DNA of 64,000 nucleotides from Clostridiales bacterium (GTDB taxonomy: Bacteria; Bacillota; Clostridia; Christensenellales; Borkfalkiaceae): the NCBI GenBank assembly GCA_015055525.1, contig SVHZ01000003.1:1-64000 (forward strand), read 5' to 3'. A program made the position numbers and the translations under genes. Shown here one piece after another: positions 1 through 64,000 of this stretch. The notes under the pieces are model-generated. The model ran no database searches and had not been told where the DNA came from. It saw only the letters and a program-made list of their open reading frames with translations. Positions within the stretch are counted from its first letter, which is position 1. Each line of letters opens with the position of its first letter.

Positions 1-213
1 GTTGACGAACTTCCCGCTCAATTTATTTGCAACAACAATCCTAATTACGTTTGCAAGGCTCTTTATTACGATGCTAATACCGCAACTGAAGAAGAATACG
101 CTATCTGCGTAACCAAGGGTAACACCGAACTTCTTGACGCTATCAACGCAGTTCTTGCTGAACTCGGCGAAGAAGGTATTAACGCGCTCGTTAAAAAGCA
201 CCTTGGTCTTTAA
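1..213 (+). CDS. C-terminal fragment of an amino-acid ABC transporter substrate-binding protein
   Basis: Open frame from the window edge ending ...AICVTKGNTELLDAINAVLAELGEEGINALVKKHLGL*, typical of family 3 solute-binding proteins; followed by permease and ATPase genes. Confidence 0.75.
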   Translation, partial: VDELPAQFICNNNPNYVCKALYYDANTATEEEYAICVTKGNTELLDAINAVLAELGEEGINALVKKHLGL

Positions 214-279
214 GACTAATTAAGTATTTGACGGGAATCGCACCGCGATTCCCGTTTTATTTGAAAAAAGGTAGATAAA

Positions 280-993
280 ATGTTATTAAATTTATCCGCA
301 GGATTTTTTGAAAATATCGTAACTATTTTCTCTTCTTCAAAATTTATGGAAATGATTTTAGAAGGATTAAAATGCACGCTTATCGTTTCGCTTGGCGCAA
401 CGCTTATCGGCGTTATTTTGGGAACTTTAGTTGCAATTGTCAAAATTATCCCGTCAAAAAGCAAATTAATGATAATCCCCAACTTTATTTGCGACGTTTA
501 CGTAACTATTATTCGCGGTACGCCTATGGCTCTTCAACTATTCATTATGGCGTTCGTAATCTTTGCAATAAGGGGCTTTCCTATGGAACTCACGGCAATA
601 CTTGCGTTTGGTATAAATTCGGGCGCGTACGTTTCAGAAAGTATCCGCGCAGGCATCTTGTCGGTTGATATAGGTCAAACGGAGGCTGGTAGAGCGCTTG
701 GTCTTCCCTACTCTAAAACGATGTCAAAAATAGTTGTTCCGCAAGCGATTAAAAACGTTATACCGTCTATCGGTAACGAAATTATCGCGCTCATTAAGGA
801 AACTTCTATCGTATCAATGATAGGCATGTACGACTTAACTCTCGCTGCAAAGATTATAGGCTCAGGTCAAAACTTAGCAACTTACTTTGCGCCGATGGTC
901 GTAGTTGCTATATTCTATTTAGCAATAGTTTACACTTTAACCTTTATTATTAAAATAATAGAAAGGAGACTCAGAGCAAGTGACAGACGTTAA
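280..993 (+). CDS. amino-acid ABC transporter permease (His/Glu/Gln family)
   Basis: Hydrophobic protein with [42 protein letters not shown] (EAA-loop signature of polar amino-acid permeases). Confidence 0.92.
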
Positions 994-1780
994 ACCCATT
1001 ATTCAAATTAAAAACGTGCATAAGAGTTTTTCAAAACTCGAAGTATTAAAAGGCGTTTCACTCGATATTGAAAAGGGCGAAAAGGTAGTTATTATAGGAC
1101 CTTCGGGTTCTGGTAAATCAACCCTTCTTCGCTGTATGAACCTTTTAGAAGTTCCAACGATGGGCGAAGTTTGGCTTGACAATAAACTTTTGACCAAGCC
1201 TTGTAAAAACTTACACCCCGACCTTTCCGTAAAAGAACTTAAAGAGTATTACAAGCAAAACTCAATCAACATAAACAAAGGCAGAGCCGAAATGGGTATG
1301 GTGTTCCAACACTTCAACTTATTTAATAACCTTAGCGTTATCGACAATATGACTCTTGCCCCCGTTGAACTCAAACTCAAAAGCAAAGAGCAAGCGGTAA
1401 GCGACGCTGAAAAACTTCTTGAAAGAATTGGTCTTCTCGATAAAAAAGACGTTTACCCCGCAACGTTATCGGGCGGTCAAAAGCAACGTATAGCGATTGC
1501 AAGAGCGCTCAATATGAACCCTAAAGTATTGCTCTTTGACGAGCCTACTTCCGCTCTCGATCCCGAAATGGTAGGCGAAGTTTTACAACTTATGAAAGAC
1601 TTGGCTAGCGAAGGTATGACAATGGTCGTAGTAACTCACGAAATGGGCTTTGCAAAAGAAGTTGGAACAAGAGTTATCTTTATTGACGAAGGCATAATCA
1701 AAGAAGAAAACACTCCCGAAGAATTTTTCGCAAATCCCAAAGACGCTCGTCTTAAAGAATTTTTATCAAAAGTATTATAA
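980..1780 (+). CDS. amino-acid ABC transporter ATP-binding protein (GlnQ-like)
   Basis: Walker [18 protein letters not shown] signature, [16 protein letters not shown] start overlapping the permease stop. Confidence 0.93.
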
Positions 1781-1782
1781 TA

Positions 1783-1813
1783 AAAAAAAGAACGCTAGAT
1801 AGCGTTCTTTTTT
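1783..1813. terminator. bidirectional intrinsic terminator
   Basis: AAAAGAACGCT-AGAT-AGCGTTCTTTTTT between convergent genes. Confidence 0.85.
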
Positions 1814-1821
1814 AATGTTTA

Positions 1822-2985
1822 TTAAAGGTAATTTTTATCGATAGTTACGACTGTGTCAAACTTTGGATAGGTTTCTTTTACCAAGCAGTCGAGTTCTTCT
1901 CTAAGTTTTACTTCGCTCATATCAAAGTTATACGGCATAACGCAGTCGAAAATTACGATGTTACGATACTTTCCATCAACAATTCTAACGTCGTGCACGG
2001 AAAGTTCTGGGGATATTTTTTTAACGTTACAAGCAAGGTAATCTCTAATTTCAAGCGCGATTGGATTAGTTGTTGAAACGGGATCGAAGTGAATAACTAT
2101 TTCAACTCCGTCTTCATCTAAAAAACTCTTTTCTATGCTATCAATGAGTTCGTGGCTTAAAATAACGTCGCCTTCCGCAGCCATTTCAACGTGAACGCTT
2201 GCAAACTGCCTACCCACGCCGTAATCGTGAACTATAAGGTCGTGAATACCCAACACCCCGTCGTAACTCATTAGTTTTTTTCTAATAAAATCAACCTTTT
2301 CTTTTTCAGGCGGTTTACCGAGAAGTGATGCGAGCGTATCCTTCAAAAGACCGAGCGCGCTTATCATAATAAACACGGCTACTAAAACCGCCATAATTCC
2401 GTCTAGCGGGAAGGATACAAATTTAGATAATATCAAAGATATTAAAACGGCTGTTGTTGAGATAGCGTCGTTTCTCGCATCGTGAGAAGTTGCTTTGAGA
2501 GCCGTTGAGTTTATCTTTTTAGATGCAACTCCGTTCAAAATAGATAAAAGTATCTTAGCAATTATAGAAACGGCGAGAATTATCGCCACTACGGTAGTAA
2601 AATTTACTTGGCTTGGATTTATAATTTTTTCAACGCCACTTTTGAAAAGTTCAACGCCGATTACCATAATTAAAATGGTAACGATAAACGCAGAAACGTA
2701 CTCGTATCTCCCGTGGCCGTAAGGATGCTCTTTATCTGCCGGGCGAACCGACAATTTGAAACCTATAAAACTTATTACGCTAGAAGACGCGTCGCCAAAG
2801 TTGTTGAGCGCGTCTGCAATAATAGCAACCGAGCCTGAAATTAACCCCGCTAAAAGTTTTGCGCCAAAGAGCAAAAGGTTAAAAATTATTCCTACCACAC
2901 TTGTAAACGTTCCGTACGCCGAGCGAACTTTAGGATCGCAAACGTCGTCTGCATTTTTTATAAATATATTAAAAAACTTACTCAT
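1822..2985 (-). CDS. cation diffusion facilitator family transporter
   Basis: Multi-TM N-terminus with IIADALNNFGDASSSVISFIG and HPYGHGRYEYVSAF CDF motifs. Confidence 0.9.
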   Translation of the reverse strand: MSKFFNIFIKNADDVCDPKVRSAYGTFTSVVGIIFNLLLFGAKLLAGLISGSVAIIADALNNFGDASSSVISFIGFKLSVRPADKEHPYGHGRYEYVSAFIVTILIMVIGVELFKSGVEKIINPSQVNFTTVVAIILAVSIIAKILLSILNGVASKKINSTALKATSHDARNDAISTTAVLISLILSKFVSFPLDGIMAVLVAVFIMISALGLLKDTLASLLGKPPEKEKVDFIRKKLMSYDGVLGIHDLIVHDYGVGRQFASVHVEMAAEGDVILSHELIDSIEKSFLDEDGVEIVIHFDPVSTTNPIALEIRDYLACNVKKISPELSVHDVRIVDGKYRNIVIFDCVMPYNFDMSEVKLREELDCLVKETYPKFDTVVTIDKNYL

Positions 2986-3007
2986 ATTTTATCCATTAGG
3001 CAAAGTT

Positions 3008-4066
3008 TTAGTTGTATTGCTTGCCTATCTCCACGAAAGCGCTGGCGTTCAAAGTTAAGTCTGCAAAGTTTTTGTTTAGATATTGCAAATAACCTTCTGC
3101 GCCTATCATACAAGCGTTATCGGTGCAAAGTTTCTTTTCGGGAAGAACGAGTTTAATATTTCTCTTTTTGCACTCAAGGGTAAGTTTTTCCCTTAAATAA
3201 CCGTTCGCGGCAACACCACCGCCTATTGATAAAACGTTATAACCCTTTTCCTTTACCGCTTGAATTGCCTTTTTAACTAAAATATCAATCGCTGAGCATT
3301 GAAAAGAACACGCCAAGTCCTCTTTACTATACTCTTCGCCTTTTTGCTCTTTGTTGTGAACGTAGTTTATAACGGCTGTTTTAAGACCGCTATACGAAAA
3401 ATCATATCCCTTTTTGCCTTTTAGCATAACGGGAAGTTCAATATTGTTTTCCCCTTGCTTTGCAAGCCTTTCAACGTTAGGTCCACCCGGATATTGAAGA
3501 CCTAAAACCCTTGCCACTTTATCGAAGGCTTCGCCAACGGCATCGTCAAGCGTTCCACCTAAAACTTCGTAAGTATAATAATCCTTAACGTCGATAATAG
3601 CCGTGTGACCACCGCTCGTTAGCAAACTAATAAACGGCGGTTTAAGTTCTAAATCGGTTAAATAGCCCGCGGAAACGTGCCCCCTAACGTGATTTACTGG
3701 AATTAGCGGAACGCCGAGCGAAAACGCAAGCGCTTTTGCATACGAAACGCCTACGAGTAGCGCCCCTATAAGCCCTGCTCCGTAGGTAACGGCAATCGCA
3801 TCAACTTCTTTCAAAGTTATCCCTGCTTTTTCAACGGCGTTTTTTACCGTCAAAGAAATAGCAGTCGTGTGCATACGCGACGCAATTTCGGGAACGACCC
3901 CGCCAAAGGGAATATGCTCCGTCATTGAACTCATAATTTCAGAAGAAAGTATTTCCCTTCCGCCTTTTATAACGGCGCAAGCAGTTTCGTCGCAACTCGA
4001 TTCGATTGCAAGTATTATGGCATCTTTTTTCAAAGATGCCGTTTTAATTTTATCTATATATTTCAT
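3008..4066 (-). CDS. tsaD: tRNA N6-adenosine threonylcarbamoyltransferase
   Basis: AIESSCDETACAV, HVRGHVSAGYL and GGVAANGYLREKL motifs. Confidence 0.96.
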   Translation of the reverse strand: MKYIDKIKTASLKKDAIILAIESSCDETACAVIKGGREILSSEIMSSMTEHIPFGGVVPEIASRMHTTAISLTVKNAVEKAGITLKEVDAIAVTYGAGLIGALLVGVSYAKALAFSLGVPLIPVNHVRGHVSAGYLTDLELKPPFISLLTSGGHTAIIDVKDYYTYEVLGGTLDDAVGEAFDKVARVLGLQYPGGPNVERLAKQGENNIELPVMLKGKKGYDFSYSGLKTAVINYVHNKEQKGEEYSKEDLACSFQCSAIDILVKKAIQAVKEKGYNVLSIGGGVAANGYLREKLTLECKKRNIKLVLPEKKLCTDNACMIGAEGYLQYLNKNFADLTLNASAFVEIGKQYN

Positions 4067-5163
4067 TATGATTTTTTAAGATAATCTACGATAAATAAAT
4101 CAATATCGCCGTCCATAACCGCTTGAACGTTAGAATTTTCAGCGCCCGTTCTATGGTCTTTAACTAAAGTGTACGGGCAGAATACGTACGAGCGGATTTG
4201 ACTGCCCCACTCGATTTTTTTAATTTCGCCTTTAATTTCTTGCGCCTCAGCCATTTTTTCGGCTTCGCGCCTTTCAACGAGTTTACTCATAAGCATACGC
4301 ATTGCTTGTTCACGGTTTTGAATTTGCGAACGCTCGTTTTGGCAAGCAACTATAATACCCGTTGGAATATGCGTAATTCTTATAGCGGATTCCGTTTTAT
4401 TAACGTGTTGACCGCCCGCGCCTGAAGAACGGTAGGTGTCAACCTTTATCTCGTCGGGCTTAATTTGAATAGTGTCGTCATTTTCAATTTCAGGCATTAC
4501 TTCAACTGAAGAAAATGAAGTTTGCCTTCTAGCGTTTGCGTCGAACGGAGATATTCTAACGAGCCTGTGAACGCCCTTTTCGGCTTTGAGATAACCGTAG
4601 GCGTTAATTCCTTCAACTCTAAACGAAACGCTCTTAATACCTGCTGAATCGCCTTCAAGCCTATCGAGTTCGGTTATTTTATAACCGTGCTTTTCAGCGT
4701 ATAAAATATACATACGGTAAAGCATTTCCGTCCAGTCGCACGCTTCGGTACCGCCTGCGCCCGCGTGAAGAGTCATCAAAGCGCTAGACGAGTCGTACTT
4801 ACCGCGAAGAAGGGCTTGAAGTCTAATCTTTTCAATATCTTCTTCCGCTTCTTTAAGGTCGAGTTCAACTTCTTCCATAAAACTATCGTCGTTTTCTTCT
4901 TCGCATAAAGTTATCATTTCTTCAGCGTCGGATATTGCCTTTTCAGCCCTATCGAAAACTTCAATCTTATTGCGGATTGCTTGAGCCTTTTTAGAATACT
5001 CTGCAGATTTTTTAAGGTCCGTGTAAACTTCTTCCTTTTCAAGTTCTTTTTCTATGCTTGAAAGTTCTTCTCTAGCGGTATCGATATCTAAAGAATATCC
5101 CGCCTCTTTCAAGGTCTCTTTCAAATCCGTTATTTTTTGCCAGTATAAATCAGTTCTTATCAT
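4066..5163 (-). CDS. prfB: peptide chain release factor 2
   Basis: GAGGTEACDWTEML, YRSSGAGGQHVNKTESAIRITHIPTG; ORF-track start is extended, ATG at 5163 preferred; follows secA. Confidence 0.94.
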   Translation of the reverse strand: MIRTDLYWQKITDLKETLKEAGYSLDIDTAREELSSIEKELEKEEVYTDLKKSAEYSKKAQAIRNKIEVFDRAEKAISDAEEMITLCEEENDDSFMEEVELDLKEAEEDIEKIRLQALLRGKYDSSSALMTLHAGAGGTEACDWTEMLYRMYILYAEKHGYKITELDRLEGDSAGIKSVSFRVEGINAYGYLKAEKGVHRLVRISPFDANARRQTSFSSVEVMPEIENDDTIQIKPDEIKVDTYRSSGAGGQHVNKTESAIRITHIPTGIIVACQNERSQIQNREQAMRMLMSKLVERREAEKMAEAQEIKGEIKKIEWGSQIRSYVFCPYTLVKDHRTGAENSNVQAVMDGDIDLFIVDYLKKS

Positions 5164-5165
5164 AA

Positions 5166-7856
5166 TTAGTTTTGCCCACAACAGTTTTTATACTTTTTTC
5201 CGCTACCGCACGGACAAGGATCGTTTCTTCCTACTTTTTTAGCCTTTACGATAGTTCCAGTCGGTCTGTTTTCCGAACTACCGCCACCCGCTTGCAAGTC
5301 TTGCTTGTTCTCTTGGCGTTTAGGCGTAACTTTTACTTCCGATTTAAGTAAAATAGTAACGGTGTCCACTTGAATTCTTTCAATCATATCGTCAAACATA
5401 TCAAGACCTTCTCTCTTGTATGCATTGATAGGATTTTCGTTAGCGTAGCCACGAAGAGATATGCCCCTTTTAAGAATACTCATCGCATCGATATGGTCAA
5501 TCCACTTATTGTCAACGTTTTTAAGAAGAACTACCCTTTCAAGTTCGTCAAAGTTAATGCCTAAATCTCTATATCTAGCAATCTTTTCTTCGTAAACTTC
5601 AATAACCTTTTTAACCGTTCTATCAAGAATAGTTTGGTAATCCCACTTTTCTAAACGCGAACGAGTGATATAATCAGTTCCTTCTGGAAGAACTCTCTCT
5701 TCTAAAGCCTTATTTACTTTTTCTTCATCCCACTTAACGGGTTCTTGACCGACGTTTACCGTTCTATTATAAATACTTGCAACGATATCGGGAATAAGAT
5801 TTAATATCTTAGCGTGAATATCTTCGCCTTTCAAAACTGCGTTACGCTCGTTGTAAATAACTTGGCGTTGAGTATTCATAACGTCGTCGTATTCAATAAT
5901 TTGACGGCGAATACCAAAATTCTTGCCTTCGATAGTTTTTTGAGCGTTTTCAATTGAACGAGCGAGCATCTTTGATTGAATAGGCGTATCTTCGTCCACC
6001 TTGAAAGCGTTGTATATAGTCTGCATCTTTTCTCCACCGAAACGCTTTGCTAAATCATCTTCAAGCGAAATGTAGAAAAGTGAAGAACCGGGGTCGCCTT
6101 GACGGCCTGCACGACCACGGAGTTGGTTGTCAATACGGCGAGATTCGTGGCGTTCAGTACCAATAATTCTAAGACCGCCAAGTTTCATAACTTCTTCTTT
6201 TTCAGCATCCGTTTGTTCGGTGTGTTTTTGCAAGATAACGCGATATTCTTCTCTCACCTTTAACACGTCTTCAGGAACGTTTTGAACGTAAGAAGTCGCT
6301 AAATCTATAACGCTTGGGTCTACGCCCTTGTTTATAAGTTCTTGCTTTGCAAGAAATTCAGGGTTACCGCCCAAGAGTATGTCCGTACCACGACCAGCCA
6401 TGTTGGTTGCGATAGTAACCGCACCCATCTTGCCCGCTTGCGCGATAATTTGCGCTTCGCGTTTGTGGTTCTTTGCGTTTAAGATATTGTGTTTAATTCT
6501 ATTTTTAATAAGGTGCCTTGAAATTTCTTCCGATTTTTCAACGGTAACCGTACCAACTAAAACGGGTTGACCTTTTTCGTGGCAAGCAATAATATCTTTG
6601 ATAATAGCGCGAAGTTTACCCTTTTCAGTAGAGTAAATAATATCCGGCTCGTCAACTCTTTGAACGGGGCGATTAGTTGGAATTTCTAAAACGTCAAGAC
6701 CGTAGATTGTTCTAAATTCTTCTTCTTCAGTTTTAGCAGTACCAGTCATACCAGAAAGTTTCTTGTAAAGCCTAAAATAGTTTTGGAAGGTAATAGTTGC
6801 GTGAGTTTTATTTTCGTTTCTAATGGGAACGTTTTCCTTTGCTTCAATTGCTTGGTGAAGACCGTCTGAATATCTTCTACCAATCATTAAACGACCGGTA
6901 AACTCGTCAACGATTAAAATTTCACCACTCTCAACAACGTAATCGTTATCTCTTTTGAAAATGTGGTGAGCCTTCAAAGCCTGTTGAATATGGTGAGAAA
7001 GTTCAGCGTTTTCAATATCTGAAAAACTTTCTATGCCGAAAAATCTCTCCGCTTTCAAAGCGCCTGATTCGGTAAGTTGAACGGACTTATCTTTAATGTC
7101 AACCGTGAAATCTTCTTCCTTATCGAGCGTTTTAACAAAGCGGTTAGCCTTGATATAAAGTTCTGACGACTTTCCACCCCTACCTGAAATTATAAGCGGA
7201 GTTCTAGCCTCGTCGATAAGGATTGAGTCAACTTCGTCGACAATAGCAAATTCAAGCCCGCGTTGAACCATTTCGCTAAGATTTACCTTTAAGTTATCTC
7301 TTAAATAGTCGAAACCAAATTCGTTATTCGTTCCGTAAGTTATATCGCAGTTATACGCATCTCTCTTTTGATCGTCAGTTAAGTCGTGAACGTTAACGCC
7401 TACCGTTAAACCTAAATACTTGTAAACCTTGCCCATCCACTCAGCGTCACGCGATGCAAGATAGTCGTTTACGGTAACGATGTGAACGCCTTTACCAGTA
7501 AGGGCGTTAAGATATGCTGGAAGGGTTGCCATTAAGGTTTTACCTTCACCTGTTTTAAGTTCGGCAACTCTACCTTCGTGAACGCATACGCCACCCATAA
7601 TTTGAACTCTATAATGGCGCATATTGAGAACTCTGTAACTTGCCTCTCTAACGGTTGCAAAAGCGTGAGGTAAAATATCGTCAAGCGTTTCGCCTTTTGA
7701 AAGCCTTTCTTTTAAGATAGCCGTTTGCGCTTTGAGCGTTTCTTCCGTCATCGCTTCATATATGGGAGATAAAGCCATAACTTTATCTGCGATTTTTCCT
7801 ATGTTTTTAAGTCCTACACGAGTATCGTGAGTTAAAATGTATTTAATTAAACCCAT
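5166..7856 (-). CDS. secA: preprotein translocase ATPase SecA
   Basis: Full-length SecA motifs (GEGKTLMATLPAYLNAL, DEVDSILIDEARTPLIISG, TNMAGRGTDI) and C-terminal Zn-binding VGRNDPCPCGSGKKYKNCCG. Confidence 0.98.
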   Translation of the reverse strand: MGLIKYILTHDTRVGLKNIGKIADKVMALSPIYEAMTEETLKAQTAILKERLSKGETLDDILPHAFATVREASYRVLNMRHYRVQIMGGVCVHEGRVAELKTGEGKTLMATLPAYLNALTGKGVHIVTVNDYLASRDAEWMGKVYKYLGLTVGVNVHDLTDDQKRDAYNCDITYGTNNEFGFDYLRDNLKVNLSEMVQRGLEFAIVDEVDSILIDEARTPLIISGRGGKSSELYIKANRFVKTLDKEEDFTVDIKDKSVQLTESGALKAERFFGIESFSDIENAELSHHIQQALKAHHIFKRDNDYVVESGEILIVDEFTGRLMIGRRYSDGLHQAIEAKENVPIRNENKTHATITFQNYFRLYKKLSGMTGTAKTEEEEFRTIYGLDVLEIPTNRPVQRVDEPDIIYSTEKGKLRAIIKDIIACHEKGQPVLVGTVTVEKSEEISRHLIKNRIKHNILNAKNHKREAQIIAQAGKMGAVTIATNMAGRGTDILLGGNPEFLAKQELINKGVDPSVIDLATSYVQNVPEDVLKVREEYRVILQKHTEQTDAEKEEVMKLGGLRIIGTERHESRRIDNQLRGRAGRQGDPGSSLFYISLEDDLAKRFGGEKMQTIYNAFKVDEDTPIQSKMLARSIENAQKTIEGKNFGIRRQIIEYDDVMNTQRQVIYNERNAVLKGEDIHAKILNLIPDIVASIYNRTVNVGQEPVKWDEEKVNKALEERVLPEGTDYITRSRLEKWDYQTILDRTVKKVIEVYEEKIARYRDLGINFDELERVVLLKNVDNKWIDHIDAMSILKRGISLRGYANENPINAYKREGLDMFDDMIERIQVDTVTILLKSEVKVTPKRQENKQDLQAGGGSSENRPTGTIVKAKKVGRNDPCPCGSGKKYKNCCGQN

Positions 7857-7970
7857 TTCTTTTACTCCAAAAAAATATATATACTTTAATATTTTACTAT
7901 ATTTTAGTATTTAAGTAAACAATTTTTTGCAAAAAAATAACCGTTATTTGTCAAAACAACGGCATTATTT

Positions 7971-8690
7971 TTAAGTTTTTATCTTTGAAACGCTCGCAAG
8001 CGTTAAAACTATCACCTTTTTAGCACCCTTTTTCTTGAGTTCAGAAGATATAGTTTCAACGGTTGAACCCGTTGTTAAAACGTCGTCTATAAGCAAAACT
8101 TCCTTACCTAAAACGTCCGCCTTTTTAACTTTGAACGCTCCTTTTAGATTTTGAGTTCTTTCTTTGAAAGAAAGTTTTGCTTGATGCTCGGTTTCCCTTA
8201 CCTTTGATATAATATCTTTAACTTCCAAATTTAAGCCTTTGGCTACCTTTCTCGCTAAAATTTCGGCTTGGTTATACTCTCTTTTTCTAATTCTTTTATC
8301 CGTCATTGGAACGAAGGTTATAAAATCGCAAGTAAAATTTTCTAAATTGTAAATTTCAATCATTTTACTCGAAAAATAATCGCCTAAATACCTTAAATTA
8401 TTGTACTTAAAATTTTGAATAAGATAACTTATCGGCTCTTTGTATAAAAACACGCTACGAGCGGTATCGAAAGACAAATTCTTTTCAATGCACGAATCGC
8501 AGTAGTCGACGTTTGATATAGATAGCCTACCGCAATGCTTGCATTTGTTTTCCTTTATCTCAACGATTTTATCGTTGCAATCTTTGCAAAAATAACCTTC
8601 GAAAATCTCTTTTCCGCAGGCGTTACACGTCCACCTATCGTTAAATTGAAAACGAGTTATTAAGTTAGAAAGTTTACTAAAAATCTTCAT
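7971..8690 (-). CDS. comF: ComF family phosphoribosyltransferase-like protein
   Basis: Zn-finger-like Cys pairs (CNACGKEIFEGYFCKDC, CKHCGR, YCDSC), KREYNQAEILA, VLLIDDVLTTGST. Confidence 0.88.
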   Translation of the reverse strand: MKIFSKLSNLITRFQFNDRWTCNACGKEIFEGYFCKDCNDKIVEIKENKCKHCGRLSISNVDYCDSCIEKNLSFDTARSVFLYKEPISYLIQNFKYNNLRYLGDYFSSKMIEIYNLENFTCDFITFVPMTDKRIRKREYNQAEILARKVAKGLNLEVKDIISKVRETEHQAKLSFKERTQNLKGAFKVKKADVLGKEVLLIDDVLTTGSTVETISSELKKKGAKKVIVLTLASVSKIKT

Positions 8691-8994
8691 AAATAATTCT
8701 CATATACGGGCATAAATAATCAATTTTATTTAACTCGTAAAGTTTTTCTATAGTGGTGTTTAATTTTTTTGCAACTTGAAAAGGCGTATCTAAAACGCTT
8801 ACTTCATAAACGTTTTTGAACGTTCTTATAAACAAAACGTCGCCTTTTTCTATATCTTTTTCAAGATTGTTATCAAAAATCAAAATTGCCTTTGTAGTCG
8901 AATATTTTACCGCTAAACTATCGAGCGTATCCCCGTGTTGAACGCGATAAACACCCTTTTCGTTAACGCTTATAACGTCAGTTAAAACTTCCAT
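8677..8994 (-). CDS. LysM-domain protein
   Basis: YRVQHGDTLDSLAVKYSTTKAILIFDNNL... and a second degenerate LysM repeat. Confidence 0.75.
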   Translation of the reverse strand: MEVLTDVISVNEKGVYRVQHGDTLDSLAVKYSTTKAILIFDNNLEKDIEKGDVLFIRTFKNVYEVSVLDTPFQVAKKLNTTIEKLYELNKIDYLCPYMRIIYEDF

Positions 8995-9049
8995 ACTAAA
9001 TTGTACTATTAAACTGACTTTTTTATTCTAATATTACAAAGTTTTTAAT

Positions 9050-10561
9050 ATGTTAAATAGTGACGAGGTGGACGCTATTAAACTAATTGTAAAAACAATG
9101 ATGACGGTTACTTTATTTTCTTGCATCGAAAGGCTACTTGGCTTTATCTACCGCATCTATCTTTCAAGATATTTAGGTTCTGAAGGTTTGGGAATTTATC
9201 AAGTTTCACTATCAGTTGTGGGGCTTATTATGACGTTAACGTCGTCTGGAATACCCATAACAGTATCGAGAATTATGATAAAACATAAGGCTCAAGGGCT
9301 TGAACGCTCTAGTTTTAACACGGTTACCGCGGGAATGTTAACAAGCCTTATTCTCTCTATACCTATCGTTTTAATAATTTATATTTTCCCGTCTGTTTTC
9401 AGTTTTATATTCGCTGATGACAGATGCTACGCCCTATTAAAAATTATGCTACCCGGCGTAGTGATAACTTCCGTTTACGCGGTAATTCGAGGTTATTTTT
9501 GGGGAGAAAAAAAGTTCTTTACTTACTCTATCATTGAATTTTTAGAAGAGGCGATAATGTTAGTTGCGGGCGTTCTTTTAATATCGAAGGCAACTGATAA
9601 TTATTCTAAAATTGAAGGCGCGTGTAACGCCGTTTTAATATCGTATATATTCTCGTTTGCAACTGCGTTTCTTCTCTACTTTTTAAGGGGTGGAAAAATA
9701 AAAAATCCCAAGGGCGAACTTAAACCGCTTATAGTTTCTTCAACGCCGATAACTCTAATGCGAACTTCAAACTCGCTAATTAACACTTTAATTGCGATAA
9801 TTCTTCCACTAAGATTAGTTTTGAGCGGTATGACCGAAAGCGGAGCGCTCGCTAGTTTTGGCGAACTTTCCGGAATGAGTATTCCCCTTATTAATATGCC
9901 GTCCACAATTATTGGCTCTATCGCCTTAGTTTTAGTTCCTGAACTTAGCGATAATTTTTACCGCCACAGCGACGTTACCTTAAAAAACAACGTTGAAAAA
10001 GCAATTAAATCATCAGTCTTTATCTCGTGCATGATAATTCCTATATTTTTATCGGTGGGAAAGGAACTTGGAACGCTCGTTTACCATAATCAAACGGCGG
10101 GGATTTACGTTCAAAGAGCGTCTATTATAATGCTACCTATGAGCGTAACGATGATAACGACTAGTATGCTAAACAGCCTAAATTTAGAGAGAAAAACTCT
10201 ACTTTATTATTTAGTTGGCGCTTCGTTTTTGCTCCTATCTATTTACTTCTTGCCAAAATATTTAGGAATATACTCGCTAATTATCGGCTTGCTTTTAAGT
10301 TATTTAACAACTTCTATTTGCAATCTTATTTTAATTAAAAAAACTTGCAATAAAAAACCTAAACTTTCGTTATTTTTAATTGCAAGCGTTTTAATTGTTA
10401 TTCCGTCGGGGCTTATAAGTTATCTGCTAAAAGGGATACTGCTCCCCTTCTTGCCACTTGGCTTAACCGTTTTATTTTGCTCGGTTTTAGCAATGCTATT
10501 TTCTTACGCGTTATTCTCGTTATTCAACCTTTTTAGCGTCAAGGAAGATATCCTTAAATAA
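9050..10561 (+). CDS. SpoVB/MATE-like polysaccharide flippase family protein
   Basis: ~500-aa multi-TM protein, N-term RLLGFIYRIYLSRYLGSEGLGIYQ typical of SpoVB/YtgP. Confidence 0.82.
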   Translation: MLNSDEVDAIKLIVKTMMTVTLFSCIERLLGFIYRIYLSRYLGSEGLGIYQVSLSVVGLIMTLTSSGIPITVSRIMIKHKAQGLERSSFNTVTAGMLTSLILSIPIVLIIYIFPSVFSFIFADDRCYALLKIMLPGVVITSVYAVIRGYFWGEKKFFTYSIIEFLEEAIMLVAGVLLISKATDNYSKIEGACNAVLISYIFSFATAFLLYFLRGGKIKNPKGELKPLIVSSTPITLMRTSNSLINTLIAIILPLRLVLSGMTESGALASFGELSGMSIPLINMPSTIIGSIALVLVPELSDNFYRHSDVTLKNNVEKAIKSSVFISCMIIPIFLSVGKELGTLVYHNQTAGIYVQRASIIMLPMSVTMITTSMLNSLNLERKTLLYYLVGASFLLLSIYFLPKYLGIYSLIIGLLLSYLTTSICNLILIKKTCNKKPKLSLFLIASVLIVIPSGLISYLLKGILLPFLPLGLTVLFCSVLAMLFSYALFSLFNLFSVKEDILK

Positions 10562-11089
10562 ACTCTTTTTTAAGGCTAACGGTATAACGATTGACAACAC
10601 CGCGTTGATAGCCGAAACGATAAGTTGAAAAGGAGCGCGCGCAGATAAATAAACCCAGAAAGTTTTTTTACCTTTTGAATACATATTCCACAATGCAAAA
10701 GTATTCAATCCGCAAGTAACTAGCGCGGTTATAAATATATAAGTAATAATTGTAAACGCAATAAAATTTATTGCGTTTTTATTTTTAACGCATTTACCGT
10801 AAATCAAGAAGGCTATTCCTGAAAAAAGACCGGGAAGCCCCGACGCTATCGTTATCAAGATATTATACGGACCTTTCGGCGCGATAACACAACCTATTAA
10901 ATCGCCAAGCACGCCCGATAAAAACCCGAATATCGGCCCGAACAACGCACCCGTTATAAAATTAATAGTGTGGTTAAAATTGACTGCAAAAAGGTTTGGG
11001 ATAATATTTATAGAAAAAATATTAGTAACCGTTGATAACGCTACTAAAACACCTAATACTGCAATCGTTTTAGACGTAAATTTGAACAT
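10520..11089 (-). CDS. folT: folate-family ECF transporter S component
   Basis: MFKFTSKTIAVLGVLVALSTVTNIF...; ATG at 11089 preceded by AGGAGG; located behind a THF riboswitch; the ORF-track start at 11152 lies inside the riboswitch. Confidence 0.85.
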   Translation of the reverse strand: MFKFTSKTIAVLGVLVALSTVTNIFSINIIPNLFAVNFNHTINFITGALFGPIFGFLSGVLGDLIGCVIAPKGPYNILITIASGLPGLFSGIAFLIYGKCVKNKNAINFIAFTIITYIFITALVTCGLNTFALWNMYSKGKKTFWVYLSARAPFQLIVSAINAVLSIVIPLALKKSLFKDIFLDAKKVE

Positions 11090-11126
11090 AAAAAAACCTC
11101 CTAACGAGGTCCACTTAGTCAATAAT

Positions 11127-11222
11127 AAAGCGGACGCGCCCTCAAACCGCAACGACTTCTATCGTTTTCGTTCAAGGACGACATCCCATTCCTTGACACT
11201 TAACGCTATCGGGCTACTCTTT
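11127..11222 (-). ncRNA. tetrahydrofolate (THF) riboswitch
   Basis: Minus strand AAAGAGTAGCCCGATAGCGTTAAGTGTCAAGGAATGGGATGTCGTCCTTGAACGAAA...GCGGTTTGAGGGCGCGTCCGCTTT: conserved core (GCGUUAAGUGU...AAUGGGAUGUCGUC...AACGAA), CAAGGA/TCCTTG stem, AAAG/CTTT closing pairs, upstream of folT. Confidence 0.92.
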
Positions 11223-11299
11223 TTTTTATTCATTATACCACCCTTTATATATTTTTGCAACTTTTACATAATATTAAATTAAATTTACATAATAAAATT

Positions 11300-11968
11300 A
11301 TGGCTGTAATCTTTATAAGGTCGTCGCTTATATATATTGCCCTGCTAATAATTATGAGACTTATGGGCAAAAGGCAAATTGGCGAAATGCAACCTTTTGA
11401 ATTTACCGTAACTTTACTTATAGCGGAACTTGCGTGTATACCAATGTCAGACTTTTCAATTCCGCTCCTTTACGGAATATCTGCAATACTTGCAATGTTT
11501 ATTCTTCACCAGTTTATGACCTTGCTTGATAAGTCGAGCAAGACGTTTAAGTTTTTGTTAAGCGGAAAACCGTCAATCGTAATAAACAGAAACGGCGTTG
11601 ACTTTGCCGAACTTAAAAAGAATAATTTAGACGTGCAAGAACTCATCGAATCTATGCGAATACTCGGTTACTTTTCGCTTGACAGCGTTTACTTTGCCGT
11701 TTACGAAGCAAACGGAACTCTATCCGCGCTCGAAAACGACGAATTAGATTTTTCGCCGTCAATTCCGATAGCCGTTGTTAAAAACGGAAAACTCGACAAT
11801 AAAAACTTTGAAATAACAGGGCTTTCAAAAGAAGAGTTAACTAAAATTTTAGACGACAATAATATAAAAAACTTAAAAACGGTAGGCGTTTTTACAGTTG
11901 ATGAAAACGGTAGATACTACCTTCAACAATACAATAAAAAATACGTTACGGGGTATATAAATGGTTAA
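11300..11968 (+). CDS. DUF421 (YetF-like) membrane protein
   Basis: RLMGKRQIGEMQPFEFTVTLLIAELACIPMSD motif; start adjusted to ATG 11300. Confidence 0.88.
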   Translation: MAVIFIRSSLIYIALLIIMRLMGKRQIGEMQPFEFTVTLLIAELACIPMSDFSIPLLYGISAILAMFILHQFMTLLDKSSKTFKFLLSGKPSIVINRNGVDFAELKKNNLDVQELIESMRILGYFSLDSVYFAVYEANGTLSALENDELDFSPSIPIAVVKNGKLDNKNFEITGLSKEELTKILDDNNIKNLKTVGVFTVDENGRYYLQQYNKKYVTGYING

Positions 11969-12338
11969 GGCATTTTACACGGCGGTAATAGCGCTCATTA
12001 TAGTAGTATTAAGTTCGTTTTACGAGCAAATTTATCTAAAAAAATCGTTTGAAGAATTTAGAGAAGTAACTTTAGAAGTATATTCAAAAACCGAAGAGCA
12101 AACTGCGATAAAAGACGACGTTTTAGCCGTGCAGAACCTTTGGCTAGAAAAGAAAAAAACTCTGCACGTCTTTATCCCGCACAACGATATTAAAGAAGTT
12201 GACCTTTGGATTTCAGAGGCGGTAACCTTAGTTGAGAAAAAAATGTGGGAAGACGCCCTTTCAAAACTGGAAGTCGTGATAGAAATGTCTGAACAAATTC
12301 CAAAAACTTACACCTTAAAACTTGAAAATATCCTATAA
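11961..12338 (+). CDS. DUF4363 family protein
   Basis: Single N-terminal TM, ~125 aa, in tandem with DUF421 gene; HNDIKEVDLWISEAVTLVEKKMWEDAL. Confidence 0.7.
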   Translation: MVKAFYTAVIALIIVVLSSFYEQIYLKKSFEEFREVTLEVYSKTEEQTAIKDDVLAVQNLWLEKKKTLHVFIPHNDIKEVDLWISEAVTLVEKKMWEDALSKLEVVIEMSEQIPKTYTLKLENIL

Positions 12339-12365
12339 AAAAAGTACGCTTTTAGCGTACTTTTT
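12337..12365. terminator. bidirectional intrinsic terminator
   Basis: AAAAAGTACGCT-TTT-AGCGTACTTTTT between convergent genes. Confidence 0.85.
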
Positions 12366-13068
12366 ATATGTAGTTTTTGAACTCTCTTTTTAGCCTTGAA
12401 ACTATCTTTTTTTCAAGCCGTGATATATATGACTGTGAGATGCCTAAAAGGTCGGCAACTTCTTTTTGAGTTAATTCGTCTTCCCCTGATAAACCAAATC
12501 TTAAATGCATAATTTGCCTTTCTCTAAAACTTAATTTTTCAAGCGCCGATTTAAGTAGTTTTTTCTCTTCGAGTTCTTCTTGCGTTTTATAAACTATCTC
12601 GGGGTCAGTTCCCAAAACGTCACAGAGCAACAACTCGTTTCCCTCGTAATCGACGTTGAGTGGCTCGTCTAATGAAATTTCGCTTTTACTTTTAGAAATT
12701 TTTCTAAGGTGCATTAAAATCTCGTTTTCAATACAGCGCGACGCGTAAGTTGCAAGTTTAATGTTTTTATCTACGTTAAAAGTGTTCACCGCTTTTATAA
12801 GCCCAACGCTACCTACCGATATTAAATCGTCAAGGTCCACTCCGCACCCGTCGAATTTTCTTGCAATATAAACAACGAGCCTTAAATTATGCTCGATAAG
12901 GTCTTTTTTTATCTCTTCCTTTCCATCACTTAAATCTTTGAGTTTTTCACTTTCTTCTTCTTGAGAATACGCATACGGTAAACTTTCGCCGTAACTCAAA
13001 TAATATAAAGAGTTTTCGCCCTTTAACGTGTTTTTGATAAAATCTTTTAATAATTTAATAAATTTCAT
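12364..13068 (-). CDS. sigE: RNA polymerase sporulation sigma factor SigE
   Basis: sigma-70 regions 2 and 4, pro-sequence-like N-terminus (...NSLYYLSYGESLPYAYS), adjacent to spoIIGA. Confidence 0.93.
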   Translation of the reverse strand: MKFIKLLKDFIKNTLKGENSLYYLSYGESLPYAYSQEEESEKLKDLSDGKEEIKKDLIEHNLRLVVYIARKFDGCGVDLDDLISVGSVGLIKAVNTFNVDKNIKLATYASRCIENEILMHLRKISKSKSEISLDEPLNVDYEGNELLLCDVLGTDPEIVYKTQEELEEKKLLKSALEKLSFRERQIMHLRFGLSGEDELTQKEVADLLGISQSYISRLEKKIVSRLKREFKNYI

Positions 13069-13075
13069 AATTCAC

Positions 13076-13888
13076 CTATAATAGATGCGGATGCAAAAGT
13101 AGGTCGTAGTCGATATTAGTAAAACCGAACTCGCTAACCCCGATTAGTACGTTATTATATATATTCACTAAACTGCCGTTATATATCATAATTTTATCGA
13201 TAACGTAAAGTTGCATGGTAGAAGTTCCGCTAACCGTGTCGAAATTAATTTTTGAAATGCTCTTTTTAATATTTGCAGATTGAAGTTTTGAAAAAAGGTC
13301 GTTTGAGCAAACTATAACGGGAAAACCTGAACGGCTATCATATAGCCCGTTACCGCTATCGATAAACCCTTTGACTATAAATTTTTTACCGTTCACAATT
13401 AGCGCGCAGTTTCTCAAAAACGGTTTTAGATTTCTTTCTTTAACGAAAAGTTTAGTAACTTTTACTATCATAGTAGACGTTAAATAAATAATTAAAACAG
13501 AAATACATATCGGCAAAACGCTATCGTTATTAAACAAAAAATACTCGTTATAATCAACGCCCGAAAAATTGAATAACGCTATCAAAAACCCACCGCATAA
13601 AAAGGTAAACAGTATAAAAAACATTAGCGTTATAAAGTAACTTTTTACCGTTATAAACCTACCAGATATATAAACCATAACGCACGCGAGCAAAATCTTA
13701 ATTAAAAACAAAATTGAATTATTTAACCTTACGAGCGGGAAAATAATAGCGAAAACAGTTCCAACGAGCGCAGATAAAAACAAAAAAATAAAACGCGTTT
13801 TAATCTTAGCGCAACGCGTTGCCGTTTTTAACAAAAGGTAGTTTATTATCAAATTATCTAAAAAAGCGTACTCGATATAAACTTGCAT
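13076..13888 (-). CDS. spoIIGA: sigma-E processing peptidase SpoIIGA
   Basis: MQVYIEYAFLDNLIINYLLLKTA..., multi-TM N-term, GFIDSGNGLYDSRSGFPVIV aspartic protease motif, next to sigE. Confidence 0.92.
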   Translation of the reverse strand: MQVYIEYAFLDNLIINYLLLKTATRCAKIKTRFIFLFLSALVGTVFAIIFPLVRLNNSILFLIKILLACVMVYISGRFITVKSYFITLMFFILFTFLCGGFLIALFNFSGVDYNEYFLFNNDSVLPICISVLIIYLTSTMIVKVTKLFVKERNLKPFLRNCALIVNGKKFIVKGFIDSGNGLYDSRSGFPVIVCSNDLFSKLQSANIKKSISKINFDTVSGTSTMQLYVIDKIMIYNGSLVNIYNNVLIGVSEFGFTNIDYDLLLHPHLL

Positions 13889-13915
13889 AAGTTAATAGTA
13901 GCGCTTTTTAGCAAT

Positions 13916-13953
13916 AAAAAAAGAGTACTTTTTGTAAAATAGTACTCTTTTTT
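13916..13953 (-). terminator. intrinsic terminator
   Basis: AAAAGAGTACT...AGTACTCTTTTTT. Confidence 0.8.
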
Positions 13954-13959
13954 GCCATT

Positions 13960-14760
13960 TTAATGAGTGTGTTCGTGCTCGTGTTCGCCTTCGTCAGTAT
14001 CGTGAGCCTTAGCGTAAGGGAATTTTTCCTGCTCGTCAACAACGTTTTGCATATCGATAGGCTCGAATTTATCTTTGTGGGTTACAGTTTTATCGTTGCC
14101 GTTAATACCCTTGCTAGGTTTTGTGCCAACGGTAAATTGCTCTACCTTAATAGACGAGAATAATTCACCTTTCTTGCTATCTACTATAGCAACTTCTCTA
14201 AGTTTAACGTTTGCCGAAAAACCTATTTTAAGTTCGCCGTAAAAACCAGAAACGTTATACTCTAATCCGTTTGAGTTATTATATAATCTAAACCAACCGT
14301 CTTTGTCGTTATTTTTTATATCGTTTGCAGTAAGCGTAATATCTTTCAAAAGTTTAGTAGAGCCAGCCGTTCCCTTACCCAAGAAGATATTAAGACTAGG
14401 CTCGTAAAGATCTGATATGTTTATCCAAATTTCTTTAATGGGGCGAGCGTCCCAAGTGCTTAACTTAATGTCAACGCAAGTATATAACTGTTCATCCGTG
14501 TCGCCATCTCTTTGAATTTCAATTTGGCTATACGAATTAGGCGTATCCTTACCGTCAAACGAACCGCTTATACCCGATAAGAAAAATCTATGATAAACTT
14601 TAGGATTTGCAGGAGCAAAACTGTTAACTAAAAACAACGTTGATAAAATTACCGATACGATCAATACAGTTACAAGTAAAACTGTCATCAATTTTTTAAC
14701 GTTTACTTTTTCCATCTCAACTATATCTTGTGTTTCATTTTTTCTTCTTTTATTAGCCAT
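13960..14760 (-). CDS. hypothetical single-TM extracytoplasmic protein with His-rich C-terminus
   Basis: N-terminal basic cytoplasmic segment, one TM, extracellular domain, tail AHDTDEGEHEHEHTH. Confidence 0.75.
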   Translation of the reverse strand: MANKRRKNETQDIVEMEKVNVKKLMTVLLVTVLIVSVILSTLFLVNSFAPANPKVYHRFFLSGISGSFDGKDTPNSYSQIEIQRDGDTDEQLYTCVDIKLSTWDARPIKEIWINISDLYEPSLNIFLGKGTAGSTKLLKDITLTANDIKNNDKDGWFRLYNNSNGLEYNVSGFYGELKIGFSANVKLREVAIVDSKKGELFSSIKVEQFTVGTKPSKGINGNDKTVTHKDKFEPIDMQNVVDEQEKFPYAKAHDTDEGEHEHEHTH

Positions 14761-14765
14761 AATTA

Positions 14766-15218
14766 TTAACCCTTTGTCAATTTTTCAAGTTCGCGCATGA
14801 ACGTTGATATATCCTTAAACGAACGATAAACGGAGGCAAATCTAACGTAGGCGACTTCGTCTATATCTTTAAGGCCGTTCATAACCATTTCGCCTATCTC
14901 TTTTGAAGTTATTTCCTGATCGAGCGAATTGTAAACTTGCTTTTGAATATCTTCAACTAAATTATCTATCTTAAACATCGGAACGGGGCGTTTTTCACAC
15001 GCTTTTATAATTCCGCTTTTAATTTTGCCCGCATCAAACATCTCTCTCGTACCGCCGTTTTTAATAACGAGCACGGGAGTAGTTTCAACAGTCTCGTAAG
15101 TGGTAAAACGCCTACCGCAACCTATACACTCGCGCCTACGGCGAATCATAGTGTTTTCATCAGTTGAGCGGGAGTCTATAACCTTACTTTCAATGCAACC
15201 GCAATACATACATTTCAT
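14766..15218 (-). CDS. nrdR: transcriptional repressor NrdR
   Basis: [45 protein letters not shown]. Confidence 0.97.
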
Positions 15219-15302
15219 ATCCGTTTCCCCTTTAGGATTGATTGCTACCTTATTATTTTAACATTTTTATATTTTTTTGCAAGTGTTTATAGCATATTTA
15301 TG

Positions 15303-17171
15303 CTATCTTCTACCCTTTTTACTTGAATTTTTAGATGAAAGACTTTTTCTATACACTTCTTGACCACGCGAGAATTTTACTTTGCCTTTGCTTTCGGGTT
15401 TTTCTCTGTTTTGTTTTTGTGGTTTTTTCTTATTCAAATCGTTTATAAGATACGCCTTTTTTATTAACTCTTTATTCTTTGGTAACCTATATTGAAGAAG
15501 CGCCCTTTGAATACTCTTTTCTTCCTTAGTCTTTGGAACGAAAACCGGTTTTAACGTGTCAGGATCAATTCCCGTATAGTACATACAAGTAGACCTTGCC
15601 CCTGGCGTTGGATAAAAATCTTGAACTTGTTCGGGCATATATTTAATGCTTTTAAGGTATTCTGTAAGTTCAATAGCGTCAGATAGCGTGCAACCTGGGT
15701 GAGAAGATATTAAATAGGGAACTAAAAACTGCTTTTTGCCAAGTTTTTCATTTATGTTTTTATACTTATTTGAAAACTCTTTATACACCTTAAACGACGG
15801 CTTGTTCATTACCCTTAAAACGTTTTCCGCCATGTGCTCAGGCGCAACTTTAAGTTGCCCTGATATATGGTGTTTTATAATTTCTTCCATAACGGAATTA
15901 TCTTTTTCGTATAAAAGATAATCATATCTTATTCCGCTACGAATAAACACTTTTTTAACGCCCGGTATTTGCCTTGCTTTTCTAAGCAAATTTATAAACC
16001 CAGAGTGATCTACTTTTAAGTTGGGGCAAGGTTTATAACCTATGCAATAATTATCCTTGCAAACGCCCTTACACTTTTGTTTATCGCACGCCCTTTCTCT
16101 AAAATTTGCCGACGGACCGGATAAATCGTGAATATATCCCTTAAAATCTTTATCCTTAGTTAAAAGTTCAATTTCTTTAAGTATGCTTTCATCGCTTCGC
16201 TTTTGAATAACTCTGCCTTGGTGATAGTTTATTGAACAAAACGAACAACTACCAAAGCAACCCCTATGGCTAACTACTGAAAATTTAACTTCTTCGATAG
16301 ATTTAATACCGCCCTCGCTTTCGTAAACGGGGTGATAAGTTCTCTTATAAGGAAGATTATAAACAAAATCCATCTCGCTCTCGGTAAGCGGAAATTGCGG
16401 TAAGTTTTGAACTACTATCTCGCCACCGCTTTGCTCTTGAAACAAAACGTCGGCGTTGATTGCATCGGTATTTCTCGCCTGCTCTTTGAAAGCCTTGGCG
16501 TACTGCAACTTGTCTTCCGTTATCTCTTTATAACTAGGCAATCTTTTATAGCCCTTTTCTAAAAGGGCACTTTCAAAAGACTTGTCTACCTTATAAACCG
16601 TTCCCCTAACGTCTTTAATCTTTTGTATGGGAACGCCTTTTTTTACCAGCGCCAAAATATCTAAAAAAGGTCTTTCACCCGCGCCGTAAATTAAAAGGTC
16701 GGCGTTAGACTCGATAAGTTCTGAATTTCTAACGCTATCGCTCCAATAATCGTAATGGGCAAACCTTCTAAGCGACGCTTCAACTCCGCCTATTATAACG
16801 TAACTATCGGGGAATAATCTTTTAAGCGTTTTAGAATAAACGCTCACTTGCCTATCGGGGCGCTTGCCTTGTTTTGAAAGTGGAGAATAAACGTCACCTT
16901 CTCTTTTTTTCTTGGCGACGGTGTAATTATTCACCATACTGTCAACCACGCCACCAGAAATAAGGTATGCAATTTTAGGAATAGGCAAGTTAAAATATTC
17001 CTCGTCCTTGATAGGTTGCGGAATTATACCTATTGAAAAACCTTGGCTTTCAATAAGGCGTGATATTATTGCGTGGCCGTAAGTTGGATGATCAACGTAC
17101 GCGTCTGACGAAATCATAACAAAATCGAGCGAGCCACCTTTAACTTGACTTTTATCTATTGGTAAAAACAT
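15303..17171 (-). CDS. YgiQ-family radical SAM protein
   Basis: SHRGCFGSCSFCSINYHQGRVIQKRS, PGVKKVFIRSGIRYDYLL, C-terminal Lys/Arg-rich tail. Confidence 0.93.
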   Translation of the reverse strand: MFLPIDKSQVKGGSLDFVMISSDAYVDHPTYGHAIISRLIESQGFSIGIIPQPIKDEEYFNLPIPKIAYLISGGVVDSMVNNYTVAKKKREGDVYSPLSKQGKRPDRQVSVYSKTLKRLFPDSYVIIGGVEASLRRFAHYDYWSDSVRNSELIESNADLLIYGAGERPFLDILALVKKGVPIQKIKDVRGTVYKVDKSFESALLEKGYKRLPSYKEITEDKLQYAKAFKEQARNTDAINADVLFQEQSGGEIVVQNLPQFPLTESEMDFVYNLPYKRTYHPVYESEGGIKSIEEVKFSVVSHRGCFGSCSFCSINYHQGRVIQKRSDESILKEIELLTKDKDFKGYIHDLSGPSANFRERACDKQKCKGVCKDNYCIGYKPCPNLKVDHSGFINLLRKARQIPGVKKVFIRSGIRYDYLLYEKDNSVMEEIIKHHISGQLKVAPEHMAENVLRVMNKPSFKVYKEFSNKYKNINEKLGKKQFLVPYLISSHPGCTLSDAIELTEYLKSIKYMPEQVQDFYPTPGARSTCMYYTGIDPDTLKPVFVPKTKEEKSIQRALLQYRLPKNKELIKKAYLINDLNKKKPQKQNREKPESKGKVKFSRGQEVYRKSLSSKNSSKKGRR

Positions 17172-17202
17172 ATTATTTATTCACTTTCACATACTTAAAA
17201 GT

Positions 17203-17499
17203 ATGATAATACTTTTTAGAATTTTATTCGCCGTTTATTTAGTTTCTATAAATTTGTTTTCGTTTTTACTCGTAAAAACACAAAAACAACAAACGGTTGA
17301 AAATAGAGAATATATTATAAGCGACGGAAAGATTTTATTTACGGGAGCGCTCGGCGGAGGGCTTGGCGCATACCTTGCCCTATTTATATTTAAGCACAAA
17401 AGAGATAGCATCTCCTTGATGGTTTTACTTCCCGTTTTTATCGCGCTCACTATATATTTAGTAGTTATGAGCGTAGTATTAGATTTCGGCGTTAATTAG
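17203..17499 (+). CDS. DUF1294 small membrane protein
   Basis: 98 aa, TM segments with LGGGLGAYLALFIFKHKR motif. Confidence 0.8.
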   Translation: MIILFRILFAVYLVSINLFSFLLVKTQKQQTVENREYIISDGKILFTGALGGGLGAYLALFIFKHKRDSISLMVLLPVFIALTIYLVVMSVVLDFGVN

Positions 17500-19312
17500 A
17501 CCCGTTTTTTAGCAAGAACTCTTTGATTTTAATAGCAAGTTTTTCGCCTATTCCAGAAGTTTTGCTAAGTTCTTCTATCGGCGCGGATATAATACTATCA
17601 ATATCTTTGAACTTGTCAATCAACGCGTCCCTCTTTTTCTTGCCTATTCCTTGAATTTCGGTAAGAAGAGATTTTAGCGTGCGCTTATTTCTTAAATTTC
17701 TATTAAAAGTTATTGCAAACCTGTGAGTTTCATCACGCATTCTTATAAGCATTTGAAGCGCCTTGTCAGAACGCGGAAGTTTAATTGATTGGCTACTATC
17801 AAGGGTAAAGATTTCCTCTTCCCTTTCGGCAAGCGATATAAGGTCTATCCCCTCGATAGAGAACTCGTCAAAAATCTCTTTAACGGAAGAAAGTTGACCT
17901 TTGCCACCGTCTATAACTATAAGGTCGGGGCGAGCAAATCTCTCTTCTTCATCGGTGTTGAGTTTAGAAAATCTACGCCTTAAAACTTCTTGCATACACG
18001 CAAAATCATCGTTTCCCGCAACGGTTTTTATCTTGAAACGACGATAGTTCTGCTTGTCTGGCTCGCCGTTTGTAAACACCACCATCGCGCCCACTTTATC
18101 AACGCCTGATATGTGCGATATATCATAGCACTCCATACGGTTCGGCGTTCTTTTAAGATTTAATAAAGTTTTAAGCCTTAATAAAGATAACTCTTTAACT
18201 TCGTGCTTTCTAACGATTTTATCAATGTATTTTTCAAGGTATTCGCTAGCGTTTTTGCCCGCCATTTCAAGAAGGCTCTTTTTAACACCCTTTTTAGAAA
18301 GGATAAAGTCCACCTTCTTTCCTGCTTGCTCGCATATTTTTTGAGTTAAAACGCTATCCACTTGATATTCGCACACGATTTCTTCGGGAATTTCTCTACC
18401 ACCGTCGTAAAATGCGGATATAAATTCTTCAAGCCTTTCGCTATCGCTACCAGATAGCGTTTGCGCTTGATAGCATTTTACGCCCATTGACTTTCCACCG
18501 CGAACGAATAAAACGGCTATTGCCGAAAACAAACCGTCACTTTTAACCGAGATAAAGTCAGCCGAGATATAGCGATTGAGAGCGGTAATCTTTTTCTCTT
18601 TCATCTTTTCAAAAACGGAGAGTTTTTCCTTTATTTGAAGAGCCCTTTCAAACTCTTCGTTCTCCGCAAGTTTTAGCATCTTTTCTTTTAGAAGTTTTTC
18701 AACCCCATCGTCGTTACCCGACAAAAAATCAATTGCGCTCTTAACTTTTTCTCTATACTCTTTACTACTGCATTTGTTAGCGCACGGCGCTAAACATAAG
18801 CCCAAATGATAATTTAAGCACTCCCTTTGACTTTTCCCCGTCAATTTTTTAGTGCAAGGGCGGATTTTATAGGCTTCCTTAATAATATCTAAAACGTCGT
18901 TTACCGAGAAGTTGAGCATATACGGGCCAAAGTATTTCGCCCCGTCTTTTTTTATTTTTCTCACCACCGTAAATCTCGGAAAATCTTCTTTTAGATCAAC
19001 TCTAATATAGGGATAACTCTTATCGTCTTTTAGAAGGATATTATATTTTGGCTTGTACTTCTTTATAAGGTTATTTTCCATTGACAACGCGTCGCGCTCG
19101 GTATGAGTTAAAACGTAATAAAAATCATCTACGCTTTTTACCATAGCGTAAACCTTTTCAGTTTTAAGCCCGTTTCTAAAATATTGCGTTACCCTATTTT
19201 TAAGGTTTTTTGCCTTTCCAACGTAAATGACGTTCTGCTCGCTATCAAGCATAACGTAAACGCCGGGGGACGTTGGCAATAATTTAATTTTGCTTTCTAA
19301 ATTATCCGTCAT
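17492..19312 (-). CDS. uvrC: excinuclease ABC subunit C
   Basis: LPTSPGVYVMLDSEQNVIYVGKAKNLKNRV, GPYMLNFSVNDVLDIIK, IDGGKGQL, HhH C-terminus. Confidence 0.97.
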   Translation of the reverse strand: MTDNLESKIKLLPTSPGVYVMLDSEQNVIYVGKAKNLKNRVTQYFRNGLKTEKVYAMVKSVDDFYYVLTHTERDALSMENNLIKKYKPKYNILLKDDKSYPYIRVDLKEDFPRFTVVRKIKKDGAKYFGPYMLNFSVNDVLDIIKEAYKIRPCTKKLTGKSQRECLNYHLGLCLAPCANKCSSKEYREKVKSAIDFLSGNDDGVEKLLKEKMLKLAENEEFERALQIKEKLSVFEKMKEKKITALNRYISADFISVKSDGLFSAIAVLFVRGGKSMGVKCYQAQTLSGSDSERLEEFISAFYDGGREIPEEIVCEYQVDSVLTQKICEQAGKKVDFILSKKGVKKSLLEMAGKNASEYLEKYIDKIVRKHEVKELSLLRLKTLLNLKRTPNRMECYDISHISGVDKVGAMVVFTNGEPDKQNYRRFKIKTVAGNDDFACMQEVLRRRFSKLNTDEEERFARPDLIVIDGGKGQLSSVKEIFDEFSIEGIDLISLAEREEEIFTLDSSQSIKLPRSDKALQMLIRMRDETHRFAITFNRNLRNKRTLKSLLTEIQGIGKKKRDALIDKFKDIDSIISAPIEELSKTSGIGEKLAIKIKEFLLKNGSN

Positions 19313-19315
19313 CTA

Positions 19316-20623
19316 CTATAACCTTTTAAGAATAAGTTCCCTATCGTTTTCAAGCCTATCAAAAATGACTTCGGTTAAAATTTCTTGTAACTTTTCCTTG
19401 ATTTCAGCACCTTGATAACCGAGTTTTTTAAGGTCGTTGCCGTTAACTTTTAACTGTTTAAGCGAGTAACACTCGCCGTTGTTAATAATTTCTCTTACCG
19501 TGTTTATAAACTTTTCGGCAAGCATTTTTCTAAATTCAGTATATTCTTCGGCGTGAGCAAGCCCGTCCGCAATCTTAACGAGCGCAAGTTTTTCTAAAAG
19601 TTCAACGCCGTAAGCGTTTATCATCTTTTTAATTTCGCCACGCTCAACTTCCGTTTTAATATCGTGAAGAAACACTAAATCGTTAACGTCTTTTATAAGT
19701 TTATTATCGGCTTTTAGCCTTTTTAATATTTCAATCGATTTTTTAGCGCTCTTTTGTTGATGCCCGTAAAAATGCCCCACTCCAAACTTATCAACGCTAT
19801 AACAAGACGGTTTTTCAATATCGTGAAGAAGTAGCGCCCATCTAACCGTTTTATCACTATAAGATTTTCCAACGCTATGAACGATATGCTCGTAAACGTC
19901 GTAAGCGTGATATTTGGTGTTTTGCGAAAACCCGTTGCAAAGTTTGAGTTCAGGGATAACTTCAAAAATAACTTCTCTATGAGATAATAAAACTCTTTCC
20001 GCACCCTTGCCGACTAAAATCTTACTAAGTTCTGAAAAAATTCTCTCAATGGAAACGCTTTTGAGAAGACTTGCCTTTTCTCTCATGGCGTTAGCGGTGT
20101 TTTTCTCTATTTCAAAATCTAATTGAGATGCAAACCTTAACGCTCTAAGTATTCTAAGCGCATCTTCGCTAAACCTTTTATAAGGGTCGCCAACAGCCCT
20201 TATTATTTTGTTTTTAATATCTTCTTTACCGCCGAATAAATCAACTAAATTCTCGCCGTCAAACGCCATAGCGTTAACGGTAAAATCACGGCGTTCAAGG
20301 TCTGTTTTAAGGTCGGAAACAAAGTTTACGGTATCTGGGTGGCGATTATCGAAATACTCTCCGTCAACCCTAAACGTCGTTACTTCAATATTTTCATTTT
20401 CCGCGTTTATCGTTACCGTGCCGTGTTTAAGCCCTGTTTTATAAACCTTAAAATCTTTGAAAATTTCAAGAATTTTATCGGGGGTGGCGCTAGTTGTTAT
20501 ATCGACGTCAAAACTTTCTATATCAAGCAAATTATCCCGCACGAAACCACCAACGGCGTACGCTTCGTACCCGCTTTTATTAAGTGTTTCTATTATAAGT
20601 TTTGCACCGATCGTAAGTTCCAT
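19316..20623 (-). CDS. cca: CCA tRNA nucleotidyltransferase / poly(A) polymerase family with HD domain
   Basis: YAVGGFVRDNLLDIESFDVDITTSATP, RRDFTVNAMAFD, DALRILRALRFA, HD region LLHDIEKP. Confidence 0.93.
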   Translation of the reverse strand: MELTIGAKLIIETLNKSGYEAYAVGGFVRDNLLDIESFDVDITTSATPDKILEIFKDFKVYKTGLKHGTVTINAENENIEVTTFRVDGEYFDNRHPDTVNFVSDLKTDLERRDFTVNAMAFDGENLVDLFGGKEDIKNKIIRAVGDPYKRFSEDALRILRALRFASQLDFEIEKNTANAMREKASLLKSVSIERIFSELSKILVGKGAERVLLSHREVIFEVIPELKLCNGFSQNTKYHAYDVYEHIVHSVGKSYSDKTVRWALLLHDIEKPSCYSVDKFGVGHFYGHQQKSAKKSIEILKRLKADNKLIKDVNDLVFLHDIKTEVERGEIKKMINAYGVELLEKLALVKIADGLAHAEEYTEFRKMLAEKFINTVREIINNGECYSLKQLKVNGNDLKKLGYQGAEIKEKLQEILTEVIFDRLENDRELILKRL

Positions 20624-21558
20624 TATAAGTTTTTAGCAATCTCCGATATTTTTCTAAGTCTGTGGTTTAAGCAACTCTTTGAAAGACCTGATATCTTTGA
20701 TAATTCTTCCAAAGAACTATCTCTATTTTCAAGCCTTAATAAACAAGTTTCTTTTAATTGAACGCTAAGCCCGTCAAGCCCTATCGTCGTTTCAATAAGC
20801 GTAATATCTTGAACTTGCTTGATAGACGCTTCTATTTGCTTGGTGATATTTCCCATATCACAGTTACGCTTTCTATTGGTATCGTTGTTCATAAATTTCT
20901 TAACGATTATTTCTTGAAGTTCAAAACCGCATTTTTTAGCGCCCATAAAGTATAGCAGTTCGCTTATTTCATCGCCGTTTTTGAAGTAGACGATAAAACT
21001 ATCTTTCCTTTCGGTAAGTTTGGGTAAAAAGCCAACCACGGTTAATAGGTCGCTCACGCAAGACGCCGTTTCATAGTTTGAAAAAACAAACTCCAAATGA
21101 TAACTCGTGCTTGATTTTTCAGAAGGAATAGTTACCGAACCGCTACCTTGAAACGCGCCTATTATATACGCCCTTTTGCAACACTCGTTTTCAATCAAAT
21201 ACTTATCAATCGAAAGGTTTATTCCCGCGCCGTGCGCCCCTTCGCTTATTATTCCAAGTTCGCTAAGTATTAAAGTGCTTTTCTCGTTTACGAGTTTCAT
21301 TTTGTATTTGGGCTTCCCCGTAAACTTGTCCTTAAACTCTGAAAGGGAAATTTCCGCACCGTATAGAGAAGTTAAAATAGAAGAAAAATAATCGTTTGCC
21401 TTTTTGTTTTCAGTTACTATTTCAAAGCCTATTTGACCGTTTGATATAAGAAGAGTTCCAGCGCCCCTTATAAACGCCGAAAGAGCCGATACTTGACAGC
21501 ACGGCTGATTTATCTTCTTTATTAAAATTTCTTCCTTAACTCTTTCGGTAAAAGTCAT
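20623..21558 (-). CDS. whiA: DNA-binding protein WhiA
   Basis: LAGLIDADG-like N-term AFIRGAGTLLISNGQIGFEI and WhiA HTH tail SLEELSKISGLSKSCLNHRLRKI. Confidence 0.93.
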   Translation of the reverse strand: MTFTERVKEEILIKKINQPCCQVSALSAFIRGAGTLLISNGQIGFEIVTENKKANDYFSSILTSLYGAEISLSEFKDKFTGKPKYKMKLVNEKSTLILSELGIISEGAHGAGINLSIDKYLIENECCKRAYIIGAFQGSGSVTIPSEKSSTSYHLEFVFSNYETASCVSDLLTVVGFLPKLTERKDSFIVYFKNGDEISELLYFMGAKKCGFELQEIIVKKFMNNDTNRKRNCDMGNITKQIEASIKQVQDITLIETTIGLDGLSVQLKETCLLRLENRDSSLEELSKISGLSKSCLNHRLRKISEIAKNL

Positions 21559-22334
21559 TATAGGTTTTTCCTTTTGTATTCCAAAAATCTAAAATATTGA
21601 GGCGATTTACCATCGATATTCATAATTCTATCAAGCGGTATTCCCACCCTATCAATCAAATCTTCAACTTCGCCTAAATTTCCAACGTTTGAAGGTTTGT
21701 GCGCGTCGCTATCGATAACGAATTTTACGTTCGTTTTCAAAACTTCTTCCCACTCGCTATCTTCAAGATGTTTCTTTCTCGCATCAATTTCAAAATAAGT
21801 GCCGTAATCTTCACAACATTTAGCAACGTCGTAAGCGTTTATAAACGCGCAAAATCCGGGGTGAGCTAAAATGTCTATCGGATTGTTTTTGATTGCGTTA
21901 ATATAAACCTTTGTGTTTCTATCTCTTAAACTCTTCGACGGCTTTACTATATGTTTTGATAAAAAGTTGTTACCAAAGAGCAAGAACCACTCTTTGGGTT
22001 TATCGTAAGTTATCATCTTGTGAATACCCGCAAGATAAATATCCATATACTCCATATCCGATATTTTCATATCCGTTTTACCGCTAATACCTAGAATATT
22101 AGACTCCACGCCAAACAAAACTTCAACACCCGTTTGAGTTGACGCTTGCTTGCAAAGTTCCTGCATATAAGGAACTTTTTTATGGCTTATTCCATAAACG
22201 GTATGACCGTAGCCGTGGTCGGTAATCGCTATTTTAGAAAGCCCCCTTTCCTTTGCCACAAGGGCATTGTCTAAAATAGTTCCTTTACCGTGGCTAAAAA
22301 CGGTGTGCGTGTGAAAATCACAGTTAAGTTTCAT
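21558..22334 (-). CDS. PHP-domain phosphatase/hydrolase
   Basis: DFHTHTVFSHGKGT, AITDHGYG, DILAHPGF, VIDSDAHKP. Confidence 0.9.
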   Translation of the reverse strand: MKLNCDFHTHTVFSHGKGTILDNALVAKERGLSKIAITDHGYGHTVYGISHKKVPYMQELCKQASTQTGVEVLFGVESNILGISGKTDMKISDMEYMDIYLAGIHKMITYDKPKEWFLLFGNNFLSKHIVKPSKSLRDRNTKVYINAIKNNPIDILAHPGFCAFINAYDVAKCCEDYGTYFEIDARKKHLEDSEWEEVLKTNVKFVIDSDAHKPSNVGNLGEVEDLIDRVGIPLDRIMNIDGKSPQYFRFLEYKRKNL

Positions 22335-23215
22335 TAAAATTCTCCAAGGTAAACGAGTTCTTCTACCAGTTTTATCTGGCGTTTTTCAAAGACTTTATCC
22401 TTTACCACGTTTATTAAATCGTATATGTTTTTAGAAGTTGCCCCGCCACCTGCAATAATGAAGTTGGCGTGTTCAGGCGAGATAAACGCTCCGCCTATTT
22501 TATAACCTTTAAGACCACAATCGTCTATAACCTTTCCTGCAAAGTAGCCTTCGTTTTTGAAAACCGAACCGCAATTTCTACCTTTTGGATTTTTTCTAGA
22601 CCGCTTGTAATTTTTAAGTTTATCTTCAATAATCTCAGTTTCAGACGGAATTAGTGAAAAACAAACCTTAACTACCGCCTCTTTATTTTGCAAAAACCTA
22701 CTCGTTCTATAACCAAAACCACAATCTTTCAAACTGACCGTTTCGTTTTCGGTAACTACGTATTTAACTAAATCGCCAACCGTTTTGCCAAAACAACCAG
22801 CGTTCATTGAAACCGCACCGCCAACCGTTGCGGGGATTCCAACTGCAAATTCAAGACCGCTGAGAGAATTTAAGGAAAGTTCTTCAATAGCGTCGATTAA
22901 CTTAACACCGCTTTCGCAAACGTATAAACTACCTAAAAGTTTAGTTTTTTGCAAGTTTTTAGTTATGATAACCGCTCCGCTATATCCATTATCGCTTACA
23001 AGCAAATTATTGCCACCGCCGATAATTTCATACGGGCAAACGCCTTTTACTATTGAAATTGCTCTTATAAGTTGCTCTTCATCGTTTGGAAATATCGCTA
23101 AATCGCAATTTCCTCCCGTGCCGTACCTTGTAAAAGCGCCTACCTTAAAATCTTTTTCCCATTTGATATTTTCAAGTTTTAAGGTTATATCTTCATAGCA
23201 TTTATTAAAAATCAT
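22334..23215 (-). CDS. murB: UDP-N-acetylmuramate dehydrogenase
   Basis: TRYGTGGNCDLAIFP, GGGNNLLVSDNGYSGAVI, GLEFAVGIPATVGGAVSMNAGCFG. Confidence 0.96.
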   Translation of the reverse strand: MIFNKCYEDITLKLENIKWEKDFKVGAFTRYGTGGNCDLAIFPNDEEQLIRAISIVKGVCPYEIIGGGNNLLVSDNGYSGAVIITKNLQKTKLLGSLYVCESGVKLIDAIEELSLNSLSGLEFAVGIPATVGGAVSMNAGCFGKTVGDLVKYVVTENETVSLKDCGFGYRTSRFLQNKEAVVKVCFSLIPSETEIIEDKLKNYKRSRKNPKGRNCGSVFKNEGYFAGKVIDDCGLKGYKIGGAFISPEHANFIIAGGGATSKNIYDLINVVKDKVFEKRQIKLVEELVYLGEF

Positions 23216-23251
23216 TGCTATCTCCTTTATTTTACTACATTTATAAAAATT

Positions 23252-24220
23252 TTACAACTGTTTTAGAAATTTTACGATTACATCGTAATTACCACTCTCT
23301 TTTGCCACCGTCAAAGCCAAATTGCAAACCTTATCGTACTCGCTTTTTTCGGCGTACGGCGAAAAAGTGTATTGCGGTTTTTCGTTCTCGCCGTTTGAAA
23401 AATAACTATCCCCGTTATATAGCCCCGATTTGTTTACCGAAAACATATTAAGCGACGTGAGTTTATCTTGAACTTCACTCGATAAAAGATAATTTATAAA
23501 CTCTCTTGCGTAAAACTTTTCACTATCCCCTTTAGCCGTGAGCGAAATATACTGAAACAAATCGCAATAACTATCTATAGCCGTTAAAGTAAACTCTTGC
23601 TCGTTGTTTATAAGGCGTATCACGTCGCGTTGAGTTCCTATCATAGTAACATCCTTTTTAAGCGCGAATTGATTATACGCTTTTATCGGCGATAACGTTT
23701 CAAATTCTATGCCGTGAACGCCTGCGAACAAGCACGCTATCTCAGGTGAAGAAAACTCGCTCTTAGATAAAATTACCGCCTTACCTTCAACGCCTTTACT
23801 AATCTTAAAATAACGCCCTTTTAAGTAACTTACCGCAAACCTTTTTCCGCTTGAAAGCCTACCGCCGTCCAAGACGCTAAAATCAATTTTTTCGGCGTGA
23901 TTTTCAAGGTTTATCGAGCAACCGCCGTAAGATATTAAATCGGGTGTTTTCCCGCTTGATAAGGCGGTTTTTAGCCCCTCTAAAGTGTAATTAGTTACCA
24001 AAAACGAAACGTTTTTATTCTTCTTTGAAAAGTTAGTTGCAACCTTTCTTAAAAACGCCGTTCTGCTTCCCTTTCCCCCTTCGAAAGAGTCAACGTGCCA
24101 CACCGTTATAACTACGCTATCTATAGGTTTAGAACTAACTTTTTGCTTTATCAAAAACGGGCATATTACAATTACCGCAACCGTTATTATCGCCGTTATA
24201 ACCCATAAAAACTTTTTCAT
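23252..24220 (-). CDS. membrane-anchored extracellular solute-binding-like protein
   Basis: N-terminal TM then VVITVWHVDSFEGGKGSRTAFLRKVATNFSKKNKNVSFLVTNYTLEGLKTALSSGKTPDLISYGG (family 1 SBP-like). Confidence 0.65.
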   Translation of the reverse strand: MKKFLWVITAIITVAVIVICPFLIKQKVSSKPIDSVVITVWHVDSFEGGKGSRTAFLRKVATNFSKKNKNVSFLVTNYTLEGLKTALSSGKTPDLISYGGCSINLENHAEKIDFSVLDGGRLSSGKRFAVSYLKGRYFKISKGVEGKAVILSKSEFSSPEIACLFAGVHGIEFETLSPIKAYNQFALKKDVTMIGTQRDVIRLINNEQEFTLTAIDSYCDLFQYISLTAKGDSEKFYAREFINYLLSSEVQDKLTSLNMFSVNKSGLYNGDSYFSNGENEKPQYTFSPYAEKSEYDKVCNLALTVAKESGNYDVIVKFLKQL

Positions 24221-24263
24221 ACTTATAAAGTATTAGTTATCTTGCAAAAATATTCAATAAAAA

Positions 24264-24290
24264 ACCCGACTACCATTTGGTAATCGGGAA
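24264..24290 (-). terminator. intrinsic terminator
   Basis: CCCGA.TACCA/TGGTA.TCGGG with T-run on the minus strand. Confidence 0.8.
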
Positions 24291-24294
24291 TTTA

Positions 24295-24981
24295 TTAAAG
24301 TAATATTTTAGCGTTGTTTTCAAAAAGGTTGTCTGCAACTTCTTTATTAAACTTGCGCTTGATTATCTTATAACACTTTTCTATCTCCACTTTACGATTG
24401 ACGTGCGCGTCAGTCGAGATAAAATCAACTAGTCCTCGCTTTATAGCGTTAAAGGCTTTCTTTCTAAACTCTTTACCGTTTTCGCCAACGATACTTGAAG
24501 TGTTTATTTGAATAAGCGCTCCTAAGTTTTTAAGTTCAAATATATCTTCTATCGTCAAATAATTATATCTTTCAACGTGCGCTATAATCGGGGTATAACC
24601 CATAGTTTTTACGTTATAAGCATAGTCTATAACGTCGTCCGGATAAAAATAATTAAACTCAATAAGAACGAATTTTTTATCGTTAATCGTTAATGCGTTG
24701 CCGTTTTTAATAACGTCGTAAACCCTATCGTCACACAAAATCTCAGAGCCGAGATAAAGTTTTACGGGTATATTGCGCTCGATTACAAGATTGTTAAATT
24801 CGTTAAATTTTAACCTTATTTGACTTGCGGAAAGGTCGTAAATCCCACGCTTATAATGTGGCGTGCAAATAATTTTATCAACGCCTTGAGATACCATATT
24901 TTCAAGCAAAGAGATAGATTCTTCACTATCGTTACTCCCATCGTCAACGTACGGCAATATATGAGAGTGAATATCAATCAT
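24295..24981 (-). CDS. CpsB/YwqE-type PHP tyrosine-protein phosphatase
   Basis: MIDIHSHILPYVDDGSNDSEESISLLENM, CTPHY, DFISTDAHVN. Confidence 0.9.
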   Translation of the reverse strand: MIDIHSHILPYVDDGSNDSEESISLLENMVSQGVDKIICTPHYKRGIYDLSASQIRLKFNEFNNLVIERNIPVKLYLGSEILCDDRVYDVIKNGNALTINDKKFVLIEFNYFYPDDVIDYAYNVKTMGYTPIIAHVERYNYLTIEDIFELKNLGALIQINTSSIVGENGKEFRKKAFNAIKRGLVDFISTDAHVNRKVEIEKCYKIIKRKFNKEVADNLFENNAKILL

Positions 24982-25723
24982 TTACTTCCTCTGAATATTG
25001 AGATTTAAGATATTTATAGTAGCGATTGTTATAATAGCCACCGTATCGAGATGAGAATTTGCCCGTGTTTTTATAAGTTACTACCGTACCTAAGAAATTA
25101 TCGTTATGCTTTTTCATAAGTTCAACCGCTTCTCTGAGTTGAGAACGGCGAGTTACGCCCATGCACGCAACGAAAACTACCACGTCGCTAAGTTTAGAGT
25201 AATGAATATAATCTGAAACTAAAAGAACGGGCGGACAGTCGAACAACACTAAATCGTATTGCTTTTTTAATTCTTCAATAAGTTCTTTGAACTTATCCGA
25301 AGTAAATATTATCGATGCGTTTTGAGTTGCTTTACCGCGGTTAACAACGTCAACCCCATATTCCGTCTTTTTAATAATATCTTTTATTTCGTATTCGCCG
25401 AGCATATACTCTGCAATACCTTGAACGTTTTGAACGGAGAATATTCTGTGAATTTTAGGTCTTCTAAAATCGAGGTCAACGATAACTACTTTTTTACCGC
25501 TCAACGCCAACGCTACTGCGGTGTTTGAAACAACCGTTGATTTTCCTTCACCTGAAATTGCAGACTCAAATTGGAAAACTTTGTTTTTTCCGCTATCCGA
25601 CGAGTAAATAATATTGTCTTTAAGCCTATAATAACTCTCGCCACGGCCACTCGTTTCGCTAACTATAATCTTGGGGACGTCGTTATCAAAATGTTCAAGT
25701 TTTTTATTTTTTTTACCAGCCAT
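24974..25723 (-). CDS. CpsD-type bacterial tyrosine kinase
   Basis: EGKSTVVSNTAVALALSGKKVVIVDLDFRRP, FDCPPVLLVSD, Tyr-rich tail YGGYYNNRYYKYLKSQY. Confidence 0.92.
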   Translation of the reverse strand: MAGKKNKKLEHFDNDVPKIIVSETSGRGESYYRLKDNIIYSSDSGKNKVFQFESAISGEGKSTVVSNTAVALALSGKKVVIVDLDFRRPKIHRIFSVQNVQGIAEYMLGEYEIKDIIKKTEYGVDVVNRGKATQNASIIFTSDKFKELIEELKKQYDLVLFDCPPVLLVSDYIHYSKLSDVVVFVACMGVTRRSQLREAVELMKKHNDNFLGTVVTYKNTGKFSSRYGGYYNNRYYKYLKSQYSEEVND

Positions 25724-25724
25724 T

Positions 25725-26489
25725 TTACTTTACCCCCTTGTTATCTTGCTTTGTTTCAATCATATTTGGCGAGATATCGATAGTTGCAATAATTTGACCG
25801 CCCGTGATTAACTCAACTTGGTCTTTATCAACTATTGTATCGCTAAGGAGTCGCTTAACTAAAACTACCACCATTGAAACAACTAAACCAAGTAAAGTTG
25901 CAAGCGCTATAACTTTCGATCTACCTGTCGAAGTAGTAACGTCTTTAGGAGCAGCGTCCGAATAAACTACTATTTTATCGCATAAATAAACGTATTTTTC
26001 TTTATCGGCATTGATAACTTCAACGCTTTTAAGAACGTAATCGTTCAAAGTTTTAGCAACTTCGTACTTAATCGCATTTGGATCGCCACCGTGTTCGCTA
26101 TAAGTATAAGTAATCGAAAAGAAAGGCGAATCTTTCTGAACTATAAAGTTCAACGAACCTTTGAGTTTTATGCCTTGTTTAGAAACGTTGTTCATAATTT
26201 CATTACTTGTGAACACCGACTCGCATTGAGGAACGAGCATAGCGCAATATTGATACGCTATATGTTCTGAAATATCTTCGTTTCTTTTACCATCGTCACT
26301 TTCGGTATAGAGTTTATCGGTAAAAATGTACGCGTCTATCTTAGCCGTGTAACTCGTTTTTTGAACAAGGAAAGCATACGCTCCGCCTAAACACGCAAAA
26401 AGTATGGTGATAATGATTATCCAAACCAAACCTTCGCGGAATATTGAAAATATATCGCCGATTGAAAGTTTTTTCTCTTTTTCGTTCAT
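25725..26489 (-). CDS. Wzz/CpsC-type chain-length determinant / kinase adaptor
   Basis: Two TM segments flanking an extracytoplasmic domain; immediately upstream of CpsD-type kinase. Confidence 0.82.
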   Translation of the reverse strand: MNEKEKKLSIGDIFSIFREGLVWIIIITILFACLGGAYAFLVQKTSYTAKIDAYIFTDKLYTESDDGKRNEDISEHIAYQYCAMLVPQCESVFTSNEIMNNVSKQGIKLKGSLNFIVQKDSPFFSITYTYSEHGGDPNAIKYEVAKTLNDYVLKSVEVINADKEKYVYLCDKIVVYSDAAPKDVTTSTGRSKVIALATLLGLVVSMVVVLVKRLLSDTIVDKDQVELITGGQIIATIDISPNMIETKQDNKGVK

Positions 26490-26557
26490 AGCAAATAAAA
26501 CTCCTAAACTTACTTATATTTTATTATATATAATATTATTGCCTTTGTCAATGCGCA

Positions 26558-27874
26558 TTATTTTTTAATGCCTTTATCTATACGCATTTTCTTTATTTGT
26601 TTTTCAAACCCGTGATCTGTCGGTTGATAAAAGGTTTGCCCCCTAACTTTTTTAGGAAGATACTCTTGCTCAACGTACTCGCCAAAGTCGTGAGGGTATT
26701 TGTACTCCGCGCTAAGTTTCTTTCCTTCCTTGCTCAAATACGAGGGATTGATAAGATGAGGGGGAATATCGTCGTCCTTTATCTCTTCAACCGCCTTGCT
26801 CGCCTTTTCAATAGCAGTTATAACGGAATTTGACTTATTCGTTTCGCAAACGTAAATAATCGCCTCTGAAAGCGGAATCAGCCCTTCGGGTTGCCCAATG
26901 TGTTGAAGAGCAGTCATAGCGCTCGTTGCAATCACTAACGCCTGCGGATCTGATAAGCCCACGTCCTCTGCCGAGTGAACTACCAATCTCCTTGCAATAA
27001 TCATCGGGTCAAGCCCTGCTTTTATCAAGCGTTGGCTATAATAAAGCGCCCCGTCGCTATCGCTACCGCGAAGGCTTTTGCAAAAAGCGGAAAGCATGTG
27101 ATAATATCCGTTTTCATCTATTGATAAAGCCTTTTTTTGAATTGATTGCTCGGCATCTTTTAACCTTACTCTCGTAACGCCGTCTTCATCTACCGGAGTT
27201 GTAAGCACGGCAAGTTCTATCGCGTTATACGCAGTTCTAAGATCACCAGCGGAAGTTATTGCAATATGGTTATACGCATCTTCCTCTACTTCCAAATTCA
27301 TTTCGCCAAACCCGCGTTTTTTATCCGCAACCGCCTTTTTAAGCGCATTTTTTATAATCTCAGTTGAAAGGGTTTTGAACTCGAATACCCTGCACCTTGA
27401 TATTATTGCGGGAGTCATAGCAACGTAAGGGTTTTCCGTAGTTGAGCCGATAAAAATTATCGTTCCCTTCTCGATTGAAGGAAGTAAACTATCTTGTTGC
27501 GTTTTGTTAAAACGGTGGCACTCGTCTAAGAGCAAATAAGTTCTCTTACCAAAAGTTTTAAGGTCGATTTCCGCTTGCTCGATTGCCTTTTTAACGTCCG
27601 CCACGCCACTTGTTACAGCGTTTAACTTAACGAATTTTCCGCTCGTTGAATTTGCAATAATATTTGCAAGCGTTGATTTACCCGTTCCCGGTGGACCGAA
27701 GAAAATGCAACTTCCCAACCTATCCGATATAATAGCCCTTTTTAATAAACTACCTTCGCTTGCAATATCTGATTGACCTAAAAACTCTCTCAAAGTTTCA
27801 GGTCGCATGCGCTCGGCTAACGGCGTGGATTTTAATTGATTTTCATTGTTTAATTCATCAAAAAGCGTATACAT
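26558..27874 (-). CDS. rarA: replication-associated recombination protein A (AAA+ ATPase)
   Basis: PLAERMRPETLREFLGQ, FFGPPGTGKSTLANIIA, LLLDECHRFNKTQQD. Confidence 0.95.
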   Translation of the reverse strand: MYTLFDELNNENQLKSTPLAERMRPETLREFLGQSDIASEGSLLKRAIISDRLGSCIFFGPPGTGKSTLANIIANSTSGKFVKLNAVTSGVADVKKAIEQAEIDLKTFGKRTYLLLDECHRFNKTQQDSLLPSIEKGTIIFIGSTTENPYVAMTPAIISRCRVFEFKTLSTEIIKNALKKAVADKKRGFGEMNLEVEEDAYNHIAITSAGDLRTAYNAIELAVLTTPVDEDGVTRVRLKDAEQSIQKKALSIDENGYYHMLSAFCKSLRGSDSDGALYYSQRLIKAGLDPMIIARRLVVHSAEDVGLSDPQALVIATSAMTALQHIGQPEGLIPLSEAIIYVCETNKSNSVITAIEKASKAVEEIKDDDIPPHLINPSYLSKEGKKLSAEYKYPHDFGEYVEQEYLPKKVRGQTFYQPTDHGFEKQIKKMRIDKGIKK

Positions 27875-27904
27875 AATTACCTGTTTTATAAAATATAAAT
27901 TAGT

Positions 27905-28897
27905 ATGTTTTCAAAAAGTATTAACAAGAAAAAAACTATTAAAATAATTCTTTCTGTATTTTTGTTTTTTTTAATAATTTGCCTATCCGTTTTTCCAGAA
28001 AAGTACTCAAAGAGTACTTTTAACGGAATAAGTTTATTCGCCGTGAGCGTTTTACCGTCGCTTCTTCCTTACTTTTTCTTGACGGCAATATTATCAAGGC
28101 TCAACGTTTTAAGTTGCTTTTGCAAGGCGTTTGATAATTTTACTAAAAAGGTTTTTAATCTCAACGGATATTGTATATACGCATTTTTAATGAGTATACT
28201 TTCAGGCTATCCCGTGGGGAGCAAAATCATTTTAGAACTTCATTCTAACCGCCTTATTAGCGACAGCGAAAGTTCAAGGCTATCGCTTTTAGCCTCGACT
28301 TCAGGACCGCTCTTTATAATCGGCGCAGTTGGCTCAACTATGTTTCAAAATAAACTTGCGGGGGTTATTATATATATAACTCACGTCTTGTCCGCAATTT
28401 TAACTTGCTTAATATTTAGAAAGTCTGGAACTTCTAGCCAAATGATAAGCGGTTACGAATTTAACGACAATAACGACCAAATTTTATACGACTCAGTCTA
28501 CTCTTCGATTATTTCTTGCTTGATAGTAGGCGGTTTCGTAAGCGTGTTTTTCGTAATATCTCAAATTTTAATCGATTTTAAGATTTTATATCCAATCTCT
28601 TTGCTTTTTTCTTCAATTTTAGCGCCGATTTCAAGCGGAAACGAAGGGTTGGCGCTATCGGTTGGGCTTATCGAGTTTACAAACGGCTCTAAAATGCTAT
28701 CCTTGATAGGAACCACGCCTATTACCGTTTCAATTTCTTGTTTTATAATAACTTTCGGCGGAATATCGGGAATACTTCAATCTCTCGTTTTCCTAAACAA
28801 AGCAAAGGTTAAAAGTTGGTTTTTTATTCTTGGAAAGGTTATCCAAGCAACGATAGCTTCCGTTATTTGCTATTTTGCTTGCTATTTTTTTCTATAA
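27905..28897 (+). CDS. ylbJ: sporulation integral membrane protein YlbJ
   Basis: Nucleoside-recognition-like multi-TM protein with LMSILSGYPVGSKIILEL; convergent with coaD-rsmD. Confidence 0.85.
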   Translation: MFSKSINKKKTIKIILSVFLFFLIICLSVFPEKYSKSTFNGISLFAVSVLPSLLPYFFLTAILSRLNVLSCFCKAFDNFTKKVFNLNGYCIYAFLMSILSGYPVGSKIILELHSNRLISDSESSRLSLLASTSGPLFIIGAVGSTMFQNKLAGVIIYITHVLSAILTCLIFRKSGTSSQMISGYEFNDNNDQILYDSVYSSIISCLIVGGFVSVFFVISQILIDFKILYPISLLFSSILAPISSGNEGLALSVGLIEFTNGSKMLSLIGTTPITVSISCFIITFGGISGILQSLVFLNKAKVKSWFFILGKVIQATIASVICYFACYFFL

Positions 28898-29351
28898 TCT
28901 TTATAACTTCGCTAGAAAGTTTATCTTGCAAATTTTCATTGTTTTCTAACGCCTTTTTTACTAAGGTAGAACTAATGCTTTTTAGTTTTTCATCGCACGG
29001 AATATATAAAGTAACTATTTCAGGATACAAACTGCTATTAAAATCGTGCATCTTGCGTTCGTATTCGTAATCTACCGAATTTCTAACTCCCCTTACGGTG
29101 TAAATAATGCCGTTTTCTTTCATAAAATCAACGAGCATTCCGCTATGATAAATAACTTTTACGTTTTTATATTTTTTGCACGTTGCATTTAGCATTTCAA
29201 GGCGAATATCAAGTGAAAATTTGGCAGTCTTTTCAGCGTTTATACAAACGGCTACAATAACTTCATCAAATAGGTTAGACGCCTTTTCTATAACCGCCTC
29301 GTGCCCTAAAGTAACGGGGTCGAAAGTGCCTGCAAATACTGCTTTTTTCAT
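28863..29351 (-). CDS. coaD: pantetheine-phosphate adenylyltransferase
   Basis: KAVFAGTFDPVTLGHEAVIEKA; TVRGVRNSVDYEYE. Confidence 0.96.
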   Translation of the reverse strand: MKKAVFAGTFDPVTLGHEAVIEKASNLFDEVIVAVCINAEKTAKFSLDIRLEMLNATCKKYKNVKVIYHSGMLVDFMKENGIIYTVRGVRNSVDYEYERKMHDFNSSLYPEIVTLYIPCDEKLKSISSTLVKKALENNENLQDKLSSEVIKIIEKNSKQNSK

Positions 29352-29884
29352 AAGTTGTCTCCATAAAAATCAAAAACGGCAATTCCGTATTTTCTCGTGT
29401 CTAATAGTTTTAATCCTTCAACGATCAAAGACTGCTTGTCCGCCTTGTGTTCGTAGATAAAAACTCCGTTTTCCTTTAATAAACTTCTGTTTTTAACAAT
29501 TTCTAAAATACTTTTAATCTCTGAAAAATCGTACGGCGGATCAAAAAATATAACGTCGAATTTTTTATCGGTTGAAGATAAAAAGTTATTAGCCGAACTT
29601 AAAACAAAAGTTTCCGATAAGCCGATAGAATTTGCGTTTTCTTTAACCAAAGATAAACTTTCTTTAGAAATATCGACGAAAGTTACCGAGTTTGCCCCGC
29701 GTGAAAAACTTTCAAGCCCAATAGACCCCGTGCCTGCGCAAAGGTCTAAAAAGTTACAGCCTAAAACTTTATTACCTAAAATATTGAAAAGAGATTCTTT
29801 TGCTCTATCCGACGTTGGGCGAATTTTATCGCCCTTGAACTCTTTTAATTTTTTACCTTTATTTTTTCCGCTTATAATTCTCAT
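29348..29884 (-). CDS. rsmD: 16S rRNA (guanine(966)-N(2))-methyltransferase
   Basis: MRIISGKNKGKKL, RPTSDRAKESLFNIL, FLDLCAGTGSIGLE, DVIFFDPPY. Confidence 0.95.
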   Translation of the reverse strand: MRIISGKNKGKKLKEFKGDKIRPTSDRAKESLFNILGNKVLGCNFLDLCAGTGSIGLESFSRGANSVTFVDISKESLSLVKENANSIGLSETFVLSSANNFLSSTDKKFDVIFFDPPYDFSEIKSILEIVKNRSLLKENGVFIYEHKADKQSLIVEGLKLLDTRKYGIAVFDFYGDNL

Positions 29885-29892
29885 TTTAATCT

Positions 29893-30909
29893 TTATTCAT
29901 AAATAATTTCCGCGCGCGAACCAAACTGAGTCAATATCTCGTACGGAATAGTTTTATATTTTTTTGCTAAACTTTGGGCGTTATCCATAACGCAATAATA
30001 ATTTTCAAAATGCGCCCCTAAAACAACGCTTAAATCCATGCACCTTGGCGGAAGAATTTGATCGCCACTTCTAAAAAAACCGTCGGCATACCCAACTCTT
30101 AAAAGAGTAACTTTATCAAAACTGTATTTTTTACTGCCGTAAAGTAAACGCTCACTTTTAATTTTTTCCCTAACGAGCAAAGTTTTTGCATAAACTTTCA
30201 TAGCGGGAGATAGCGTAAGTAAGTTAGTTTCAAACGGAGTATATCCGTATAAGGAAAGCCCAACTCTAACCATATCAAAATAAAACTTTTCGCCAAGTAG
30301 TATTCCCGCGCTTGAAGAAAGGTGCATAGTAACCATTGGATACTCGTCTAAAATATAACTTGATAGTTTTATAAAGTTTTCACGCTGAAAGTTTGCGTAT
30401 TTTTTATTTTTAGCATCGCCCAAGTGCGAATATACGCCCGTTATAATAAAATTATTACGCCTAGCGATAGATAAAACTTCGCTTACTTCGTAAACGGAAG
30501 ATATGCCGAGCCTATTCATACCCGTGTTGAGTTTTATATGAACTTTGGCTCTTTTTTTAAGCCCCGAACAAATTCCGTCTATTAAGATTGCATCTCTTTT
30601 AGAAGTTATCGTCAAGGTTATATCTTTTTCAATAAGCCTTTCTAAATAGTTTTCATCTATCGGGGTAAGTAGCAAAATTTCTTTATCGATTCCGCTAAAT
30701 CTTAAATCTAACGCCTCTTTAACGAGCGAAACGCAAAACCCGTCAACCATAGAGTAAACTGCGTTAGAAACGCCGATAATTCCATGCCCGTAAGCGTTTG
30801 CCTTAACTACCGCAAACACTTTGGTTTTAGAACCTACGAGCGTTTTTATTTTGCTTAAATTTTCTTTTACGTTGTAGAGCGAAACTCTTTTAATAACAGG
30901 ATACGACAA
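29893..30909 (-). CDS. alr: alanine racemase
   Basis: VFAVVKANAYGHG, HIKLNTGMNRLGI, MVRVGLSLYGY. Confidence 0.94.
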   Translation of the reverse strand: MSYPVIKRVSLYNVKENLSKIKTLVGSKTKVFAVVKANAYGHGIIGVSNAVYSMVDGFCVSLVKEALDLRFSGIDKEILLLTPIDENYLERLIEKDITLTITSKRDAILIDGICSGLKKRAKVHIKLNTGMNRLGISSVYEVSEVLSIARRNNFIITGVYSHLGDAKNKKYANFQRENFIKLSSYILDEYPMVTMHLSSSAGILLGEKFYFDMVRVGLSLYGYTPFETNLLTLSPAMKVYAKTLLVREKIKSERLLYGSKKYSFDKVTLLRVGYADGFFRSGDQILPPRCMDLSVVLGAHFENYYCVMDNAQSLAKKYKTIPYEILTQFGSRAEIIYE

Positions 30910-31005
30910 GGTAATTACTCCGCCCTATTTATATGCAAAACTAATATTTTTTGACAAACGCTTATCAACTTGAATATTATTTAGTATAAGGGGAATAATT
31001 ACGGT

Positions 31006-31113
31006 ATGAGTTTCGTTATAGGATTAACAGTTGGAATAATAGTCGGCGCAAACGTCGCGCTAATAGTAACGGCGCTATTTGCCGTAAATAAACAAAACAA
31101 GAAGGTTAAATAA
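31006..31113 (+). CDS. 35-aa single-TM small protein (not in ORF track)
   Basis: ATG...TAA encoding MSFVIGLTVGIIVGANVALIVTALFAVNKQNKKVK; GGGG-containing purine stretch upstream. Confidence 0.55.
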   Translation: MSFVIGLTVGIIVGANVALIVTALFAVNKQNKKVK

Positions 31114-32722
31114 GTTTACCACCGCTAATAACCGCCGTTTTAGTAACGGAATTTTCAAACGCTGGTTTATGCGATATAATTATCAACGTTCTATCTAAAT
31201 CGCAAAGTGATTTAACAACTTCTTTTTCGGTTGTTTCATCAAGAGCCGAAGTAGGCTCGTCTAAAATAATAACGGGCGCTTTTGAATAAACTGCTCTCGC
31301 TATTGCCAAGCGTTGTTCTTGCCCTTCTGATAGGCGGAAAGTTTCGGATAAATAGGTGTTTTCTTTTTCGGGAAGGCTATTTATCACTTCGTCAAGTTTT
31401 GCAATTTTAAGCGAATAATTTAGTCTATCTTCGTCGTATTCACCGTTGAATACGACGTTTTCTTTTATAGTCCCCGAAAAAATCATATTGCCTTGTGGAA
31501 CGAAACTATAAAGTTTTGATACGCTAGTGGGAAGATAGTGATTATCGCCGTAATTTATAGTAATTTGACCGTTAGTTACAGGATAAAGCCCCGCTATAAC
31601 CTTAACGAGCGTAGTTTTTCCCTCGCCGGAACTACCTTTTATCAAGAGTTTATCTCCCTTATTTACGGTTAAACTAGCGTCCTTTATAACTTCGCCGTCG
31701 CCGTAAGAAAAACTAACTGAATTTAAGTTTATACTGTCAAAATCTAAAAGTTCTTTTTTGTCTTGCTCTTTATTTTTAATTTCAAAAAGCCTACCGCCCG
31801 CAACTAACATTTCAGCGTGCGCGGTAAAGAATCCGCTAACGCTAGATATAGGCGCTCTAATTTGCAAAACGAGTTGTAACATAGCGGTTATAACGCCAAA
31901 ATTTATCCCAACAACACCGTTTAATATGCCGTAAGTTCCATAAATTGCAGTAGCCGTGTAAAACGCGGTAAAACAAAGGTTGATAACGGAATTTACAAAC
32001 GAGCCGAAGTATTTTTCTTTAAGGCTTGCTTTTTTATAACCCAAAAAGTTACCGTCCGCCCTATCTAAAACAAAATTTTCAGCGTTAAAAGTTTTAACTG
32101 CTATTGCGTTATCTGAAATTTCAGAAACGAAAGACGATTGCTTAGAACTTGCTATTCTTGAATTTTTATGAAGTTTATAAACGACTTTTCTCACCCAGAA
32201 CGAGCAAGCGACTATAACGAGCGCGCAACCTAAAATTATGGTGGTAAACAACGGCTGTAAAACAAATAAAGCAACCATCGTTCCAATAAGCCTAACCGCC
32301 GTTGCTAAAATATTTGGCAAAAGGTTAACTCTTATGCTTGAAACCTTCAAAACGTCCCCGTCAAGCCTTGAAACCAAATCGCCCGACGTTAAACTTGATA
32401 AGGTTTTATAATCGCTACCAAGTATTCCAAATAGCACGTATTTTTTAAGCATACGCTCGGAGTTTACCATTAAATTATCCCCTAAAAGTCTTACGATAAC
32501 ACCTAAGACGTAAGAGATTATAACTATTACCGCAAGGTAAATAACGGCGTAGATAGTGGGCATTGAACTACCGCCTTCAACCGTGTTGATAAGCGTTTTA
32601 ACCGCGAGAGCAAACAAAACGGAAAATATCGCTTGCACCGCCCCCAAGAAAACGTATAAAAAATATTTGAAGTTGTTTTGCGGAATTGCCTTTTTAATTT
32701 CGCTCTTTACATACTTATTCAT
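31106..32722 (-). CDS. ABC exporter (fused TM and ATP-binding domains)
   Basis: ABC TM domain; [44 protein letters not shown]. Confidence 0.93.
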   Translation of the reverse strand: MNKYVKSEIKKAIPQNNFKYFLYVFLGAVQAIFSVLFALAVKTLINTVEGGSSMPTIYAVIYLAVIVIISYVLGVIVRLLGDNLMVNSERMLKKYVLFGILGSDYKTLSSLTSGDLVSRLDGDVLKVSSIRVNLLPNILATAVRLIGTMVALFVLQPLFTTIILGCALVIVACSFWVRKVVYKLHKNSRIASSKQSSFVSEISDNAIAVKTFNAENFVLDRADGNFLGYKKASLKEKYFGSFVNSVINLCFTAFYTATAIYGTYGILNGVVGINFGVITAMLQLVLQIRAPISSVSGFFTAHAEMLVAGGRLFEIKNKEQDKKELLDFDSINLNSVSFSYGDGEVIKDASLTVNKGDKLLIKGSSGEGKTTLVKVIAGLYPVTNGQITINYGDNHYLPTSVSKLYSFVPQGNMIFSGTIKENVVFNGEYDEDRLNYSLKIAKLDEVINSLPEKENTYLSETFRLSEGQEQRLAIARAVYSKAPVIILDEPTSALDETTEKEVVKSLCDLDRTLIIISHKPAFENSVTKTAVISGGKLI

Positions 32723-32843
32723 ACTAATAGTTTATACCAAATAAGTAAATAAGTCAATGCTAGTTTTTTATTTTATAAAAACTGTTTACAATAATTGAAA
32801 TTTGCGTTAAAATAAACTTAGTAAAAAAATCTAGGAGATTATT

Positions 32844-33533
32844 ATGGGTTACAGTATTGCAACTATGCATATTTGGCGAATGTTTAACGGCGAGTGCGAA
32901 TGCCCTATGTGTAAGTTAAGAGTAAAAACCGAATGCGATATAGGCGAACTTTATCTTTCCGAGGCGGTTATGGAAGACGATGAGAGAAAACTCGTTAACA
33001 AATACGGGTTTTGCAAAGAGCATTTCGACCTTTTATACGCTGGTAAAAACAAATTAGGTCTTGCCCTTCAACAAGACACAAGGCTTAAAACCGTTGATAA
33101 ACTCATAAAGCCCATTAACGCTAAAAACGCCGTTAAAACGGCTAAAAAATTGAAAGAAGAGTTTTCAGACTGTATTATTTGTAGGCGCTTAGAATACAAT
33201 ATGAAACGCTATTTTGAAACGGTTGCAAGATTGTATGGCGACGATGAAAAATTCAGAAATCAATTTAAGACGGTAAAAGGTTTTTGCTATCCAGACTATA
33301 TAAGGCTTGTTGAAAACGCTCCGAAGGCGGGAAAGTTCGCTCAAGAGTTTTTAGACGTGTTATATGAAAAGCAAAAGCAAACCGCTCAAGAAATTCATCA
33401 AAATTTAACGGATTTTACTATGGCTTTTGATTATCGCTCAAGTTCTCTTCCACCAAAGAGCGCATCGATGAGTTTAGTTCAGTCAAGAATTAAGTTCTAC
33501 GGCGAGAAAGCAGTTCTTCCCGAAAGGAGATAG
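32844..33533 (+). CDS. DUF6062-type Cys-rich protein
   Basis: CECPMCKLR, CKEH and CIICRRLEYNMKRYF metal-binding-like motifs. Confidence 0.7.
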   Translation: MGYSIATMHIWRMFNGECECPMCKLRVKTECDIGELYLSEAVMEDDERKLVNKYGFCKEHFDLLYAGKNKLGLALQQDTRLKTVDKLIKPINAKNAVKTAKKLKEEFSDCIICRRLEYNMKRYFETVARLYGDDEKFRNQFKTVKGFCYPDYIRLVENAPKAGKFAQEFLDVLYEKQKQTAQEIHQNLTDFTMAFDYRSSSLPPKSASMSLVQSRIKFYGEKAVLPERR

Positions 33534-33535
33534 TT

Positions 33536-34867
33536 ATGATAAATTTAATTAAAAATGAAGTTAAAAAATACGAAAGCCAAATGCGTGACGGCTTAAAATA
33601 TTTATGGGAAAACGCCGAAACGGGTTATAGAGAAGTTAAGAGTTCATCGTATATGGCTAAAATTTTTGAAGACTTAGGCTACACCTTAACTTATGCAGAC
33701 GGCATTACCGGTTTTATAACCGAAATCGATACGGGGCGTAAAGGTCCAACTATTTTAGTTCTTTCTGAACTTGACTCGCTTATAAATTTTGACCACCCCG
33801 ACTGCGTTAAGGAAACGGGCGCGGTTCACAGTTGCGGTCACGCCGCTCAATGCGGAGCGATGATAGGAATTGCAGGCGCGCTTAAATCCCCTGAAATTTT
33901 AGAAAAATTATCGGGTAAAATACGCTTGTGCGTAGTACCCGCTGAAGAACTTATCGAAATTGAATATCGCCAAAACCTTATTAAAAAAGGCGTTATTAAA
34001 TACTTGGGCGGAAAGGCGGAATTTTTATCTAGGGGTTATTTTGACGGCGTTGATATGGCGTTTATGCTCCACACCACTCAAAACGAACACTTTTTCGTAA
34101 ACAACGGAGCAATCGGTTGCATTGCGAAAAAGATAACTTACAAGGGTGTTTCCGCTCACGCTGGCGGTTCTCCTTGGAACGGAGTTAACGCGTTATACGC
34201 GTCAACGCTCGGTTTATCTGCAATAAACGCAATTAGAGAAACTTTCAAAGAAGAAGATATTATAAGAGTTCACCCGATAATCACTAAAGGCGGTAACGCC
34301 GTTAACGCAATACCCGATAAAGTTACGCTTGAAAGTTATATAAGGGGCAATTCTTTCAACGCTATTCTTGACACGAATAAAAAAGTTAACCGCGCGCTCA
34401 TAGGCTCTGCCCTTTCTATCGGTTGCAATATCGAAATTGAAGATTCCCCCGGCTACGCTCCTTTTAAGAACGACGCTATAATGCGCGAAGTATTTAAGGA
34501 AAGCGTAAATGAACTTGGATATTTATTTAAGAGTAGAGATATAACAAGTTCTGGCTGTACAGATATGGGCGACCTTGCTTGCGTTATGCCGATAATTCAC
34601 CCCTACGCTCCCGGTGCAATAGGATTATCTCACGGCAACGATTACTATATTGATAAGCCCGAACTTGCAGTCATAGCGTCAGCCGAAGTTCAAGTAAAAA
34701 TGCTAGTTGAGTTTTTATCAAACGGCGGTAAGATTGCCAAAGAAGTTATTGAAAATTACGTTCCGTTATTTTCTAGTAACAAAGACTATCTTAATTATCT
34801 TGACTCTATCAATTCTTCAGGCGAAAGAATTGAATATAAAGAAAATTCTGCAACCGTAAAATTATAA
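33536..34867 (+). CDS. M20-family amidohydrolase
   Basis: LSELDSL, HSCGHAAQCGAMIGIAGAL, VPAEE, SAHAGGSPWNGVNAL. Confidence 0.9.
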   Translation: MINLIKNEVKKYESQMRDGLKYLWENAETGYREVKSSSYMAKIFEDLGYTLTYADGITGFITEIDTGRKGPTILVLSELDSLINFDHPDCVKETGAVHSCGHAAQCGAMIGIAGALKSPEILEKLSGKIRLCVVPAEELIEIEYRQNLIKKGVIKYLGGKAEFLSRGYFDGVDMAFMLHTTQNEHFFVNNGAIGCIAKKITYKGVSAHAGGSPWNGVNALYASTLGLSAINAIRETFKEEDIIRVHPIITKGGNAVNAIPDKVTLESYIRGNSFNAILDTNKKVNRALIGSALSIGCNIEIEDSPGYAPFKNDAIMREVFKESVNELGYLFKSRDITSSGCTDMGDLACVMPIIHPYAPGAIGLSHGNDYYIDKPELAVIASAEVQVKMLVEFLSNGGKIAKEVIENYVPLFSSNKDYLNYLDSINSSGERIEYKENSATVKL

Positions 34868-34879
34868 TTTCAAAACAAA

Positions 34880-34907
34880 AAAAAGTGCGATATAATCGCA
34901 CTTTTTT
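34880..34907. terminator. bidirectional intrinsic terminator
   Basis: AAAAAGTGCGATATAATCGCACTTTTTT between convergent genes. Confidence 0.85.
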
Positions 34908-34910
34908 GTT

Positions 34911-35543
34911 TTATTCTTCTTCCGTTTCTTCTTCTATTTCTTCGGTGTAAAAATCGTCGTTAAAAATTTCTAAAACGGTATCTAATTTTGCAAGGAGTTT
35001 ATCTTTTCCGTAACCCGTTTCGCTAGACGTTGGTATTATACTTTGACCGCCTATCGTTAAGATATTTCCAATAGATTTTACCCTTTCAAAAATCTTAGTT
35101 TTGCCAATTTTATCCGCTTTGGTTGCAACTACGGTAAACGGTAGCGCGTACGAGTGGAGATAACTTATCATTGACAAATCGTCTTTAGTTGGATCGTGGC
35201 GAATATCAACGAGCATTATAACGTGGCAAATTCCCTCTTTATAAGCAAAGAAATCTTCCATAAGTCTTGCCCATTTTTGCTTTTCGCTATCCGATACTTT
35301 TGCAAAGCCGTAACCAGGTAAATCTGCTAAGATAAACTCGCCGAAATCAAAGTAGTTTATAAGCCTAGTTCTACCGGGCGTAACCGACGTTCTCGCTAAT
35401 TTTTTGCGGTTTGCTAGGCAGTTTATTATTGAACTTTTGCCAACGTTTGACTTTCCGCAAACGGCAATAATCGGCTTATCGGAAACTAAAAAATTCTTTT
35501 TATCCGCTACCGAAGTTATGAATTTTGCTTCTTTAATAATCAT
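34911..35543 (-). CDS. engB: ribosome biogenesis GTP-binding protein YihA/YsxC
   Basis: AVCGKSNVGKSSIINCLANRKKLARTSVTPGRTRLINYF, ADLPGYGFAKV, TKADKI. Confidence 0.96.
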   Translation of the reverse strand: MIIKEAKFITSVADKKNFLVSDKPIIAVCGKSNVGKSSIINCLANRKKLARTSVTPGRTRLINYFDFGEFILADLPGYGFAKVSDSEKQKWARLMEDFFAYKEGICHVIMLVDIRHDPTKDDLSMISYLHSYALPFTVVATKADKIGKTKIFERVKSIGNILTIGGQSIIPTSSETGYGKDKLLAKLDTVLEIFNDDFYTEEIEEETEEE

Positions 35544-37897
35544 TATTTTACTATTACCTTTTCAAATACTTCTTCAACCGTTTTAACGGGAATAAAGTTC
35601 AACTTATCCTTAATTTCGCTTGGAATTTCTTCTAAGTCCTTAACGTTTCCAAACGGAATAATAATTTCTCTCACTCCAAGCCTATACGCCGCGAGTGATT
35701 TTTCTTTAAGACCGCCAATTTTAAGAACGTTACCGCGCAAAGTTATTTCACCCGTCATACCAACGTTTCTTCTAACTTTTTTACCCGTAAACGCCGAAAG
35801 GAGCGCGGTTGCTATGGTAATGCCTGCGCTAGGCCCGTCTTTTGGCGTTGCGCCTTCGGGAACGTGAAGGTGGATATCCGTTTTATCAAAGTCAACGGTT
35901 ACGCCTAATTTATCCTTATTAGAACGGATATAGCCGAGCGCCGTCTTAGCGCTTTCTTGCATAACTTCGCCAAGTTTACCCGTGAGTAAAATATTTCCTT
36001 TGCCTTCCATAAGGGCAACTTCGATAGTGAGCGTAGTTCCTCCAACTTGCGTCCAAGCAAGCCCCGTAGCAGAGCCAACTTGATTTTCTTCTAAAGTTTC
36101 TTCGCTCTTATATCTTTCAGCGCCTAAATAGTCGCTTATGACCTTATCGGTTATAATTTGCTTGGGGTATTTTTTATTTTTAGCAAGTTGAACTGCAACT
36201 TTTCTGCAAACCGTTCCAACGAGTTGTTCAAGTTTTCTAACGCCCGCCTCGCTCGTGTAACCTTCAATAATAGCCGAAACGCCTTCACGCGTGAACTCGA
36301 TATTATCACTTGTAAGCCCGTTTTCCTTTGATTGCTTGGGAGCAAGATATTTAAGGGCAATTTCAATCTTTTCTTCTTGCGTATATCCTGAAAGTTCCAA
36401 AATCTCCATACGGTCGCGAAGTGGCGCGGGAATAGTATCAAGCGTATTCGCGGTGGTTATAAACATAATCTTTTGAAGATTATAAGGAATTTCAATATAT
36501 CTATCTCTAAAACTTTCGTTTTGCTCGGGGTCTAAAACTTCAAGGAGCGCGCTTGCCGGGTCGCCACGAAGATCGGTTGAAAGTTTATCTATTTCGTCGA
36601 GTAAGAATACGGGGTTTATAACGCCCGCTTCTTTCATACCGTAGATAATTCTACCGGGCATTGCGCCGATGTAAGTTTTTCTATGGCCACGAATTTCAGC
36701 CTCGTCTTTAACACCGCCAAGGCTCATTCTAACGAGTTTTCTATTCAAGGCTCTCGCCACCGATTTTGCAACCGAAGTTTTACCAACGCCCGGAGGACCA
36801 ACTAAACATAATATAGGACCTTTAAGAGATTTTGTAAGTTTAAGTACCGCCAAGTATTCTAAAATTCTCTCTTTGATTTTTTCTAAACCAAAGTGGTCTT
36901 CTTCAAGCATTTTTTCTGACTCTGAAAGGTCTTTTGTGTCTTGACTTTCAACGTTGAAAGGAAGATCGATTATCCAATCGATATACGAGCGTAAAACGGT
37001 GTAATCCGGCGAAGAAGGAACCATTTTAGACATTTTGGTAAGTTCGGCAAGAACTTTATCTTCCGATTCTTTGGGCATATTTTTAGCCTTGATTTTCTCG
37101 GTTAACTCGTCAAGTTCTTTCATATCGTCGCCGAGTTCTTCGTGAATTGCCTTTAATTGCTCGCGAAGATAAAATTCTTTTTGGTTCTTTTCAACGCTTT
37201 CCTTTACCCTTTCGGCAATTTGCTTATTGGCGCTAATAATTTCCTTTTCGTAGAGCAAAAGGTCGTAAAAGAGAATAAGCCTATCTTTTAAGTCTTCAAG
37301 TTCTAAAACCCTTTGCTTGTCCTTTTCCTTGATGGGAAGATTGAAAGTTGCCGTGTTTATAAACTCTTCAGCGTTTTCAATCGCGGAGATTTTGCTTGCC
37401 GTATCTTTATTAAACTTTTGCAAAACCGCCGACGTTTCCTTGAAAAGTTCTTTGGCGTTTCTAAAATAAGCGTCGCCTAAAACGTCAAGTTCATCGTTGC
37501 CAACAATTTTTTCAACGTTAAAAGAAAAGTAATCTTTATTATCAGATACGGCGGTAATCTTCGCCCTATATAAACCTTCAACTGCCAAGCGGAAATTCTC
37601 GTTTCCAACTTTTGAAAGGTTGCCAACACGGCAAACAGTACCCACTTCGTATAAATCGCTAGCGGTTGGAGAATCTACTTTAACGTCTTTTTGGCAAGTT
37701 AAAAATATAAGCCTATCTTGTTTCATAGACGCGTTTACCGCGGCAAGAGATCTAACTCTGCCAACGTCAATCGTAGTGTAAACGTTAGGGAAGATTACCT
37801 TACCCCTAACCGCCATTGACGGCATACCGAAAGATTCAACTTTCTTTGTTTCAGTTTCTATAATTTCAATTTGTTCGTTATTCATATTTTCTTGCAT
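35543..37897 (-). CDS. lon: ATP-dependent protease Lon
   Basis: GPPGVGKTSVAKSVARALNRKLVRMSLGGVKDEAEIRGHRKTYIGAMPGRI; catalytic PEGATPKDGPSAGITIATAL. Confidence 0.98.
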   Translation of the reverse strand: MQENMNNEQIEIIETETKKVESFGMPSMAVRGKVIFPNVYTTIDVGRVRSLAAVNASMKQDRLIFLTCQKDVKVDSPTASDLYEVGTVCRVGNLSKVGNENFRLAVEGLYRAKITAVSDNKDYFSFNVEKIVGNDELDVLGDAYFRNAKELFKETSAVLQKFNKDTASKISAIENAEEFINTATFNLPIKEKDKQRVLELEDLKDRLILFYDLLLYEKEIISANKQIAERVKESVEKNQKEFYLREQLKAIHEELGDDMKELDELTEKIKAKNMPKESEDKVLAELTKMSKMVPSSPDYTVLRSYIDWIIDLPFNVESQDTKDLSESEKMLEEDHFGLEKIKERILEYLAVLKLTKSLKGPILCLVGPPGVGKTSVAKSVARALNRKLVRMSLGGVKDEAEIRGHRKTYIGAMPGRIIYGMKEAGVINPVFLLDEIDKLSTDLRGDPASALLEVLDPEQNESFRDRYIEIPYNLQKIMFITTANTLDTIPAPLRDRMEILELSGYTQEEKIEIALKYLAPKQSKENGLTSDNIEFTREGVSAIIEGYTSEAGVRKLEQLVGTVCRKVAVQLAKNKKYPKQIITDKVISDYLGAERYKSEETLEENQVGSATGLAWTQVGGTTLTIEVALMEGKGNILLTGKLGEVMQESAKTALGYIRSNKDKLGVTVDFDKTDIHLHVPEGATPKDGPSAGITIATALLSAFTGKKVRRNVGMTGEITLRGNVLKIGGLKEKSLAAYRLGVREIIIPFGNVKDLEEIPSEIKDKLNFIPVKTVEEVFEKVIVK

Positions 37898-37987
37898 AGT
37901 TTAATAATTATATACTAAATAATAATATTTATCAAGTATTTTTTCAAAATACTGTTCTATGTAAAAAATTTGTGATAAACTGTATAT

Positions 37988-38797
37988 ATGAACAAGTATT
38001 TTAATGAGCAATCTAACATATTAATCACGGGCGCTTCTTCTGGGATAGGCAAAAATTTGGCTACCCTACTTATTAAAAAATACGGCGCTAAAGTTTTAGG
38101 CGTTGCCCGTAACCAAGAAAAACTTCAAGCAGTAAAAGAAGAACTTGGCGATAATTTTAACTATATAATAGCCGACGTTGGCATTGAAACGGAGTGGCAA
38201 AAAATTAAAAATTATATAGAAGAAAACAAAATTTCTATAAACGGCGTTATAAATTCCGCGGGCGTACTCCCTAAGTTTTCAAGTTTTAACGGCGAGTATT
38301 TCGACTTAAATAAAAAAGTTATCGACGTTAACTTTTTATCGGTTGTTTACTCTGCAAAGTATATGCTACCCGTTATTGAAAATCAACCCAGCCCTATTAT
38401 GATAAATATATCAAGTTCCGCAAGTCTATGCCCGTTTGCAGGAATTTCACTCTACTCGGCAACAAAATCTGCAGTAACAAGATTTTCAGAGTGCTTATCC
38501 TTTGAAAATAAAAAGGTTAGTATCGTTACCGTTATGCCGGGATTTACCAAAACTGAAGTTATGCGCAATCAAGCACTTGATAAAAAGGAAAAGGGTTTAA
38601 TCGATAAAATTTCCGCAAACCCTATAAAAGTTGCCAAAAAAATTATAAGAAAGGCAAGTAAAGGTAAAAAACGAATAATTACGGGGTTTGACGCCTATCT
38701 TATGAATTTTATGTATAAGTTCTTTCCGCGTACTGCTCCCCGCCTTATAGGTTGGTTTTTAAGAAAAACTAAAATGAAAGTATTTGAAAAAATTTAA
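37988..38797 (+). CDS. short-chain dehydrogenase/reductase
   Basis: ITGASSGIGKNLA, NSAG, YSATKSAV. Confidence 0.9.
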   Translation: MNKYFNEQSNILITGASSGIGKNLATLLIKKYGAKVLGVARNQEKLQAVKEELGDNFNYIIADVGIETEWQKIKNYIEENKISINGVINSAGVLPKFSSFNGEYFDLNKKVIDVNFLSVVYSAKYMLPVIENQPSPIMINISSSASLCPFAGISLYSATKSAVTRFSECLSFENKKVSIVTVMPGFTKTEVMRNQALDKKEKGLIDKISANPIKVAKKIIRKASKGKKRIITGFDAYLMNFMYKFFPRTAPRLIGWFLRKTKMKVFEKI

Positions 38798-38798
38798 C

Positions 38799-38830
38799 AA
38801 AAAAACGAGTTCAGTTTGAACTCGTTTTTT
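38799..38830. terminator. bidirectional intrinsic terminator
   Basis: AAAAAACGAGTTCAGTTTGAACTCGTTTTTT between convergent genes. Confidence 0.85.
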
Positions 38831-38834
38831 ATTG

Positions 38835-40052
38835 TTATTTCTTAAGAGTTTGCAAGTAGTCACCAATTTCGTACATTGCATTTTTAAGAGTTTGATGCTC
38901 TGGGAGCATAACTACTCTGAAGTGGTCGGGCTTGGTGTAACCAAAGCCAGAGCCTGCAACTACTAAAATCTTCTTTGCTTCAAGCAAGCCTCTAACGAAC
39001 GCTTTATCATCAGTTACGTTAAATCTTTCGGTGTCAATTTTCGGGAAGATATAGAACGCACCGTCGTTAGGAACTACCGATAAACCGTCAATTTCATTAA
39101 TCGCTTCGATGCACGCTTTTCTTTGAAGATAAAGTCTACCAGTTTCACCAATCATTTCGTTAGTGTAATCAGTATCTTTAAGCGCGGTGGGGATAATAAG
39201 TTGCATAAGAGCGTTTGAGCAAAGTCTAACAGACGCTAAAACTACGAGAGCCTTGTTAAGTTCTTCCATTTTAGCACTCTTACCGCTTAAGCAAATCCAA
39301 CCGCATCTTAAACCGCATAAACAATGTGATTTTGATAAACCGTTTAAGGTTACAATGTCAAGATCCGGCGCAAGTTTTGCAAAAGAATTGTGAACTTTAC
39401 CATCGAAAACAAGTCTATCGTAAATTTCATCAGAGAAAACGATAATGTTGTTTTGGCGAGCAATTTCAGCAATTTCAAGTAAAACGCTATCGGGATATAA
39501 AACGCCCGTTGGGTTGTTTGGGTTAATAACAACGATTGCTTTAGTTCTCTTTGAAATCTTGCTCTTGATATCTTCGATATCAGGGCTCCAATTTAATTCT
39601 TCAACGCAATTATAAAATACAGGTTTACCGCCTGCCGCTATAACTGAGTTTGACCAGAGTGAATAGTAAGGGCTTGGCATTAAAACTTCGTCGCCGTCGC
39701 TAACGAGCGCTTGGGTTAACATGCTTGCCGCTTCACTAACGCCGTTAGTAATAAACACGTCGTCAGGTGTAAGACCGGGAACGCCTTTAGAAGTTTCGTA
39801 TTCAACGATTGCTTGTTTAGCGATAGGCATACCTCTTAAATCACAGTAACCTAAACCCTTTTCAACGTTGTTGATAATTTGATTTTTAATAGATTCGGGC
39901 ATTTTGAAACCGAAAGTTGCAGGGTTACCCGTGTTGAGTTTTAACACCTTTTGACCTTCCGCTTCCATTTCTAAAGCTCTAAAGAAAATAGGACCACGAA
40001 TATCAGAGTGGATATTTTCAAGTCTATCAGCCATATAATTAAACTTTTTCAT
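38835..40052 (-). CDS. class I/II PLP-dependent aminotransferase
   Basis: LNTGNPATFGF, VINPNNPTGVLYP, FSDEIYDRLVF, LNGLSKSHCLCGLRCGW. Confidence 0.92.
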   Translation of the reverse strand: MKKFNYMADRLENIHSDIRGPIFFRALEMEAEGQKVLKLNTGNPATFGFKMPESIKNQIINNVEKGLGYCDLRGMPIAKQAIVEYETSKGVPGLTPDDVFITNGVSEAASMLTQALVSDGDEVLMPSPYYSLWSNSVIAAGGKPVFYNCVEELNWSPDIEDIKSKISKRTKAIVVINPNNPTGVLYPDSVLLEIAEIARQNNIIVFSDEIYDRLVFDGKVHNSFAKLAPDLDIVTLNGLSKSHCLCGLRCGWICLSGKSAKMEELNKALVVLASVRLCSNALMQLIIPTALKDTDYTNEMIGETGRLYLQRKACIEAINEIDGLSVVPNDGAFYIFPKIDTERFNVTDDKAFVRGLLEAKKILVVAGSGFGYTKPDHFRVVMLPEHQTLKNAMYEIGDYLQTLKK

Positions 40053-40159
40053 AAAAAAACCTACCTAAAAAGTATTTACTTTTTTAGTTTACAATTCCGC
40101 ACGCGTTTTGTCAATAAAAAACTAAGATTTTTAATAAAAATAAAAGTATATTATTTTTT

Positions 40160-40265
40160 TCGTAGAGGGGCAAGGGGCGTTTTCCGGACGTGCCCCTTAC
40201 CCCCTACAACCCCCAACCCTCAAACTCCTCATATCCCCTTGTATTCCCCTTACTCTTTAAGGGGA
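40160..40265. other. C-rich (plus strand) intergenic element with strong hairpin and G-quadruplex-capable minus strand
   Basis: GGGGCAAGGGGC...GCCCCTTACCCC stem plus CCCC/CCCCC/CCCCC/CCC runs in an AT-rich genome. Confidence 0.7.
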
Positions 40266-40279
40266 ATTATTGCAACTTA

Positions 40280-40303
40280 AAAAGCGTGGGTCACCCCACG
40301 CTT
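40280..40303 (-). terminator. hairpin downstream of lipoprotein gene, putative terminator
   Basis: AAAGCGTGGG-TCA-CCCCACGCTTT. Confidence 0.6.
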
Positions 40304-40309
40304 TCGATT

Positions 40310-40795
40310 TTACATTTCAAGTTCAAGTTTTTTCACAGCACTTGCTAATTCTTTTTTTAACGTTTCATTGTTTGATGAAAAACTTGTAAAACTACCGCTC
40401 ACGTTATATACAAATTCATAATAATCCGTATAAGCACTCATAACGTCTTTAATTTGATCTCCTAAATCACTATCCTTTACCGTTTTATAAAGATCCTTTA
40501 ATTTTTCATCATTTGCTTTAATAAATTCATATGCTTCATATTCATTAGTAATCGCAGTTAAAAGAGCTGCGTCAACGCTACTATATTTATCTTTATAAAC
40601 ATACGCATGCCAACAAGTATAAATTTCGCCAGCAAGAGTCTCTAAAGCGCTTTTTGACTCAACAACAGCATCATAAAACGATTGAATCTCTTCGGTATTA
40701 CCCTTATTTGAATCGCACGCTGAAAACACAAGCACTGAAAAAATCATTAAAGTGCTTACAGCAAAAACACTTACTCTTTTTAAAACAGATTTCAT
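40310..40795 (-). CDS. hypothetical lipoprotein
   Basis: Signal peptide with lipobox-like VLVFSAC-DSNKG followed by helical domain; good SD (AGGAGG-like) upstream. Confidence 0.75.
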   Translation of the reverse strand: MKSVLKRVSVFAVSTLMIFSVLVFSACDSNKGNTEEIQSFYDAVVESKSALETLAGEIYTCWHAYVYKDKYSSVDAALLTAITNEYEAYEFIKANDEKLKDLYKTVKDSDLGDQIKDVMSAYTDYYEFVYNVSGSFTSFSSNNETLKKELASAVKKLELEM

Positions 40796-40827
40796 AAAGA
40801 AACCCTCCTTTGTAATTAATAAAGCAA

Positions 40828-40884
40828 TTATATCACACCGTTTGGTGTAATGTCAACAAAAATACACCGCTTGGTGTAAAATAA
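40828..40884. promoter_or_regulatory. divergent promoter region with two palindromic operators
   Basis: ACACC-GTTT-GGTGT (40835-40848) and TACACC-GCTT-GGTGTA (40863-40878); minus strand TTGACA-N18-TATAAT spans operator 1. Confidence 0.8.
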
Positions 40885-40888
40885 TCGT

Positions 40889-41101
40889 ATGGATAATAAG
40901 ATCATGAAGGCATTTGCCGAAAATTTAAAAGCGCTAATAGGTGAAACTTCAATTTCAGAATTTGCAAGAAAAGTTGATATTCCCCAACAAACAATATCGA
41001 GATATTTACTTTGTCAAAGAGAAATAACGCTATCAAACTTATGCAAAATTGCCGATTATTTTGATGAAGATATTGATTTTTTAATAGGTAGAAAAGATTA
41101 A
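40889..41101 (+). CDS. small XRE-family HTH transcriptional regulator
   Basis: 70 aa: ISEFARKVDIPQQTISRYLLCQREITLSNLCKIADYFDEDIDFLIGRKD. Confidence 0.88.
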   Translation: MDNKIMKAFAENLKALIGETSISEFARKVDIPQQTISRYLLCQREITLSNLCKIADYFDEDIDFLIGRKD

Positions 41102-41128
41102 AAAAGCACGCTGTTAGCGTGCTTTTAT
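41100..41128 (+). terminator. intrinsic terminator
   Basis: AAAAAAGCACGCTGTTAGCGTGCTTTTA. Confidence 0.8.
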
Positions 41129-41142
41129 TATTTATAAAATTC

Positions 41143-41199
41143 ATCAACAACTTTTTGACAGAGTCAAAAAATATATCTTTGCATAGCAAAATATAACCG
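41143..41199 (-). repeat. short-hairpin tandem repeat array, copy A (2 units)
   Basis: Minus strand GTTATATTTTGCTATGCAAAGATATATTTTTTGACTCTGTCAAAAAGTTGTTGATG. Confidence 0.75.
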
Positions 41200-41202
41200 C
41201 AT

Positions 41203-41232
41203 AAAAAAACAAGGCATTAAGCCTTGTTTTTA
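41203..41232 (-). terminator. intrinsic terminator of clpX
   Basis: AAAAACAAGGC-ATTAA-GCCTTGTTTTT. Confidence 0.75.
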
Positions 41233-42453
41233 TGCTATTTCGGGTTTTTTGTTACCCTTTACAACTTCTTCATCGATTATTACTTTTTTAGCGTTTTCGG
41301 TGGGGATATCGTACATGCAGTCAAGCATTATATTTTCAAATATAGTGCGCAAGCCCCTTGCGCCAGTCTTTAACGATATTGCCTTTTTAGCAATCTCGTA
41401 AACTGCGCCGTCAGTTACTTCAAGTTCGCAATCGTCCATACCGATAAGTTTTTTATACTGCTTAACGAGTGCGTTTTTAGGCTCGGTCATAATCTTAACA
41501 AGAGCCGTTTCGTTAAGCGGATCTAAGCATACCGTAATTGGAACTCTTCCAACAAATTCAGGTATTAAACCGTATTTAGTTAAATCGCCCGGTTGAACGT
41601 CACTTAAAACCGCAGTCGTGTCGTTTTTATTTCCGTTAACTTCTCCGCCAAAACCTAAACTTGACGTGTCTTTACGCTTTTTAATAATCTTATCAAGCCC
41701 AACGAACGCACCACCGCAAATGAATAAAATATTCGTAGTGTCAATATGGATAAGTTCTTGTTGCGGGTGCTTTCTTCCGCCTTGCGGTGGAACGGCTGCA
41801 ACGGTTGACTCGATAATTTTAAGGAGCGCTTGTTGAACGCCTTCGCCAGAAACGTCACGCGTGATGGACATATTTTCAGATTTTCTTGCAATCTTGTCAA
41901 TCTCGTCAATATAAACTATTCCGCGTTCCGCCCTTTCAATATCGTAATCGGCGTTTTTGATAAGTTTTAATAAAATATTTTCAACGTCTTCACCAACGTA
42001 ACCAGCCTCTGTCAAAGTCGTAGCGTCGGCTACTGCAAAGGGAACGTTCAAAATTTTAGCAAGCGTTCTTGCAAGCAAGGTTTTACCCGAACCCGTAGGG
42101 CCTAAAAGCAAGATATTGCTCTTTTCAATTTCAGTATCGTCGTCGCACTTACCAGCAGTTTGAGAGTTGATTCTCTTATAATGATTGTAAACCGCAACGG
42201 ATAAAACTTTTTTGGCTTTATCTTGACCGATAATGTAATTATCAAGTTCTTCTTTTATCTCTTTCGGGGTTTTTAAGGGAACTGTTTCCATTTCAGGAGA
42301 AATTGACTCTTCTTCTAAAATAGAATTGCAAATTTCCAAGCACTCGTCGCAAATATATAAACCGTTAGGGCCTGCAACTAACTTGTTTGCAAGTTCCTTT
42401 GGCTTACCGCAAAAAGCGCAATAAAGCCCGTTATTTATCGTTTCATCTGCCAT
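41230..42453 (-). CDS. clpX: ATP-dependent Clp protease ATP-binding subunit ClpX
   Basis: [31 protein letters not shown] Zn finger, [20 protein letters not shown] 42453 preceded by AAGGAGG; upstream ORF extension runs into repeat array B. Confidence 0.97.
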
Positions 42454-42471
42454 AGTCAACCTCCTTTTAAT

Positions 42472-42580
42472 AGTGATATTTTTTGACTGCGTCAAAAAGT
42501 GATATTCGCCTTTCGGCAAGATATATTTTACGCTTTGCGTAAAGTTATATTTTTTGTTTTCAACAAAAAGTTGTGGATAA
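42472..42580 (+). repeat. short-hairpin tandem repeat array, copy B (4 units)
   Basis: AGTGATATTTTTTGACTGCGTCAAAA / AGTGATATTCGCCTTTCGGCAA / GATATATTTTACGCTTTGCGTAAA / GTTATATTTTTTGTTTTCAACAAAAAGTTGTGGAT. Confidence 0.8.
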
Positions 42581-42757
42581 AATCTATATATAATTTGTTT
42601 AGCTTAACTCAAAGCCTAGTTAAACACGTATTTTAAGACGTTAGAAGCGAGTTAGACGAGGCACAAGATTTTTTAACGCTGAGATAGACCTTGTCGGTCA
42701 TCGAAGTGTTAAAAAGTCGCAGTAACAAAGTATAACGACGCTTATAACGGATTAAAA

Positions 42758-43339
42758 TTAGCGATTGTAATAGATTTTATCAATTAACCCGTACTCAAGC
42801 GCATCTTCAGCGGATAAGTAGTTATCACGATCAGTGTCCTTTTCCACTTGCTTGATAGACTTACCTGTGTTTTCAGATAAAATCTTGTTGAGTTTATCTT
42901 TAATCTTTAAGATATGGTCGGCTTGAATTTTAATATCGCTCGCTTGACCTTGAGCGCCACCTAAAGGTTGATGAATCATAATTTCGCTGTTGGGAAGAGC
43001 AAATCTCTTTCCCTTTTTACCGCTTGAAAGAAGGAAAGCGCCCATCGATGCAGCCATACCGATACAAATAGTAGAAACGTCACACTTAATATAATTCATA
43101 GTATCATAAATTGCAAGACCTGCGGTAACCGAACCACCCGGGCTATTGATATATAAACAAATATCTTTATCGGGATCTTTTGCCTCAAGGTAGATAAGTT
43201 CTGCAACTATAGTGTTTGCAGTTGCATCGTCAATCTCCCCTGAAAGCATTATAATTCTATCTTCAAGTAATCTTGAATAAATATCGTAGGAACGTTCACC
43301 TTTGTTGGTTTGTTCCACAACCATAGGTATTAAAGCCAT
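42758..43339 (-). CDS. clpP: ATP-dependent Clp protease proteolytic subunit
   Basis: [40 protein letters not shown]. Confidence 0.98.
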
Positions 43340-43370
43340 AATACTCCTTATAGACTAAACTAAATTCTAA

Positions 43371-44657
43371 TTAGTCGATTTTGTTGTTTGCAGTAAGGAA
43401 GGCAAACATTTTTTCAATGAGAGCGTTGTTTTCAAAATAAGAAAGTTGACGGTCGTTCATTGACTTTTTGTATTCTTCAAAGTCCTTACCCATATTCTTT
43501 GCTTGTTCTTTGATTTTTTCGTCAATTTCCGCTTGATCTACGGTAATGTTTTCAGTCTTGATAATCTTTTCAACAACAAGTTGAAGTTTAACTTGCTTTT
43601 GAGCGTTATCTCTGAAAGAATTTCTATAATCTTCCATAGATTGATTGCTATATTTTAAGAAATCTTCAAGTCTTAAACCTTGATACATCATTCTATATTC
43701 CATATCTTGAACGATAGCGTCAATTTGCCTTTCAACCATAGCGTCTGGAATTTCAACGGTAGAAGTTTCAGCAATCTTTTCAATGATTTTATCTTCGGTT
43801 TCTGCTTTTGCTCTCTTGTCGTTTGCTTCTTTAAGTTTAGCCTTAGTTGACTTTTTGAAAGCGTCAAGAGATTCTTCGCCAGTTGCTTCCTTGATAAATT
43901 CATCAGTAACTTCGGGAAGTTCTTTTACCTTAATTTCGTGAAGTTTAACGGTAAAGACAGCGTCTTTACCTTTTAATTCTTCAGCGCCGTAGTTATCGGG
44001 GAACTTAACGTTAATATCCTTTTCATCGCCGATGTTCATACCAACAACGCCGTCTTCAAATCCAGGAATAAACGCGCCTGAACCAAGTTCTAAAGTTTGA
44101 CCTTCTGCAGTACCGCCGTTAAATGCTACGCCGTCAATAGTACCCTTGTAGTCGATAACTGTGATATCGCCGTTTTGGCAAGGTCTACCTTCAACGTTAA
44201 CTTCTCTTGCATTTCTCTTAACTAAACGGTCGATTTCAGCGTCAACGTCCTTTTTAGTTACATTATACTCAACTTTATCAATAGTTATACCTTTATATTC
44301 GCCAAGAGTAACTTCGGGCTTAACTGGAACGATTGCAACCATAGTAATACCCTTTTCGTCAATCTTTTCAATATCAATGTCAGGTCTGTCGATAGGTTCG
44401 ATAGAAGTTTCTTTATCTAAAATTTCAAAGTAGTATTCTGAGAAAGAAACGTTGATTGCCTCTTCAAAGAATACGCCTTTACCATACATTTGTTCAATTA
44501 CGTTCTTAGGAACTTTTCCTTTTCTAAAACCAGGAACGCTATATTTACCCTTAGTTTTATCATACGCTTTCTTTTGAGCGTTTTCCCATTCTTGAGCGTT
44601 GAGAGTGATGTTGATTTTTACCGTGCTTTTTTCAGCAGGTTTAACAGTATATTTCAT
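43371..44657 (-). CDS. tig: trigger factor
   Basis: KYSVPGFRKGKVPKNVIEQMYG, PPIase domain, upstream of clpP. Confidence 0.96.
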   Translation of the reverse strand: MKYTVKPAEKSTVKINITLNAQEWENAQKKAYDKTKGKYSVPGFRKGKVPKNVIEQMYGKGVFFEEAINVSFSEYYFEILDKETSIEPIDRPDIDIEKIDEKGITMVAIVPVKPEVTLGEYKGITIDKVEYNVTKKDVDAEIDRLVKRNAREVNVEGRPCQNGDITVIDYKGTIDGVAFNGGTAEGQTLELGSGAFIPGFEDGVVGMNIGDEKDINVKFPDNYGAEELKGKDAVFTVKLHEIKVKELPEVTDEFIKEATGEESLDAFKKSTKAKLKEANDKRAKAETEDKIIEKIAETSTVEIPDAMVERQIDAIVQDMEYRMMYQGLRLEDFLKYSNQSMEDYRNSFRDNAQKQVKLQLVVEKIIKTENITVDQAEIDEKIKEQAKNMGKDFEEYKKSMNDRQLSYFENNALIEKMFAFLTANNKID

Positions 44658-44801
44658 TATATTTCTCCTAAAAGTTTTTAATTACTTTATTTATTTTATC
44701 AAAGATAACGATTATTGTAAAGTTTTTTATGGCACGATTTTGAATTTTTAATTTACAATTAACGCTTAAAGTTATATAATATAACCGAAAAAGGAAGAAT
44801 T

Positions 44802-46490
44802 ATGCCACAAGATTTAATAACTCTTAAAAAAATCGCCCTATCACTTAACGAAAAAATAGCGGGCGCAAAAGTAAATAAAATTACCGAGCCGAGTTTGTCT
44901 GAGATAGATATTGCAATCTATAAACAAGGCGTTTCAAGGCTAATAATGAACTTATCGGCTAATTTTTGCAGGGTTTCACTTTCGTATAAGGAAAAGCCTA
45001 ATCCCGAGGTATGCCCTAATTTTTGCATGCTACTTCGAAAACACTTGACGGGTGCGGAAATTGAAAAGGTTGAGATTGCTAACGACGATAGAATTATTGC
45101 CGTTACCTTTATAAATTACAATGATTTCAAAGACGCCGTTAGATACACTTTGTTTTCAGAAATTATGGGAAAACACAGCAACCTATTTTTAGTTAAAGAC
45201 GGATTAATTTTAGGCTCGCTTAAATCCACCCCGCAAGACCTTGACTCAAAGCGTGTAACCCTAGTAGGCGCGCAGTACAAATTTCCCGATAATACGGGCA
45301 AAATTTCAATTTTTAGCCCAGATGCAAAAGGCGTATTTTTAGCGTCAAACGGCGAGAGTTTAGATAAATATATTCTCAATAATTTTTATGATTTTTCGCC
45401 TAAAACGGCAGGCGAGATTGCATATAGAATTTCTAATAGTTTATCCGTTTACGACGGGGAAAAAGCATATAAAATAGCGCTTGATTTTTCAAACTTAAAC
45501 GCATCGCCCGTAACGATTAACGACGGTAAGATGAAAGACTTTTTCTTTACCGATTATATATCTATTTTAGGCGAAAGAAACAAGTTTGACTCTATAATTT
45601 CGGCTATGGAAAGCGTTTACGGAAGCGCGGAAGAAAACTCCGATATAAAAACTAAAAGAAACAACCTTTTAACCTATATAAATTCACAAGAGAAAAAATT
45701 TACTAAAAGAATAGCCGTTTTAACCGAAACTATAATTTCGGCTAATACTTTAGAAAAATATAAACTTTACGGCGAACTTATAACTTCGCAAATGTACCTT
45801 ATAAAAAAGGGGCAAGAAAAAGTTGCCCTTACAAATTATACGGATAACGGCGCTGAAACGGTTGAAGTTTCGCTTGATAGCACCCTTTCCCCGCAACAAA
45901 ACGCTCAAAAATATTTCAAAATTTACAAGAAAAAGCAAAACGCTATAAAGCAATCTGAAATCCAACTTGAAGACGCTAGGCGTGAACTTGAATATATAAA
46001 GTCTATTAGATTTTCAATTGAAAACGCAATAACTTTACAAGATTTTGATGAAATTAAGCAAGAACTTATTTATTTGGGGCTTATAAAAACTCAATCTAGT
46101 AAAAACAAAAATAAAAAGAGTTTACCGCTTGGATTTATTAAATACGAGATAAACGGCGTTTCCGTTTTAGTTGGCAAAAACAACGTGCAAAACGATAGAC
46201 TGCTTAGTATTTCAGATAGAAACGATTTGTGGTTTCACGTTAAAAACTATCACTCGTGCCACACTATATTAAAATCTAGCGACGATATCAATAACGATAT
46301 TATTAAAACGGTAGCCGAGATTTGCGCCTTTTACTCCGAAGCATCGCAGGGCGTTAAAGTTGAAGTTGACTATACGCTTAGAAAGTTCGTTAAAAAGCAA
46401 GGCGGTAAAAATTTGGGCGCAGTTTATTATACCGACCAAAAATCTTTACTCGTAAATCCAAACAAACACCAAGAATTTATTATCAAGTAA
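44802..46490 (+). CDS. rqcH: NFACT/Rqc2-like RNA-binding protein (RqcH / FbpA family)
   Basis: LRKHLTGAEIEKVE..., coiled coil, NDRLLSISDRNDLWFHVKNYHSCHTIL, AAFYSEAS-like AEICAFYSEASQG, VDYT..FVKK. Confidence 0.92.
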   Translation: MPQDLITLKKIALSLNEKIAGAKVNKITEPSLSEIDIAIYKQGVSRLIMNLSANFCRVSLSYKEKPNPEVCPNFCMLLRKHLTGAEIEKVEIANDDRIIAVTFINYNDFKDAVRYTLFSEIMGKHSNLFLVKDGLILGSLKSTPQDLDSKRVTLVGAQYKFPDNTGKISIFSPDAKGVFLASNGESLDKYILNNFYDFSPKTAGEIAYRISNSLSVYDGEKAYKIALDFSNLNASPVTINDGKMKDFFFTDYISILGERNKFDSIISAMESVYGSAEENSDIKTKRNNLLTYINSQEKKFTKRIAVLTETIISANTLEKYKLYGELITSQMYLIKKGQEKVALTNYTDNGAETVEVSLDSTLSPQQNAQKYFKIYKKKQNAIKQSEIQLEDARRELEYIKSIRFSIENAITLQDFDEIKQELIYLGLIKTQSSKNKNKKSLPLGFIKYEINGVSVLVGKNNVQNDRLLSISDRNDLWFHVKNYHSCHTILKSSDDINNDIIKTVAEICAFYSEASQGVKVEVDYTLRKFVKKQGGKNLGAVYYTDQKSLLVNPNKHQEFIIK

Positions 46491-46500
46491 TAAAATGATT

Positions 46501-46534
46501 AAACGCTCGCAAGCCTTATGCTTGCGAGCGTTTT
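46501..46534. terminator. bidirectional intrinsic terminator
   Basis: AAACGCTCGCAAGC-CTTAT-GCTTGCGAGCGTTTT between convergent genes. Confidence 0.85.
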
Positions 46535-47355
46535 CAAAAGTCGTTATTATCTAAAGTTATAGTTTCCCCGTTTATAGAATATAAAGGGCTATCTTTTTCA
46601 AAATTAAACGTCAACGAATAAGCCGTTAAGCGCTGGCGCTTTGCTTTGAAAAGTTTATTTATCTCGTTACTACCATACTTTCCGTCACCTATAACGAAAT
46701 GCCCGATATGAGCAAAGTGAGCCCTTATTTGATGAGTTTTGCCCGTTATGAGTTCAACCCTTATAACGGTTGAGTTTTTCCTTTTTTCAACAACTTCGTA
46801 CTTGGTTACTATTTTAACGCTCCCTTCCACCTTTTTATCGTAAATTTTCACAAGAGAGTTTTCCGAGTTTTTCACAAGGTAAGAACTCAATGTATCGCTA
46901 TCTTTTTCAAGCGCTCCGTAAACTTCGGCTAAATAAAACTTTTGAATAGTCCTCTTTTTGAAGGCGCTAAGCATTTCTTCAAGGCTTTTTTCTATTCCAA
47001 AAACTAATAAACCCGCCGTGTTCCTATCAAGCCTGTGGCAAAGTTTATAGCCTTGATAAGTTTTATTAACTTCTACTTCAAAGTCTTCACTCGTTATCGT
47101 TCTCGGCTTGAAAAAAACTAAAATTCCGCATTTATTAAAAAGTGGCGTGATTTCATTTTTAACCCCGTCAAAATAAACGCAAATTTCTTGACCTTTTTGC
47201 ACGGTTAAATCTTTTGAAACCCTTTTACCGTCAACCTTTATATCTTTTGCGCGGAATAATTTTTGCATGGTAGAATACGGCATTGACGCGCCGTACTTAT
47301 CACTTAAAAACTTGCTTAGTTTTATTGAATTTTCTTCTACCTTGAAAACCTTCAT
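46534..47355 (-). CDS. RluA-family pseudouridine synthase
   Basis: CHRLDRNTAGLLVFG, ELITGKTHQIRAHFAHIGHFVIGDGKYG. Confidence 0.92.
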   Translation of the reverse strand: MKVFKVEENSIKLSKFLSDKYGASMPYSTMQKLFRAKDIKVDGKRVSKDLTVQKGQEICVYFDGVKNEITPLFNKCGILVFFKPRTITSEDFEVEVNKTYQGYKLCHRLDRNTAGLLVFGIEKSLEEMLSAFKKRTIQKFYLAEVYGALEKDSDTLSSYLVKNSENSLVKIYDKKVEGSVKIVTKYEVVEKRKNSTVIRVELITGKTHQIRAHFAHIGHFVIGDGKYGSNEINKLFKAKRQRLTAYSLTFNFEKDSPLYSINGETITLDNNDF

Positions 47356-49049
47356 ATTATCAACCTTAATATCAAAGATATTAAATACGCCTCTACAATC
47401 AATATAAAAACGTAGATTATCGTAAATTTTTTCCCTGCAACGCGTTTAACTTGCGATAGCGCCACTATACACGGCGGATATATAATGATGAACGCCGTTA
47501 GCGTTATAACCGTTTCAAAACTTAAATAAACGCCTTCTGGATATAAAGTTATTAGCGTTGAAAGTATAGCCTCTTTTGCAAACAAGCCAGAAATTAACGC
47601 CTGAGTAACCTTCCAATCTCTAACGCCAAGCGGATAAAGTAAAGGAGTTAACGCCTTGCCTATTATTGATAAAATACTATCTTTTCCACTTGCGCTAACG
47701 AAACTTAAATCAAACGATAGTGAACTTAATAGATAAGTTGCAACCGAAATTAAAAATATAACCGTTGCTATTTTTATTATAAACTGTTTTAAGTTATTTA
47801 GCAAGGATTTATATAGGTCTTTACCTTTGCAAAGTCGATAAGGCGGTAATTCCATAATGAGCGGAGCGCGTTTTCCCTTTACAATTAAATTCCCCGTAAC
47901 GAATAATCTAACAAAAACTATCATTATGGAAAACAAATAAACGCCCGTTATATAAAAAAATGGATATTTTACGCAAGGCAGAGTTGAAAAGAATAAAAAT
48001 ATCGGGAGTTTTGCCAAGCAGTTTATTCCGCTACAAAGAAGTGACGCCCTTTTTCTCTCCTTTTCACTTTCTAATCCGCCCGTATAGTTTATCGCAACAG
48101 CGGTGCAACCAAACCCCATAAGAGCCGAAAACACCGCTCTTCCGTTAAGACCGCTTGAATATAAAAAACTTTCGGTTATAAACGCTATTCTCGCCATAAT
48201 ACCGCTCTGCTCTATAAAGGTTAACACAACGCCTAAAACGAGCATTTGCGGTAAGAAAGTTAAAACGGAAGATAGGCCTGAAAAAATCCCGTCTAAAATA
48301 AGCCCCTTTATAAATAAGGATATATCAACGCTTATTAAAAACCTTTCTAAAAGTATATATAACTTTTCAAACCCATAACTTAAAAGGCTACTTAAAATAC
48401 CACCTATGCCGTAAGAACCGAAAGATATATAAAAAGTTATTATTACCGACGCTAAAACGAATAGCCACGACAATTTAGACGATAAAACCATTTTGTCAAT
48501 TTTTTCTTTTTTATAAGGCGGAACTTCTATAAAATTTACGAGCGCATTTTTATCGTAATAAGCAGTAGTTCTTTGATAATTATATATTTCGTTTTTTATA
48601 AGGCTAACGCCTAATTTGGTATTAAAATCAGATAGTATTATAGGAAAAGGAAAACTCTTTACTATATCCTTATTATATATACCGCCGTTTTTTTCAAACT
48701 CTTTGAGAAAATTTACGGCTAAAATTACGTTAAACCCTTTATTATATAAGGATAAAACTGAAGTTATTGCAAAAGGGTAAGATATAAAGTCGGTAACAAA
48801 CACCATTATTCCATTAAATTCTTTAATCTTACTAAGCGTAACTTTTTCTTCAAGCGTTAAGGGGTTTAGCGAATATATCCCGGGCGTATCGGTTAAAAGA
48901 TAAGTTTTTTCATTTATCGTAAACGGCTTTGAAACGGTATCAACGGTAACACCGTGCCAGTTGCCCACTTTAACGTTGCCCTTTGTAAGGGCGTTAAACA
49001 AAGTTGATTTACCGCTGTTTGGCGTTCCAACGATAAGAACTTCACTCAT
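47352..49049 (-). CDS. FeoB-like ferrous iron transporter (divergent)
   Basis: GTPNSGKSTLFNALT, GNWHGVTVD, DTPGIYSLNPLTLEEKV, GFGCTAVAIN gate region. Confidence 0.85.
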   Translation of the reverse strand: MSEVLIVGTPNSGKSTLFNALTKGNVKVGNWHGVTVDTVSKPFTINEKTYLLTDTPGIYSLNPLTLEEKVTLSKIKEFNGIMVFVTDFISYPFAITSVLSLYNKGFNVILAVNFLKEFEKNGGIYNKDIVKSFPFPIILSDFNTKLGVSLIKNEIYNYQRTTAYYDKNALVNFIEVPPYKKEKIDKMVLSSKLSWLFVLASVIITFYISFGSYGIGGILSSLLSYGFEKLYILLERFLISVDISLFIKGLILDGIFSGLSSVLTFLPQMLVLGVVLTFIEQSGIMARIAFITESFLYSSGLNGRAVFSALMGFGCTAVAINYTGGLESEKERKRASLLCSGINCLAKLPIFLFFSTLPCVKYPFFYITGVYLFSIMIVFVRLFVTGNLIVKGKRAPLIMELPPYRLCKGKDLYKSLLNNLKQFIIKIATVIFLISVATYLLSSLSFDLSFVSASGKDSILSIIGKALTPLLYPLGVRDWKVTQALISGLFAKEAILSTLITLYPEGVYLSFETVITLTAFIIIYPPCIVALSQVKRVAGKKFTIIYVFILIVEAYLISLILRLII

Positions 49050-49269
49050 ATAAAACCTCCAAACAATCAGTTATCTCGCTAGATAAAATCACAGCCTTTC
49101 CGTTAAGAGAAACAACGCTTGCCCGCTTGTTTTTTAATATAAACTCAACTTTTACTTTCGCGCCGATAAAAAGCCCTAAACTATAAAGTCTAGAAAGATA
49201 CTCTTTATCTTTTAAGTTTATTGCCGATATAACGGCTGTTTTATTAACGTCGCAATTTGTAAGTATCAT
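49042..49269 (-). CDS. FeoA-domain protein
   Basis: 75 aa SH3-like, LSRLYSLGLFIGAKVKVEFI; overlaps feoB-like start. Confidence 0.8.
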   Translation of the reverse strand: MILTNCDVNKTAVISAINLKDKEYLSRLYSLGLFIGAKVKVEFILKNKRASVVSLNGKAVILSSEITDCLEVLYE

Positions 49270-49334
49270 ACGAGATTATATGATTTATGATAGGTTAATA
49301 TAATTAAAACGATAATTTTATAACTTTACGGTAA

Positions 49335-49364
49335 CAAAAAAGCACGCTTGAAGCGTGCTTTTTA
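49335..49364 (-). terminator. intrinsic terminator
   Basis: AAAAAAGCACGCTTGAAGCGTGCTTTTT. Confidence 0.8.
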
Positions 49365-49370
49365 ATTTAA

Positions 49371-50825
49371 TTATTCTTCATCGTCATCTTCAACTTTATT
49401 TTCTTTTTTAGCAAAAATCTTTTTGAAGAAATTAGCGATTGCTTCCATTCTCTTTGGAGTGAGAAGTAATAATACTACGATAGCAAGTAAGCATACAACT
49501 GATAAGCAAAGGAAGATGAACGGAACTTTATTAACGCTGAGCCAGTTTTTGAAACTTGTTTTGTACTCAACCTTAGAAAGTTTTTTAGTAACTACGATGC
49601 TTGCAGTAGCGTCACTTTCAGAGATACCGTCAACGTCGATAACGTCAACCTTAACTCTATAATAACCTTCCTTAGTAGGAGTGAAAGAGTGCTTTGATTC
49701 ATCGTACTCTTCACTAGCGGTTTGCCACTCGTCAGTTTGATTTTCTCTATATTGTAAAGTGTAAGTAGCGTCAACGTCATTACCGGTTACTTCAATACCC
49801 TTAACGTTATATTTAAGGTTGATATAACCTTTTTCTTGGTAAGAAGGAAGTGTAATCTTAGGACCGGCATTTTCAATAGTAAACTCGAAAATGGGAACTA
49901 CGAGTTCTGCTTTTGTAAGTTCGCCCGTGTATTCTTCAGTAAGGTCTTCATCTTTATAGAACTTAATAGCATCGCCTGAACCTGAAGAGAAAAGGTATTT
50001 ACCGTTATCGCCCTTTACCTTATAGAAACCGTCTGCATATTCTTGAGTATTCTTAGTGGTAATACTAAAAGTCTTACCGTCAATACTATCTAAACTAAAT
50101 AAAACGTAAAATCTATAAGTACCAACTTTAGTAATATTGATTTTAAGGTCGGTGTTGCCGTTTGCATTTGTAGTAGAATAGGTTGAAGAATGGGGAACAA
50201 CGTAATATAAATTTCTCTTATATTGGCTATATCCAAACGCACCTGTATCAACTATATCTTTAAGCGTGGGAACTTTATACTCGTCACCAATTGAAAGCAA
50301 CACGTCTTCATCTTCAGGGTTAACCTTTTCAGCAACGGTAGAGTTCTTAACGATTTGCCTATAAGCAGCAATCTCACTTAACTTATAACTAGGCTCTGTG
50401 AAGTTTTGCTTAAATTCTTCACTATTAACGTCATCAAGAACTTTAACGTCAAAAGATTGAGAAACGGCAGTATCTTTCTTTGTCGTTTCAACTGAAACAA
50501 CGTAATCGCCTGCGCGAGTAATTCTCAAAGTAACCTTACCAGTAGTATAAGAATTTAATACCGCGTTGGTAACGCCTTCAGTCTTAATAGTGCCGTTTTC
50601 ATATAAAACGACAGGAGTACCCGCAGTTTCTTTTAATTCAATTTTAACGTCTGAACCCGCGTCTTTAATCCCCTCGTTGGTAACAACAAGTTCAAAGTTA
50701 ACGCCAACGTACGCGTAAGTTTTATTCGCATCTGCCTTAACGACGAAAGCGCCTAAGGCAATAGGTAACACGAAAATTGCGCATACGAGAGTTACTAATA
50801 ATTTGGTAATGCGTTTTTTAGTCAT
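49371..50825 (-). CDS. hypothetical cell-surface protein (signal peptide, Ig/cadherin-like segments, C-terminal TM and acidic tail)
   Basis: N-term signal LLVTLVCAIFVLPIALGAFVVKADA; GYYRVKVDVIDVDGISESDATASI; C-term TM + KKENKVEDDDEE. Confidence 0.7.
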   Translation of the reverse strand: MTKKRITKLLVTLVCAIFVLPIALGAFVVKADANKTYAYVGVNFELVVTNEGIKDAGSDVKIELKETAGTPVVLYENGTIKTEGVTNAVLNSYTTGKVTLRITRAGDYVVSVETTKKDTAVSQSFDVKVLDDVNSEEFKQNFTEPSYKLSEIAAYRQIVKNSTVAEKVNPEDEDVLLSIGDEYKVPTLKDIVDTGAFGYSQYKRNLYYVVPHSSTYSTTNANGNTDLKINITKVGTYRFYVLFSLDSIDGKTFSITTKNTQEYADGFYKVKGDNGKYLFSSGSGDAIKFYKDEDLTEEYTGELTKAELVVPIFEFTIENAGPKITLPSYQEKGYINLKYNVKGIEVTGNDVDATYTLQYRENQTDEWQTASEEYDESKHSFTPTKEGYYRVKVDVIDVDGISESDATASIVVTKKLSKVEYKTSFKNWLSVNKVPFIFLCLSVVCLLAIVVLLLLTPKRMEAIANFFKKIFAKKENKVEDDDEE

Positions 50826-50949
50826 TTTAACTCCTAACCATATAAAGTGCGTAAACTCGCACTATTTTACTATAATACTTATATATTTTACCCTTATTAT
50901 TATAATTTGTCAATAATAATAATTAATTTTTGCTCATTTTAACCAGAAA

Positions 50950-51651
50950 TTATAACGACGGAACTACTGTTACCGACGTATCGAATAATTTCCAAGGCGA
51001 AAGTTCCTTGGGCGGTTCAACCTTAAAACTCAATCTTTCCTTAGTTACGGGGTGGGTAAACGACAACGAAGTTGCAAATAACGCAAGGTTTCCCTTAACT
51101 GCATTTTCGCCACCGTAACGCATATCGCCGTAAACAGGATAGCCAAGGTTTGCCATTTGAACTCTAATTTGATGACTTCTGCCCGTGTAAAGTTTAACCT
51201 TAACGAGTGATAAGCCGTTCTTTTCCTCACACACGTCGTAATGAAGTTCGGCTTTCTTCGCGCCCTCAACGGTTTGCGGGCAAATATACACCATATTAGT
51301 TATAGCGTTCTTTTTAAGATAATTCGTTACCGTTTGTGATTTTTTATCAAGCGTTCCAACGAGCACCGTGTGATAAACCTTTTCAAAATCGCCAGATTTC
51401 ATTTGTTCAGAAAGCCTACCCGCCGCCTTCGACGTTTTGGCAAACACCATAACCCCACCAGTCGGTCTATCAAGCCTATGAACTAAGCCTAAATATACGT
51501 TGCCCGGCTTGTTATCTCTTTCCTTTATCATTTGTTTAAGAGCAGAAAGTAAAGATAAATCTTTACTCTCATCGTCGCAAGACGGCATATTTTGCGGTTT
51601 TAACGCAACTATAACGTGATTATCTTCGTAAATTATAATAGGATTTTCCAT
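50950..51651 (-). CDS. RluA-family pseudouridine synthase
   Basis: VHRLDRPTGGVMVFAKT, KLYTGRSHQIRVQMANLGYPVYGDMRYG. Confidence 0.93.
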   Translation of the reverse strand: MENPIIIYEDNHVIVALKPQNMPSCDDESKDLSLLSALKQMIKERDNKPGNVYLGLVHRLDRPTGGVMVFAKTSKAAGRLSEQMKSGDFEKVYHTVLVGTLDKKSQTVTNYLKKNAITNMVYICPQTVEGAKKAELHYDVCEEKNGLSLVKVKLYTGRSHQIRVQMANLGYPVYGDMRYGGENAVKGNLALFATSLSFTHPVTKERLSFKVEPPKELSPWKLFDTSVTVVPSL

Positions 51652-51694
51652 AAAACTCCTTTCTGTTTTTTAGTCCTAGCGTAATTTTTGGGTG

Positions 51695-52561
51695 TTACGA
51701 TAAAACTTTAGACCACAATCCAGAACAACCGCAAGGAAGATTAATTCCCTCGCGAGTTGGAAGCCCAACTTCGTAAGCATCGATATTATATTCGCCCTTA
51801 GGCATAAGCAACGTAAGAATATTTTTAAGAACTTGAGGTTGAAGACCCGTTGTATAACTGTTTATTAAAAAGAACAACGGATTATCACTTAAAACTTGCG
51901 TGCATATTTTAACTAAATTGTAAAGTTCGTTTTCAATCTTCCAAGTTTCTCCGCCAGGTCCTCTACCAAAACTCGGCGGATCCATAATAATAGCGTCGTA
52001 CTTTTTGCCACGGCGAATTTCACGTTGAACGAATTTTAAGCAATCGTCGATAATAAACCTAACCTTACCTTCACCAACGCCTGAAAGACGGCAGTTTTCT
52101 CCCGCCCTTTCAACCATACCTTTAGCAGCGTCAACGTGGCAAACGCTCGCGCCTGCTTTTAAGCAAGCAACGGTAGCGCCACCCGTGTACGCAAACAAAT
52201 TGAGAACGTTTATAGGACGGTTGGCTTTTTTGATAAGCGCCGTCATCTTTTCCCAATTTCCCGCTTGTTCGGGGAATAAGCCCGTATGCTTAAAACCCAT
52301 AGGTTTTATTTTGAATTTTAACTCTCCGTAACTAATTATCCACTCGTCTGGCATAGACTTTAACCTTTCCCATCTACCGCCACCTGATTCGCTACGGATA
52401 TATTTAGCGTTTAACCCCTGATAGTTAAACATATCAACGTCAGTCTTCCAAATTACCTGCGGATCGGGGCGAAGTAAAGTAACGTCTTTCCAACGCTCTA
52501 ACTTATACCCGTCACCCGTCGCGATAATTTCATAGTCCGACCACTTGTCTGCAACAACCAT
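51695..52561 (-). CDS. class I SAM-dependent (RlmI-like) methyltransferase
   Basis: FKHTGLFPEQAGNWE, VLNLFAYTGGATVACLKAGA, IIMDPPSFGRGPGGE. Confidence 0.85.
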   Translation of the reverse strand: MVVADKWSDYEIIATGDGYKLERWKDVTLLRPDPQVIWKTDVDMFNYQGLNAKYIRSESGGGRWERLKSMPDEWIISYGELKFKIKPMGFKHTGLFPEQAGNWEKMTALIKKANRPINVLNLFAYTGGATVACLKAGASVCHVDAAKGMVERAGENCRLSGVGEGKVRFIIDDCLKFVQREIRRGKKYDAIIMDPPSFGRGPGGETWKIENELYNLVKICTQVLSDNPLFFLINSYTTGLQPQVLKNILTLLMPKGEYNIDAYEVGLPTREGINLPCGCSGLWSKVLS

Positions 52562-55500
52562 TTACGCTTTTTCAACTCCGATAATTACTTTCGCGTCTGC
52601 AATGTCCCACTCTTTTACAAAGCCTTTAACGTCGCTAGTTTGTGTTACTGTTACAGCAAGAACGCTATCTCCTAACGCTTTAGCGTTAGCGTTAAATACG
52701 GTAAGCGCGTCGCCTTCCGCTTGGTAGTAAACGTTAATTCTATCGGTAACTTCAAAGCCCGCTTCTTTTCTCATCGTTTGGATTTTAGAAACGATTTCTC
52801 TTTCAATACCTTCGAATAAAAGTTCTTTTGTAATAGTAGTATCAAGAACTACCGTTACGCCGTTTTCACTAGCCGATACGTAACCTTCCTTACTTTCTGA
52901 AGAAATAAGAAGATCGTCGATAGTAAATTCAACTTCAGATCCACCGAGTTCAACTTTGAAACTACCGCTTGACTTAACCGCTTCAACAACGGCGTTAGCA
53001 TCGCAAGTTTCAAGGAAGTTTCTAATAAGACCGAGTTTAGCGCCGTATTTAGGTCCTAAAGTTTTAAGTTGCGGTTTTAACTTGTAAGAGATAAATCCCT
53101 TTGCATCGGTTAAAACTTCAAGTTCTTTAACGTTGAGTTCTTCCTTTGCAATAGTGATTAAATCTTCAGTCAACGCTTTTGCTCTTTCAGTCGCTACGAA
53201 AATCTTAGAAAGCGGTTGACGGTTTTTGATGTTTGACGTATTTCTCGTTGCTCTACCTAAAACAACCACGTCAAGAACTACTGCCATGCCTTCTTCAAGT
53301 TTCTTGTCAACCATCTTTTCGTTGTATTTGGGGAAAGAACAAAGGTGAACGGAGATTGGCTCGTCTTTATAGAAAGACGGAACTAAGTTAAGATACATAC
53401 TTTCTGCCATGAACGGAACGTATGGAGCGGAAAGTTTTGCGAGCGTTACAAGCACTTGATAAAGCGTAACGTAAGCGGCAATCTTATCTTCAGTCATTTC
53501 CTTGCCCCAATATCTTTCTCTACCACGGCGAATATACCAGTTAGAAAGATCGTCGGCATAATCTTGAAGCATTCTTGAAGTTTCAAAGATTTGATATTTA
53601 TCTAAACCTTCGTCTACGTTTTTAATAAGCGTGTTGAGTTTTGAAAGTATCCACTTGTCCATAACGGAAAGTTTAACTTTGTTTATATCGTACTTGCTTG
53701 GATCAAACCCGTCGATTTCAGCGTATAAAACGAAGAAAGCGTAAGCGTTCCACAACGTACCCATAAACTTTCTTTGCGCTTCGGATACGGCTTCCGGATA
53801 GAATCTTGACGGGAGCCACGGAGCAGAACCGGTGTAGAAATACCATCTAACAGCGTCCGCACCTTGTTTATCAAGAACGGTCCACGGATCAACTACGTTT
53901 CCTATGTGCTTACTCATTTTAAGACCGTTTTTATCGTTAACGTGGCCGAGAACGATACAGTTTTTGAACGGCGCTTTGTCAAAGAGTAAAGTTGAAATTA
54001 CAAGCAAGGTGTAGAACCAACCGCGAGTTTGGTCAACCGCTTCGCTTATAAAGTCTGCGGGGAATTGCTTTTCAAAGAGTTCTTTATTTTCAAACGGATA
54101 GTGAAGTTGAGCAAAAGGCATAGAACCAGAGTCAAACCAACAGTCGATAACGTCTTTAACTCTACTCATCGTGCCACCGCAAGAACACTTAAACGTAGGC
54201 TCGTCAATGTATGGACGGTGAAGTTCAATATCCCCGTCGATACCGCAGAGTTCTTTAAGTTCTTGCTTAGAGCCGATTACGTGAACTTTTCCGCACTCTG
54301 AACAAGTCCAAACGGGAAGCGGAGTTCCCCAATATCTTTCACGAGATAAGCCCCAATCGATAATATTTTCAAGGAAGTTACCCATTCTACCCGTCTTGAT
54401 AGTTTCAGGCATCCAGTTAACGGAATTGTTAGATGCGATGATTTTATCTTTAACGGCAGTAGTCTTGATAAACCAACTTGATCTTGCATAGTAAATAAGC
54501 GGAGTGTTACAACGCCAACAGAAAGGATAACTGTGCGTAAAGTCCGCCGCCTTAAATAAAAGACTGCGATTTTGTAAATCTTCAATGATAAGTTTATCAG
54601 CGTCTTTAACGAATACACCTGCGATAAATCCACACTCTTCAGTCATTTTACCGCGAGTGTCAACTAAATTAACGAAAGAAACGTCGTACTTTTGGCAAAC
54701 CCTAGAGTCGTCTTCACCGAACGCGGGAGCGTTGTGAACGATACCAGTACCGTCTTCCATAGTAACGTAATCGTCGGTTACGCAGATATACGCTTTTTTA
54801 TTCTTTTCTAAAGTAGCGAAGTTATAGAGTGGTTCGTATTCTGCAAATTCGTAAAAACTACCCTTATTTGTTGAGATAACTTCGTATTCTTCAAAGAGTT
54901 TAGATGCAAGTTTTTCAGCGAGAATATAGTATTCTTCGTTAACTTTAATCTTAACGTAGTCTTCGTTTGCGTTAAAACAAAGGGCAACGTTTGAAGGAAG
55001 AGTCCAAGGCGTAGTAGTCCACGCGAGGAAGTACTCGTTTTGAGTTCCCTTTACCTTAAACTTAACGTATACCGATTTTTCAGTAACGTCTTTATAACCT
55101 TGAGCAACTTCGTGAGAAGAAAGCGCAGTTCCACAACGCGGGCAGTATGGAACGATTTTGTAGCCTTTATATAAAAGACCTTTTTCCCAAATCTTTTTAA
55201 GCGCCCACCACTCAGATTCAATATAATCGTCGTGATAAGTAACGTAAGGGTTATCCATATCGCACCAATAACCCAAACGGTCGCTCATTTCCTTCCACTC
55301 GCTAGTATACTTAAACACAGAGTTTTTACACTCTTTGATAAACGGTTCAATGCCGTATTTTTCAATATCTTGCTTTCCGTCTAAATTGAGTTTCTTTTCA
55401 ACTTCAAGTTCAACGGGAAGACCGTGGGTATCCCAACCCGCTTTTCTCAAAACGTGCTTACCCTTCATAGTTTGATATCTAGGAATAATGTCCTTCATAA

Positions 55501-55687
55501 CGCGCGTTAAAACGTGGCCGATGTGCGGTTTACCGTTAGCCGTCGGCGGACCGTCATAGAAACAGAATTCTTCTGCTCCTTCGCGTGTTTCCATACTCTT
55601 TTTGAAAACTTCGTTTTCTTCCCAGAATTTGATAATTTCTTTTTCCCTATCTAAAAAGTTAAGGTTGGTTTCTACCTTTTTGTACAT
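52562..55687 (-). CDS. ileS: isoleucyl-tRNA synthetase (1041 aa, long type)
   Basis: FYDGPPTANGKPHIGHVLTRVMKD, GWDTHGLPVELEVEK, KMSKHIGNVVDPW. Confidence 0.97.
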   Translation of the reverse strand: MYKKVETNLNFLDREKEIIKFWEENEVFKKSMETREGAEEFCFYDGPPTANGKPHIGHVLTRVMKDIIPRYQTMKGKHVLRKAGWDTHGLPVELEVEKKLNLDGKQDIEKYGIEPFIKECKNSVFKYTSEWKEMSDRLGYWCDMDNPYVTYHDDYIESEWWALKKIWEKGLLYKGYKIVPYCPRCGTALSSHEVAQGYKDVTEKSVYVKFKVKGTQNEYFLAWTTTPWTLPSNVALCFNANEDYVKIKVNEEYYILAEKLASKLFEEYEVISTNKGSFYEFAEYEPLYNFATLEKNKKAYICVTDDYVTMEDGTGIVHNAPAFGEDDSRVCQKYDVSFVNLVDTRGKMTEECGFIAGVFVKDADKLIIEDLQNRSLLFKAADFTHSYPFCWRCNTPLIYYARSSWFIKTTAVKDKIIASNNSVNWMPETIKTGRMGNFLENIIDWGLSRERYWGTPLPVWTCSECGKVHVIGSKQELKELCGIDGDIELHRPYIDEPTFKCSCGGTMSRVKDVIDCWFDSGSMPFAQLHYPFENKELFEKQFPADFISEAVDQTRGWFYTLLVISTLLFDKAPFKNCIVLGHVNDKNGLKMSKHIGNVVDPWTVLDKQGADAVRWYFYTGSAPWLPSRFYPEAVSEAQRKFMGTLWNAYAFFVLYAEIDGFDPSKYDINKVKLSVMDKWILSKLNTLIKNVDEGLDKYQIFETSRMLQDYADDLSNWYIRRGRERYWGKEMTEDKIAAYVTLYQVLVTLAKLSAPYVPFMAESMYLNLVPSFYKDEPISVHLCSFPKYNEKMVDKKLEEGMAVVLDVVVLGRATRNTSNIKNRQPLSKIFVATERAKALTEDLITIAKEELNVKELEVLTDAKGFISYKLKPQLKTLGPKYGAKLGLIRNFLETCDANAVVEAVKSSGSFKVELGGSEVEFTIDDLLISSESKEGYVSASENGVTVVLDTTITKELLFEGIEREIVSKIQTMRKEAGFEVTDRINVYYQAEGDALTVFNANAKALGDSVLAVTVTQTSDVKGFVKEWDIADAKVIIGVEKA

Positions 55688-55826
55688 AAAAATACCTCGC
55701 CTTATAATTAGTAAATATACATACCTTTATGTATTTTAACAAATTTTTGCATTTAAGTAAAGTAAAACGACGTAAATTTTAACTCTAAACGCTTGATTAT
55801 TTTCAAGTTTTATTATAAAATAATAC

Positions 55827-56094
55827 TACTGCGATAGACGGGGAGTTAGCGGTGCCCTGTAACTTGCAATCCGCTATAGCAAGGTTGAACGTCTTCCGCG
55901 GTCTTTGTTATGGAAGGCTGGGCTTTGAAAGAAACGTTGACGTTAAGGTCTTATGCAACGGCAACCCGTGAACCGTGTCAGGATAGGAATATAGCAGCAC
56001 TAAGCGGTATAGTCGTGTGCCATAAGGTAGCTTTGACTGAGTTTTGATTGAAGTTTTCGCTTCGGTTTCAAATATCAGAGTTGATTCGCAGTAT
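55827..56094 (+). ncRNA. ffs: bacterial large signal recognition particle RNA
   Basis: GGGGAGTTAGCGGTGCCCTGTAACTTGCAATCCGCTATAGCAAGGTTGAA 5' domain; GTCAGG-ATA-GGAA-TAT-AGCAGC apical loop; CGTGTGCC; termini TACTGCGA/TCGCAGTA pair; upstream TTGATT-N17-TAAAAT. Confidence 0.92.
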
Positions 56095-56277
56095 TTAGAT
56101 ATTTCGGCTCCGTTACAATAAGCGACTGAACAAGTCCAATTGAAACGAGGCATAATACTTCGTTAAAGCCATTGAAAAGACGTATACTCTTATCTTCAGG
56201 CTTTGCCTTGTCTTATACCCCACGTTTCCTTGTCCTTAATTATTCAGTCGTCATTGTACGTCGCCTTTAGAAAACAA

Positions 56278-56307
56278 AACGGAGTTTTAGCCCGCTAAAA
56301 CTCCGTT
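56278..56307. other. perfect 14-bp inverted repeat, possibly minus-strand terminator
   Basis: AACGGAGTTTTAGC-CC-GCTAAAACTCCGTT; T-rich (TTTTGTTTTC) only on minus-strand side. Confidence 0.6.
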
Positions 56308-56323
56308 AACTATTTGGTGTATT

Positions 56324-56980
56324 ATGGAAAATAAACTTAAACAAATTTTTTCTGAAATTGAAAACGGCAACTCGTACGGTGAACAAGTTACGCTCGTTGG
56401 AGCAACAAAATTCGTTCCCGTTGAAATTATCAACCAAGCAATCGCTTTCGGTCTTAAAGATATATCTGAAAATAGAGCGCAAGAATTTAAGGATAAATAT
56501 CCGCTCGTCACTCAACCTGTAAACTACCACTTTATCGGTTCTTTGCAAAAAAACAAAGTTAAATACTTAATTGGAAAATGCTGTTTAATTCAGAGTGTTG
56601 ACAGTTTATCTCTTCTTGACGAAATTGCTCGCCAAAGCGTTAACAAGAACGTTTTAACTAACGTCTTGCTCGAAGTAAACTTAGGCGTTGAGGAGCAAAA
56701 ACACGGCTTTGATTATAGCGAACTTGAAAACGCCCTTTCTTACGCTAAAAATTTAAGCGGTGTTAAAGTTTTAGGTCTTATGGCTATGCTCCCTGAAAGT
56801 GATGATGAAGATATGCTTTTAGATTTATCTAAAACTTTGAGAAAAGTTTACGATAGTTATAAAGACGAATACGGTTTCAAGCATTTATCTCTCGGAATGA
56901 GCAACGACTACAAGATAGCAATTAAAGCAGGCTCTAATATGATAAGAGTCGGCTCTAAAATCTTTGGAAGAAGGTATTAA
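56324..56980 (+). CDS. yggS: YggS-family pyridoxal phosphate-binding protein
   Basis: VTLVGATKFVPVE, NYHFIGSLQKNKVKYLIGKC, LGLMAMLP, LSLGMSNDYKIAIKAGSNMIRVGSKIFG. Confidence 0.93.
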   Translation: MENKLKQIFSEIENGNSYGEQVTLVGATKFVPVEIINQAIAFGLKDISENRAQEFKDKYPLVTQPVNYHFIGSLQKNKVKYLIGKCCLIQSVDSLSLLDEIARQSVNKNVLTNVLLEVNLGVEEQKHGFDYSELENALSYAKNLSGVKVLGLMAMLPESDDEDMLLDLSKTLRKVYDSYKDEYGFKHLSLGMSNDYKIAIKAGSNMIRVGSKIFGRRY

Positions 56981-57203
56981 AATCTTGCAAAACACAAGCG
57001 TAAAAACTTTTACGCCATCAAGCACGGAAGACTGTTTTGAAATTATAATTTACCTTAAAGAAAACCCCGCTCTAATCTCTCTAAAACAAGCCAATAAGGC
57101 GGTTAAACAGAGAATTATAGACGTTTTGTGCGGAGCGGCAACTGCCTATCAAATGGGCGTTTGCATGGTAGATAAAAACAATATTTTGATAATAAAAAAG
57201 TAG
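56964..57203 (+). CDS. sepF: cell division protein SepF
   Basis: 79 aa DUF552-like: EIIIYLKENPALISLKQANKAVKQRIIDVLCGAATAYQMGVCMVDKNNILI; overlaps yggS end. Confidence 0.82.
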   Translation: MEEGIKILQNTSVKTFTPSSTEDCFEIIIYLKENPALISLKQANKAVKQRIIDVLCGAATAYQMGVCMVDKNNILIIKK

Positions 57204-57246
57204 CGATAAAAGGGAGTTTACCGTAGGGATTTTTTAGGATATTATA

Positions 57247-57275
57247 AAAGGATAGCGAAATTTTCGCTATCCTTT
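57247..57275 (+). terminator. intrinsic terminator
   Basis: AAAGGATAGCGAAATTTTCGCTATCCTTT. Confidence 0.75.
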
Positions 57276-57345
57276 ACTTTTTGCCTTGCAAAACACACGA
57301 CTTTCATTTGAAAGTATAGTGTGCTACACTTTCTCTTTTACATTA

Positions 57346-58224
57346 TTAACCTAAAATTTGTTTCTTTTTTTCTTCAAATTCTTCGTGAGTAATTATCCCT
57401 TCGTCAAGTAATTTTTTATATTTAATTAAAGAGTCAACGCTCTCGTCAGATATTTGATTTTCAGGAATTTTATTCATGTTTTCTTTACTTTTTGACATTA
57501 TGTATGAATGTACCTTTTCCGCATTGAACTTGAAATTAAAACAATTACTGCTAGCATATAAAGTAGGATAATTATTATTTTTGAAAACAAACTTATAATA
57601 AGACAAATCACGCGTTTCTGTTCTTGATGAGTTCGCTATAGCAGCAGCAGTACCATATATGGCCGCATCAACGGCAACACTAGAATTAGATTTTGTTGTT
57701 GTATACGTTTTTTTGTTTTCACAATATTCTATATATAATAAATCTTCTTCAGGAATAAAATATTTGCTTAAATTTTCTATTGATTCATAAGGTAATTTTG
57801 TCTTAATATCATTAAGCAATTCATCAGTTAAACACACATCAATAAACGCTTTAGATAAATAAGTCTCATCATGCGGAACGACAACAAATAAACGTTTTCC
57901 ATCAAAATCATACAATTTTAAAGTAAAACTTGAAAAGCTATGATTTATTTCGTTTTTATCTAAAACATTATAAACCGTCGAGGAAAACATTTGATTAATT
58001 AATGAGCGACTATTAAACCAAAATTTTTCAAGACTAACATTATATTTCTTCTCAAAGTCAATGCAAACTTTATTGTTGAAAACATTTTTAAATTCAACAG
58101 AATTTTTGTTTGCAGTACTTTCTTTAAAATCTTTATTTTCTTTAGCGGAAGAAATAATATTTCCTATACAAAAGTATATACACAAACCCAGTAATATTAC
58201 AAAAAAACCAATAATGAAACCCAT
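57346..58224 (-). CDS. SHOCT-domain membrane protein of unknown function
   Basis: N-terminal TM; C-terminal DSLIKYKKLLDEGIITHEEFEEKKKQILG (SHOCT). Confidence 0.8.
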   Translation of the reverse strand: MGFIIGFFVILLGLCIYFCIGNIISSAKENKDFKESTANKNSVEFKNVFNNKVCIDFEKKYNVSLEKFWFNSRSLINQMFSSTVYNVLDKNEINHSFSSFTLKLYDFDGKRLFVVVPHDETYLSKAFIDVCLTDELLNDIKTKLPYESIENLSKYFIPEEDLLYIEYCENKKTYTTTKSNSSVAVDAAIYGTAAAIANSSRTETRDLSYYKFVFKNNNYPTLYASSNCFNFKFNAEKVHSYIMSKSKENMNKIPENQISDESVDSLIKYKKLLDEGIITHEEFEEKKKQILG

Positions 58225-58243
58225 AAAACCCCCTAAAAAAACA

Positions 58244-58454
58244 AAAAATGCGCCTACCGAAGTAAGCGCACAAAAACACAGACTCCGATAGTCGCCAAAC
58301 TAACTTTACGCAAAATGGTGTAACCACAATAGCACAAGTAGAATCTGCATTTTATCAAATTCAATAATACTATTGTGGTAAAAATAGATATAATTATCCC
58401 TATAAAAAAAGAAAATTACACCACAAGAATTGCGTTTATTTAGTTAGTTTGGCT
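58244..58454 (-). ncRNA. putative structured ncRNA / 5' leader with terminator upstream of SHOCT gene
   Basis: Minus-strand promoter TTGATA-N17-TATAAT (58461-58489), start at base of a 12-bp stem GCCAAACTAACT/AGTTAGTTTGGC, nested TGGTGTAA/TTACACCA and CCACAATAG/CTATTGTGG helices, then TGCGCTTAC-TTCG-GTAGGCGCATTTTTT. Confidence 0.65.
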
Positions 58455-58510
58455 ATAGTTATTATAGCACTTATAAAAAGTTTTATCAAGTGTTTTAGCG
58501 TGGGTAAAAG

Positions 58511-58540
58511 AAAACTCGACTTGTGTGAAAGTCGAGTTTT
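58511..58540 (-). terminator. intrinsic terminator of atp operon
   Basis: AAAACTCGACTTGTGTGAAAGTCGAGTTTT. Confidence 0.75.
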
Positions 58541-58594
58541 ATAAATAGTTTAATTTAAATCCCTATGGAAAGAGCGGTAAGCCTACTTTTTTTG

Positions 58595-58855
58595 TTATTT
58601 TTTCCACTTAAAAGAGCCGGATGCTAGCGTTACCGAATCTTTTGCAACGGATAATAACCCGCCGTCAACGGAACCTAACTTAACACCGCTTTCAAGTTCT
58701 ATTTTAACTTCACAAGGAACTATTCCCGTTACGAAAGGAGCATGCCCTGCCATAACTGCAAGTTCGCCTTCGGTTCCGCGAAGTCTTAAATATATTGCCT
58801 CTCCACTAAAAACGTTGCCGTCGGGAGAAGTTATGGTTAGATTAAATTTGTTCAT
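58595..58855 (-). CDS. atpC: F-type ATP synthase epsilon subunit, short form
   Basis: FNLTITSPDGNVFSGEAIYLRLRGTEGELAVMAGHAPFVTGIVPCEVKI...; last gene of atp operon; 86 aa. Confidence 0.9.
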   Translation of the reverse strand: MNKFNLTITSPDGNVFSGEAIYLRLRGTEGELAVMAGHAPFVTGIVPCEVKIELESGVKLGSVDGGLLSVAKDSVTLASGSFKWKK

Positions 58856-58863
58856 AAATTTCC

Positions 58864-60267
<1,404 letters not shown>

Positions 60268-60280
60268 TTAATCTTCTTAG

Positions 60281-61084
60281 TTAAACCTCGCTTCCCGCGA
60301 CGATTTCAGTAATTTCTTGCGTGATTGCGCCTTGGCGAGCGCGATTGTATTCAAGTTGCAAGTCTTCAATCATCTGAGTAGCGTTCTTACCAGCCGAATC
60401 CATAGCGGTTCGCCTTGCAACGATTTCACAAGCAAAACTCTCCCTTACCTTTTGAACGATTACGCTGGCAAGGTATTCTGGAATAACTGCATCTAACACC
60501 GTTTTTTCATCAGGCTCGAAAATTACGCCCGCACCGTCACTCGACGGCTCTATATCAAACGGCAAAACCCACTCTAAAACAGCCTCTTGAGAAATCATAG
60601 AGTTGTATTTTGTGGAAATTATCGCAACTTTTCCTATATCTCCACTTTGATAATCGCTTAAAAGTTTATCCGCTAAAATCTTTGCGTCGCTATAACTAAA
60701 CTTTTCAGCAGAAATATAAGGGGTGGAAAGTCTATCGCACGCGCGCTTGCCGATAGCGTATCTAACGGCGTTGCCAAACGTTTTTTCAAGCCTAAAAACG
60801 TTTGCGTTGTAACCGCCGGCAAGACCTCTATCCCCCGCTATTACAATTAGCGCAGTCGCAATCTTCCCGTTTCCTTGAAAGTAAACGCTGTTTTTACAAT
60901 CAGAACTTTGAAGTAAAACCCTAATCGTTTTTTCAAGAGATTGCTTGTATTCGGTAGACTTCGCCTTTCCGTCTAACGCGCGCTTCATCTTTGATGAAGC
61001 AACAAGCCCCATAGCCTTAGTTAAATGCAAAGTGGAATCGATACTTTTTATTCTGTTTCTTAAACTTTTAATATCTGCTCCCAC
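60281..61084 (-). CDS. atpG: F-type ATP synthase gamma subunit
   Basis: IKSLRNRIKSIDSTLHLTKAMGLVASSKM; MDSAGKNATQMIEDLQLEYNRARQGAITQEITEIVAG. Confidence 0.96.
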   Translation of the reverse strand: MGADIKSLRNRIKSIDSTLHLTKAMGLVASSKMKRALDGKAKSTEYKQSLEKTIRVLLQSSDCKNSVYFQGNGKIATALIVIAGDRGLAGGYNANVFRLEKTFGNAVRYAIGKRACDRLSTPYISAEKFSYSDAKILADKLLSDYQSGDIGKVAIISTKYNSMISQEAVLEWVLPFDIEPSSDGAGVIFEPDEKTVLDAVIPEYLASVIVQKVRESFACEIVARRTAMDSAGKNATQMIEDLQLEYNRARQGAITQEITEIVAGSEV

Positions 61085-61086
61085 GG

Positions 61087-62580
61087 TTAAAATTTCATCT
61101 CCTTGAGCGCTTTATTCAAAGTTTCTACGTCTTCTTTTTCAAAGTAACCTTGTTCAAACCTTACGAGCAAGTCATTGTACTTACTCTCCATAAAATCAAA
61201 CAAGTTGGCTTCGTAATCTTTAACTTTTTTAACTTCAACTTCGTTTAAGTAGCCGTTTATAACCGCGTAAACTATTGAAACTTGAAGCCCTACTCTAACG
61301 GGGGAATTTCTCTTTTGCTTTAACACTTCTACTATTCTCTCGCCAAGAGCAAGCCTGTTTTTAGTATCTTTATCAAGATCGCTACCAAATTGAGCGAAAG
61401 ATTTAAGTTCTCTATATTGAGAATAGATAAGTTTAAGTTCGCCCGAAACCTTTTTCATCGCTTTAAGTTGGGCAGAACCGCCTACACGGCTAACTGAAAT
61501 ACCCGGGTTAATTGCAGGCATTATGCCGGCGTGGAAAAGTTCCGTTTCCAAAAATATCTGCCCGTCCGTTATAGATATAACGTTGGTTGGAATATAAGCA
61601 GAAACGTCACCCGCTTGAGTTTCAATGATCGGAAGAGCGGTAATAGAACCACCGCCGTATTCTTCAGAAACGCACGCCGCTCTTTCTAAAAGGCGTGAGT
61701 GAAGATAGAAAACGTCACCGGGATACGCTTCACGTCCAGGTGGTCTTCTAATCAATAAGGAAAGCGCTCTATACGCTACTGCGTGTTTTGATAAATCGTC
61801 GTAAATAATCAAAACGTCTTTTCCCTTTTCTCTAAAATACTCCGCCATAGCGCAACCTGAGTACGGCGCAACGTATTGAAGGGGCGCAGACTCAGATGCA
61901 GATGCCGATACTACGATAGTATACGGCATAGCGCCAGCCTTTGTAAGTTCGTTTACGAGTTGAACTACCGAAGAGTTCTTTTGACCTATCGCTACGTAAA
62001 TACAAATTACGCCCGTATTTTTTTGATTGATAATGGTATCTATTGCAATTTCAGTCTTACCCGTTTGCCTATCGCCTATCAAAAGTTCTCTTTGACCGCG
62101 ACCAATGGGAATCATACTGTCAATCGCCTTAATGCCCGTTTGAAGGGGAACGCAAACGCTCTTTCTCTCAATTATACCAGGCGCTTCTGCCTCGATAGGA
62201 CGGAAGTTTTTAACGTTTATCTCGCCTTTACCGTCAATTGGTTTACCGAGCGCGTTAACTACTCTGCCTAAGAGTTCTTCGCCTACGGGAACGGATAAAA
62301 CTTTTCCCGTGCGTTTAGCAATCGTTCCTTCTTTAATATTATTCTCGTTAGATAAAAGAGCAACTGAAACGGTTTCTTCTTCAAGGTTTTGAGCCAAGCC
62401 AAAACTTCCGTCTTCAAACTCGATAAGTTCACTCGCCATGCAAGCCCTTAAACCGTAAACTCTCGCAATACCGTCACCAACCAAAACGACCGTTCCGGTT
62501 TCTTGCATTTCCATGCGAGATTTATACGATTTTATCTGCTCTTTTATAACGTTGCTTATTTCTTGAGATATGCCACTCAT
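61087..62580 (-). CDS. atpA: F-type ATP synthase alpha subunit
   Basis: [43 protein letters not shown]. Confidence 0.98.
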
Positions 62581-63098
62581 TATAATGTTTCCTTTAATCG
62601 TTTTAATTTTTTCAAAATACTGCCGTCGTAAATCTTATCGTCTACGGTAACGACGATTCCACCTATCAGCCCTTTATCGACTTCGCACTCTAAAACTATC
62701 GTTTTACCAAGAGTTTCTTGAAGTTTTGCTTTTAAGTTTTTTCGTTGAACGTCACTTAACTCAACGGCGCTTTTAACTACGGCAAAACAGAGATTTTCCC
62801 TTTCTAAAAGAAGTTTTTCATACTCTTTTACCGCTTGCTTGAAAATTGCCGTCTTGCGTTTTTCAACGATTAACTTGAAAAATGAAAGAACTTGCTCTTC
62901 AACTTTATCTAAAAACACCTTGTCAATAAAAGATAATCTTTCAGACAATAAAATAGACGGAGAAGATAAAAAATCTAAATATTCATCACTTAAACTATCC
63001 GCGATAAGTTTAAGGTTTTCAAGGTATAACTTTTCCTTTTTATTTTCTAAACCAAGCGAATAAATCGCGGTTGCGTATTCGCTAAAACCGCCCGTCAT
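62580..63098 (-). CDS. atpH: F-type ATP synthase delta subunit
   Basis: [22 protein letters not shown]..., C-term [33 protein letters not shown]. Confidence 0.93.
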
Positions 63099-63619
63099 GC
63101 CTTTTCTCCTAATTCATTTATGAATTGATCTATAAGTTTATCGTGGTCTTCTTTATTAACTTCGCGGTTAAGCATTTTTTCAGCAACGGCAGTTGAAACT
63201 TCAACGACTTCGTTTTTGAAGTTATTGCGTGATTTTTCAAGTTCCAATTTAGCCTCCGTTTGAGCCTCGGCTAAGATAATTTCCGCTTGACCATCCGCTT
63301 CGCTAACGATTTGCTCCGCGCGTTTTTTAGCAACGGCGGTTGCGTTTTTAATAATATCATTAGCCTCTTCTTCAGCGCTAGCCAACTTTTCCTCCCACGC
63401 TAAACGATCGGCGTTTGCTTTTGAAATAGCATCGTCGGCTTGAGCGTACTTATCTGAAAGTTCTTTTTCACGGGTTTCAAACATCTTTTTAACCGGCTTA
63501 TATAAGAATTTTTTAATAAGCAAGAAGAGTAGTATTAAATTTGCAAGCGAAATCAAAATATGCCAAAAGTTAACCGAAATAACGTCTAATGATTGCGCTA
63601 ATAAACAAAAATTAACCAT
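63095..63619 (-). CDS. atpF: F-type ATP synthase b subunit
   Basis: N-terminal TM then FLYKPVKKMFETREKEL...long charged helix. Confidence 0.94.
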   Translation of the reverse strand: MVNFCLLAQSLDVISVNFWHILISLANLILLFLLIKKFLYKPVKKMFETREKELSDKYAQADDAISKANADRLAWEEKLASAEEEANDIIKNATAVAKKRAEQIVSEADGQAEIILAEAQTEAKLELEKSRNNFKNEVVEVSTAVAEKMLNREVNKEDHDKLIDQFINELGEKA

Positions 63620-63622
63620 AAA

Positions 63623-63910
<288 letters not shown>

Positions 63911-63937
63911 CTAAAACTAGAAATCGTAAATTATATT

Positions 63938-64000
63938 TTATGCATTGGTTTTAGCCAATGCTTTTTTCTTTTTTAATTCTTTTTTCAACGCGTATTTTTC
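63938..64000 (-). CDS. C-terminal fragment of upstream atp-operon gene, probably ATP synthase a subunit
   Basis: Partial frame ...EKYALKKELKKKKALAKTNA* immediately upstream of atpE; identity inferred from gene order only. Confidence 0.45.
   Translation of the reverse strand, partial: EKYALKKELKKKKALAKTNA

Follow-up and report, generated by a model that had tools for sequence, protein, structure and literature searches.

A putative family of cis-acting transcription attenuators, absent from Rfam 15, precedes unrelated accessory genes in Clostridia and lies in a mobile cassette at one atpC terminator

What is the structured stretch that precedes a SHOCT-domain gene on the minus strand of this window (the whole 64,000-nt stretch of DNA that was analysed), and does it belong to that gene alone? 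A preliminary description had read it as a new attenuator- or riboswitch-like leader controlling the SHOCT gene. The near-consensus promoter that it named, TTGATA-17-TATAAT, lies at 58461-58489 (-), agrees with the consensus at 11 of 12 positions and has a TG before the second hexamer; the transcript is predicted to start at 58453, the first base of the closing helix P1 and one base away from the start first proposed (~58454). P1, the 12-bp helix of that description, pairs GCCAAACTAACT (58442-58453, -) with AGTTAGTTTGGC (58294-58305, -), and its three nested inner helices were all located on the minus strand, where they were read from the sequence as ACGCAA/TTGCGT (58435-58430/58313-58308), TGGTGTAA/TTACACCA (58423-58416/58323-58316) and CCACAATAG/CTATTGTGG (58378-58370/58332-58324). 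The apical hairpin carries a conserved element, GAATTTGATAAAATGCAGATTCT (58340-58362, -), in which at least six of seven pairs are present in 148 of the 161 distinct leader copies collected for the analysis. An intrinsic terminator with a UUCG tetraloop and a T-run, GTGCGCTTAC-TTCG-GTAGGCGCAT-TTTTT (58243-58271, -), is followed, in the order already described, by the Shine-Dalgarno sequence and start codon AGGGGG-TTTT-ATG (58222-58234, -) of the SHOCT gene (57346-58224, -), whose product of 292 aa has an N-terminal hydrophobic segment and a C-terminal SHOCT domain (Pfam match 1.5e-8, above the family cutoff). The predicted fold of the 234-nt leader has an energy of -75.6 kcal/mol, compared with -44.5 +/- 4.5 kcal/mol for shuffled sequences (z -7.0), and was equalled by none of 200 shuffles.

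Searching the same genome with the DNA of the window leader returned more leaders, each before a different gene. Model R1, which represents the 3' half of the leader, was built from alignment A2 and used for searches of further genomes; it matched 166 of 301 genomes of the GTDB family (17 of 18 genera), 60 of 297 genomes of the order and 88 of 391 genomes of the class (E<=1e-4), with up to nine leaders per genome in the class search among the best nine candidates scored. The carriers found by pattern scan are gut and rumen Clostridia MAGs and the cultured Pumilibacter intestinalis (L262). Rfam 15 (4227 models) gave nothing at the gathering threshold over the leader, whether in the window, at 20 further loci or at 18 class-wide loci, and a scan of 57900-58700 at E<=10 returned sub-threshold matches only. 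The only Rfam matches in the window are a THF riboswitch at 11126-11223 (-; 66.2 bits) and the bacterial large SRP RNA at 55829-56091 (+; 161 bits); a weak R1 match at 38793-38860 (+; 24.5 bits) is probably due to chance. No description of the leader was found in open-licence papers. The leader is a new RNA family that belongs to no Rfam 15 family and, judged from its sequence, is of the transcription attenuator kind. About one fifth of the sampled Clostridia genomes carry this putative regulator, which Rfam 15 does not list. The leader was not found by blastn of phage and plasmid records, and an exact-pattern scan of viral contigs yielded three matching contigs with one common sequence (L190, L191 and L192), in which the leader and a zinc-ribbon gene stand directly upstream of terminase genes, a slot typical for a phage accessory gene. 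A phage route therefore exists and is rare at exact-pattern stringency.

Comparison of the 161 copies revealed four recurring pairings: P1, a pseudoknot, an antiterminator and the terminator. The pairs of P1 are kept in 90-98% of 150 copies through compensatory changes, with AT, TA, CG and GC all occurring at position 8, and the length from P1 to P1 is nearly constant (median 153.5 nt, interquartile range 147-159). The pseudoknot joins the apical loop (5' strand 58353-58340, -, part of the apical element) to GGAGTTTGCG, immediately 3' of P1 (3' strand GGAGTCTGTGTTTT, 58273-58286, -); its cells are paired in 98.6% and 96.6% of cases in two alignments, with two-sided changes at nine of ten pairs in each, and those of the terminator in 99.2% and 98.9%, both structures having already been part of the model behind the alignments. 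The antiterminator, which was not part of that model, pairs CTATCGGAGT (58282-58291, -) with ACTTCGGTAG (58254-58263, -), a strand made up of the terminator loop and part of both terminator arms; its cells are paired in 95.4% and 92.3% of cases, against at most 51% when slid, although its outermost pairs fail in some copies, at the variable pair in 15 of 85. An alignment-free test in which strands were swapped between copies, and which ignores kinship among the copies as do the covariation and shuffle tests, favoured the cognate pairs for P1 (z -35), the pseudoknot (z -5) and the antiterminator (z -16), the cognate mean being reached by none of the swap sets. The small effect for the pseudoknot is explained by its nearly invariant sequences. 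Covariation in homologs, named beforehand as a test in the preliminary description, is thus strong for P1, the pseudoknot and the antiterminator, and the proposal of a structured leader is borne out. The pseudoknot (58353-58340/58286-58273), the antiterminator (58291-58282/58263-58254) and the insertion ends discussed below are additions to that account, and one of its elements has to be reinterpreted: the sequence GACT-ATCGG-AGTC is present, and rather than forming an isolated hairpin it contains the strand common to the pseudoknot and the antiterminator.

The pseudoknot and the antiterminator compete for this common strand, GGAGT, and the antiterminator takes up terminator sequence; the three states are therefore mutually exclusive. 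Their mean predicted energies are balanced, at -17.0 kcal/mol for the antiterminator, -16.7 kcal/mol for the pseudoknot and -15.6 kcal/mol for the terminator, and the leader accordingly has the layout of an expression platform in which terminator and antiterminator compete. The promoter keeps its register with P1: a promoter with at least 8 of 12 consensus matches ends 3-11 nt before P1 in 142 of 149 copies, against 7% of random positions, and in 128 of those 142 the distance is exactly 6 nt. The most strongly conserved parts are the switching strands together with the A-rich loop and the GA linker; apart from the loop, the pseudoknot and the linker, nothing resembling a conserved ligand pocket was recognised.

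It is highly probable, in our assessment, that the leader belongs to an uncatalogued family of cis-acting transcription attenuators that act as portable modules controlling the expression of accessory genes, carried here in a mobile cassette. Sequence and covariation establish where the promoter sits, the four pairings with their mutual exclusivity and near-equal predicted stability, and the presence of a downstream gene on the same strand; we infer that the pseudoknot corresponds to the OFF state and the antiterminator to the ON state, and that an effector tips the balance between them. Transcription would begin at the first base of P1, and P1 together with the variable rod and its one-sided bulge would bring the apical loop back towards the P1 base. 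Pairing of the loop AAAATGCARATTC with GGAGTYTGYGTTTT 3' of P1 would sequester that strand, let the terminator form and leave the gene OFF. With the loop unpaired, GGAGT and the preceding CTATC would pair with ACTTCGGTAG of the terminator, and polymerase would read into the cargo gene, giving the ON state. The leader would in this respect work like the expression platform of a riboswitch, with ligand binding as a putative role.

Riboswitches of the c-di-GMP-II type in Clostridia likewise combine a 5' leader, a long-range pseudoknot and a terminator/antiterminator platform, and they often precede surface or accessory genes. The resemblance to pseudoknot riboswitches (c-di-GMP-II, THF) extends to the 5' position, the long-range pseudoknot and the alternative terminator and antiterminator; the present leader differs from them in having no Rfam match, other conserved sequence and cargo beyond one pathway, and in the direct pairing between its apical loop and the switching strand. 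Folding of a terminator/antiterminator leader also governs mobile-element cargo in tet(M) of Tn916 and in the erm leaders, attenuators that rely on a translated leader peptide and serve one resistance gene. By contrast, no conserved leader peptide was seen here, and a single leader family is found before a great many unrelated genes. Attenuation through a leader peptide was considered and rejected on the grounds that the AUG in the loop is variable (T to C in 21 copies) and the reading frame is not kept.

The genes behind the leader do not bear out the original proposal of a control element specific to the SHOCT gene. They encode zinc ribbons, BspA repeats, lipoproteins, EcoRI-type and other methylases, HTH, SHOCT, Ltp and bacterial PH proteins; 116 cargo proteins match 61 Pfam families, led by zinc ribbons (11), LRR_5 (10) and EcoRI methylase (6), a spread on which a coherent metabolic regulon was rejected. 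In a class-wide sample a Shine-Dalgarno sequence and an ORF follow the leader in 34 of 42 cases, and many of the products, judged by reading, are of secreted or surface type. A regulatory leader is thus reused on many unrelated accessory genes and is not bound to one pathway. What signal such genes might share becomes the question, and a cultured carrier, Pumilibacter intestinalis, makes it accessible to experiment. The cargo has no obvious common pathway, and the ligand can therefore not be guessed from the genes. A small molecule or ion has a nearly even chance of being the effector; a protein is a doubtful candidate, folding kinetics with no dedicated effector a somewhat weaker one still, and an RNA acting in trans is improbable.

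The alternative that best survives these data is a constitutive or kinetically set attenuator that has no dedicated effector and does no more than hold newly arrived mobile genes at low expression, insulated from their neighbours. The absence of a conserved pocket and the mixed accessory cargo speak for it, as does the placement of the window unit, which brings its own terminators on both sides and sits within a host terminator (see below). Three alternative helices, a pseudoknot and a near-constant size, however, exceed the needs of a weak terminator, and we regard this explanation as unlikely. Less probable again, to the point that we give it little credence, is an independent small RNA of ~210 nt, 6S-like or trans-acting, past whose terminator the gene would be incidental. 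Such an RNA would account for the leader having its own promoter, a very stable rod and a strong terminator, and for the first copy in some tandems having no gene directly behind it. Yet a Shine-Dalgarno sequence and an ORF stand on the same strand in 147 of the 161 copies, 124 of them within 60 nt (median distance of the ORF past the terminator 22 nt), and the antiterminator, which a stand-alone RNA would not need, covaries with the terminator. The 6S covariance model, like all other Rfam models, gave no match, and with this the 6S-like alternative raised in the preliminary description loses its footing.

In the window the leader and the SHOCT gene form one 1.3-kb single-gene insertion with its own ends. 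The insertion splits the host atpC terminator into a 5' half, AAAAAAAGTAG (58583-58593, -), and a 3' half, CTACTTTTTT (57194-57203, -), identified by comparison with a relative (genome G005, locus L312) in which atpC is followed by the uninterrupted terminator AAAAAAAGTAG..CTACTTTTTT and then by the sepF/yggS side, the leader/SHOCT unit being absent. At the left end an inverted repeat, CTCTTTCCATAGGGATTT (58557-58574, -), recurs at other leader-gene units; the pattern CTCTTYCCNWAGGGA has three occurrences in the genome, all at the ends of such units, and TAGGGATTT is found 108-115 nt before P1 in nine copies. The left repeat is followed by an insulating terminator, AAAACTCGACTT..AAGTCGAGTTTT (58511-58540, -), which the left-end profile built from related cassettes shows to be conserved. 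The right end (57221-57340, -) comprises a hairpin, CACACTATACTTT..AAAGTCGTGTG, a terminator (57275-57247) and a right repeat, AAATCCCTACGG (57232-57221), which also recurs at other leader-gene units; the right-end profile matches the window at E=1.3e-30, the window copy itself being included in the profile. The same right end is present in 86 of 201 family genomes, where it accompanies a wide range of other single genes, often in the absence of the leader, and a T-run follows it within 50 nt in 44 of 49 cases, compared with 19% of random positions, as expected for insertion in terminator hairpins. Exact 9-mer ends occur on both sides of only four copies among the 161 leaders, and the leader is therefore not confined to cassettes. 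The module of the window is part of a 1.3-kb cassette that sits within the atpC terminator loop, and the leader family extends beyond this cassette. The leader is unusual for the breadth of its unrelated cargo and for this partial link to mobile cassettes.

The mapped ends bear on two further explanations, both very improbable. One, a concern already voiced in the preliminary description, is that a MITE or other DNA repeat has the P1 arms as its terminal repeats, with RNA structure as a by-product; the element is indeed multicopy in many genomes and the window unit has terminal inverted repeats. The true terminal repeats, however, are found beyond the promoter on one side and behind the gene on the other; covariation is seen in P1, pseudoknot and antiterminator, and a Shine-Dalgarno sequence and ORF nearly always follow. 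The part of that concern that stands is that the whole unit is a mobile cassette with inverted repeats; the part that falls is the role of the P1 arms, which vary with compensation, lie more than 100 nt inside the ends and were rejected as element boundaries, the boundaries being ~110 nt ahead of P1 on one side and past the gene on the other. The other, an attC-like folded-DNA recombination site that captures the genes behind it, would explain a conserved foldable element before unrelated genes, and the P1 ends GCCAAAC/GTTTGGC show what we take to be a loose resemblance to integron core sites, yet it is a poor fit to a leader with a conserved promoter, terminator, antiterminator and Shine-Dalgarno sequence, whose copies are scattered, with no arrays seen, and whose mobile-unit ends map elsewhere.

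The cassette encodes a single cargo gene, and its ends are the same as those of a recombinase-encoding element: a 9.6-kb element at L372:4686-14251, bounded by CGCTCTTCCCATAGGGATTT and AAATCCCTAAGAGAAGAGCG, carries beside its left end a gene for a 553-aa protein with Resolvase, Recombinase, Zn_ribbon_recom and DUF4368 domains. In the window's own genome a degenerate recombinase remnant lies next to the end motif TAGGGATTT. A DUF4368 large serine recombinase acting in trans is the probable mover of the cassette, an enzyme class suggested by the shared ends. DUF4368 marks a multi-targeting, TndX-like clade of large serine recombinases, and the domain architecture of the L372 protein is the one reported for that clade (PMC10083194); the word 'terminator' is absent from the main text of that paper. 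MIC and other non-autonomous cargo elements similarly hold a gene between terminal inverted repeats, have no transposase of their own and share their ends with autonomous relatives (PMC3913671). The cassette resembles them as a single gene between inverted repeats with an autonomous relative that has the same ends, and differs in its partner, a large serine recombinase, in its target, intrinsic-terminator hairpins, and in having terminators on both sides and, in some copies, an RNA leader. No description was found in open-licence papers of single-gene cassettes that have such matching ends and sit in host terminators. An insulated cassette that settles in intrinsic terminators would allow genes to be acquired with little harm to the neighbours. 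The broadest reading, to which we give tentative and less than even credence, is a new riboswitch class, widespread in Clostridia, that responds to one common cellular signal and passes between genes as a plug-in module for accessory and mobile cargo, sometimes in recombinase-mobilised cassettes in terminator loops.

Several further observations concern the copies themselves. A 77-aa protein (MKKK.TNEEVG..IAEKI..DMDYEFRVAQSQMWIAENDL..) recurs behind the leader at L050, L052, L064, L040, L134, L148 and L172. At L057, L089, L102, L164, L040, L182, L396 and L261 the leader occurs in tandem, the copies standing a few hundred bases from each other and in most cases without an intervening gene. The ends of contigs C21 and C4 of genome G000 overlap by 108 identical bases within a leader copy (L004/L002), which indicates a single locus split by assembly. 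The cassettes at L322, L323 and L341 have the same ends and another promoter-leader, starting AATAAACTCA(C/A)CGATAAATAAGAATTT, before acetyltransferase-like or HTH-type genes; Rfam has no match over this leader, which is possibly a second leader family. Finally, the left end at L345 belongs to a cassette with a far shorter leader, GCGCTACACAATGGGCGGAACTGCGTTTTTCGGTGCGTGGTTTCGGCTACGCAC and a T-run, which may be the same switch in minimal form.
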